Source: a virus. Taken from it: a stretch of 35,929 nucleotides of DNA. The DNA is taken from IMG/VR virus record IMGVR_UViG_3300042292_001123, positions 1-35,929 of that record, one strand, 5' to 3'. Shown piece by piece: positions 1 to 35,929 of this stretch. The notes beneath the pieces were generated by a model. The model saw only the letters and a program-made list of their open reading frames with translations. It ran no database searches and was not told the DNA's origin. The position numbers were made by a program, and so were the translations under genes. How positions within the stretch are numbered: position 1 is the stretch's first letter; each line of letters begins with the position of its first letter.

Positions 1-48
1 CAACTCTGCACGGTCCTCGACCGCTCGTTTTTCACGACCCCCGTTTGA
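1..48 (+). CDS. gpW-like head-tail joining protein, 3' end only (partial)
   Basis: The first 48 bases are the last 15 codons and TGA stop of a gene whose full copy is seen at 35207-35479; the peptide end LDRSFFTTPV is identical in both. The 5' part lies off the left edge because the circular genome was opened here. Its role is described under the full copy. Confidence 0.8.
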   Translation, partial: QLCTVLDRSFFTTPV

Positions 49-65
49 CACGGCCCTCGGAGTCA

Positions 66-1790
66 ATGGCTCCGAAAATCAAGAAATCAAGTTGGGGAGG
101 TCCGCGCCCCGGTGCCGGCCGACCGCGAAAAGACCCCCAAGCAGCGGCCTTCGAAGGCGCCGAGCACTCCCGCGAGCGCTCCTTGATTGTCATGAATACC
201 TACGAGCCCAAGCGCGAACTCGCGCCACGGACTCGCATGGAGCTCATGCAGCGCGCCCGCTGGCTCTACAATAATTTCGGCACTGCCTCCTATCTCATCG
301 AGCATCTTGCCCAGCGCGCCGTCGGGACCGGCATCGTCCCCAAGGCCCGCACCTCCGACACCGCATGGAACCGCCAAGCCGAGCGCGCCTTCGAAGACCG
401 CGCTTGCGGTGATGCGTGGGCTTTCGATGCCAGCGCCCAGGTGAATTTCTACGGTGCGCAATCTCTCATCCTCCGCCAAGTCGCCTGCGACGGCGATTTC
501 TTCGCGCAATTTCTTTCCACCCAAGCAGGCGGCACCCGCGTCCGATTCATCGGCGCCGAGGCGGTCGGATCCACGGCCAACAGCAATGAGCGCGCTTTCG
601 ACGGCGTGCTCCTTGACCGATTCAACGCCCCCGTCAGCTATCGCGTCATTACCGACCGGGCCTCTGGAAAATTTCAAGATGTCCCAGCCGCCGACATGCT
701 GCACTTCCGGCACATCCGCCGGGCAGGATACCCCCGTGGAGTCTCGTGGCTGCATAACGCCATCACCAACTGCCACGACCTTGTCGAATATCTCGCCTAC
801 GAAAAAGGATCCGCCAAAGCAGGCGCCCAGATCGGATTTGTCGTCACCAGCAACGAAGCCCAAAAGATCGGCCTCGGCGCAGGCAAGATGATCACCGGCC
901 CCAACGGCGAAGATATCAGCACCGAAGCCCTCTACAACGGCACGCTCATCCCCCGCCTCAAGCCCGGAGAGTCCATCCAATCATTCAAAAACGAACACCC
1001 TGCCGGAGCCTTCGAGCCATTCATCCGCACCATCATGGGCGAGATCGCCCGAGGCATGGGCCTCCCGCCCGAGGCACTCATGATCTTCGTCGGCAGCGCA
1101 GGCACCGAATTTCGCGGCCTCTTGGAAGTCGCCCAAAACTTCCTCGAGCGGCTCCAGCAAATGCTGATCGATCAATTCTGCCGGCCGCTCTGGAAATTCT
1201 GGATCTACCAAGAAATCCAAGCCGGGCGTTTACCATACCCTGGAGATGATTGGTGGCGCTGTGAGTTCGTCGCCCCGCGAAAGATCACGGTCGATAACGG
1301 CCGCGACGGCCGCCTCTACGCCCAGCTTCTCGACTCCGGTTACATGTCTTGGGAGCGCTACTGCAACCTGCACGGCCTCGATGCCGAAGCCGAAGAGGAC
1401 GACATCCTCAGCGCCTACATTCGCCGAAAACAAAAATGCGAAGCCCTCGGCCTCAACCTCGGCGAGGTCTTCCCCGCACAAGCCGAAGCGCTCACGCCAA
1501 CTCAAGCCACTCAACCCGGTTCCGAACCAGCGCAAGGCGAAATGTTTGATATGCAAGCCAAGGAAAAACTCGACGCCATCGGTGCAGCCGTCCGCGCTGG
1601 CGTCATCACGCCATCCCGCGAAGTAGAAACCTCCGTCCGCTCCATGCTGTCACTGCCTGTTATGGGCGAGGAAGTCCTCAGCGAGTGGAACGAAAACCCG
1701 ATCCGATCCCCGATCACTCTTACCAACAGCCTCGCCGCGCCGGACGAGCCGCCACCTCTCCCCGAAGATTCAACACCCATCGAACCATGA
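66..1790 (+). CDS. Phage portal protein, lambda gpB family
   Basis: Forms the dodecameric ring at the capsid vertex through which DNA is packaged and ejected and to which the neck attaches. The roughly 574-residue length, the helical segment with NNFGTASYLIEHLAQRAVGTGI, and the position just before a Clp-type protease match the lambda portal family. I chose ATG 66; an in-frame TTG lies at 45, and GGAG at 58-61 is a modest ribosome site. The N-terminus is unusual: a basic stretch with GGPRPGAGRPRKD (about residues 11-23), an AT-hook-like motif more typical of small terminases and DNA-binding proteins. The C-terminal 60 residues are Pro-rich. The stop overlaps the protease start (ATGA). A second, divergent copy of the 5' end is at 35497. 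Confidence 0.93.
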   Translation: MAPKIKKSSWGGPRPGAGRPRKDPQAAAFEGAEHSRERSLIVMNTYEPKRELAPRTRMELMQRARWLYNNFGTASYLIEHLAQRAVGTGIVPKARTSDTAWNRQAERAFEDRACGDAWAFDASAQVNFYGAQSLILRQVACDGDFFAQFLSTQAGGTRVRFIGAEAVGSTANSNERAFDGVLLDRFNAPVSYRVITDRASGKFQDVPAADMLHFRHIRRAGYPRGVSWLHNAITNCHDLVEYLAYEKGSAKAGAQIGFVVTSNEAQKIGLGAGKMITGPNGEDISTEALYNGTLIPRLKPGESIQSFKNEHPAGAFEPFIRTIMGEIARGMGLPPEALMIFVGSAGTEFRGLLEVAQNFLERLQQMLIDQFCRPLWKFWIYQEIQAGRLPYPGDDWWRCEFVAPRKITVDNGRDGRLYAQLLDSGYMSWERYCNLHGLDAEAEEDDILSAYIRRKQKCEALGLNLGEVFPAQAEALTPTQATQPGSEPAQGEMFDMQAKEKLDAIGAAVRAGVITPSREVETSVRSMLSLPVMGEEVLSEWNENPIRSPITLTNSLAAPDEPPPLPEDSTPIEP

Positions 1791-2890
1791 ACCAACCCAC
1801 CCAAAAATTCTATGCATTGGAAAAATCCAACGACGGCACGGCAACGATTCATCTCTACGATGAGGTCGGTGCTTTTGGCTCAGGGTCAAAAGAGTTCCTC
1901 GCCGACCTTGCCAAGCTCGACGGCCAACACATCCACCTCCGAATCAACTCGCCCGGGGGATCAGTTGTGGAAGGGACCGCGATATATAACTCGCTCCGTC
2001 GTCACAAAGGCGGGCTGACCGTCCACATCGACGCGCTTGCCGCCTCGATGGCCTCGGTCATCGCCATGGCAGGCGCTCCCGTCTACATCGCCGACAACGC
2101 ACTGCTCATGATTCACAACCCGTGGACCGTCTCCATGGGCGACTCGGACCAGCTCCGCCGCGAAGCCGATCTCCTCGACAAACTCAAAGACTCCCTCCGC
2201 AACGCCTATGTGCGCAAGACCGGCATGGAGGCCGACCGCATCGCCCAAATGATGGACCAAGAAACATGGCTGGATGCCGTCGAAGCCGTCGCCCTCGGAT
2301 TCGCCGATGCCATCGAAGAAGGCGTGGCTGCCGCAGCCACTGCGACCCCCGCCCAACTCCGCGCCCGATTTGACACCTTCGCCAAAGCAAAATCTATGCA
2401 GAGCCAAGCCGAAACCCAACCCGCCGCCGAGCCCGAGGTCGAAATCCTCGACACCGTCGTCAGCGAAAACGCTCCCGAAATCGTCGAAGCCCCAGCCGCT
2501 GAGCCCGCCGTCGAGCCCGTCCTCGAAGCCGAGCCCACCCCCGAGCCCGAAGTCATCGAGACCCCCGTCGCCAAGATCGCCGCAGCCGACCAAATCCTCG
2601 CCAAATACAATGCCGCCCTCGCCGAGCGCGACGGCGCCCTCGCCGAAGCCCGCAGCTACAAGGCCCAACTCGACACCGAGCGCGAAGCTCTTCAACGCCT
2701 CGAGCGCAGCCTCGGCCTCTCCGCCGCACGCGTCGTCCCAGTCATCGACAACGCCAGCCCCGAAGCCTCCGACCCCGTCGCCGAATACATCGCCGCCGTG
2801 GAAGCCGGAGACCGCAAAACCGCCAGCGCCCTCTTCGAGAAACACAAAGCCGCCATCTGGCAGCACCGTTCCAAAATTTCCAAGGCATAA
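1787..2890 (+). CDS. ClpP-like (S14) head maturation protease with C-terminal scaffold-like region
   Basis: Prohead protease that would process capsid and scaffold during assembly. The Clp fold is clear: LRINSPGG (about 51-58), the catalytic Ser in ALAASMAS (Ser87), and His110 in LLMIHNP; the third catalytic residue probably lies in the DQETWLDAVEA segment (about 157-167). After residue 185 the protein turns into a long Pro/Glu-rich stretch and then a charged, coiled-coil-like tail of about 100 residues ending in KHKAAIWQHRSKISKA. In lambda the C protease overlaps the Nu3 scaffold in the same frame, and this tail probably plays the same part; no separate scaffold gene is visible. Start ATG 1787 overlaps the portal stop. 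Confidence 0.9.
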   Translation: MNQPTQKFYALEKSNDGTATIHLYDEVGAFGSGSKEFLADLAKLDGQHIHLRINSPGGSVVEGTAIYNSLRRHKGGLTVHIDALAASMASVIAMAGAPVYIADNALLMIHNPWTVSMGDSDQLRREADLLDKLKDSLRNAYVRKTGMEADRIAQMMDQETWLDAVEAVALGFADAIEEGVAAAATATPAQLRARFDTFAKAKSMQSQAETQPAAEPEVEILDTVVSENAPEIVEAPAAEPAVEPVLEAEPTPEPEVIETPVAKIAAADQILAKYNAALAERDGALAEARSYKAQLDTEREALQRLERSLGLSAARVVPVIDNASPEASDPVAEYIAAVEAGDRKTASALFEKHKAAIWQHRSKISKA

Positions 2891-2900
2891 GGCCAAGGAG

Positions 2901-2926
2901 AAACCAACCAAACCACCACCACCAAA
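2901..2926 (+). promoter_or_regulatory. A/C-only leader before the major capsid gene
   Basis: The 26 bases before the capsid ATG contain only A and C, in ACCA-type repeats, with no G or T and no Shine-Dalgarno at a useful distance (AAGGAG at 2895-2900 is about 26 nt away). Such an unstructured leader may load ribosomes without SD pairing. Similar leaders precede 14408, 15812 and 34274. Confidence 0.5.
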
Positions 2927-3775
2927 ATGCCCAATACAATCGATTCAGCCCTGGTTGCGGACTCCATCGCCGCCCAGACAAAAACCGTCCTCAGCAAGCG
3001 CCTCTCCGCGCTCAACCTCTTCGCCTCCGACTTCAGCTCGGAAGTTAAGAAACCAAAGGACACCATACATGTGCCAATCGCTTCCGCGACTGCGTCCACA
3101 TCGGTGAACCCCACCACCTTCAACTCGATCGGCGGCACGACCCTCGGCAAAGCCAGCGTCGTCCTCGACCACATCTACCAGCCATTCGGCCTCGCTTACA
3201 GCGACCTCCAGAGCGCACACCGCTTGGAGCGCCTCATCCAGATCAATGTCGACGCCATCGCCGACAAAATCTGGACCTTGGCCACAACTCCCGTGACCGT
3301 CGCCAACTTCGGCGCGGCTGTCGTGGAATCCGCTGAGAGCGCGATCACCGCGACCTCCGGCGACCTTCCCAAGCTCTGGGCAGGCGTCCACAAGTCGATG
3401 CGCAAAGGACTCGTGGTCTCTCCCGTCATCTACTCGAACCTCATCCCGACCAGCACCACCGCCCTCAATCTCGGCGACGGCGCTTACGGATTTGAAAACG
3501 GCGTCCACTACGCCACAGCGTTCGGCGGAGAAGCAGGCCTCAAAGGCTTCGCGTGCTCGCCCGAGGCGCTCGTCATGGCCGCAGGCGTCCCCGCCCTCGC
3601 CGACAACGACTACCTCGTCAGCGACAGCGTCACGCTCGATCAGATCGGCCTGACCGTCTCTTACAATGTGTATTCGGACAAGAGCACCCGCTCGCTCATC
3701 GCATCGCTTGAAGTGATGTTCGGCGCATCCGCCGGCCTCACCGACGGCACGATGGCCCTCATCATCCCAGACTAA
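2927..3775 (+). CDS. Major capsid protein (probable)
   Basis: 282 residues, placed directly after the protease where the coat protein normally sits, and followed by a strong terminator, which suits a highly expressed gene. No motif identifies it outright. The N-terminus is mixed helical (about 1-30), followed by a Thr/Ser/Ala-rich beta-like region with PIASATASTSVNPTTF, then alternating segments up to EVMFGASAGLTDGTMALIIPD. The length is short for HK97-fold coats (lambda E is about 340 residues), so it may be a compact version. Assignment rests mainly on gene order. No decoration-protein gene (lambda D) is seen. Confidence 0.75.
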   Translation: MPNTIDSALVADSIAAQTKTVLSKRLSALNLFASDFSSEVKKPKDTIHVPIASATASTSVNPTTFNSIGGTTLGKASVVLDHIYQPFGLAYSDLQSAHRLERLIQINVDAIADKIWTLATTPVTVANFGAAVVESAESAITATSGDLPKLWAGVHKSMRKGLVVSPVIYSNLIPTSTTALNLGDGAYGFENGVHYATAFGGEAGLKGFACSPEALVMAAGVPALADNDYLVSDSVTLDQIGLTVSYNVYSDKSTRSLIASLEVMFGASAGLTDGTMALIIPD

Positions 3776-3811
3776 TCCCGCAAGCGCGCCCGCACCGCGC
3801 TCCTCGCCCGC

Positions 3812-3854
3812 AAAAGCCCTCGCCGTTCTCACTCCGGCGGGGGCTTTTCTTTTT
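3812..3854 (+). terminator. Rho-independent terminator after the capsid gene
   Basis: Arms AAAAGCCCTCGCCG and CCGGCGGGGGCTTTT form a stem of about 14 bp (one G-U pair) with an 8-nt loop, followed by CTTTTT. It sits 37 bases after the capsid stop and would set capsid mRNA apart from the neck genes. Confidence 0.85.
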
Positions 3855-3855
3855 C

Positions 3856-3889
3856 CCCTCCGTGTCTCCGCGCCTCCGTGAGATCAAAT
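3856..3889. repeat. Degenerate CTCCGTGTCTCCG repeat element
   Basis: CCTCCGTGTCTCCG followed by CCTCCGTGAGATC resembles one arm of the larger palindromic element at 11436-11519. It lies directly after the terminator and before the next start, which is where short extragenic repeats accumulate. Only one arm is present. Confidence 0.5.
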
Positions 3890-3911
3890 CTTTTGACACG
3901 CCGCGAGGTTC

Positions 3912-4232
3912 GTGTCGCCCACCGCTCGCAACGCCCTCGCCATCCGCTCCGCGCAACTGCGCCAAAGCGCGCACGGCACCACGGTCAAATTTCGCCAGGC
4001 TGAGATCCGCGTCTGCCTCGCCCCTGTCTCCATCGGCCTCGACCTCGAGACCGGCGGCCTCCGCCAAGGCGGCGAGTTCAGCATCCGCTTCCTAGCCGCC
4101 GACCTGCAAAGCCCACCGCGCCGAGGCGAAGCCGTCACCTTCTCCGCCAAGACCTATTTCATCAGCCAAGTCAGCGAGACCCACGCCCCCGGCGAATACC
4201 TCGCCACGATGTCCCCAGGAGGTGCGGCGTGA
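3912..4232 (+). CDS. Head-tail joining (neck) protein, gpFII-like by position
   Basis: A 106-residue protein with GTG start; GAGG lies just upstream and TTTGACA at 3892-3898. Beta-rich sequence with TVKFRQAEIRVCLAP and GEAVTFSAKTYFISQ, ending in a flexible GEYLATMSPGGAA. Size and place between capsid and a tail-terminator-like gene fit the small neck adaptor of lambda-type phages (FII is about 117 residues). I see no diagnostic motif, so the function is from context. The end overlaps the next gene by four bases. Confidence 0.55.
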   Translation: MSPTARNALAIRSAQLRQSAHGTTVKFRQAEIRVCLAPVSIGLDLETGGLRQGGEFSIRFLAADLQSPPRRGEAVTFSAKTYFISQVSETHAPGEYLATMSPGGAA

Positions 4233-4621
4233 ACATCCCCGTCGAGTCCTCCCTCGCCGCGTGGCTCCGCAGCCAGCCAGCCTTTGACGGCATCCCGTGT
4301 CACACCGGCCAAAGCGCCGAGACGATCCCGGCCGACTGCTCGGTCCTTTTTGCCGCTTGCGAGAATGTCGAGATCATCGGCGGCACGCTCTCCCGCGCCA
4401 CGGCCTCCATCGTCCTCGCCACTCCGTCGCACCTGGAGATCGATCAGCACCAGCAGCTCACTTCCGCACTCCGCACGGCCCTCCGCAATCTCTCAACCCT
4501 CGCCACGCACTTTGAGACCGTCGCATTTGCCGGGGCAGTTTTGACCGGCCTCACGGAATCCCAGTCCGATTCCCGCTGGATCTGCACCGCCACGCTCGTC
4601 CTCGGCATCGCCGAAATTTGA
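4229..4621 (+). CDS. Probable tail terminator / minor tail protein (gpU- or gpZ-like by position)
   Basis: 130 residues from GTG 4229, with a good ribosome site (AGGAGGT at 4217-4223) inside the previous gene. Alternating helix and strand with SLAAWLRSQPAF at the start, which is typical of small tail-completion proteins that start with a short amphipathic helix, then repeated strands (ATASIVLATPSHLEI; WICTATLVLGIAEI). The length is close to lambda U (131). It likely caps the tail tube, but this is positional inference. Confidence 0.5.
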   Translation: MNIPVESSLAAWLRSQPAFDGIPCHTGQSAETIPADCSVLFAACENVEIIGGTLSRATASIVLATPSHLEIDQHQQLTSALRTALRNLSTLATHFETVAFAGAVLTGLTESQSDSRWICTATLVLGIAEI

Positions 4622-4650
4622 CAGCCCCACCTCAAAGAAATCCACCACCT

Positions 4651-4959
4651 ATGCCAGCAACCTACACATTCGGAATCACAGGCGGGAACGCAGGATCGAT
4701 GATCGTGAATTCGGTCACGATCTCCGACACCTCCGCAAAACAAGAACTCCGTGGCGCGAACGGCGAATACGCCGCTGTCGGCTACAATAAATTCAAGCGC
4801 GTAGTCACCATCTCCGGCGTCGGCGATGGAGCAGGCGCCGTCGGCAGCCCCCTCGGCAGCATGCCGGGCGTCTCTGGGTCTTACACGATCGACCAAATAT
4901 CCACCTCCCGATCCATCGACGGATTCGCGGAATTCCAAATCACAGCCACCCAAGACTAA
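4651..4959 (+). CDS. Tail-tube-like protein, copy 1
   Basis: 102 residues of beta-rich sequence from ATG 4651; an in-frame TTG at 4618 is a less likely start. It aligns along its length with the next gene: both have a pattern of NSVTISDTSAKQEL.GANG / QSFSYDVTSDKAEIFNAAG, then Y.K..TISG.G, a Gly/Ser-rich middle, and a final strand before Q(D/Y). The two therefore arose by duplication. One may form the tail tube and the other a specialised ring or cap; which is which cannot be read from sequence. Confidence 0.6.
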   Translation: MPATYTFGITGGNAGSMIVNSVTISDTSAKQELRGANGEYAAVGYNKFKRVVTISGVGDGAGAVGSPLGSMPGVSGSYTIDQISTSRSIDGFAEFQITATQD

Positions 4960-4965
4960 TTTTTT

Positions 4966-5328
4966 ATGCCTGCACAATTCTACTCCGCCGGCGGAATCTC
5001 TGCCGATTTCGGAATCTCAGAGGAATCCGGCCTCAGTATCCTCATCCAGTCATTCAGCTACGATGTCACCAGCGACAAAGCCGAGATTTTCAACGCCGCC
5101 GGCGATCTCATTCAAACCCATCGCTACGGGAAAAAAGCCACGATCAGCATCAGCGGAATCGGATCTAGCGTCCCCGGCGTCGGCGAAAAAATCGCCAGCC
5201 TAGTCAACACCGGCGCAGGTGTTCTAAGCGGCACGATCCTCGTGGACAGCGTGACTCAAAACCTCACCTCTGAAGGATTCGCCACCGTGGATATTTCCAT
5301 GACGCAATACGACGAGCAGCTGTCCTAG
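4966..5328 (+). CDS. Tail-tube-like protein, copy 2 (candidate major tail protein)
   Basis: 120 residues, paralogous to the 102-residue protein six bases upstream. Key shared segments are SFSYDVTSDKAEIFNAAGD, YGKKATISISGIG and GFATVDISMTQYDEQ. A near-perfect rho-independent terminator follows 19 bases after the stop. A terminator also follows the capsid gene, so the two most abundant structural products appear to be set off the same way, which favours this copy as the main tube subunit. The start ATG 4966 follows the stop of copy 1 by only six bases. Confidence 0.6.
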   Translation: MPAQFYSAGGISADFGISEESGLSILIQSFSYDVTSDKAEIFNAAGDLIQTHRYGKKATISISGIGSSVPGVGEKIASLVNTGAGVLSGTILVDSVTQNLTSEGFATVDISMTQYDEQLS

Positions 5329-5346
5329 CCCACCCCGCCCGCCGAC

Positions 5347-5380
5347 CGGCTCCCCGGCACAATAGGGAGCCGATTTTTTA
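5347..5380 (+). terminator. Rho-independent terminator
   Basis: Perfect 8-bp arms CGGCTCCC and GGGAGCCG enclose a 10-nt loop and are followed by A and a run of T. It lies between the tail-tube-like genes and the tail chaperone region. Confidence 0.9.
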
Positions 5381-5392
5381 CGAGACAATAAA

Positions 5393-5782
5393 ATGGAAAA
5401 ATACACCTACACACAGAACATCAAAGCCGCTGCGGCCCTCACCACGCTCGGCTTCAAGCACAAAGAATCCTCGCCATGCGTGCGAGTCCACCGCGAAGAC
5501 GGCAAGGAGACATCCTCCTTCTGGTTTGAAGAGAACGGCCCGAACGGCCTCCGCGCCTCGAAAGTCATTTTTTGGATGACCAAAGGCCACGCCGAACTCG
5601 AAGAGTCCGACCCCGAGCATCCGGTGAATTACATCCGCGCCGGATTCGTGAACCGCGAGACCTGGATCGATGTCCACAAAAGCACCCCCCGCGTCCTCGA
5701 GCTCAAGCGCAACGGAAAAATCCTCTACCTCTCTGAGAACGCCGACGAAGAAACCCGACGCAAATTCTCCAAACTTTTCTAG
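5393..5782 (+). CDS. Unrecognised protein upstream of the tail chaperones
   Basis: 129 residues, charged, no membrane segment. It has a single short helix AAAALTTLGF near the start, then FWFEEN, VIFWMTKGHAELEESDPEHPVNYI and a charged C-terminus with DEETRRKFSKLF. It sits between the tail tube and the gpG-like gene with 12 bases to the latter, so a tail-related role is plausible. The segment near the start says it may bind a nucleic acid or another protein, but I cannot identify a family. Confidence 0.65.
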   Translation: MEKYTYTQNIKAAAALTTLGFKHKESSPCVRVHREDGKETSSFWFEENGPNGLRASKVIFWMTKGHAELEESDPEHPVNYIRAGFVNRETWIDVHKSTPRVLELKRNGKILYLSENADEETRRKFSKLF

Positions 5783-5794
5783 AAACAAAAACCC

Positions 5795-6208
5795 ATGAAA
5801 AAACAAACCCAACCCACCACCACCGACACCGACCTACTCACCGACGACGAAGTCTTGCGCGAGCAAGCCATGACAAGCGGCCCTCAGAAGCTCTCCCGCT
5901 GGGAGCTCCGCCCAACCGCCGCGCTGGAAATCTCCTGGATGCAGCGCAACAAAATTCTCACGACCGACATGGACATCATGTGGCGCGCCTCCGGCTTCGG
6001 CTTCATCCATGGCGCGCCCAAGGCCAGCGTCCGCGCCGTCGTAAACGACTTCCCGCGCTTCGCCTCCGCCGTGGACGACTGGATGGAAAAGCAATCTCCG
6101 AGCGCCCAAGAAATCGCCGACCTGCAAAGCCTCTGCCTCGAGCGGACGAACGAATACTTCGCCAGCTACAGCAGTCAGCCCGGCGCCAAGGATTCGTCGG
6201 GAAACTAA
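5795..6208 (+). CDS. Tail assembly chaperone, gpG-like (unshifted product)
   Basis: 137 residues. In lambda-type phages the two products of this locus, G and the frameshifted GT, coat the tape measure protein before tube polymerisation. The supporting evidence is the slippery heptamer GGGAAAC at 6199-6205, in the correct phase (G GGA AAC), directly before the TAA stop, and an open downstream reading frame that encodes a protein-like segment. The N-terminal region is Thr/Asp-rich; the middle has SRWELRPTAALEISWMQRNK and a GFGFIHGA segment. It lies upstream of the tape measure gene, as expected, though one other gene separates them. Confidence 0.75.
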   Translation: MKKQTQPTTTDTDLLTDDEVLREQAMTSGPQKLSRWELRPTAALEISWMQRNKILTTDMDIMWRASGFGFIHGAPKASVRAVVNDFPRFASAVDDWMEKQSPSAQEIADLQSLCLERTNEYFASYSSQPGAKDSSGN

Positions 6209-6429
6209 ACGGCCCCGGCTGGCTCGCGAGCTATGTCTACCGCATCGCCAAGATCACCGGCTGGGGCTTCCGCGAAATCCTCGAAGACCTGCCCTTCGCG
6301 GCCGGCCTTCAAATCCTCCACGCCGACGACTTCGCGCACGGGCGCAAACGAGTCTGGGGACGAAACAACCGAGCGACCGATTTTGACTCCCTCGCTGCGA
6401 TAGAAGCCGCATTCGAGAACCTGACCTGA
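5795..6429 (+). CDS. Tail assembly chaperone, gpGT-like -1 frameshift product
   Basis: If ribosomes slip back one base on GGGAAAC (6199-6205), they avoid the TAA at 6206 and read on from codon CTA at 6205 to TGA at 6427-6429. This adds 74 residues, beginning LNGPGWLASYVYRIAK and continuing with WGFREILEDLPFAAGLQIL, to the 137 of the short form (211 in all). The extension has the look of real coding sequence: a short helical domain without internal stops and with local codon use. Lambda uses the closely related GGGAAAG at the same spot. G-rich pairing downstream (GGCCCC at 6211 with GGGGCT about 50 nt later) might stimulate slippage. Confidence 0.75.
6199..6205 (+). promoter_or_regulatory. Programmed -1 frameshift slippery site GGGAAAC
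   Basis: The heptamer fits X XXY YYZ exactly in the zero frame (TCG GGA AAC TAA). It is the last thing read before the stop codon, the arrangement seen at tail chaperone loci of lambda-type phages. Confidence 0.8.
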
Positions 6430-6430
6430 G

Positions 6431-7264
6431 ATGCCCAAAATCAAATTAGAAAACCTCAAGTTCGAAAAAATCATGTCGGACTACGCGACGATTCTGGAAA
6501 AAACTATTCCGGATGCCGTTCATCTTGGCGCTCGGCTTGTTTGTGTCGAATTTGCCCGACGCACTCAGCCTTTTGGATGGGACAAAAAGGTTGGAGAAAA
6601 AGCTATTTCCAAAGATATTTTTGGCGGCCGTCGAAGCTCAGGAAAAGGCAAAGGAAGATACGGGCTCTTCGCGCCAATTTCCGGTTTCATGGCGGCGAAT
6701 GCCGAGGAATATTCCTCGGGCAATATCCGGCTTTTTGTAAAAAAGGATAAAACGGTTTATGGAACCGATCGGGCTCACTTTCTCCCTGGCGCGGGGACCT
6801 CAGATATTGCGTCAATTCACAAATCCAATTTCGTCAATGGACGCATGAGCGCGGCCGGTGGTGACACCCGCAACATCGGACGCTGGAAGTTTATCGACAA
6901 ATACTATGTCCCCAAGAGTTCGCTTGATGCTTTTGTCACCGCTCAATTTGCAAAAGTAGGATTGGCGAAATCCGGATGGGTGGAATGCGCTGACCGTTTG
7001 AAAAAAGTCGTCAGCAACCCATTTCAGGGAATTCCTAAATGGGTTCAAGAGCTTACCGCTAATTACGATTTCGGGCGTGTTGAAGATAGAACATCGAACA
7101 CCTCCGCCCCCACCGTCGTCCTCACGAACACCTGCCGATATGCCGACAAGGTTCTCCGCGAAACCGAAAAGCTCCAAGGGCTCTCAATCGTCGCAGGCAA
7201 TATGAAAAAGCAAATGGAGCGCATCTTGAAACATAGAAAACTCAAACTCCAGGAGGCCGCGTAA
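6431..7264 (+). CDS. Unrecognised tail-region protein with AT-richer codon use
   Basis: 277 residues, basic overall. The first half uses more A/T-ending codons than its neighbours, which suggests later arrival. Visible segments: a GGRRSSGKGKGRYGLFAPISGFMA basic/glycine stretch (about 76-99), IGRWKFIDKYYVPKSS, and a C-terminal amphipathic helix GNMKKQMERILKHRKLKLQEA. It starts two bases after the GT stop and ends four bases before the tape measure start. Between GT and tape measure no gene is expected in lambda. It could be a tail completion or minor tail protein, but I cannot name a family. Confidence 0.7.
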   Translation: MPKIKLENLKFEKIMSDYATILEKTIPDAVHLGARLVCVEFARRTQPFGWDKKVGEKAISKDIFGGRRSSGKGKGRYGLFAPISGFMAANAEEYSSGNIRLFVKKDKTVYGTDRAHFLPGAGTSDIASIHKSNFVNGRMSAAGGDTRNIGRWKFIDKYYVPKSSLDAFVTAQFAKVGLAKSGWVECADRLKKVVSNPFQGIPKWVQELTANYDFGRVEDRTSNTSAPTVVLTNTCRYADKVLRETEKLQGLSIVAGNMKKQMERILKHRKLKLQEAA

Positions 7265-7267
7265 GCC

Positions 7268-10200
7268 ATGGCCGATGTCTCAGTAGAATTCGGCGCGAAG
7301 GATGTCGGGCTCGAGAAGACCCTCAAGACCATCCAAGACCAGATGGTTTCGCTGCAAGGCGAGGTCGATAGCGGCACCCTGTCCTTTCAAGAAATCTCGC
7401 AAAAGATGCGGGAGATCAAAACGGCCGAAGGCATTTTCGCAAAGCTCGGCGGCGAAGTCAGCGAAGCGGCAAAGAGCTTCAAAGAACTTGAAGATCAAAC
7501 CCGCCGCGCCGAGGCCGTCACCAAATCCAATCGGACTGCGATTGAGGTTTACAGCGACACCGTGGATGAGCTGCAAAAGCTCCTCGATGCCGGGGCGATC
7601 TCTCAAAAAACCTACGCTTCCGCCATCGATAAAGCCGAGGCCGCACTCAAAGCCGCGACCCCGCAAACGGAAGAAGCCAAGCGCGCCAACGAAGAACTCG
7701 AAGCCTCGCTAAAAAAAGCCGAGCAGGAAACAAGAGCACTAGCGGAGGAACAGAAAAAAGCCGAGGCCGTCACGAAAGCCAACCGCTCCGCGACGGAAAT
7801 CTACAACCAAGAAGTCGAAGAACTTCAAAAGCACCTTTCCGAAGGCCGAATCTCCATGGAGACCTTCGAAAAGGCCGTAGGAAAAGCCGACGCCAAGCTC
7901 GCTGCCGCATCCCCGCAAGTCGAAGAGATCGGCAAGGACATCCAAGACGCCGGGAACAAGAGCGAGAAAATGGGCGAGCAGAGCGGCATGGGATTTGCAA
8001 AATTTGTCGCTGGCGTCGGCCTGGGGCAAATCGCCGCCAAAGCCTTCACCGCAGTCCTCGATTCCGCTTTCGCTGCCGTGCGTGGCACGATCCAAGGATT
8101 CACCGACGCCCTCGACCTCGGCGGTCGCCTCTCAGACCTCTCCGCCTCCACCGGCGAGACCGCAGGCAAGCTCCTCGTGCTCGAGCGCGCCTTCGACAAT
8201 TCCGGCATCGGCGCGGAGAAAGTCGGCAGCTCGATCGCCAAGATGCAGAAGAACATCGAGGACGCCCGCGATGGCTCCGGCACCGCCGCCAATGCCTTCG
8301 CCGCCATGGGCGTTTCCGTGGACGAACTCGAAGGCAAGCTCCCCACCGAGCAGTTCAAAATCCTTTCCTCTGGCATCCAATCGATCGACGACCCCACCCA
8401 GCGCGCAGCCGCCGCCATGGGAGTCTTTGGAAAATCCGGTGCCGAACTCCTCCCGCTCCTCACCAATCTCGACGGCGAACTCGGCGAAGCCCGCGACACC
8501 GTAGGATCCATGGCCGAAATCATGGACCGCCGCAACGCCACCTTCGACGCCGTCGGCGACCGATTCAAAACCATCGGCGAAAAGGTCAGAGACTTCGCCG
8601 CAGGCATCCTCGACAAAGCCCTTCCCGCGATCGACGCCATCACCTCGGCCCTCTCCCGCATCGACGCCGCCAAGATCGGCCAAAACCTCGCCGACGCCTT
8701 CCTCGGTGGCGAGAAAGCGATGTCGGGATTTCAGGCTGCCGTGGATGCCATTTCAGTCGGTGAACTCGGCCTTGCATTCAAAGCCTTCTTCGAATCCGCA
8801 AAACTCCAGGTCATGCAGACCGGTAACTCGATCATCAACATTTTCTCTGCCGCCTTTGATACCGTCGCCGAAATCATCGCCAATGTTTTCCGCTCTGATG
8901 GCCCCACGCTCATGGTCATCAAGTCGGCTTTCGATTTCGTCGCCGGATATGTGAAAGAAAAAGTCGCCGGGTCTCTCGCCGACACTTTTGCAGGCATGGG
9001 GCCAATGTTTTCCGGCATGGCTGAGAGCCTAAAGCAAAGCGCCGAGGCCGGAGCAACCTCCGCCGAACTCGCCCTCCAACGCATCCCCATCGCTGCCGAA
9101 CTCGCCGCCGAAGACATCGGCACCAATCTCGCGGGGAGCGTGGATCGTTTTAAAGAAAACCTCGCCGAAGCAAACACTGAGTTTTTCAATACATCAGAGC
9201 AGGCCCAAAAAGTCGCCGACATCGAGGCCGAAATCGCCACGCGAGTCGGCGCTACAAACGCCGAACGCGCCAACACCACGGAGCAACTCGAAAAAGAAAA
9301 AGAGGCGCGTGCCGAAATCGCAGCCAAGGCCGCTGAAGATGCCGAGAAAGAAAAAGCCAACGCTGTCGCCCTGGTCGAACTCGAGACCGCCATCAACACC
9401 GCCAAGGCCAGCGGCAACGAGGAATTGGTCAAGTCTCTCGAAGCGCAAAAGCAGAAACTGGATAATGAAAAAGAGATCGCAAAGCTGACGGCAGAATACT
9501 TGCCGCTCGTCGGAAACAACGCCAAGGAAGCCGAACGCCTCGCGACCAACATGGTCAACGCCAAAAACGCCGCCGCTGGCATCGGCAACACCAACGCCGT
9601 CGTCACCATCACCACCACGGTGGACGACACGCGCTGGAAAGACCTCCTCGCCGAACTCTCCGCAAACTCCAACCCGAAAGCCATCGCCGTCGCCCTCGAG
9701 GTCACTGGCAAGGACAACCTCAACGAAGCTTTCCTGACGCTCCAGAACATGGAGCAAATTAACAAAAATTATCAGGCCGCATTTACGGCGATCGGCGCGA
9801 GTAGCATTGAGGAAGTTTTAGCCAACCTCCAAGGCATTCCCACCGAGTCGCAGCGCCAACTCGCCATGCAGATCACCGGCGAGGAGGATTTCGATCGCGC
9901 CGTCCGCAAACTCGATTCTGTCGGCCTAACAAAAGAGACCAAGCTCCTCCTGCAATCCCAGGGCTTTGAGTCCATGGATGCGTTCCAAAACCAACTCGAC
10001 GGCATCGTCGGCGACAAGCGCACCAAGCTCATTCTTGAAACACTGAATGTAAAAGACGCCGAAACCGCCAAAGACGCCCTCGCCGCGATCCTCAACAACG
10101 ACGGCAAAAAAGCCACCGTCACCGCCGACGCCGACATCACGCCAGCCGAGCAAAAGATCGCCGAACTCTCCACCAAAACCGCCAAAGTCCCCCTCGACGC

Positions 10201-10477
10201 CGACACCTCGCCGCTCCAGAGCAGCCTCAGTGCCTTCACCGCCACCGCCCAAAAGCTCACCCTCGACGCCAGCGACGCGATCAAAACCATCCGCAGCGAA
10301 CTCGAGAAGCCCATCAAACTCGACCTCTCCGGCGCGACCAGCTCCGGCGGCCCCGGCGACAACTCCCCCGGCGGCCCCGGCGACAACTCCCCCAGCGGCC
10401 TCACCGGCCTCGTCAACGACATCAAAACCCTCCTCACCACCCTGAGCCAAAAGCTCCCCACGCCTGCCCTCGCATGA
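7268..10477 (+). CDS. Tail tape measure protein
   Basis: 1069 residues, by far the longest gene, long helical Ala/Glu/Lys-rich coiled coil, placed downstream of the tail chaperones. It sets tail length and is thought to leave the tail ahead of DNA. An 84-residue tandem duplication is visible near the N-terminus: residues about 81-133 (AEAVTKSNRTAIEVYSDTVDE...) and 165-217 (AEAVTKANRSATEIYNQEVEE...). A hydrophobic patch around 240-275 (GMGFAKFVAGVGLGQIAAKAF) may insert in membrane. The C-terminus has a PGDNSPGGPGDNSPSG repeat (DNA at 10346-10393). It starts at ATG 7268 after GTAAGCC. Confidence 0.92.
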   Translation: MADVSVEFGAKDVGLEKTLKTIQDQMVSLQGEVDSGTLSFQEISQKMREIKTAEGIFAKLGGEVSEAAKSFKELEDQTRRAEAVTKSNRTAIEVYSDTVDELQKLLDAGAISQKTYASAIDKAEAALKAATPQTEEAKRANEELEASLKKAEQETRALAEEQKKAEAVTKANRSATEIYNQEVEELQKHLSEGRISMETFEKAVGKADAKLAAASPQVEEIGKDIQDAGNKSEKMGEQSGMGFAKFVAGVGLGQIAAKAFTAVLDSAFAAVRGTIQGFTDALDLGGRLSDLSASTGETAGKLLVLERAFDNSGIGAEKVGSSIAKMQKNIEDARDGSGTAANAFAAMGVSVDELEGKLPTEQFKILSSGIQSIDDPTQRAAAAMGVFGKSGAELLPLLTNLDGELGEARDTVGSMAEIMDRRNATFDAVGDRFKTIGEKVRDFAAGILDKALPAIDAITSALSRIDAAKIGQNLADAFLGGEKAMSGFQAAVDAISVGELGLAFKAFFESAKLQVMQTGNSIINIFSAAFDTVAEIIANVFRSDGPTLMVIKSAFDFVAGYVKEKVAGSLADTFAGMGPMFSGMAESLKQSAEAGATSAELALQRIPIAAELAAEDIGTNLAGSVDRFKENLAEANTEFFNTSEQAQKVADIEAEIATRVGATNAERANTTEQLEKEKEARAEIAAKAAEDAEKEKANAVALVELETAINTAKASGNEELVKSLEAQKQKLDNEKEIAKLTAEYLPLVGNNAKEAERLATNMVNAKNAAAGIGNTNAVVTITTTVDDTRWKDLLAELSANSNPKAIAVALEVTGKDNLNEAFLTLQNMEQINKNYQAAFTAIGASSIEEVLANLQGIPTESQRQLAMQITGEEDFDRAVRKLDSVGLTKETKLLLQSQGFESMDAFQNQLDGIVGDKRTKLILETLNVKDAETAKDALAAILNNDGKKATVTADADITPAEQKIAELSTKTAKVPLDADTSPLQSSLSAFTATAQKLTLDASDAIKTIRSELEKPIKLDLSGATSSGGPGDNSPGGPGDNSPSGLTGLVNDIKTLLTTLSQKLPTPALA

Positions 10478-11127
10478 GTGAACAAATTTATTCCACCCCC
10501 AATGCTTTTCCCCTTTTGCAAAGCTGGACGGTCAAGAGATTCGACACCGGCCTGCAAAATCTCACGGCGACCTATATTACCTCGGCCGACGCTAGTCTTG
10601 GCAATCTCCAGGCGGGATCCAGCCTAACAGTCGGTGGTGAGATCTTTTTAATTCACCCCGATCCAACAGTCTCCCACAACACGGACGCTTTCGACACAAT
10701 CAATGTCTCTGGTTACAGCATCCTCTCAGGCGCGGCCCCGAGTGAAACCGTTACAAAAAGCGTCTCCACTTTTACGGCGTGGAGAACATACTTGCGCGAC
10801 GGAGTTATCGACGCGGAAATCCAAAGCCAAATCCCCTGCATCGTCGAATTCGCCACCATCTCGAAAATCCTCGGACCAAACGAAACAGACACGGTTGCAG
10901 GGCCATCGTCGCCTTTAAAAATTTACAACACAGCCGGGTTCGATATTTCATCCTCCACCTTCACCGTTGCCCAATTATTCTCCGGCGGCCCCACCGATGT
11001 GACTTCGACCATGCAACTCACTCCAACCCTTGTTTCCGTCAGCGAAACAAAATTCGGCGACCAGATAAAAGAGCAGACCTTCGTCCACAGCGTCACTGGC
11101 CGGATTCACTTTGTCATTTCAATATGA
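10474..11127 (+). CDS. Minor tail protein (unrecognised family)
   Basis: 217 residues overlapping the tape measure end by four bases (ATGA). Beta-rich with many Ser/Thr: SWTVKRFDTGLQNLTATYITS, GEIFLIHPDPTVSH, then TAWRTYLRDGVIDAEIQSQ and a final TGRIHFVISI strand. Position immediately after the tape measure suggests a tail-tip or distal tail component, as with lambda M and L. No motif confirms this. Confidence 0.65.
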   Translation: MSEQIYSTPNAFPLLQSWTVKRFDTGLQNLTATYITSADASLGNLQAGSSLTVGGEIFLIHPDPTVSHNTDAFDTINVSGYSILSGAAPSETVTKSVSTFTAWRTYLRDGVIDAEIQSQIPCIVEFATISKILGPNETDTVAGPSSPLKIYNTAGFDISSSTFTVAQLFSGGPTDVTSTMQLTPTLVSVSETKFGDQIKEQTFVHSVTGRIHFVISI

Positions 11128-11417
11128 CCTCCTCCCCGCCGCTCTCCTTTGCTGGCCTGGCCAAAACGGCAGGACAGCCAAACACCGGCGGATACCCATA
11201 CCAACTCAAAGGCAAAGACCTCGACAAAAATTTCGTTTTTGCCACTGAGCTATTCCATGACGAGCAATTTTTCACCCACATCCAGCCAGGAGCCCAAGGC
11301 CACTCGACTCGGAAAATCTCCATGAAATTCCCCGTCCCTCAGCCGCCCACGAGCGGCAAATATGTCCTTGGCTCCATCGACGGCGCGCTCACCTGGATCG
11401 CCACGGAGGAATGCTGA
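11124..11417 (+). CDS. Small tail-tip-region protein
   Basis: 97 residues starting at ATG 11124, overlapping the previous stop. It has PFP-like SFAGLAKTAGQPNTGGYPYQLKG, then FFTHIQPGAQGHSTRKISMKFPVPQPP and SIDGALTWIATEEC. The last part looks like a short domain often found at the ends of fibre-associated phage proteins (a GALTWI strand). Function unknown; context is tail tip. The stop TGA at 11415 shares bases with the next ATG. Confidence 0.6.
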   Translation: MTSSPPLSFAGLAKTAGQPNTGGYPYQLKGKDLDKNFVFATELFHDEQFFTHIQPGAQGHSTRKISMKFPVPQPPTSGKYVLGSIDGALTWIATEEC

Positions 11418-11530
11418 TGCCAAACCGGATTTTTTTCACCACGGAGCACGGAGATCACGGAGGATTTGAAATGATCACAGCCCCGCCATCGGCCTTCCTC
11501 TCTGTGTCCTCTGTGGTTAAATTCCCATGA
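11417..11530 (+). CDS. Small open frame through the repeat element (37 residues, uncertain)
   Basis: ATG 11417 overlaps the stop of the previous gene (TGATG) and TGA 11528-11530 overlaps the next ATG at 11527 (ATGA). The frame passes through both arms of the palindromic repeat element and encodes MPNRIFFTTEHGDHGGFEM...FLSVSSVVKFP. The exact stop/start overlaps at both ends hint that translation is passed through the element to the next gene. The peptide itself probably has no selected function. Confidence 0.35.
   Translation: MPNRIFFTTEHGDHGGFEMITAPPSAFLSVSSVVKFP
11436..11519. repeat. Palindromic CACGGAG / CTCTGTG element (REP-like)
   Basis: Left arm CCACGGAGCACGGAGATCACGGAGG and right arm CCTCTCTGTGTCCTCTGTGG are imperfect reverse complements separated by about 40 bases, and the element is flanked by T-run and AAATT. 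This kind of CACGGAG-repeat palindrome is a familiar dispersed extragenic repeat of environmental bacterial genomes, so it looks like a host repeat that entered the phage. Related fragments are at 3856 and 35075. Confidence 0.7.
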
Positions 11531-12105
11531 CACTCGGCCGCACATCCTCCGGAGCCATCAAAATCAAAACCGACTCCCCCGGCCTCCGCGCCGTCGAGTG
11601 CACGTGTTGCGGGGGAGGCGGGTGTAGTATCAGCCAAGCTCAAATCGATTGGTTGAGAACCGTTACCGCCTATAAAGCCTCGGCACCTTTTGTCGGGCCA
11701 AATATGTCTGTGATTTCACTGACAACTCGCCAGCCAAACATCGCCTCACCGGGTGCGGATGATTTTGAGAAATTTACTCCTGATGGCTCTGGAATTTATT
11801 CAGGCATAACTGGAACGAGTTCTTGCGAATACGATTGCCAAGCGTATCCAGATGGCGGCTACTATTGCCCCGATGGGTCAGATAACCCCACCTATTCTGA
11901 AGATTTGGATGATTATGTATTTGAGGCCGCTTTCTTAAGTTTCACGGTTGTTGGTAATGAGCTTACAGGCGGATTTGCTGAAAATATAAGCACCGTCGTA
12001 TGTGAAGGCGGGCAAGTGGTATTCGATGAATCTTTTAATGGGTGCGGCGTCGAGTTGTATAACCGACTCAAAACATTACTCATTTCCTCTTACCCGGCGC
12101 CGTGA
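11527..12105 (+). CDS. Cysteine-rich tail-region protein
   Basis: 192 residues. It has a cluster CTCCGGGGC near residue 26, then a second Cys-containing part with CEYDCQAYPDGGYYCPDG, and later CEGG and NGCG, so disulphides or metal binding are likely. The middle is AT-richer than the neighbours. It follows the repeat element and ends overlapping the GTG of the next gene by four bases. Its place before fibre genes suggests an external tail component; family not recognised. Confidence 0.65.
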   Translation: MTLGRTSSGAIKIKTDSPGLRAVECTCCGGGGCSISQAQIDWLRTVTAYKASAPFVGPNMSVISLTTRQPNIASPGADDFEKFTPDGSGIYSGITGTSSCEYDCQAYPDGGYYCPDGSDNPTYSEDLDDYVFEAAFLSFTVVGNELTGGFAENISTVVCEGGQVVFDESFNGCGVELYNRLKTLLISSYPAP

Positions 12106-12407
12106 CCCCCCACGCTGAAATACTAGCCCGTCGAGCAAAGATGCTCGCCCGCTTCGGCGCAGCCGCTCACCGCTTCGCCCGCTCCGGCTTCGCCACCACC
12201 CCGCCCGAAATCCTCGCCGAGCGCGAAGCCACCTGCCGCGCCTGTGCCGAGTGGGACGCCGCCGCGATCAACAGCACCGGCCGCTGCCGCAAGTGCGGCT
12301 GCTCGACTTGGGCGAAGTTGCGAATGGCCACCGAGCGCTGCCCGCTCGGCAAGTGGGAAGCCGTCGAATCGAAACCGGAAACCGGAGTGCTGAAACCGGA
12401 AATCTAA
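12102..12407 (+). CDS. Small zinc-binding-like protein
   Basis: 101 residues from GTG 12102. The second half carries a metal-site pattern: CRACAEW, GRCRKCGCSTWAK, then CPLGKW, that is C-x2-C, C-x2-C-x-C and C. The N-terminus is an Ala/Arg-rich helix. Such small Cys proteins occur before fibre genes in phages of environmental bacteria, but I do not know the role. After the stop are 89 bases without a gene, with Ccgcc-rich direct repeats (TTCCGCC..., CCGCTCTCCGCTC). Confidence 0.6.
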   Translation: MTPHAEILARRAKMLARFGAAAHRFARSGFATTPPEILAEREATCRACAEWDAAAINSTGRCRKCGCSTWAKLRMATERCPLGKWEAVESKPETGVLKPEI

Positions 12408-12470
12408 CCGCCTCTTTCCGCCTTCCGCCATCCGCTCTCCGCTCTAGGAGACGCTCGGAAGCCCGCCCGA

Positions 12471-12495
12471 TTTGACACCCGCCGCTGGTCAGCGG
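12471..12495 (+). promoter_or_regulatory. TTTGACA motif plus CCGCTG/CAGCGG hairpin before the fibre start
   Basis: TTTGACA at 12471-12477 is followed by the small inverted repeat CCGCTG-GT-CAGCGG, ending one base before ATG 12497. The hairpin could hide the start site; there is no Shine-Dalgarno. It is one of eight intergenic TTTGACA copies. Confidence 0.4.
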
Positions 12496-12496
12496 C

Positions 12497-14128
12497 ATGA
12501 AACTCTTCCTCGACCAAAAAGCCCGGCGATTCATCAAATCGGCCGCGTCGAATGTCGCATTGCAAACGCTCGTCTTAAAACGCCGCGACCAGGTGCCCAT
12601 CGAGGTCATCTTCGTCGAGAACGGCGTGGCGATCGATCCCCCCGCTGGAACCCAGTCCACCGTTGCGCTCAAGACCTCTTTCAGCGACGCCAATTTTTTA
12701 GCTCTGGCGGCCCCCGGCCAAACCATCCTCGATTTGAATACATTGCCGGTCGAGGCCGCCTTCTCCTCCGATCCCGCCAGCATCTCTGCCTTCCTCGAGA
12801 TCCGCTGGACCGCACCGAGCCAGGCATTGCGCACCGCCACGCTCCAAGTCGAAATCCAAAACTCCGTCATCCTCGGCGACGAAGCCACCCCCGCCGCACT
12901 CCCCGACGGCAAAGCCACCCAAGCCGAAGCCGAAGCAGGAACCGACAACCAAAAGTGGATGACCCCCCTGCGCACCGCGCAGGCCATCGCCGAACTCGCC
13001 CCGCCACCGACCTGGGAGAGCGTTACCGGCAAGCCCACCGAGTTCCCGCCATCGGCCCACACGCACACCGCGTCGCAGATCACCGACTTTGCCTCCGCCG
13101 TCGTCGCCGTATCGCCGCCCGTCGATTGGTCAAGCCTCACCGGCAAGCCAACGACCTTCGCACCTTCCGCCCACACGCACCTCAAGAGCGAGATCACCGG
13201 CCTCGATGCCGACCTCGCCGCCCTTGCCACCGAAGACACTGCCCTCGGCCAGAGGATCGACTACCTCGCCGCCAATCTGGACCCAGCCGCGCTCGACAGC
13301 ATCGCCGAAGCAGCCGCCAGCATCGGATCGCTCCAGACCCAACTCGACGGCAAAGCCACCGCCGCCCAAGGAGCCAAGGCCGACACCGCGCTCCAACCCG
13401 AGCCAGTAGACTACCAAGGAGCCTACAACAACGGCGCGGACTATTTCCCCGGCCAAGTCGTCAGCTACAACGGCGAACTCTACATCCGCATCGGCGAGCC
13501 GAATCCCGGTTATCCACCGCCAGGGAGTTACTGGGCAGCCTTTGATCCCTCCGCCTCCCCCGCATTCAAACTCTGGGTCGATCTTTCAAAAGCCGACACG
13601 GTCCACACCCACGCCGCCACCGAGATCACCGGCCTTTCGAGCTACATCATTTCCAGTGCACCCGGCCTGCAAATCAACACCACGGTCCGAATCGGCGACG
13701 GCGCCACGACCACCTTCCCGATCGACGGCCTAGTCAGCTCTGACCCCGAGCATGTCCTCGTCGCCCTCAACGGCGTCACGCAAACCCCCACCACCGACTA
13801 CCTCGTCAGCGAAGCCACCGGCACCATCACATTCGACGAGCCGCCCGCCGCCGGAATGCAGATCTCCTGCACCGCCCTCGGCCTCCGCACCGTCCAGCCC
13901 CCGATCGATCCGACCCTCTACCTCTACGCCTTCGACCAATCCACCAACGGCCTCACCACCTACAGCGGACGCCTCCTCAACGCCGACCGCCCCGCCGCGC
14001 CAGCACTCCCAGAGACCGCCGCCACCTGGACCGTCAAGCGCAGCACCCTCAACGCCGCCGGCCAAATCCTCGCCACCGCCTCCGCCACCGGCTCGTGGGC
14101 TAACCGGGAGACTCTCGCATACCAATGA
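12497..14128 (+). CDS. Tail fibre / receptor-binding protein with HTH-repeat modules
   Basis: 543 residues. The N-terminal 150 residues are a beta domain like those that open phage baseplate or upper-fibre proteins. Then come two or more GKPT..PPSAHTHTASQITDF type repeats (about 174-235), the well-known collagen-like/short fibre repeat with TH-TASQIT. A putative carbohydrate-binding part (YQGAYNNGADYFPGQVVSYNGELYI, about 310) resembles chitin-binding CBM5/12 modules. The C-terminal about 70 residues (YAFDQSTNGLTTYSGRLL...GSWANRETLAYQ) recur in the fibre at 15411. The stop overlaps the next start. Confidence 0.8.
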   Translation: MKLFLDQKARRFIKSAASNVALQTLVLKRRDQVPIEVIFVENGVAIDPPAGTQSTVALKTSFSDANFLALAAPGQTILDLNTLPVEAAFSSDPASISAFLEIRWTAPSQALRTATLQVEIQNSVILGDEATPAALPDGKATQAEAEAGTDNQKWMTPLRTAQAIAELAPPPTWESVTGKPTEFPPSAHTHTASQITDFASAVVAVSPPVDWSSLTGKPTTFAPSAHTHLKSEITGLDADLAALATEDTALGQRIDYLAANLDPAALDSIAEAAASIGSLQTQLDGKATAAQGAKADTALQPEPVDYQGAYNNGADYFPGQVVSYNGELYIRIGEPNPGYPPPGSYWAAFDPSASPAFKLWVDLSKADTVHTHAATEITGLSSYIISSAPGLQINTTVRIGDGATTTFPIDGLVSSDPEHVLVALNGVTQTPTTDYLVSEATGTITFDEPPAAGMQISCTALGLRTVQPPIDPTLYLYAFDQSTNGLTTYSGRLLNADRPAAPALPETAATWTVKRSTLNAAGQILATASATGSWANRETLAYQ

Positions 14129-14352
14129 CAACGATCACCGAGAGCAACCTCAGCCAGCAACTCAATCTCTCGAGCTTCGACCTCACCCTGCCAGGCGTCG
14201 TCGTCGAGTATCCCACGCGCTCAAATTTCCCCAGCGTTGGAAAATCCGACCGCCTCTACATGGCGATGGACGAGGGGATGCCCTACCGCTGGAGCACCAC
14301 CGCAAGCGCCTACGCCTTGATGATCCCCGTGATCGACGCGGGCAATTTTTGA
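14125..14352 (+). CDS. Small fibre-associated protein
   Basis: 75 residues, overlapping the fibre end by four bases. Sequence LPGVVVEYPTRSNFPSVGKSDRLYMAMDEGMPYRW resembles the end of phage fibre modules in which an SDRLYMA...YRW strand follows; perhaps a fibre tip or assembly part. The TGA stop is part of a TTTTTGACA run (14348-14354). Function uncertain. Confidence 0.55.
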   Translation: MTTITESNLSQQLNLSSFDLTLPGVVVEYPTRSNFPSVGKSDRLYMAMDEGMPYRWSTTASAYALMIPVIDAGNF

Positions 14353-14374
14353 CAATCACCCCACCCACGAACAG

Positions 14375-14407
14375 CCCAACCAACCACCACCAACCTAAAA
14401 AAATCAA
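14375..14407 (+). promoter_or_regulatory. A/C-rich leader before the coiled-coil fibre gene
   Basis: CCCAACCAACCACCACC followed by an A-rich stretch runs up to ATG 14408. It contains hardly any G or T and no Shine-Dalgarno. It matches the leader of the capsid gene in style. Confidence 0.4.
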
Positions 14408-15325
14408 ATGCCGAACCCTATCATCAAACTGAAAAGAGGCAGTGGCCAGCCCGTAAATCTGCAGGGCTCTGAGCCAGCCTTCGACACCCTAAACAAGGTT
14501 TTATACATCGGAACCTCCGAAGGCGTTTTGCCTATCGGCGGTGAAGGCGTCTTCGCCAAAAAAACCTTCGTCAACAGCGCGGTAGAAGCCGAAGCCGACC
14601 TGCGCAGCGCAGCGGATTCGACGCTCACCACGAACCTCGCCGCTGAAGTCACCCGCGCCCAAGGTGCCGAAAGCGACCTCGCCGACGACCTCGCCGCCGA
14701 GACATCCGCCCGCCAGTCCGCGATCAGCGCCGCCGTTTCCACTTTGGAAGCAGCCGACACGACCCTCGACGGCAAAATCACCGTCGAGAAAAATCGGGTG
14801 GATGCGATCCTCAGCGCCTCCTCGGCCGACAAGGATAGCTTCGCGGAAATCGTCACCCTGATCAATTCGGTCGATCTGACCAACGACAACGCCCTGGCAG
14901 CCGCCATCCTCTCTATCAACGACGACATCGCCGCTGAAGAGACCGCCCGCACCTCCGGCGACTCCAGCCTCCAAGGCAACATCGACACCGTCTCGAGCGA
15001 CCTCAGCGCCCTGACCACCCGCGTCAGCGCCGCCGAGCAAGACATCCTGGACGAGGAATCCGCCCGCATCGCCGCAGTCTCCGCCGAGGCCGCAGCTCGC
15101 GCTTCGGATGTGTCCGGCCTCGAGTCCGACATCGCCGCAGTCCAGACCAATCTGGATGCCGAGAGCTCGACTCGTTCGACAGCCGACACCTCGTTGAGCA
15201 ACCGCATCACCACCCTCGAAAACGCCAGTGCGGACAGCCGCCTGACCGCAGTCGAGGCCGATGTGGCCGATCACGAACTTCGGATCTCCGCCTTGGAGAC
15301 GACGATCGATGGCGGCGTTTATTAA
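14408..15325 (+). CDS. Coiled-coil tail fibre with Mtd-type N-terminal domain
   Basis: 305 residues. The first 50 residues (IKLKRGSGQPVNLQGSEPAFD...LYIGTSEGVLPIG) match the pattern of the Mtd N-terminal domain, used by phage receptor-binding proteins for attachment to the tail. Residues about 60-295 are an uninterrupted Ala/Ser/Asp/Glu heptad-like coiled coil with repeated LES-D and AEE-ART segments, ending at ALETTIDGGVY. It looks like a trimeric stalk whose tip is supplied by another protein. The leader is A/C-rich; 85 bases follow with a strong hairpin. Confidence 0.75.
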   Translation: MPNPIIKLKRGSGQPVNLQGSEPAFDTLNKVLYIGTSEGVLPIGGEGVFAKKTFVNSAVEAEADLRSAADSTLTTNLAAEVTRAQGAESDLADDLAAETSARQSAISAAVSTLEAADTTLDGKITVEKNRVDAILSASSADKDSFAEIVTLINSVDLTNDNALAAAILSINDDIAAEETARTSGDSSLQGNIDTVSSDLSALTTRVSAAEQDILDEESARIAAVSAEAAARASDVSGLESDIAAVQTNLDAESSTRSTADTSLSNRITTLENASADSRLTAVEADVADHELRISALETTIDGGVY

Positions 15326-15344
15326 AAAATAACCAACCAACCCC

Positions 15345-15371
15345 GGCGGGGCGCTCAAATAGCGCCTCGCC
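15345..15371. other. Strong intergenic hairpin
   Basis: GGCGGGGCGCT and AGCGCCTCGCC pair over 11 bp (one G-U) around a 5-nt loop. No T-run follows, so it is not a classical terminator; it may slow transcription or protect mRNA ends between two fibre genes. Confidence 0.6.
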
Positions 15372-15410
15372 ACGCGGGGGGTCAAAACTCCGCAAAACAA
15401 AAAACGCCAC

Positions 15411-15791
15411 ATGGCAAACCCACAAATCATCCCAAAACGCAGCACGGTCACCGGGCGCATCCCGAGCACGACCGACCTCGCCCTCGGCGAGATTTGCGTG
15501 AACCACGCAGACCGCCGCCTCTACAGCCGCAACCCCAGCACCGGCGAAGTCTACAAACTGGCCGGAACCAAAGACGCCCCCGACCGCGTCTGGTCCTTCG
15601 ACATTTCGAGCGACGGCACCACCACCTACCTGGGCTACCTCCTCTACGGCGACTTCCCAAATTCCGGCAGCATCTACGACAGCGCAGCCTGGGAAATCTC
15701 CCGCACCATTTTCAACGCCGCAGGCACCACCAGCACCGAATCCAGCGCCACCGGCGCGTGGTCTTCCAAAACCTCACTTCAATTTTCTTAA
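15411..15791 (+). CDS. Short fibre with Mtd-like N-terminus and shared C-terminal module
   Basis: 126 residues. The N-terminal half (KRSTVTGRIPSTTDLALGEICVNHADRRLYSRNPSTGEVYKL) is another tail-attachment domain of the kind seen in phage fibres. The C-terminal half (VWSFDISSDGTTTYLGYLL...FNAAGTTSTESSATGAWSSKTSL) aligns with the end of the 543-residue fibre, including FNAAG/LNAAG and SATG(A/S)W. The gene looks like the two ends of a fibre joined without a shaft. Confidence 0.65.
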   Translation: MANPQIIPKRSTVTGRIPSTTDLALGEICVNHADRRLYSRNPSTGEVYKLAGTKDAPDRVWSFDISSDGTTTYLGYLLYGDFPNSGSIYDSAAWEISRTIFNAAGTTSTESSATGAWSSKTSLQFS

Positions 15792-15811
15792 ACCTCAAAA
15801 ATCCAACCACC

Positions 15812-16096
15812 ATGACAGCCACAACTCCACTCCAACTCGACGGCAAATCGTTCGACAAATACAGCCTCAACCTCGCCATCACCGGCTTCTATCGCCCGAC
15901 CGGCCAGCCCGACGCGAATGTCGCCATGTCGCTCATCCCGACCCGCGTCGAAGACGGCGTGGTCGAGCAGGCAGGTATCGAACACCGCAAGGCCGTCGTC
16001 CTCGGATCGCTCTCTCAAGCCAGCGCCGAAGAGCAGCAAGCCATCGGCGCGATCCAAACCGCCCTCCAAGCCTATCTCCAAGCTAAAGGACTTTAA
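15812..16096 (+). CDS. Small unrecognised protein in the fibre cluster
   Basis: 94 residues from ATG 15812, preceded by an A/C-rich leader (AATCCAACCACC). LDGKSFDKYSLNLAITGFYRPTGQPDANVAMSLIPTRVEDGVVE then a helix EEQQAIGAIQTALQAYLQAK. The shape, a beta sheet plus a C-terminal helix, is common in small fibre-linked proteins. It ends three bases before the next start. Confidence 0.6.
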   Translation: MTATTPLQLDGKSFDKYSLNLAITGFYRPTGQPDANVAMSLIPTRVEDGVVEQAGIEHRKAVVLGSLSQASAEEQQAIGAIQTALQAYLQAKGL

Positions 16097-16099
16097 ACC

Positions 16100-17623
16100 A
16101 TGGCGACCTATTACGCTCGAAAAGCGGGGAACATCAACGCCACCGATGTCTGGGCGACCACGCCCAGCGGCACGGCCTCGGCGGTCACATTCGCCACAGG
16201 CGATGTCCTCATGGCCAATTCCTTTGCCATCACCGTCAATGTCGATACTAACCTCGGCGCGACTGGTCAAGTGCGGAATGACACCACAGGCGGTGCGACC
16301 GCAGGAGGCGGATTCACTTTGTCGAATGGCGTGACGCTGACCGCCAATGTTTTTGTGGGTAGCGTTGCAGGAGCAATATGCGTCAATTTTTCTGGTGTGT
16401 CTGGAAACACCGCGAGCATAGTGGGCAACTGCACAGGCGGGTCAAATAATGCCGCCGCAGTGCAAAATTCCTCAACCGGGGTGCTAAACATCACCGGACA
16501 CTGCACAGGCGGAACAGCCACTCCAGGCGCCCAAAATTTTTCAACCGGAGTCATAAACATCACCGGCAACTGCACAGGTGGCAGTGGAGCCAGCGCATTT
16601 GGCGCCCAAAATTTTTCAACCGGAGTCATAAACATCACCGGCAACTGCACAGGCGGCTCAATCACCGGGGCGGTCGGAGCAAACAACGCCTCAACAGGCA
16701 CCCTGTTAATTAACGCCGTGATCCAAGCCAGCGAATTTGCAGGCGGCGTCGGAGGCCCGAACCGCCAGCAAGTCACCCTCCTCACCGGCCCATTCCTCAT
16801 CTCGCCAACCTTCGGCGTCAATCCAATCGCCAATGTCGCATGGCGCTGGGCCTCCGCGCTTAACAACCAAACCTACATCGAAGTCGGCACGCAGACGCTA
16901 CTGCAAAAGCGCAACCTCGTCACCCCCGACAACGCCACCAATTTCCCCACCGCCAGCGATGTCCGCAGCGGCACCGCCTACGGCATCGCAGGAGTTCTAA
17001 GCGGCACCTGTGTGGTCCCGAACCCTGCGCAGGTTGCGGCGGGCACGCCCGTCGATAACACGGTCGGCACGCTCGCCGCCGCCACCGCAGGCGAAATCGC
17101 CACCGCCGTGCGATCCGAGCTTTCCGTCGAGTTGGGGCGGCTGGATGCCTCCATCTCGTCGCGCCTCGCGCCATCCGGCACCCTCGCCACGGTGACCAAC
17201 CTCACCAACGCCCCCGCCTCGGTGACGCCTTCGGACATCTGGTCGCACGCCACCCGCACGCTCACCAGCGCCAGCGGGCCGACAGCCGTGGAGATCCGTC
17301 AGGAAATCGATGCGAACAGCTCAAAGCTGGATGTCGCTATCAGCAGCCGCCTCGCCGATGCTGACTATGTCGAGCCAGCCAACAGCGATGTCGCCGCGAT
17401 CAAAGCCAAGACCGACGCACTGCCAAGCGATCCCGCAGACCAAAGCCTCCTCGAGGCCGCTATCGCCGGAGTCACTGCCCCTTCAGCGGCCACCGTGGCA
17501 TCAGCCGTTCGTTCCGAGCTATCGAGCGAACTCTCGAAGGTTTCGGCTTTGAATACCGAGCGCCTCGCGAATGTCGCGACAACAGCCATCGTCGGCAACC
17601 TCATCGCCCAGGCGAACTCATGA
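16100..17623 (+). CDS. Tail spike-like protein with Asn/Cys/Gly beta repeats
   Basis: 507 residues. Residues about 1-110 are a repetitive Thr/Gly/Val-rich beta region; residues 105-195 carry imperfect 25-residue repeats with NITGNCTGG and FSTGV, which suit a beta-solenoid. Two repeat units are identical in DNA (16526-16578 and 16601-16653). After about 250 comes a region with LRWASALNNQTYIEVGTQTLLQ-type sequence and then an Ala/Ser-rich helical tail with repeated AVRSELS(V/S)EL motifs (about 337, 474). It probably binds a cell-surface polysaccharide. The stop overlaps the next start (ATGA). Confidence 0.7.
   Translation: MATYYARKAGNINATDVWATTPSGTASAVTFATGDVLMANSFAITVNVDTNLGATGQVRNDTTGGATAGGGFTLSNGVTLTANVFVGSVAGAICVNFSGVSGNTASIVGNCTGGSNNAAAVQNSSTGVLNITGHCTGGTATPGAQNFSTGVINITGNCTGGSGASAFGAQNFSTGVINITGNCTGGSITGAVGANNASTGTLLINAVIQASEFAGGVGGPNRQQVTLLTGPFLISPTFGVNPIANVAWRWASALNNQTYIEVGTQTLLQKRNLVTPDNATNFPTASDVRSGTAYGIAGVLSGTCVVPNPAQVAAGTPVDNTVGTLAAATAGEIATAVRSELSVELGRLDASISSRLAPSGTLATVTNLTNAPASVTPSDIWSHATRTLTSASGPTAVEIRQEIDANSSKLDVAISSRLADADYVEPANSDVAAIKAKTDALPSDPADQSLLEAAIAGVTAPSAATVASAVRSELSSELSKVSALNTERLANVATTAIVGNLIAQANS
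16526..16653 (+). repeat. Identical 53-bp direct repeats within the spike gene
   Basis: The bases 16526-16578 and 16601-16653 are the same (GGCGCCCAAAATTTTTCAAC...), with a period of 75 bp, and a more diverged copy lies just upstream at about 16467. The identity points to recent unit duplication, a route for varying spike length. Confidence 0.85.
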
Positions 17624-17919
17624 CCCCCGAGTCCGCCCTGAGCTTTGTCAACCACGCCGCGCGACAGGATGCCACCTGGCACCTGATCGCGCTCGTGGTG
17701 ATCGGCCTCATTTTTGCCAGCGTGCTTTTCCGCTGGTTCACCCGCCGCCTTGAGCGCGTCGAGTCGAAGATGGACCAGCAAAACGAGGAATTCGTCACGC
17801 ACCTTAAAACCGCGAACCGCGAAATGCTCGAAGTGATTTCCAGCAACCAGCAGACCACCAACCGCGCCATCACGATCATGGACCGCCTCGAGTCTAAACT
17901 CGACCGGCACAATCCCTGA
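17620..17919 (+). CDS. Single-span membrane protein, lysis-region
   Basis: 99 residues overlapping the spike stop. One membrane segment (LIALVVIGLIFASVLFRWF, about 21-40), then a charged coiled coil with RLERVESKMDQQNEEF...LESKLDRH. This is the shape of an inner-membrane spanin (Rz-like) or of a holin/antiholin partner. The position at the head of the lysis block, followed by a holin and a lipoprotein, supports the spanin idea, with the lipoprotein as partner. Neither role is proven. Confidence 0.6.
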   Translation: MTPESALSFVNHAARQDATWHLIALVVIGLIFASVLFRWFTRRLERVESKMDQQNEEFVTHLKTANREMLEVISSNQQTTNRAITIMDRLESKLDRHNP

Positions 17920-17944
17920 CCCTTTGACACCCCGCCGCGAAGCA

Positions 17945-18118
17945 ATGAAAGCAATCCTCTTTGTCCTCGATCGTCTCAGCGAAAACAGCACCTGGCGCGG
18001 GCTGATCCTCGTCGCCGTCGCCCTCGGCGTGAAGATCGAGCCCGAACTTCAGAACCAGATCATCGCCGCCGGGCTCGGCCTCGTCGGCACGATCAACATT
18101 TTCCGCAAAGGAAAATGA
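17945..18118 (+). CDS. Small holin
   Basis: 57 residues from ATG 17945 (TTG 17924 is also in frame; TTTGACA lies at 17923-17929). The sequence STWRGLILVAVALGVKIEPEL..QIIAAGLGLVGTINIFRKGK is typical of a short-holin pattern: a helix, an Asp/Glu-containing turn and a second helix ending in a basic tail. It would form holes in the inner membrane at lysis, letting the amidase out. The stop overlaps the lipoprotein start. Confidence 0.7.
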   Translation: MKAILFVLDRLSENSTWRGLILVAVALGVKIEPELQNQIIAAGLGLVGTINIFRKGK

Positions 18119-18366
18119 ACCCAAAACAAGTCGCCGCGACCGCAGTCATGCTCGCGTGGGTTTTTCTGGCGATTAGTTTTCTGAGTGGATGCGTAGCCGT
18201 CCCGATGCCCCCATTTGGCGACCGCGTCGGTGAAGCAGGCACGCTCCACATCCGCGCCACGGTCCGCTTCGAGCCACGCCTGACCGACAGCGAAGCCGCC
18301 AACCGAGACCTCTGGAACGCCCTCGGCGAATTCCAGAAATCCATCCCCGCGCTGAAAGACAAGTGA
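18115..18366 (+). CDS. Lipoprotein, candidate outer-membrane spanin or small lysis protein
   Basis: 83 residues with a clear signal peptide and lipobox: hydrophobic AVMLAWVFLAISFLSGC, so Cys26 would carry lipid after cleavage. The mature part is about 58 residues and hydrophilic (AVPMPPFGDRVGEAGTLHIRATVRF). It lies between holin and amidase, overlapping both, where Rz1-type proteins often sit. The low Pro content makes it an atypical Rz1, so its exact role is open. Confidence 0.65.
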   Translation: MNPKQVAATAVMLAWVFLAISFLSGCVAVPMPPFGDRVGEAGTLHIRATVRFEPRLTDSEAANRDLWNALGEFQKSIPALKDK

Positions 18367-18965
18367 TGCTCTCGCTCCTCGCCCGCTTCTTCATGCTGCC
18401 CAAGCCGGCACAATCCCCCGCGCCCGCGCCGAAGCCCGCGAAGCCAACATCAAAGCCCGCCAAAACCTCCGGCACCCTCAAGCCCGAGCCGAAATACTAC
18501 CAGCAAACCAACAAGCGAACCCCCAACATCAGCGCCGGCCGCGTCATCAAGCCCACCCATGTGATCTTGCACCACACGAGCGGAGCCTACGCGGGCAGCG
18601 TCTCCTGGTGCTGCGATCCCGTCAGCAAAGTCTCCTACCACTGCATTGTGGCCCGCAACGGCAAACGCACCGCCCTCGCTCTGCCGAGCCAGAGAACATG
18701 GCACGCCGGGGTCAGCTCGTGGCAAGGCCGCAAAGACGCCAACTCGTTCAGCGTCGGCATGGCATGGGAAGGCGACACCTACCAAACGCCCTTGAGCGAA
18801 GACGCCCTCCTCAGCGCCGTCGAATATCTCCTCCCCATCATCCGCGAAAACAACATCCCCCTCGCAAACATCCTGCGACACGCCGACATCGCCCCCGGCC
18901 GCAAAGACGACTGCTCCCCAGCCGCCCACGCCGCCCTCCTCGCCGCTCTCAATAAAGTCCTTTAG
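18366..18965 (+). CDS. N-acetylmuramoyl-L-alanine amidase endolysin (Amidase_2)
   Basis: 199 residues; ATG 18366 overlaps the preceding TGA, and GTG 18363 is an alternative. It cleaves the amide bond between muramic acid and the peptide stem. After a hydrophobic start (MLSLLARFFML) and a Pro/Ala/Lys-rich linker of about 35 residues comes the amidase domain: first zinc ligand His69 in ILHHTSG, SYHCIVARNGK, the RTWHAG loop, then the RHADIAPGRKDD segment giving His172 and Asp182, as in AmpD-type enzymes. The hydrophobic start could be a signal-anchor. The gene ends one base before the arm repeats of attP. Confidence 0.9.
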   Translation: MLSLLARFFMLPKPAQSPAPAPKPAKPTSKPAKTSGTLKPEPKYYQQTNKRTPNISAGRVIKPTHVILHHTSGAYAGSVSWCCDPVSKVSYHCIVARNGKRTALALPSQRTWHAGVSSWQGRKDANSFSVGMAWEGDTYQTPLSEDALLSAVEYLLPIIRENNIPLANILRHADIAPGRKDDCSPAAHAALLAALNKVL

Positions 18966-18981
18966 GGCAACAACGGGCAAC
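18965..18981. repeat. Left arm-type repeats GGGCAAC (two)
   Basis: GGGCAAC at 18965-18971 and 18975-18981, ten bases apart (about one helix turn). The same heptamer occurs three times at 19185-19212 on the other side of the attP core. Repeats flanking the crossover site are what an integrase N-terminal arm-binding domain would recognise. Confidence 0.6.
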
Positions 18982-19018
18982 ACTCCCGTAAATCATTGCA
19001 AAACAAACCCGAAAAAGC

Positions 19019-19074
19019 GACTTAAAATCCGTTTTCGCGAAAGCGGAGTGCGGGTTCGAGTCCCGCCGCCGGCA
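19019..19074 (+). other. attP core: 3' half of tRNA-Leu(UAA)
   Basis: The sequence fits a tRNA-Leu(UAA) from anticodon loop to discriminator base: loop CTTAAAA (19021-19027, anticodon TAA 19023-19025), anticodon-stem 3' strand TCCGT, a long variable arm, T-stem/loop GCGGG-TTCGAGT-CCCGC (19050-19066), acceptor 3' strand CGCCGGC and base A at 19074. There is no 5' half, so this is not a functional tRNA gene but a duplicated part of the host target. The expected host tRNA would begin GCCGGCG. The long variable arm is typical of Leu. Confidence 0.85.
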
Positions 19075-19095
19075 GAGCGAGTTGTGACGATTTGG

Positions 19096-19111
19096 GCTAG
19101 GTTTTAAGCGG
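19096..19111 (+). repeat. 16-bp repeat shared with the region after terL
   Basis: GCTAGGTTTTAAGCGG occurs here, between the attP core and the right arm repeats, and again at 34117-34132 after terL. An exact 16-mer in two intergenic places is unlikely by chance in a 35 kb genome and may mark a protein-binding site. Confidence 0.5.
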
Positions 19112-19184
19112 GTTGGCGGGTGGTTGGCTTTCAGAAACAACGGGCGGGAAGTGGCGGCTTGTGGAAGAAAATAGTTGAGAATCC

Positions 19185-19212
19185 GGGCAACACGGGCAAC
19201 AGTTCGGGCAAC
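19185..19212. repeat. Right arm-type repeats GGGCAAC (three)
   Basis: GGGCAAC at 19185-19191, 19194-19200 and 19206-19212. They end four bases before the likely integrase start, so integrase binding could also control its own expression. Confidence 0.6.
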
Positions 19213-19215
19213 AGC

Positions 19216-20235
19216 ATGAGCGCCTTTCTTGTGACACCTTACCCGCAGCGGCCTTCGACGCCTTGGAAGTTGACTATTCCACAGAAAATTTTTGGCAAAA
19301 GGATTCGCCGTTTTTACCGGACCGAGGCGGAGGCTTGGGCGGCGGGGCCGGGGCTTTTGGAGAAACTTCAGAAGGGGGGGACGGATTCGCTCTCGGAGGA
19401 TCAGGCGAGGGGCATGTCGATGAAGTCGGCGGTGCGGGATTACATCGCCTCCAAGGCGGGCAGCTCGGAGCGGCACAGGGAGAAATTAGAAAAGATTTGC
19501 GGCGAGCTTTTGGATGCTTTCCCTGGCTCCGTGGCGTCGGTCACTCCGATGCAGGCGGCGAGGGTCTTTGCGAAGATCAAGGGCGCGCCGACCACGCGGG
19601 CAGGGTGGCATCGTTACGCTTCGGGATTTTTTCGGTGGTGCGTCGATATGGAACTCCTCGACCGGAATCCATTTCGGCGCGTCGTGGCGCCGGAGGCTGA
19701 GTCGAAGAGGTCCCTGATCTCGGCGAAGGAACTCCGGGCGATTCTGGATGCGGAGATGAGCGACGCGCTCCGCGCTTGGTTTTTGCTAGGTGCCTTTGCT
19801 GGGCTGAGATCCATCGAGGTCCATCGCATGAGGTGGGAGGATGTGGATCCGAAGACGGGACAGATCGAGGTGCGGCGGGAGGTTTCAAAACAAAGCTCAG
19901 GCCTGCCAGAGCGGATCGTGGACTTCACGGAGCCTCTGAAGAAGCAGCGGGGTTTCTTTCAGAAAAAAACTGGCCTGATTGTGCCGGCGAAATCTCTCCG
20001 GCTTTATCGGGAGCGTGAGGGTTTGATCGAGCGGTTGAATGAGGAGGGCTTGGTGCCGTGGGCCAAGCTGCCCGAGAACGCCCTTCGGCATTCTTTCGCT
20101 ACCTACCACCTCGGCCGCTGCCAGGATGCAGGCAAGACCGCGCACCAGCTCGGGCATTCCTCGACGGCGCTGGTTCTCAAAACCTACGCGGTGCCTTCGC
20201 GTAAGGCGGACTGGCGGGCTTGGTGGCGGGTTTAG
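19216..20235 (+). CDS. int: Tyrosine integrase
   Basis: 339 residues from ATG 19216; a longer GTG start at 19120 would make the arm repeats coding, so I prefer the shorter. Inserts and excises the phage at the tRNA-Leu(UAA) gene. Domains: arm-binding N-terminus (about 1-60), SAM-like core-binding domain (about 65-155), catalytic domain (about 165-335). Catalytic residues: Arg198 (AGLRSIE), Lys225 (EVSK), Arg291 in NALRHSF, His314 (LGHSS) and Tyr324 (KTYAV). The His of HxxR is replaced by Asn288, which occurs in some phage integrases. It lies next to attP, as expected. Convergent with the minus-strand gene after it. Confidence 0.93.
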   Translation: MSAFLVTPYPQRPSTPWKLTIPQKIFGKRIRRFYRTEAEAWAAGPGLLEKLQKGGTDSLSEDQARGMSMKSAVRDYIASKAGSSERHREKLEKICGELLDAFPGSVASVTPMQAARVFAKIKGAPTTRAGWHRYASGFFRWCVDMELLDRNPFRRVVAPEAESKRSLISAKELRAILDAEMSDALRAWFLLGAFAGLRSIEVHRMRWEDVDPKTGQIEVRREVSKQSSGLPERIVDFTEPLKKQRGFFQKKTGLIVPAKSLRLYREREGLIERLNEEGLVPWAKLPENALRHSFATYHLGRCQDAGKTAHQLGHSSTALVLKTYAVPSRKADWRAWWRV

Positions 20236-20262
20236 GTTGCTTCGTTAGATCGTGGATTTGGG

Positions 20263-20532
20263 CTACCCAGCCCGGCGGGAGGAATTCCTCGTGGCCGTTG
20301 AGCGCGAAGAAACGGAACTCTCGGACGCTTTCACTACTTTGGCACCAGCACTGTCCGGGGATGGGACTTTTCCCTGTTCGCCTTTGCGAAGCTCAATCAA
20401 GGCATGCTCTACCACGCTTGAAAATGTGACCTTCGCCCATGGGGTCGAGGCTTTTGTTTCCTCCATTTTTTTTACGACCCAATCATGTAGTTCGATAGGC
20501 AGAGAAACATTCTGCGTTTTGATTTTTTTCAC
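20263..20532 (-). CDS. Ribbon-helix-helix DNA-binding protein, candidate repressor
   Basis: 89 residues on the minus strand from GTG (complement of 20530-20532). The core, QNVSLPIELHDWVVKKMEE..., then FSSVVEHALIELRKG, fits a ribbon-helix-helix fold: one strand with alternating polar residues, then two helices with the SxVVEHAL signature. The C-terminal 35 residues are Ser/Arg-rich and disordered-like. It is the only minus-strand gene I support and faces the second RHH gene across an AT-rich intergenic region, so it is a good candidate lysogeny repressor of the early operon. Confidence 0.7.
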   Translation of the reverse strand: MKKIKTQNVSLPIELHDWVVKKMEETKASTPWAKVTFSSVVEHALIELRKGEQGKVPSPDSAGAKVVKASESSVSSRSTATRNSSRRAG

Positions 20533-20696
20533 GCAAAAAAAATAGCACAGATGTCAACGATAGCAAAATTGTGAAAAAATAATATCGCCCGCAAACCCAG
20601 TCCCCATGCGGGTGTCAATAGAAAAATAACATTCCGTGGTGGGGTGATTTACTTATTTTGTTGGCAAGATTGGCAAGATTGGCAAGATTGCTGGCC
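20533..20696. promoter_or_regulatory. Divergent control region between two RHH genes
   Basis: 164 bases, AT-rich at the left. TGTCAA (TTGACA on the minus strand) occurs at 20552-20557 and 20613-20618, 61 bases apart, and TAATAT at 20580-20585 looks like a -10 box. No full promoter with good spacing is clear on either strand. Three tandem TTGGCAAGA units (20661-20687) stand directly before the rightward ATG. Operators for RHH proteins would be expected here. Confidence 0.5.
20661..20687. repeat. Triple tandem repeat TTGGCAAGA
   Basis: Three perfect 9-bp units end ten bases before ATG 20697. If the TTG at 20658 were the start, they would encode LARLARLAR. As non-coding DNA they could be an operator array for dimers of RHH protein or a site that varies by slippage. 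Confidence 0.6.
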
Positions 20697-20876
20697 ATGC
20701 AAAACAAGAAGCACAAAGCGATCTCCATAAGCCTTCCTTCCGAGGTTTGGAATTATGTGAAAAGTCGCGCTGAAAATGGCGGGGTAAAAGTCCCGCTGAG
20801 CAGGGTGGTGGCACACGCCATCGAACAGTTGGCCATTAAAGAAAACAAAGCGGCCAAACGGGAGGCCAAGAAATGA
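20697..20876 (+). CDS. Ribbon-helix-helix DNA-binding protein, rightward partner
   Basis: 59 residues from ATG 20697 (an in-frame TTG at 20658 would add LARLAR). The core AISISLPSEVWNYVKSRAEN...LSRVVAHAIEQLAIKE aligns with the minus-strand RHH protein: strand SISLP / NVSLP, and second helix SRVVAHAIEQL / SSVVEHALIEL. The pair, divergent across a control region beside int, resembles a two-repressor switch. The stop overlaps the next start (ATGA). Confidence 0.65.
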   Translation: MQNKKHKAISISLPSEVWNYVKSRAENGGVKVPLSRVVAHAIEQLAIKENKAAKREAKK

Positions 20877-21106
20877 ACCTCTCCGATGTCTACATAAACA
20901 TGGACGAGGCGAAGCGCCTCTCGGGTTTTTCTTCCCGCTCGATCCGCGACTACATCAAGCGCGGAGAATTTGCGGCGAGCTTACCACGCGGCCGGTGCGG
21001 TGGTTGGCACATCGTCCGTCAGTCATTCCTCGATTGGTGGGGCTACCGCAACGCGAGCACCGCGAACCGCACGACGGTCCCAGCACGCAAGGGGAGGGCG
21101 GCGTAA
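20873..21106 (+). CDS. Excisionase/MerR-like helix-turn-helix protein
   Basis: 77 residues. YINMDEAKRLSGFSSRSIRDYIKRGEFAASLPRGRCGGWHIVRQSFLDWW has the order of an excisionase-type winged helix: a helix with DEAKRLSG, a turn, a recognition helix with SIRDYIKRG, and a GWHI strand that would be the wing. It could be the excisionase or an early regulator. GGAGG lies eight bases before ATG. It overlaps the preceding gene by four bases and the next by one. Confidence 0.65.
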   Translation: MNLSDVYINMDEAKRLSGFSSRSIRDYIKRGEFAASLPRGRCGGWHIVRQSFLDWWGYRNASTANRTTVPARKGRAA

Positions 21107-21213
21107 TGGACCACGAGACCACTCTCCGCTGTATCGGATACGCAATCGACTTCCTGCAAATCTTCGCACTGCCAGTCATTTTGGCGGCGATCACCTGGAG
21201 GCTCGCACGATGA
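21106..21213 (+). CDS. Tiny membrane protein
   Basis: 35 residues from ATG 21106, overlapping the previous stop (TAATG), with GGGGAGG upstream. FLQIFALPVILAAITW is a single membrane helix near the C-terminus. The end overlaps the next start by four bases. Strong ribosome site and tight coupling support that it is expressed. Function unknown. Confidence 0.55.
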   Translation: MDHETTLRCIGYAIDFLQIFALPVILAAITWRLAR

Positions 21214-21404
21214 GCCGGTGGATCCCCGCAGCGGTTGAGATGCCGGATGAAGACATCGAGGTCATCATCCACACGGCTGATGACGATGTGGCGACCGGCT
21301 TTTTAGATGCAGGCGTCTGGCGGTTCACGAATGCGGCCCGCGTTTTGGTGCCGGTCTTGAACTGGCAACACCTCCCCGAGCCACCCGAGGAGGGCGCCCG
21401 ATGA
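21210..21404 (+). CDS. DUF551-like small phage protein
   Basis: 64 residues from ATG 21210 with GGAGG upstream. SRWIPAAVEMPDEDIEVIIHTADDDVATGFLDAGVWRF fits the pattern W(I/V)P...P.D...V(I/L)(V/I)..., which I recognise from DUF551, a short phage protein of unknown role. It overlaps the genes on either side. Confidence 0.6.
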   Translation: MSRWIPAAVEMPDEDIEVIIHTADDDVATGFLDAGVWRFTNAARVLVPVLNWQHLPEPPEEGAR

Positions 21405-21571
21405 GCGCGTGGGAAGCTGTTCTTCTCTCCTCCATCGCCTTCGGGTCGATGTGGGCTTGCTATTGCCTTGGATTTCGTGACGGGCGCATGACGGAGCGCC
21501 GTCGCCAGGAGCGCTACTACCGGCGCGAGGAGTTCGGGCGCGATTGGGACAACCACGAGGATTTCGATTGA
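21401..21571 (+). CDS. Small membrane-associated protein
   Basis: 56 residues starting ATG 21401 after AGGAGG. A hydrophobic helix (VLLSSIAFGSMWACYCLGF) is followed by a very basic, then acidic, tail (RMTERRRQERYYRRE). A single-pass or peripheral protein. Unrecognised; a neighbour of the other tiny membrane gene, so the two may act together. Confidence 0.55.
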   Translation: MSAWEAVLLSSIAFGSMWACYCLGFRDGRMTERRRQERYYRREEFGRDWDNHEDFD

Positions 21572-21574
21572 GCC

Positions 21575-21706
21575 ATGAGCGACAAACCACAGATGCCCAA
21601 AGACTCGGAACAGATTCGCAAGCTCGAAGCTCGGGCGCTGTCACTTCTCAAGCGCGCCGAGCAGCTACGCAAACGGGCGCATGAATTGATCCGCCAGACT
21701 TTGTGA
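21575..21706 (+). CDS. Short helical peptide, unrecognised
   Basis: 43 residues, ATG three bases after the preceding stop. EQIRKLEARALSLLKRAEQLRKRAHELIRQTL is one long amphipathic helix, so it may form a coiled coil. About 97 bases follow without a gene; they contain the small hairpin GTCTC-AAG-GAGAC at about 21724 and lead to the next gene. Confidence 0.45.
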   Translation: MSDKPQMPKDSEQIRKLEARALSLLKRAEQLRKRAHELIRQTL

Positions 21707-21803
21707 AAATTTTTCCTCGCTAGGTCTCAAGGAGACCGCAGGGGACCAGGGGGGCCGCGCAATCCCAAAAAACGCGGATTAACAAACAACAAACCAGAGT
21801 GAT

Positions 21804-22541
21804 ATGAAACTAACAAAAAAAGGCGGCGGGGCCTTCAACCCGCATGAAGAGGGAACCTTTCGCGCTGTGTGCGTGGATGTGACCCCATTAGTCAAGCAGA
21901 CCAGCAAATTCGGCGAGAGCGAAGTTTTTCGCCTTGTCTTTGAGACCGACGCTCCGGCGCGGGAAGATGGCAGTCGCCAGTGCGTGTGGAGCCGGGGGTT
22001 CACCCCATCCCTCAACGAGAAAGCGAACTTCCGCAAATTCATCCGCCAATGGTTCGGGCGTGACCTGACCGCAGCGGAGGAAGCCGAGTTCGACACCGAG
22101 GCGCTCCTCGGGAAGCCCGCGCAGGTCGTCATCACCCACGACCACGCTGACAACGGCAACACCTACGCGAACATCATTGCCTGCACCCCTTACAAGGGCA
22201 ACGAACCGCTCAAGCCCTCGGGCAAGTTTACCCGCAAGAAGGACCGCGAGGCCAATGGCGAGGAAGCCAGCTACCGTGGGGCGGCCAAGCCCACCGAGCC
22301 GGTGCGTGAAGCCGAGGCGGTCGATACCACCCAAGCCGGTGATGATTGGGCGACCGTGAAGGTGCATGTCGGCAAACACTCCGGGCTGGAGGTCCGCGAC
22401 CTCGATCCCGAGGCGATCGAGAAGTTGAACAAGAACTGGGTGCCGAATGCTGGCAACACAGCGGCAGATCAACGCCTTGCCAAAGCCCTCAAGCGCGCTC
22501 AAGAGGAACTCGTCGCGGCTGGGGCAGGGGAGGAATTCTAA
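21804..22541 (+). CDS. DUF669-like phage recombination/replication protein
   Basis: 245 residues. N-terminal half is an OB-like or beta-rich part with MKLTKKGGGAFNPHEEGTFRAVCVDVTPL and FRLVFETDAP, then SLNEKANFRKFIRQWFGRDL and ANIIACTPYKG. This layout recalls DUF669 proteins found next to phage single-strand annealing and replication genes. The C-terminus from about 145 is charged and then RRK-like, ending in a conserved acidic EEF, as in single-stranded DNA-binding proteins whose tail recruits partners. Role inferred from neighbours. Confidence 0.6.
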   Translation: MKLTKKGGGAFNPHEEGTFRAVCVDVTPLVKQTSKFGESEVFRLVFETDAPAREDGSRQCVWSRGFTPSLNEKANFRKFIRQWFGRDLTAAEEAEFDTEALLGKPAQVVITHDHADNGNTYANIIACTPYKGNEPLKPSGKFTRKKDREANGEEASYRGAAKPTEPVREAEAVDTTQAGDDWATVKVHVGKHSGLEVRDLDPEAIEKLNKNWVPNAGNTAADQRLAKALKRAQEELVAAGAGEEF

Positions 22542-22542
22542 A

Positions 22543-23286
22543 ATGAGCGACACGCTCGAAATTGTTGTCTCGGGCAGTCTTCCCTGCCCGCAGATCGAGC
22601 TGTCGCCTGCGGCCTTCAACGCCAGAACCATGGCGTTGGAGGCGAGCGGGCGCATCAAGGCGATTGCCTCGGTGGCGGATCTCGACGCGGCGGCCGGCGC
22701 GCTGACGAAACTCAAATCCCTCACCCGCTCGGTGGAGGACAGCCGCAAGGAGGTGAAAGCCCCGGTCCTCGAGGTCGGCAAGCGCATCGATGCCACGGCG
22801 AAGGATTACCTCGCCCCGCTCGAGGTGGAGGCCAAGCGCCTCTCGGTGATTGTGGGGGCCTACCAAGAAGCCGCCAGGCGAAAATCCGAGAATGACCGCG
22901 AGGAAGCGGCTCGGGTGCAGGCCGAGGCTTTGGCAGAGTTAAACGCCAAGCAGGCGGAAGCTCTTGCGAATGGTGACGAGGCGGCAGCCGATGCCGCCCG
23001 CGCCGAGGCAGCGGACAAGATCGCGGCGAGCCAGTTGGCCGTGATCGATGCCGAGGGGCCGAAGCCCCAGGGAATCGTGACCAGAACCTCGTGGAAATTT
23101 GAGGTGGTGGACATCACCGCCCTCCATGCCGCCCGCCCGGAACTCTGCATCATCGAACCGAACAACGCCGCGATTCGTGCCGTAGTAAAAACAGGCGCAC
23201 AAATCCCCGGCATTCGCATTTGGCAAGAGGCGGGAGCCATCGTGCGTGGGACAACCCAAATCAAGCCGGAGGAATACGATTACTGA
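22543..23286 (+). CDS. Coiled-coil phage protein of the recombination block
   Basis: 247 residues, ATG 22543 with GGGGAGG upstream. A helical region (about 50-170) contains TRSVEDSRKEVKAPVLEVGKRIDATAKDYLAPLEVEAKRLS and ALANGDEAAADAARAEAADKIAAS, followed by a compact beta part with TSWKFEVVDITAL...GAQIPGIRIWQEAG. Such proteins accompany SSB and recombinase genes in many phages, and the helix-sheet-helix shape recalls coil-containing annealing partners. I cannot name its activity. Confidence 0.65.
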   Translation: MSDTLEIVVSGSLPCPQIELSPAAFNARTMALEASGRIKAIASVADLDAAAGALTKLKSLTRSVEDSRKEVKAPVLEVGKRIDATAKDYLAPLEVEAKRLSVIVGAYQEAARRKSENDREEAARVQAEALAELNAKQAEALANGDEAAADAARAEAADKIAASQLAVIDAEGPKPQGIVTRTSWKFEVVDITALHAARPELCIIEPNNAAIRAVVKTGAQIPGIRIWQEAGAIVRGTTQIKPEEYDY

Positions 23287-23558
23287 TGAGCGCGCCACTT
23301 ATTCAAGAAGAAGAAAGGCGTTATGGATATATCAAAGGGATATATATTAACGACGAAATTGATATAATCCAAAGCAGAGGTTTATATGTTATCTTTGAAG
23401 ACAATAATGTCTGGAAGGTTCCAGATTTAGAGCTTTTCAAGTTATTAAGCCAAAAACTAATAGAAGACGCATGGATCATTGAAAATACAGATGACCATGG
23501 ATACAACAAGCTGTATATAAGTAAGAAGAACGGGAAATGGGAGGTTGAACTGCCATGA
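23286..23558 (+). CDS. AT-rich small protein, unrecognised
   Basis: 90 residues from ATG 23286, overlapping the preceding stop (TGATGA). Composition is strikingly AT-rich against GC-rich neighbours (many AAT, ATA, TTA codons), so it was probably acquired. Sequence EERRYGYIKGIYINDEIDIIQSRGLYVIFEDNNVWKVPDLELF has a beta hairpin then helix; YISKKNGKWEVELP ends it. It may be an anti-defence or accessory protein, but nothing proves this. Confidence 0.55.
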   Translation: MSAPLIQEEERRYGYIKGIYINDEIDIIQSRGLYVIFEDNNVWKVPDLELFKLLSQKLIEDAWIIENTDDHGYNKLYISKKNGKWEVELP

Positions 23559-23968
23559 CCCTCGCTGAAATCATGGCGGCCAAGGAGGCCAAGAAAGCCG
23601 CTGCCAAGCCTTCCAAGGCGGCCGGCCTCAAGATCACCCCGGAGAGTGAGCGGGCCGCATTGGCGGCAAGCATCAAGCAGTCGATGGATGCCTGCGCCCC
23701 AAAAGCCCAACCCCCGGCTCCGAGAGAGTTGGGGGCAATCACCCCAGGCGAGAAGATTCCCATGTCACATCCAGACCAGGGGGCGCCGGATGCGGAGTGG
23801 GAGTGGTTCGACTCGATGCACTCCTTCGAGAGCGACCTCGGGATCGTGATCGATCCGAACGGGGAGCAGGCGTGGATCGCAGTGAAAGCCTTCAAGACCA
23901 AGCCGCCGATCCTTCTCCACCGCCTCCCACTCCTCAACCGCAAACGCCTCGAGTTGGATCCGTTTTGA
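23555..23968 (+). CDS. Unrecognised early protein
   Basis: 137 residues, ATG with GGGAGG about 11 bases upstream; overlaps the previous gene by four. The N-terminal 60 residues are Ala/Lys-rich (MTLAEIMAAKEAKKAAAKPSKAAG). The C-terminal half, EWEWFDSMHSFESDLGIVIDPNGEQAWIAVKAFKTKPPILLHRLPLL, is a compact domain. Its job is unknown. The end overlaps a TTG-started small frame. Confidence 0.6.
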   Translation: MTLAEIMAAKEAKKAAAKPSKAAGLKITPESERAALAASIKQSMDACAPKAQPPAPRELGAITPGEKIPMSHPDQGAPDAEWEWFDSMHSFESDLGIVIDPNGEQAWIAVKAFKTKPPILLHRLPLLNRKRLELDPF

Positions 23969-24117
23969 CCCATGACGACGACGCTGAATCCTCCCGCATC
24001 GCAAGCGAACTCCTCGCAGCTTACCGAATGGGCTATCTCACCGGCGGCGACGACCCCGAGGCGCGTTTCCTCGCCAAGGCCATCCACCTCTTTCGGGGGC
24101 GGGTCGCCGAATACTGA
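23965..24117 (+). CDS. Small protein overlapping the helicase 5' end
   Basis: 50 residues from TTG 23965, which overlaps the preceding TGA (TTGA). THDDDAESSRIASELLAAYRMGYLTGGDDPEARFLAKAIHLFRGRVAEY is a well-behaved helical sequence, whereas the helicase frame over the same bases (MTTTLNPPASQANSS...) is low-complexity. Either both are used, or this frame is the original one and the helicase N-terminus was overprinted. Confidence 0.4.
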   Translation: MTHDDDAESSRIASELLAAYRMGYLTGGDDPEARFLAKAIHLFRGRVAEY

Positions 24118-25426
24118 GCAGGCGATCCGGCTTTCGCCGGGGCAATCCGCTGCCGTGGACCTCATCCAATCGGGGGCGAATGTTTTCCTCTCCGGTATGG
24201 CAGGCACGGGGAAATCCACCGCACTCTTGCAATACATCGGGCAGGCATTTTGCCGGGTGGATGTTTGTGCCACCACGGGGATCGCGGCCCTCAACCTCCA
24301 AGATCAATTTCGCAAGAATGCCGGCGTGGGGATCGCAGCGCATACGATCTACCGCTGGGCAGGCATGGCACTGGGGCCTGCGCCAGGGCAACGGTTTGAG
24401 GACTATCTGGCTTTCCTCCAAAAGAAGCCGGTGCCATTTTCCCGCCATTCGGCCTTTGCCCGAGTGAAGGCAGCCGAGTGCCTTGTCATCGATGAGATTT
24501 CCATGTTGCCGGGGCGGATTCTCGACTACCTCGATTTTCATTGCCGCACAATCCGCAAGAGCGACCGGCCCTTTGGCGGCATCCAACTCGTGGCCGTGGG
24601 GGATTTCCTCCAACTCCCTCCCGTGGCGAAGGATGGGCGCTACGATTGGGCATTTGCCTCCGAGGCGTGGCGCGTGGCGGGATTCCGCAATGCCTACCTC
24701 ACAACGATCCACCGCCAGAAGGAACCCCTCTTCACCGAGGCGCTGAACAACTTCCGCGAGGGGCGCATCTCCAAAGCCGTGGCGGACACTCTCACTCAGC
24801 GGGTGAAGATGTTCGTGGATCGCCGCGTCGTCCGGCTCATGACGCACAACGCCCAAGTGGACAAGTGGAACACCTACCAAATCGGCGAGATCGAATCTCC
24901 CGAGGTGAGCTACGAGGCGGAATTTACCGGAGCCGAGCACGAGGCGGATTTTCTCGCCAAGAACTCGATCACCCCGAGCCGCCTTACGATCAAACGCGGT
25001 GCGCGTGTGATGGCGACCTGCAACATGGAAGTGCCGGACGAGGAAGACAAAGACAAGAAACACACGGTGGTCAACGGCCTCTGCGGCACCGTGCAGGACA
25101 TGGAGCCGGACTCGGTTTGGGTGGCCTTTGACAATGGCGAGACGGTCAACATCCCCAAGCGGTCATCCCAATTCGACCCGCAACGCGAGGACTCGGCGAC
25201 CATGACACAAATCCCGCTCCGCCCGGCCTACGCCCTCACGATCCACAAATCCCAAGGTCTCACGCTCGACCGCGCCCACATCGACATCCGGGCCGCCCGT
25301 GAGCCGGGGCAGGCTTATGTGGCCCTCTCCCGCCTTCGGTCCCTCTCGGGCCTCTACCTCAAGGACTGGATCAAGGGCGTCCATGTCTCCGAGGCGGCGA
25401 TCAATTTTTACAAGAATCTCAAATGA
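23972..25426 (+). CDS. Pif1/RecD2-like SF1 DNA helicase
   Basis: 484 residues; a 5'-3' helicase for recombination or replication. Walker A GMAGTGKS (about 75-82), TGIAALNL, Walker B CLVIDEISML (about 170-179), VAVGDFLQLPPV, and near the end TIHKSQGLTLD and AYVALSRLRSLSGLYL, the C-terminal motifs of Pif1/RecD2 helicases. The first 48 residues overlap the 50-residue frame at 23965-24117 and are Ser/Pro/Thr-rich. No other ATG, GTG or TTG that keeps the Q-motif (LSPGQ) is in this frame, so the start stays at 23972. It overlaps the next gene by four bases. Confidence 0.88.
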   Translation: MTTTLNPPASQANSSQLTEWAISPAATTPRRVSSPRPSTSFGGGSPNTEQAIRLSPGQSAAVDLIQSGANVFLSGMAGTGKSTALLQYIGQAFCRVDVCATTGIAALNLQDQFRKNAGVGIAAHTIYRWAGMALGPAPGQRFEDYLAFLQKKPVPFSRHSAFARVKAAECLVIDEISMLPGRILDYLDFHCRTIRKSDRPFGGIQLVAVGDFLQLPPVAKDGRYDWAFASEAWRVAGFRNAYLTTIHRQKEPLFTEALNNFREGRISKAVADTLTQRVKMFVDRRVVRLMTHNAQVDKWNTYQIGEIESPEVSYEAEFTGAEHEADFLAKNSITPSRLTIKRGARVMATCNMEVPDEEDKDKKHTVVNGLCGTVQDMEPDSVWVAFDNGETVNIPKRSSQFDPQREDSATMTQIPLRPAYALTIHKSQGLTLDRAHIDIRAAREPGQAYVALSRLRSLSGLYLKDWIKGVHVSEAAINFYKNLK

Positions 25427-25686
25427 CAACACAACTCGACCTTTTTGGAACCCTCCCGAACGAACGCCTGCATCGCTATTGGCGCCGGCGTCTCCGTGAT
25501 TGGCCGAGGGAGGTTTTCGAATCCCGCCATCACATCCACACAACCGGATGGAGCATGGCTGCCCAAGGGTGCTGGTTTGCTGACCTCCTGCACCGCGATG
25601 GGGCGATGGGAGAGATGGAATACATCCGGTGGCAGGACTTCGAGCGCCGGATCAAACGCTGGGAACTCAAGAAACTTAATCAATGA
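25423..25686 (+). CDS. Small tryptophan-rich early protein
   Basis: 87 residues, overlapping the helicase stop and the primase start (ATGA on both sides). Trp and basic residues are frequent: RYWRRRLRDWPREVFESRHHIHTTGWSMAAQGCWFADLL...IKRWELKKLNQ. It could be a primase or helicase loading partner, judged by tight coupling only. No family recognised. Confidence 0.55.
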   Translation: MTTQLDLFGTLPNERLHRYWRRRLRDWPREVFESRHHIHTTGWSMAAQGCWFADLLHRDGAMGEMEYIRWQDFERRIKRWELKKLNQ

Positions 25687-28118
25687 AATCACTCAAAACC
25701 AACATCTCCCTTTTCTCCAACGCCTTCGCCGATGAACCGGACGAGGCGATCACGCTGGAAGCATTCTTCCAAGGAGTGAAGGCTGGCCGCTGGGGGCGCC
25801 AAGTGGACATCCTGCGCGAACACCTCAAGCGGGGGGACGAGCCGCGCTACACGGCCAAGAAGCGCGACCTGCCAGCGGTCACGATTTCCTGCCATTGCCT
25901 CTCCCGTGAGCGTGACCTGTCTCCCGAAGCGAAGGCGATCACGCACAGCGGGTGGCTCCAGGCGGATTTCGATCTGAAGGACAACCCGATCCTTGCCGAT
26001 GATTCCGTGGTGCGGGCCAAGCGGGCGGAACTCCTCGCCGATCCCTATGTCGGCGCGGTCTTTGTGGGTCCCTCGGGCCAAGGGCTGAAGGCGGTGGTAT
26101 CAATTGATCCCGAGAGTCACAAGGATTCATGGTTCGCGGCGGAACTCCACTTCTCCGAGAAGCATAAGCTCAAGCTGGACAAATCGACCAAGGACCCGAT
26201 GCGCCTGTGCTTTGTGTCGAGCGATCCGGACATGGAGACCTCGGACACTTTCCAACCGATCCCCGTGCCGGACAAAATGCCGGAGCGTCAAGAGACATGG
26301 CGCCCACCCGTGGAGACGACAGCGGCAGACATCGCCGAGATGCTTCGATTCATCCCGCCGCGCCCGGATTACGATACCTGGCTCAAGGTCGCCTCGGCAG
26401 TGTGGAGCGTCCTGCCCATGGTGGATGGCGCCCGGCTCCTGCACCAATGGTCGCCGGAAGAGAAGGAGGGCGAATACGCCGGCAAACACAAGGCGCGCCT
26501 CAAGCAGGTAGGAGTCGGCACCTTGGCGCACCTCGCCAGCCAGCATGGATTTGATGCCCGAGCGGCATGGAAACGCAAACGCTGGGCAGGCCAGATCCGG
26601 TTTGCGGATTCCACCAGCGGACCAGGGCAAGGGGAAGACCCGCTCGCCGGGGGGGATGTAGCAGCTATTGCAACAGAGATTTCCCGCGAGCGCGTGATGG
26701 TGGCCTTTGGTCAGGCACACAAGGGCGATGCCCGCCTCTGGGCAGAACTCCGCCGTGGCCTGCGCGTCTGGAACATCCACGCCAAGACTTGGATGGTCTA
26801 CGAGGATGGCCTCTGGCGCCGTGACACAGGGAACTCAACGATCCTCGATATTTCGGACACCCTGACCGATGTCTACCAACGCGTAGCCGATTCGATCCGC
26901 GCCGAGATGGCGGCCAATCCCGCCGACGAGGACAAAAAGGATCCGCGCATCAAGGAGATCAAGAGCCTCGAGGAGCGCTGCCACAAGCTCTGCCACTCGG
27001 AATACCTCGGATCGGTGGAGCGCATCGCCAAGTCGGAGATGAACCTCCCCGCCACGGCCTTTGATGCGAACCCCGAAATCCTCGTGGTGCTCAATGGCAC
27101 ACTAGATTTCAGCGAGGGGATTTTCCGTGGTCATCGGGCCTCGGATTACGCCACGACCCGCTCGCCGATCAACTTCGACCTCTCCGAGCAATGCCCGAAG
27201 TGGGATGCTTTCCTCAAGCGGTTCATCCCGGATGTCGAGACGCGGGTCTATCTGGCGCGGGCCTTTGGCTATTCTCTGACCGGCCGCGTCCACCACGACG
27301 CTCTCTTCTTTGCCTACGGCAAGGGAGCGAATGGAAAATCCACCCTCTTCGGTGTGCTCAAAATCCTCCTCGGCGACCTCATGACCACGGTCCCGATTGC
27401 GGCTCTCCTCGCCGCCAAGTCGGACAACAATTTCGACTATTACAAGGCGTCGATGGAAGGAAAGCGCGTCGTTCTCACCGACGAAATCCCCGAGGGGCGG
27501 AAATTGGCCGATAGCCAGGTCAAGGCGATCACCGGCGGCGATGCCATCAATGCCCGCCGGCCGTTTGAGCAACCCTACGCCTTTTTCCCCACCCACAAGC
27601 TCTGGCTCATGGGCAACCACAAACCGGATGTCCAAGGCACCGACGAGGGAATCTGGCGCCGTGTCCACATGATCCCCTTCACCGTCACGATCCCAGAGAA
27701 CGAACGGCGCGAACGCCACGAAATCCTCGGGGAATTTGAAGCGGAGGCGGCCGGCATTCTGAACTGGGCGATCCGTGGTCTCCTCGAGAGCCGCGACATC
27801 GGCCTGCGCCCGCCGCCCCAAGTCGTAGAGGCGACACGGAACTACCGGGAGGAGAGCGATCAATTTGGATCCTTCCTCATCGAATGCACCGAGAAGGACA
27901 TAACGGGCCGCTGCGGGATCGGAACGCTGGCCAAGACTTATGCCATCTGGTGCGACCAGAACAGCGAGGCGCCACGCTATCGGGGGACACGCCAACTCCG
28001 AAAAGTGATGTCCGAGCGGGGCTACCACATCGAGCCGGATCGGAACGACCACCCGACCATTCACGGGATCAAACTCAAATTGGAGGAGAAGAAAGATGCC
28101 TTTGGATTATCCGCTTAA
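25683..28118 (+). CDS. Primase-helicase (VirE/PriCT N-terminal region plus D5-type SF3 helicase)
   Basis: 811 residues; the replication initiator of the phage. The N-terminal about 230 residues resemble BT4734/VirE-type primase-associated domains (VTISCHCLSRERDLSPEAKAITHSGWLQADFDLKD..., PSGQGLKAVV). Around 230-310 a PriCT-like part (LRFIPPRPDYDTWLKVASAVWSV). Then a D5-N type region (EILVVLNGTLDFSEGIFRGHRASDYATT) and the SF3 helicase: Walker A YGKGANGKST (about 545-554), Walker B KRVVLTDEIPEG, and KLWLMGNHKP sensor. It starts 4 bases inside the small gene before it. Downstream is a likely origin region. Confidence 0.9.
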   Translation: MKSLKTNISLFSNAFADEPDEAITLEAFFQGVKAGRWGRQVDILREHLKRGDEPRYTAKKRDLPAVTISCHCLSRERDLSPEAKAITHSGWLQADFDLKDNPILADDSVVRAKRAELLADPYVGAVFVGPSGQGLKAVVSIDPESHKDSWFAAELHFSEKHKLKLDKSTKDPMRLCFVSSDPDMETSDTFQPIPVPDKMPERQETWRPPVETTAADIAEMLRFIPPRPDYDTWLKVASAVWSVLPMVDGARLLHQWSPEEKEGEYAGKHKARLKQVGVGTLAHLASQHGFDARAAWKRKRWAGQIRFADSTSGPGQGEDPLAGGDVAAIATEISRERVMVAFGQAHKGDARLWAELRRGLRVWNIHAKTWMVYEDGLWRRDTGNSTILDISDTLTDVYQRVADSIRAEMAANPADEDKKDPRIKEIKSLEERCHKLCHSEYLGSVERIAKSEMNLPATAFDANPEILVVLNGTLDFSEGIFRGHRASDYATTRSPINFDLSEQCPKWDAFLKRFIPDVETRVYLARAFGYSLTGRVHHDALFFAYGKGANGKSTLFGVLKILLGDLMTTVPIAALLAAKSDNNFDYYKASMEGKRVVLTDEIPEGRKLADSQVKAITGGDAINARRPFEQPYAFFPTHKLWLMGNHKPDVQGTDEGIWRRVHMIPFTVTIPENERRERHEILGEFEAEAAGILNWAIRGLLESRDIGLRPPPQVVEATRNYREESDQFGSFLIECTEKDITGRCGIGTLAKTYAIWCDQNSEAPRYRGTRQLRKVMSERGYHIEPDRNDHPTIHGIKLKLEEKKDAFGLSA

Positions 28119-28366
28119 ATCAAAAGGATGCCTCCGAATCCCCGCGAATCCCGCGCGGGGTTTGCGGGGTTTCCAGACCATCCTATTTCTTGAGATGCCC
28201 AAAAAGTCACTTTTGAGGGGTATTTCTGCGGGAAATGCGGGATTGGCGGGATGGTTCATATTAAATGTTAGGAACCTATTTTTGTCTTCTGTGTTTCCCA
28301 CGGAGCTAGGTTGCACCCCCCCTCTTTTCCCGCATTTCCCGCACCCCCGTTTTTTCCCGTTTTCCT
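28119..28366. other. Structured region with inverted GCGGGAAAT repeats, candidate origin
   Basis: 248 bases without a convincing gene. CCCCGCGAATCCCGCGCGGGG (28140-28160) is a hairpin-capable palindrome, GCGGGAAATGCGGG (28228-28241) and its perfect reverse complement CCCGCATTTCCCGC (28329-28342) flank 87 bases, and TAGGAACCTA plus AACCTA/TAGGTT pairs lie between. Placed right after the primase-helicase, it is a natural place for replication origin iterons. A frame of 99 codons (28096-28395) crosses it, but its composition is not protein-like. Confidence 0.45.
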
Positions 28367-28750
28367 ATGCCACCCTTCACCCAACACGACCTTGAATCCC
28401 TTGGATACACCCTGCAACCCGACGGCTCCTTCTCCCGAGCCGGTCATCACCCTTCACCTGCCCGGATACCTGACCCCAAGCCTCAACCGGCTCTTCGGCA
28501 AACACTGGAGTGCCAGCCACCGCGAAAAACAACTCGCCCGGGCCGCGTTACTCTCCGCATTACGCGCCACGCCTGCCGACTCCTCGACGCCGACAATTTC
28601 GCAGGCGGCTGCAAACCTCTCATCGACCAGCTCCGATACGCCGCCCTCATCCCGGACGACGACCCGGCGAGCGTCGAACTCCAATTCCGCCAGGAGAAAG
28701 TCACCAAGAAAACCCTCGAAATGACCACCATCGAAATCACCCAGCCATGA
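28367..28750 (+). CDS. RusA-like Holliday junction resolvase, conserved parts in two frames
   Basis: 127 residues as one open frame from ATG 28367. The C-terminal half, LLDADNFAGGCKPLIDQLRYAALIPDDDPASVELQF, is a RusA active-site segment (acidic residues DADN, DQ, DDD). The usual RusA N-terminal core, however, is read in the +1 frame, where bases about 28440-28575 encode EPVITLHLPGYLTPSLNRLFGKHWSASHREK. So the middle of this frame seems out of phase and two compensating shifts must be explained: either base errors in the assembly, decay, or recoding. The N-terminal ESLGYTLQPDGSFSR looks normal. Overlaps the next gene by four bases. Confidence 0.55.
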   Translation: MPPFTQHDLESLGYTLQPDGSFSRAGHHPSPARIPDPKPQPALRQTLECQPPRKTTRPGRVTLRITRHACRLLDADNFAGGCKPLIDQLRYAALIPDDDPASVELQFRQEKVTKKTLEMTTIEITQP

Positions 28751-28959
28751 GCAAACGCAAAAAACCCAAATTCGGAGGGCGCGGGAAGATCATCCAAGAG
28801 GTGTCCGGCTATCGGGAGTTTCGAGAAGCCTGGCTCGCCAACATGCTCGAAGAGATGTCCGCCGCCTGCGACCGCTTTTGGAGCAAGACGCCCGAGCGCC
28901 GGAAAATCGAGGCCGCACGCCTGCGGTCAGGATTCAACTTTGGACACTCTCATGAATAA
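28747..28959 (+). CDS. Small basic protein after RusA
   Basis: 70 residues from ATG 28747 (ATGA overlap). MSKRKKPKFGGRGKIIQEVSGYREFREAWLANMLEEMSAACDRFWSKTPERRK is strongly basic at the start, with one helix. Perhaps nucleic-acid binding. No family seen. It overlaps the following gene's start by eight bases. Confidence 0.5.
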   Translation: MSKRKKPKFGGRGKIIQEVSGYREFREAWLANMLEEMSAACDRFWSKTPERRKIEAARLRSGFNFGHSHE

Positions 28960-29455
28960 CTCATTCACCGCAAGAAACGGCGAGCCTGCCTATATGCCTG
29001 ACTACGACCTCGACACCCCCGAGGACACGCTCGCCGATGAACTCGGCACGACGCCGGCCGTGGCTCGCAAGGTCATTGCGATGCTCCAAGCCGCCGAAGT
29101 GCGCCAGCAGGCGTTGACCCTCGGCAAAGTCGTCGGGCTTTTGCTCGAGACGAACAACCTGCCGGTCATGGCCAACGCGATCGCTTTCGCGGCTGGCCTT
29201 GACCAGCTCAACGGCAAGATGTCCCAGGCGCAGGTGGCTCGGGAGCTAAAGGTCACACGCGCCCTCGTCTCCCATTATGTCGTCGGCGTGAGGGATTTCC
29301 TCTCAGGCAAAAGCCAGACATTCGACTGCACCAAGTTCCGTAAGTCCAACAAGTCGCGCCAGACCTTCAGAGAGAAAGCGACCGATCCATTCACGGCGGC
29401 CAAGGCGGCTGCCATCGCCAGATACAAAGCCAGCAACCACATCACCACAAAATGA
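28952..29455 (+). CDS. HTH protein of the early-late junction
   Basis: 167 residues from ATG 28952 (a TTG at 28940 is also in frame). A helix-turn-helix is visible near 95-112: SQAQVARELKVTRALVSHYVVG, the classic AxxLxVTRAxVSxY layout. The flanks are LDTPEDTLADELGTTPAVARKVIAMLQAAE (also HTH-like) and a basic C-terminus with KSQTFDCTKFRKSNKSRQTFREKA. It may regulate late genes or switch replication to packaging. The stop overlaps the next start. Confidence 0.6.
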   Translation: MNNSFTARNGEPAYMPDYDLDTPEDTLADELGTTPAVARKVIAMLQAAEVRQQALTLGKVVGLLLETNNLPVMANAIAFAAGLDQLNGKMSQAQVARELKVTRALVSHYVVGVRDFLSGKSQTFDCTKFRKSNKSRQTFREKATDPFTAAKAAAIARYKASNHITTK

Positions 29456-29877
29456 AACTAATAGACACAACCATGTTCACGCTCCATGCGCTGAACTTAC
29501 CCGACACCCTCACCCCCGCCGAGTGGACGAATATCCACAAGGACATCCTCGTTTGCAAGCGGGCCGCCTCCAAGTGGCTCAGCCAGTCGAGGGACTACAG
29601 CACGGCACGCTGGGGCATGGAGTTTACCGCCGACACCGAGGCACAGCTCGAGCTAGACCTCGGGCTCACATTGGCAGACGAGAAGCCAACCCTCAACCCT
29701 GACGACAAGACCAAGGCCATCGTGACCATCGAGGGATTGAGCCAGAAGTTCACCGTATGGGAGAGGAAGATGAGCGATGACATCGGCAAGTGGGACCGCG
29801 ACCGGCTCGAGCGCGCACTCGAGCTACTCACGCCAATGGAGGCGACAGCCGCACGGATCCGCCAACTCCTCGCGTGA
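29452..29877 (+). CDS. Unrecognised helical protein
   Basis: 141 residues, overlaps its neighbours by four bases. It has a Thr/Leu-rich start, then WTNIHKDILVCKRAASKWLSQSRDYSTARWGMEF, then a long helical region ending WERKMSDDIGKWDRDRLERALELLTPMEATAARIRQLLA. The pattern resembles a small phage protein that binds a partner by its C-terminal helices. The GTGA overlap to a zinc-ribbon gene suggests co-translation. Confidence 0.55.
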   Translation: MKLIDTTMFTLHALNLPDTLTPAEWTNIHKDILVCKRAASKWLSQSRDYSTARWGMEFTADTEAQLELDLGLTLADEKPTLNPDDKTKAIVTIEGLSQKFTVWERKMSDDIGKWDRDRLERALELLTPMEATAARIRQLLA

Positions 29878-30104
29878 CCTGCCCAACCTGTGGCACCGAC
29901 ACCCGAGTCATTGCAACCCGCGACGGATACAGGCGCAGACTATGCAAGGCCGGGCATCGGTTCGTCACCATCGAACAGGCGCACGAAACGAAATTCCCAT
30001 GGCTATCCAAACCCAAGCGCAAACCATTGAAGAAGAAAAAGAAACCAAAGCAAGACGACAAATGGATCGAACGCATCAACGCGAAGCTGGCCGACTCCGA
30101 ATGA
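29874..30104 (+). CDS. NrdR-like zinc-ribbon protein
   Basis: 76 residues from GTG 29874. MTCPTCGTDTRVIATRDGYRRRLCKAGHRFVTIEQ copies the N-terminal zinc ribbon of NrdR (CPxCG...TRV...R...RRR.C..G.RF.T.E), with the last Cys replaced by Gly-His (KAGH). The rest is a Lys-rich tail (KPLKKKKKPKQDDK). NrdR itself represses ribonucleotide reductase; here only the DNA-binding ribbon is kept, so it could be an early regulator or NrdR competitor. The missing ATP-cone argues against a true NrdR. Confidence 0.7.
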   Translation: MTCPTCGTDTRVIATRDGYRRRLCKAGHRFVTIEQAHETKFPWLSKPKRKPLKKKKKPKQDDKWIERINAKLADSE

Positions 30105-30177
30105 GGGGGGTGGCATGGGAACCCTACCGAAATGGTTCAACCATCGCAGTTTGCCAGTCGCTCGTCATTCTTTTGAG

Positions 30178-30205
30178 CGTTGCATAATTTGACATCGTTG
30201 CACAA
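30178..30205. repeat. Direct repeats CGTTGCA(T/C)AA before terS
   Basis: CGTTGCATAA (30178-30187) and CGTTGCACAA (30196-30205) are 18 bases apart and bracket a TTTGACA motif (30188-30194). They end three bases before the terS GTG start. TerS has an HTH at its start, so these may be its binding sites, like the R sites that gpNu1 binds in cosB. Confidence 0.45.
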
Positions 30206-30208
30206 GCC

Positions 30209-30865
30209 GTGGGAATCACGGAATTAAGCAACGCGTTAAACATCGACAAGTCGGTCGTCTCTCGCCTCGTCAAGAAAGGCATGCCGACGACCAGCGTGGA
30301 CGCCGCCCAGGCGTGGCGCGAATCGAACGCACCGCCGCGCGCCAAGCGTGGCCAGCGCGGCACACCCCCACCGGCGCCGAAACTCTCAAAGGTCGCCGAA
30401 CCTCCGAGAGTGTCAGAGCCTGCCGAGCCTCTGCCAGTTCCTCCGCCGCCGCCGGTTCACGACAGCGCACCCGAGCCGGACGACGAGGACAACACGCCGC
30501 GCCAATCCCTCCGCCGCGCCCGCCTTGCTGAGAAGGTCGGCTACAACGAACTCGTCATCTGCAAGCGCAACGGCGGATCGGTCGAAGACATCCGCAAGGC
30601 AAACCAAATCTACATCGCCAGCCGGAACAACCGCATCAAGGCCGAGAAGGATTTCAAAGACTGGCAACGCCAGGAAGCCATCACCCTCTTTTACGACGAA
30701 GCGCGCGACATCACGAGCCGCCCGCACATCACCGCCAAGCAGCTCCTCGAAGTCATGCCCAAGACCCTCGCCACCCGGTTGCACGGCCAACCGCAGAAAA
30801 CCATCGAAGCCACCCTCGCCGAGTGGGCCGACAACCTCACGACCATCATCCGAAAAGCCATATGA
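30209..30865 (+). CDS. terS: Terminase small subunit, Nu1-like
   Basis: 218 residues from GTG 30209. The N-terminal TELSNALNIDKSVVSRLVKKGMP (about 4-26) is a helix-turn-helix of the Nu1 type that would read the packaging site. A Pro-rich hinge (about 52-95, with PPPPPVHD) separates it from a helical C-terminal part (LRRARLAEKVGYNELVICKRNGGSVEDIRKANQIYIASRNNRIKAEKDF...LAEWADNLTTIIRKAI), likely the oligomerisation and TerL-binding part. Its place before terL is typical; a methyltransferase gene lies between. The stop overlaps the methyltransferase start. Confidence 0.8.
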   Translation: MGITELSNALNIDKSVVSRLVKKGMPTTSVDAAQAWRESNAPPRAKRGQRGTPPPAPKLSKVAEPPRVSEPAEPLPVPPPPPVHDSAPEPDDEDNTPRQSLRRARLAEKVGYNELVICKRNGGSVEDIRKANQIYIASRNNRIKAEKDFKDWQRQEAITLFYDEARDITSRPHITAKQLLEVMPKTLATRLHGQPQKTIEATLAEWADNLTTIIRKAI

Positions 30866-32376
30866 CCATCGAACACCTCAAAACCTCCGACCTCATCCCC
30901 TACGCGCGCAACGCGAAAAAGCACGACGCCAGCCAAGTCGCCAAGCTCGCCGGGAGCATCCGCGAATTCGGCTTCACCAACCCCGTCCTCATCGACAACG
31001 ACAACGGCATCATCGCCGGTCACGGCCGCGTCCTCGCCGCTCAATCCCTCGCCCTCGAGTCCGTCCCCTGCATCCGCCTCGGCCACCTCACCGACACGCA
31101 GCGCCGAGCCTACATCCTCGCCGACAACCGCCTCGCCGAAATCGGCGGTGGGTGGGATGAGGAAATGCTAAAGCTCGAGCTGGCGGATCTCGCCGCTCTT
31201 GATGTCGATGTCGCCGAGATTGGATTCGGCGCTGAAGACCTCGCCGAGCTGGAGATGGAAGACGAGGCGGAAAAATCAGACGCCGACGCCGAGCCACAGA
31301 TCGACAAGGCCGAAGAACTCCGCGCCAAGTGGGGCGTCGAGCCAGGGCAACTTTGGGAGCTTGGCGCGCATCGGATTCTGTGTGGCGACTCCACGATCCC
31401 AGAGCATGTGGCGAAGCTCATGGGCGGGGAGAAGGCAAAGCTCATCCACGCCGACCCGCCCTACGGCATGGGCAAAGAAAAAGACGGGGTGGAAAATGAC
31501 AACCTTTACCGCGAAAACCTCGACGCCTTCCAAATGGAATGGTGGCGAGCGATTCGGCCACACACCGAAGACAACGCCAGCGCCTACATCTGGGGGAATG
31601 CCGAGGACTTGTGGCGGCTCTGGTATGTCGGTGGATTGACAAAATCCGAACGCCTGACTTTTCGGAATGAAATTGTTTGGTGGAAAGGGAACTCAACGAC
31701 CGGCCGAGTTGTAGGAATGGGGCAAGCGACAAGCGCCGGTAGATCATACTCGGAACTTTCTGAGCGCTGCCTTTTCTTCATGCTTGGCGAGCAGGGATTC
31801 AACAACAACGCCGACAACTATTGGGACGGGTGGGAGCCGATCAGGTCATACCTTGTTTCTGAAAAAGAAAAAAGCGGACTCACCAACGCCGACATCTTAA
31901 AAATCACCAGCACTTACCACACTCACTACTGGGCGACATCTCAGTGGTGCTTTCCGACTGAGAGCGATTACAAGGCCATCCAAAAAGCCGCAAAAGGAAA
32001 AGCCTTTAAGCGAGAGCACGACGAACTCAAGCGAGAGCACGACGAACTCAAGCGAGAGTTCTACGCCACCCGCGCTTTCTTCGACAACACGCACGACAAT
32101 ATGACCGACGTTTGGTCATTTCCTCGCGTCACTGGAGAAGAACGCCACGGGCACGCCACACCAAAACCCGTCGAGATGATGAAGCGCGTCATGCTTTCAA
32201 GTTTGCCCAAGGGCGGAATATGCGTGGAGCCTTTCGGCGGCAGTGGCTCAACTTTAATGGGGGCAGAAAATACAGGCCGCAAATGCCGCGCCATCGAAAT
32301 CTCGCCCGCCTATGTCGCCGTGGCGATCCAGCGATGGGCCGACGCCACCGGCAAGGAACCCAAGCGCCTCGCATGA
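30862..32376 (+). CDS. ParB/Srx-type domain fused to DNA methyltransferase
   Basis: 504 residues. The first about 115 residues are ParB-like (LIPYARNAKKHDASQVAKLAGSIREFGFTNPVLIDNDNGIIAGHGRVLAAQSL). From about 150 it is a beta-class (N4 or N6) methyltransferase: catalytic DPPYG at about 198-202 comes before the AdoMet-binding FGGSGST at about 458. It probably methylates phage DNA to evade host restriction, and the ParB-like part may aid target choice. Between the two motifs is an in-frame 21-bp tandem repeat (32008-32058) encoding KREHDEL heptads. The region about 300-400 is AT-richer and insertion-like. Overlaps terS and terL by four bases. Confidence 0.88.
   Translation: MTIEHLKTSDLIPYARNAKKHDASQVAKLAGSIREFGFTNPVLIDNDNGIIAGHGRVLAAQSLALESVPCIRLGHLTDTQRRAYILADNRLAEIGGGWDEEMLKLELADLAALDVDVAEIGFGAEDLAELEMEDEAEKSDADAEPQIDKAEELRAKWGVEPGQLWELGAHRILCGDSTIPEHVAKLMGGEKAKLIHADPPYGMGKEKDGVENDNLYRENLDAFQMEWWRAIRPHTEDNASAYIWGNAEDLWRLWYVGGLTKSERLTFRNEIVWWKGNSTTGRVVGMGQATSAGRSYSELSERCLFFMLGEQGFNNNADNYWDGWEPIRSYLVSEKEKSGLTNADILKITSTYHTHYWATSQWCFPTESDYKAIQKAAKGKAFKREHDELKREHDELKREFYATRAFFDNTHDNMTDVWSFPRVTGEERHGHATPKPVEMMKRVMLSSLPKGGICVEPFGGSGSTLMGAENTGRKCRAIEISPAYVAVAIQRWADATGKEPKRLA
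32008..32058 (+). repeat. 21-bp tandem repeat inside the methyltransferase gene
   Basis: Unit AAGCGAGAGCACGACGAACTC occurs at 32008-32028 and 32029-32049, with a partial third copy to 32058. Each unit encodes the heptad KREHDEL, so copy changes keep the frame and lengthen a coiled coil. Confidence 0.85.
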
Positions 32377-34076
32377 CCCCCGCCGCCGAAGCCCTACGCG
32401 AACACCTCCGCTCGATCTACGCGCCGATTGACCGGCGCACCGTCACCGAGTGGTGCGCTGACGAGGTGATATTGAGCGAGCGGCAGACGCAGATGCCCGG
32501 AGCATTTTCGACACGCCTCACGCCCTACCTCCGCGAGCCGCTCGAGTGTTTCGGTGATGTCGATGTTTCCGACCTCGTGCTGGTCTTTGGAACGCAGACC
32601 GGCAAGACGACGATGGTGCAAGCAGGCACGGCATGGCGGATCGTGAACAAGCCGCAGCCGGTCGTGTGGGTCATGCCCACCGAAGGCCTCGCCCGATCCT
32701 TCTCCGAGACGCGATGGCTCCCGCTCTTCGACGACAGCGCCACGCTCGCCGCACAGAAGCCAGCGGACCGGCACCGATTCAAAAACCTCGAGCAACATTT
32801 TTCGCGGTGCTCGCTCGTCTTCGTCGGCAGCAACTCCCCTGCGAACCTCGCCAGCCGCCCCGCTGGACTCTTGCTGATGGACGAGGTGGACAAATTCGCC
32901 AGAGAGACCGACCAAGAAACCTCCGCGCTTTTCCTCGCAGAGAACCGCACCAAGTCATTCGTCGGCGCGCTTCGCGTCAAGACCAGCACGCCTACCACGC
33001 CGGACGGCGCAATATGGCAGGAATACCAGAAAGGCACGCAGGAAAAATTCATGCTCGCCTGCCCGCACTGCCACGAGCGCATCGAGCTGTTGTGGGAGCA
33101 GGTCAAGTGGGACACCGACGCGAAAGTGGCCGGCAAGTGGAACATGGCCCGCGTCGAGGAGTCCGCGCGCTACATTTGCCAGCGGTGCCAAGGCGAGTGG
33201 AACGACGGCCAGAAAATCGAAGCCCTCCAAGATGGCAAGTGGCAAGCCACAAACCCCAGCGCCCAGCGCGGCTTCCGCAGCTTCCACCTGAACTCCCTCT
33301 ACGCGCCGTGGCGCTCCTGCACATTCGGCGCGCTCGCGGTGAAATTCCTACGCGACAAGGACACGCTCAACGGCCTGCAAGATTTCACCAACAGCACGAT
33401 GGCCATGCCGTGGGAGCAGGTCGAGACCAGCATCGGCGACGCCAACATTCTCAGCCTGCGCGGCGACTACACGCGCGGCACCTGCCCCATCGAACCCGCG
33501 CATATCGTGACCTGCGCCGACATCGGCCAGGATAAACAGCACTGGGCCACGGTGGCCTTCGACGCCAACGGCCAGAGCTATGTCCTCGACTACGGCACCA
33601 CGCTCACCATCGAAGACTTGCTGGCCGACTCGCCCCGCCGCATCTACCGCACACCCAGCGGGCAGGAAGTCTGCCCCGAGTGCGGCCTCATGGATTCCGG
33701 CTTCGCCACCTTCCGCGTTTACACCGCCTGCCAAGTGAGCGCTGGATTCTGGCACGCCGCCAAAGGCTCCGGAGCAACCTTCGGCAGCCGCATCGGGCGC
33801 ACCGTCATCGAAGACTTCCCCGGCGTCGTGCTTTACACCTTTGTCGACCACGCCATCAAAACGGAACTCTTCATCGACCGCATCCGAAACGGCAAGCCCC
33901 CACTCGCCATCCCGCGCGATACCACCGAAGACTTCCTACGCGGCATGAGCGGCCAGCGCCTCGTCCCCCGCAAGACCGCCACCGGGCAAGAGTTCGTGTG
34001 GAAATCCGTGGCGCAAGATCACTACATGGACGCCGTAAAACTCTGCCATATCGCGTGGCACATCTTGAAAAACTGA
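32373..34076 (+). CDS. terL: Terminase large subunit, GpA family
   Basis: 567 residues; the packaging ATPase and nuclease. Walker A GTQTGKTT (73-80) and Walker B LLLMDEVDKF (166-175, Asp170-Glu171) are clear. A zinc-ribbon-like pair CPHC and CQRC (around 229 and 269) lies between the ATPase and nuclease domains, as in GpA-type enzymes. The nuclease domain has TCADIGQDKQHWATVAF (first catalytic Asp) and a C-terminal DHYMDAVKL. GpA-family terminases make cohesive (cos) ends, so cos packaging is the likely mode here. ATG 32373 overlaps the methyltransferase stop. Confidence 0.93.
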   Translation: MTPAAEALREHLRSIYAPIDRRTVTEWCADEVILSERQTQMPGAFSTRLTPYLREPLECFGDVDVSDLVLVFGTQTGKTTMVQAGTAWRIVNKPQPVVWVMPTEGLARSFSETRWLPLFDDSATLAAQKPADRHRFKNLEQHFSRCSLVFVGSNSPANLASRPAGLLLMDEVDKFARETDQETSALFLAENRTKSFVGALRVKTSTPTTPDGAIWQEYQKGTQEKFMLACPHCHERIELLWEQVKWDTDAKVAGKWNMARVEESARYICQRCQGEWNDGQKIEALQDGKWQATNPSAQRGFRSFHLNSLYAPWRSCTFGALAVKFLRDKDTLNGLQDFTNSTMAMPWEQVETSIGDANILSLRGDYTRGTCPIEPAHIVTCADIGQDKQHWATVAFDANGQSYVLDYGTTLTIEDLLADSPRRIYRTPSGQEVCPECGLMDSGFATFRVYTACQVSAGFWHAAKGSGATFGSRIGRTVIEDFPGVVLYTFVDHAIKTELFIDRIRNGKPPLAIPRDTTEDFLRGMSGQRLVPRKTATGQEFVWKSVAQDHYMDAVKLCHIAWHILKN

Positions 34077-34116
34077 ACATCTCGGCGCGCTCACCGAAAT
34101 GACCCCCGCCCGCCGC

Positions 34117-34132
34117 GCTAGGTTTTAAGCGG
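34117..34132 (+). repeat. 16-bp repeat shared with the attP region
   Basis: GCTAGGTTTTAAGCGG, the same sequence as 19096-19111, here 41 bases after terL, in a non-coding stretch (34077-34273, about 197 bases). GCCGC before it and GCGGC at its end also give a small stem. Confidence 0.5.
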
Positions 34133-34177
34133 CTCCGCAAGCCTTCAAAATTATTTTCTTTTTTTGATAAAAAGTTG

Positions 34178-34205
34178 TTGACGAGAAATCAAGAGGGTGT
34201 ATTTT
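34178..34205 (+). promoter_or_regulatory. Sigma-70-like promoter for the accessory genes
   Basis: TTGACG (34178-34183), 16-base spacer, TATTTT (34200-34205). It is the best promoter I see in the window and drives the small-gene cluster from 34274 onwards. The leader after it holds an AAAAACC repeat. Confidence 0.55.
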
Positions 34206-34237
34206 GTCCATAGATCAAAGCCACCACGGCGACGACG

Positions 34238-34264
34238 AAAACCAAAAACCAAAAACCAAAAACC
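34238..34264 (+). repeat. AAAAACC heptamer tandem repeat in the leader
   Basis: Nearly four copies of AAAAACC (34238-34264), with no G or T, end ten bases before ATG 34274. It is an A/C-only leader like those of other strongly made genes, and the tandem form may vary by slippage. Confidence 0.6.
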
Positions 34265-34273
34265 AAACGAAAA

Positions 34274-34522
34274 ATGAAAATGATCAACGCCATCAAAAAA
34301 CTGAACAAAGCCGGATTTCAAATAAGCGAAAAAAACGACATTTTTTATGCAAAAAAAGAAGGGTGCGAAAACATCATTGAGTTCTTTCGTAGCGGGACTT
34401 CTGAAATTGTAGCGAGCATCAGATGCCTACATGAAAATGCTCAAGACGACACCATGAGCGATTACTGGGCAGGTTCTTGGTGTGAAAATATCACACAAGC
34501 CATCAAAAGCGCCACGAACTAA
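34274..34522 (+). CDS. AT-rich accessory protein, LPD29-like
   Basis: 82 residues. MKMINAIKKLNKAGFQISEKNDIFYAKKEGCENIIEFFRSG...IRCLHENAQDDTMSDYWAGSWCENITQAIK has the shape I recall from small mobile-element proteins of the LPD29 type, whose signature is a D-x-M-x-D-Y-x-A-G-S motif followed by a helix. AT-rich codon use differs from neighbours. It has its own promoter between terL and gpW, so it is probably an accessory (moron) gene. Confidence 0.55.
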   Translation: MKMINAIKKLNKAGFQISEKNDIFYAKKEGCENIIEFFRSGTSEIVASIRCLHENAQDDTMSDYWAGSWCENITQAIKSATN

Positions 34523-34530
34523 CCCCACCC

Positions 34531-34553
34531 GGCGCGGGTTCGATCCCCGCGCC
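34531..34553. other. tRNA T-arm-like hairpin
   Basis: GGCGCGGG and CCCGCGCC form a perfect 8-bp stem around TTCGATC, a canonical tRNA T-loop sequence, and ACCAACC follows. The rest of a tRNA cannot be found upstream (the sequence there is the end of the 82-residue gene). It may be a remnant of a tRNA 3' end or just a hairpin. Confidence 0.4.
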
Positions 34554-34572
34554 ACCAACCAACACGAAAAAA

Positions 34573-34734
34573 ATGAAAACCTCAGATAAACAACTCTACA
34601 ACGCACTGGCTTACCTCGTCCTGTTCGGCAAGCAGTTGAAAAACACGCTTGAGGAACTAACCTTCGCCATCGAAAAATCCGAGAGCCTCCTCATCGCCCA
34701 CAACCTCAAATCCACCACCCGCTCGAAAAAATGA
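34573..34734 (+). CDS. Small accessory protein, unrecognised
   Basis: 53 residues from ATG 34573, the A/C-rich ACCAACCAACACG leader before it. KTSDKQLYNALAYLVLFGKQLKNTLEELTFAIEKSESLLIAHNLKSTTRSKK is helical; no membrane span is clear. The stop shares bases with the next ATG (ATGA). It has no recognisable family. Confidence 0.5.
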   Translation: MKTSDKQLYNALAYLVLFGKQLKNTLEELTFAIEKSESLLIAHNLKSTTRSKK

Positions 34735-34877
34735 AAACTGAAATCAAATTCAAAACCATCGGAACGCGAGCCATCGTCTCAAAAGAAATCACCCCCGCGC
34801 AGGCTGCCGAAATCCTGCAAAAGAACCCGACCCTCACCCAAGTGGACACGCCCTCCGGCTACTACCCAAGGCCATGA
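34731..34877 (+). CDS. Small accessory protein, unrecognised
   Basis: 48 residues, overlapping its neighbours on both sides by four bases. KTEIKFKTIGTRAIVSKEITPAQAAEILQKNPTLTQVDTPSG contains a short beta start and a helix AQAAEILQKN; the repeated ATGA links suggest one co-translated unit. Function unknown. Confidence 0.5.
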   Translation: MKTEIKFKTIGTRAIVSKEITPAQAAEILQKNPTLTQVDTPSGYYPRP

Positions 34878-35065
34878 GCAAAAAGCCCACCACCCACGGC
34901 GGCCCGCGCAAAGGATCGGGCCGCCCCAAAGGAGCGAAATCAAAAAACGCCAAAGGCCGAACCGCCGTCACGCGCAGCGTCTCCATGCAGCCCGAGAGTT
35001 GGGCCAAGCTCGACCGCCAGCGCGGCGACCAGTCACGCGGGAAGTATATCGAGTCCCGCCTTTGA
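34874..35065 (+). CDS. Small AT-hook/RHH-like DNA-binding protein
   Basis: 63 residues. The N-terminus has GGPRKGSGRPKGAKSK, the same AT-hook-like motif that opens the portal protein (GGPRPGAGRPRKD). After it comes TRSVSMQPESWAKLDRQRGDQSRGKYIES, whose first strand and helix fit a ribbon-helix-helix. It may bind DNA and regulate the late gene block or packaging. Lys/Arg-rich, small, and last of the accessory genes. Confidence 0.55.
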   Translation: MSKKPTTHGGPRKGSGRPKGAKSKNAKGRTAVTRSVSMQPESWAKLDRQRGDQSRGKYIESRL

Positions 35066-35074
35066 ATTCCTCCC

Positions 35075-35176
35075 CCTCTGTGTCCTTTGACTCGCTCGCT
35101 CCCGCGAGTCTCGCCCTTCGGGCCAACCTTCGGTTGCTCTACCTCCCGCCTGCCACGGCGTTCGGTTGTGGTTAAA
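35075..35176. repeat. Repeat element arm split by a hairpin cluster
   Basis: CCTCTGTGTCCT (35075-35086) and TGTGGTTAAA (35167-35176) together match the right arm of the 11436-11519 element (CCTCTGTGTCCTCTGTGGTTAAA). Between them are about 80 bases with three small hairpins in a row: GACTCGC/GCGAGTC, GCCC-TTC-GGGC and AACC-TTC-GGTT. This looks like an insertion into a repeat arm. No gene is seen from 35066 to 35206. Confidence 0.5.
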
Positions 35177-35206
35177 CCGCTGATTCTTTGACACGCCCGC
35201 CGAGGC

Positions 35207-35479
35207 GTGACCGACCTCGACAAAATCAGCGGCGTTAAAAGCTACCTCCGCCGCACCAAGAACACCGCCGAACTCCAGGCGCTCGCCGACGCGGCTTTTC
35301 TTTCTGCGTCCGAGGAAGTCGTCATAACCTCCATTTCCGGCGACGGCACCGCCTCCAGCGGACAGGTCAGTTTCCCAAAATGGCTCCTCCTGCAAGCCCT
35401 CGAAGAAATCCTCGCTGAGCCAAACGGCCGGCAACTCTGCACGGTCCTCGACCGCTCGTTTTTCACGACCCCCGTTTGA
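35207..35479 (+). CDS. gpW-like head-tail joining protein (full copy)
   Basis: 90 residues from GTG 35207, GAGG just before it and TTTGACA at 35187-35193. Lies between terL and portal exactly as lambda W does, and is the right size for gpW-like proteins. Helical start (DLDKISGVKSYLRRTKNTAELQALADAAF), a beta hairpin ITSISGDGTASSGQVSF, then a helix WLLLQALEEILAE. In lambda, W acts after DNA packaging to make the head ready for tail joining. The stop lies 17 bases before the portal ATG. Confidence 0.7.
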   Translation: MTDLDKISGVKSYLRRTKNTAELQALADAAFLSASEEVVITSISGDGTASSGQVSFPKWLLLQALEEILAEPNGRQLCTVLDRSFFTTPV

Positions 35480-35496
35480 CACGGCCCTCGGAGTCA

Positions 35497-35929
35497 ATGG
35501 CTCCGAAAATCAAGAAATCAAGTTGGGGTGGTCCGCGCCCCGGTGCCGGCCGTCCTCGCAGAGACCCACAAGCAGCGGCCTTTGAAGGAGCGGAGCACTC
35601 CCGCGAGCGCTCCTTGATTGTCATGAATACCTACGAGCCCAAGCGTGAACTCGCGCCACGGACTCGCATGGAGCTGATGCAGCGCGCCCGCTGGCTTTAC
35701 AACAATTTCGGCACCGCCTCCTATCTCATCGAGCACCTCGCCCAGCGCGCCGTCGGAACCGGCATCGTCCCCAAGGCCCGCACCTCCGACACCGCATGGA
35801 ATCGCCAAGCCGAGCGCGCCTTCGAAGACCGCGCTTGCGGTGATGCGTGGGCTTTCGATGCCAGCGCCCAGGTGAATTTCTACGGTGCGCAATCTCTCAT
35901 CCTCCGCCAAGTCGCCTGCGACGGCGATT
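35497..35929 (+). CDS. Portal protein 5' end, second copy (cut by window edge)
   Basis: The first 144 codons of the portal gene again, identical in protein to the copy at 66 except Arg for Lys in GRPR(K/R)D. The DNA differs at about 18 places, almost all third positions. It is not a second gene so much as the overlap of a circular genome assembled from two related phages. Confidence 0.85.
   Translation, partial: MAPKIKKSSWGGPRPGAGRPRRDPQAAAFEGAEHSRERSLIVMNTYEPKRELAPRTRMELMQRARWLYNNFGTASYLIEHLAQRAVGTGIVPKARTSDTAWNRQAERAFEDRACGDAWAFDASAQVNFYGAQSLILRQVACDGD

Follow-up and report, generated by a model that had tools for sequence, protein, structure and literature searches.

A divergent pair of RHH proteins as the probable primary immunity switch of a group of uncultured temperate phages

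Two small genes that point away from each other beside the integrase gene of an uncultured phage raise the question of how such a phage, with no evident CI-like repressor, might keep its lytic functions silent. The first-pass annotation of this DNA proposed that the two products, both taken to be RHH proteins, could themselves form the lysogeny switch. The locus is described here together with its relatives in viral contigs and with the regulatory systems that it most resembles.

The window and its integration module

The window, i.e., the whole stretch of DNA analysed, is an IMG/VR virus record (IMGVR_UViG_3300042292_001123) of 35,929 bases. Because the last 498 bases (35432-35929) match the first 498 (1-498) at 96.4%, the record wraps around and represents a near-complete genome of about 35.4 kb; this degree of identity suggests a closed genome whose assembly drew on mixed strains. 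The window encodes tailed-phage genes for a portal, head maturation protease, tape measure, amidase, integrase, PIF1-like helicase, D5-type primase and gpA-type terminase. All clear genes are directed rightward, and the only well-supported leftward gene is gene A of the pair considered here. The remaining leftward ORFs with a codon-usage score sit opposite rightward genes, and two of these gave no match when tested for families. In one ORF (30823-32376), a weak ParB_N match and an N6/N4 DNA methylase domain share a single reading frame.

The gene for the tyrosine integrase (int, 19120..20235, + strand) is preceded by an attP core (19018..19074, + strand) that consists of the 3' half of a tRNA-Leu(UAA) gene. 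The core is flanked by repeats of GGGCAACA at 18962-18983 and 19184-19214, which are probable Int arm sites, and the same arrangement, the tRNA-Leu(UAA) 3' half upstream of int with GGGCAACA repeats on either side, was seen in all relatives inspected. The variable arm of the tRNA-Leu sequence occurs among relatives in two main versions, TTTTCGCGAAAGCGGA or TGATCCGAAAGGGTC, which perhaps match different hosts. Genome contigs searched by int and the tRNA-Leu attP pattern yielded no integrated prophage or host, so lysogeny itself is what we infer; int, the excisionase-like gene and the intact attP in tRNA-Leu point to a temperate phage. Among phage records, the nearest full-length matches to int were found in Akkermansia phages (23-24%), whose int neighbourhoods contain no annotated RHH pair. 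Phage records searched with gene B gave no meaningful match.

Genes A and B and their control region

Both ORFs of the pair were confirmed and are divergently oriented. Gene A (20263..20532, - strand, 89 aa, GTG start) does lie beside int, as had been stated, with its end 27 bp beyond that gene. Gene B (20697..20876, + strand) overlaps with its end the start of an HTH_17 (excisionase-like) regulator gene (20873..21106, + strand), and int and this HTH gene form the left and right borders of the cassette discussed below. Gene B is the first in a series of co-directional genes that leads into the replication genes, and the opposing genes A and B are found at the head of the early genes and near int, a position like that of cI/cro. 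A mechanical ORF call had placed the start of gene B at a TTG (20658); this start was dropped, and the probable start is ATG 20697, since the homologous position is an ATG in relatives. A recognisable Shine-Dalgarno sequence is absent from 20688-20696, and in several types a copy of the operator candidate abuts the ATG; the gene B mRNA may be leaderless.

The claim that both proteins share the RHH core was borne out at the level of profiles. Single-sequence BLASTP of A against B produced no alignment, and the evidence for paralogy therefore comes from profiles and from Smith-Waterman scores compared with shuffles. Profiles from 24 A relatives and 20 B relatives aligned over the RHH core (97.9% probability, E 6e-13), and the Smith-Waterman score for T1 was 61 against a shuffle mean of 22, with 0 of 2000 shuffles scoring as high. 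The gene B profile matches Arc structures (1b28, E 1e-5) and also other RHH proteins, and Pfam RHH models match, weakly, in up to 10 of the 20 gene B relatives. Gene A alone had no match in Pfam; its relatives gave weak matches to RHH_1 and Arc. AF2 predicts a strand-helix-helix arrangement for gene A with low confidence (pLDDT 56) and two helices for gene B (pLDDT 78). Foldseek returned nothing useful with the gene A model and RHH proteins, with weak E-values, with the gene B model. The RHH domain was thus recovered by profile for the pair, gene A alone being negative in Pfam and Foldseek.

Selection acts differently on the parts of gene A. The dN/dS ratio is 0.07-0.12 in its RHH domain (first 52 codons, approximately residues 1-52) and 0.12-0.19 in gene B, compared with about 0.5-1.6, i.e., about 1, in the C-terminal tail of gene A (residues 53-89), which is apparently unconstrained. 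These values indicate that A and B are both real genes and that A amounts to an RHH domain followed by a tail that drifts; a functional role for the tail was considered and, given its dN/dS, judged unlikely. Codon-usage scoring does not back gene A (LL -7).

The pair faces away from one control region, as first described, namely the 164 bp between the divergent starts (20533..20696). Its B-proximal operator candidate (20661..20690, + strand) consists of three direct copies of TTGGCAAGA, located at 20661-20687 with a 9-nt pitch, the distance from the first to the third being 18 nt. The 13-mer TTGGCAAGATTGG is over-represented in the window compared with shuffles because of these three copies. 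The A-proximal operator candidate (20555..20571) is degenerate in the window (CAACGATAGCAAAATTG); in the relative L034 the homologous site reads CAATCTTGGCAACTATG, and the repeats homologous to the B-side TTGGCAAGA copies of the window recur beside gene A too. A central block (20585..20625), composed of an inverted repeat, CCGC-N15-GCGG, followed by TGTCAATAGAAA, is conserved in types T1-T3 and T5-T8 and is a possible shared promoter or regulator site. No sigma-70-like site was detected in a promoter scan.

Joint variation of the pair among relatives

Collection of relatives from int, which is unbiased with respect to the pair, gave 66 loci in viral contigs (IMG/VR); counting the window, 48 loci hold the complete int-to-HTH interval. 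Some of these 48 contigs are near-duplicates, so that independent events are fewer than 48. The search of relatives for the same pair, suggested in the first-pass annotation, showed that all 48 complete loci carry two RHH genes, one resembling A on the - strand and one resembling B on the + strand. The RHH domain of A and gene B vary jointly and make up at least eight types (T1, T2 and so on). Across T1-T6 the int flank is 90-96% and the HTH flank 82-99% identical to that of the window, whereas the A proteins of different types, and likewise the B proteins, are strongly diverged or unrelated. Joint change of A and B between conserved flanks is the mosaic signature of immunity-region exchange.

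The type of A equals the type of B in 48/48 loci. The neighbouring elements, i.e., the A tail, the variant of the central block and the haplotype of the HTH gene, reassort across loci: T2 has two main tails, T3 has one tail in common with T1 and another with T4, and one identical central block variant was found in both T2 and T5. Recombination could take place within the conserved block that separates A from B; that the two genes nevertheless stay linked in all loci suggests selection for matched pairs. Distant relatives were searched with single B types (T4, T2 and T6) as queries. Nearly all of the distant loci inspected have a divergent A partner, with an int of 23-59% identity or no int match in the stretch, and in some the int is inverted. 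A T1 cassette was found on a distant backbone, with identities of 88% for B and 65% for A versus 48% for int and 42% for the HTH gene. The occurrence of the pair on diverged backbones makes it look like a mobile module.

Most types carry a repeat of their own just upstream of B, usually as a pair with a spacing of about 18 nt, and often a further copy near A (GTAGCAC in T2/T7, GGTGCAC in T5, TGTGCAC in T6, TTGGCAA in T1). When an exact 7-mer was required to occur two or more times on the B side and one or more times on the A side, with dinucleotide shuffles as the comparison, T1b, T2, T5, T6 and T7 passed (each p <= 0.0025), and no exact 7-mer qualified in the window itself, T3, T4 or T8. The T2 repeat GGTAGCACC is kept beside the B start in distant relatives in which B is 60-69% and int 26-48% identical. 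In the T6-like relatives L196-L201 (approximately 2940-3003), GTGAGCAC is found beside B instead of GTGTGCAC; the operator may have shifted there, along with divergence of A and B.

A and B of one type also resemble each other. Over the whole domain, the pairing of each A with the B of its own type was the best of 720 permutations (p 0.0014, six types). The outward residues of the recognition strand, which we take to lie at Arc positions 9, 11 and 13, are alike in A and B of one type (SGS/AGS in T4, FAR/FGR in T6, KNS/KSS in T2), and these triads favour within-type pairing (p 0.003). The choice of triads was made post hoc, and T2, T3, T7 and T8 are related types, which makes the six-type whole-domain test the fairer one. 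The simplest reading is that A and B share operators, as CI and Cro do; alternatively, recent duplication or gene conversion could have produced the likeness within types.

Known systems, alternative roles and the proposed switch

The first-pass annotation would have been contradicted by another repressor in the genome; in the window record no match to HTH_3, HTH_19 or Peptidase_S24 was above the cut-off. Peptidase_S24, HTH_19 and the Bro-N antirepressor domain (PF02498, the only antirepressor model used) had no match in 15 records. HTH_3 gave sub-cut-off matches only, mostly in one late gene recurring across types. The remark that the window holds no CI-like repressor thus stands, save for this one sub-threshold HTH_3 domain (29216-29293), which lies in a conserved gene (28940-29455) ahead of the terminase; this gene recurs in relatives and could be another, possibly late, regulator.

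In lambdoid phages, cI and cro form a divergent pair of repressors of one fold that share operators and are exchanged as a cassette between conserved flanks. The pair of the window is likewise divergent, of a single fold and exchanged as a cassette between conserved flanks, but it is RHH, not HTH. The absence of an S24 peptidase domain means that an induction route other than that of the cI/cro type would be needed.

Salmonella phage P22 has a separate primary repressor, c2, in addition to its RHH proteins Mnt and Arc. The earlier statement that Arc and Mnt do not have the present layout is wrong: in the annotated P22 record mnt and arc are divergent, the operators O-arc and O-mnt occupy the interval, one within the rightward promoter and the other just past it, and Mnt is annotated as maintenance of lysogeny. 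Judged by layout and repeats, the window, with its divergent RHH pair and candidate operators in between, shares the layout of P22 immI. Together with the weak HTH domain at 29216-29293, this likeness favours a secondary switch, in which A and B would act as Mnt and Arc on an antirepressor or other lytic gene and the primary repressor would be another, unrecognised protein. We consider this unlikely. The P22 pair controls the antirepressor Ant (PMC2629481) and is located among late genes, between the injection and tailspike genes (annotated P22 record; PMC2629481), whereas the pair of the window, of which there are at least eight types, lies beside int, xis and attP; downstream of the arc homologue lie the HTH_17/xis gene and then the replication genes, with no ant recognised there by the Bro-N model, and neither Bro-N nor an S24-type repressor was found in the 15 records. 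The role of the pair seems to differ from that of mnt/arc, being that of a primary switch.

Less probable still is a pair that regulates only excision and integration, i.e., the HTH (xis) gene and int, and not lytic development. Its place between int and an excisionase-like gene would suit such a role, but gene B heads the co-directional run into the replication genes, specificity types turn over fast, as immunity but not excision control would lead one to expect, and no other immunity locus was recognised. That A or B is an RHH antitoxin, and the locus a toxin-antitoxin module or its remnant, is very improbable in spite of a weak match of gene B to CopG_antitoxin (PF12441, E 0.005, below the cut-off), as both partners are RHH proteins conserved together and their neighbours are int and the HTH gene, with no recognisable toxin.

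An RHH protein can serve as a lysogeny regulator: F55 of the archaeal virus SSV1 is a small RHH protein that maintains lysogeny via repeated short sites in the early promoters and its own promoter (PMC9608457), although it is a single regulator of an archaeal virus, with no divergent partner described there.

The comparative evidence (position, int, attP, cassette exchange and type-specific repeats) supports the proposal of a lysogeny switch, and to the reading that these temperate phages use the A/B pair as their primary immunity switch we give a probability of roughly 0.75. Gene A, transcribed leftward toward int, would encode the prophage repressor, and gene B, which opens the rightward replication operon, the Cro-like lytic repressor. 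Both would act as RHH dimers that have similar recognition strands and compete for the same short operators, two of them approximately 18 nt apart just upstream of the B start codon and at least one upstream of A. Binding of A to the B-side sites would silence the whole rightward operon, and binding of B to the A-side sites would silence A. DNA binding, the assignment of the two repressor roles, mutual repression, bistability and immunity are predictions drawn from these comparisons.

With less assurance, we favour on balance a broader statement: primary immunity in a large group of uncultured temperate phages would depend solely on paralogous RHH pairs, with at least eight mutually heteroimmune specificities whose operators and recognition strands would have changed in step with each other and independently of the CI/Cro fold. 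A search of the open literature, most subscription papers being outside its coverage, turned up no account of a primary switch built on such an RHH pair, and its use as a primary, multi-allelic immunity cassette seems to be new here. Phage switches are usually read through CI/Cro. The present locus suggests that a full immunity system can be present even in phages that lack any recognisable CI repressor, and the Mnt/Arc design of P22 would be recast as a possible primary switch. The natural A/B/operator types, at least eight in number, give a basis on which an RHH recognition code could be tested.
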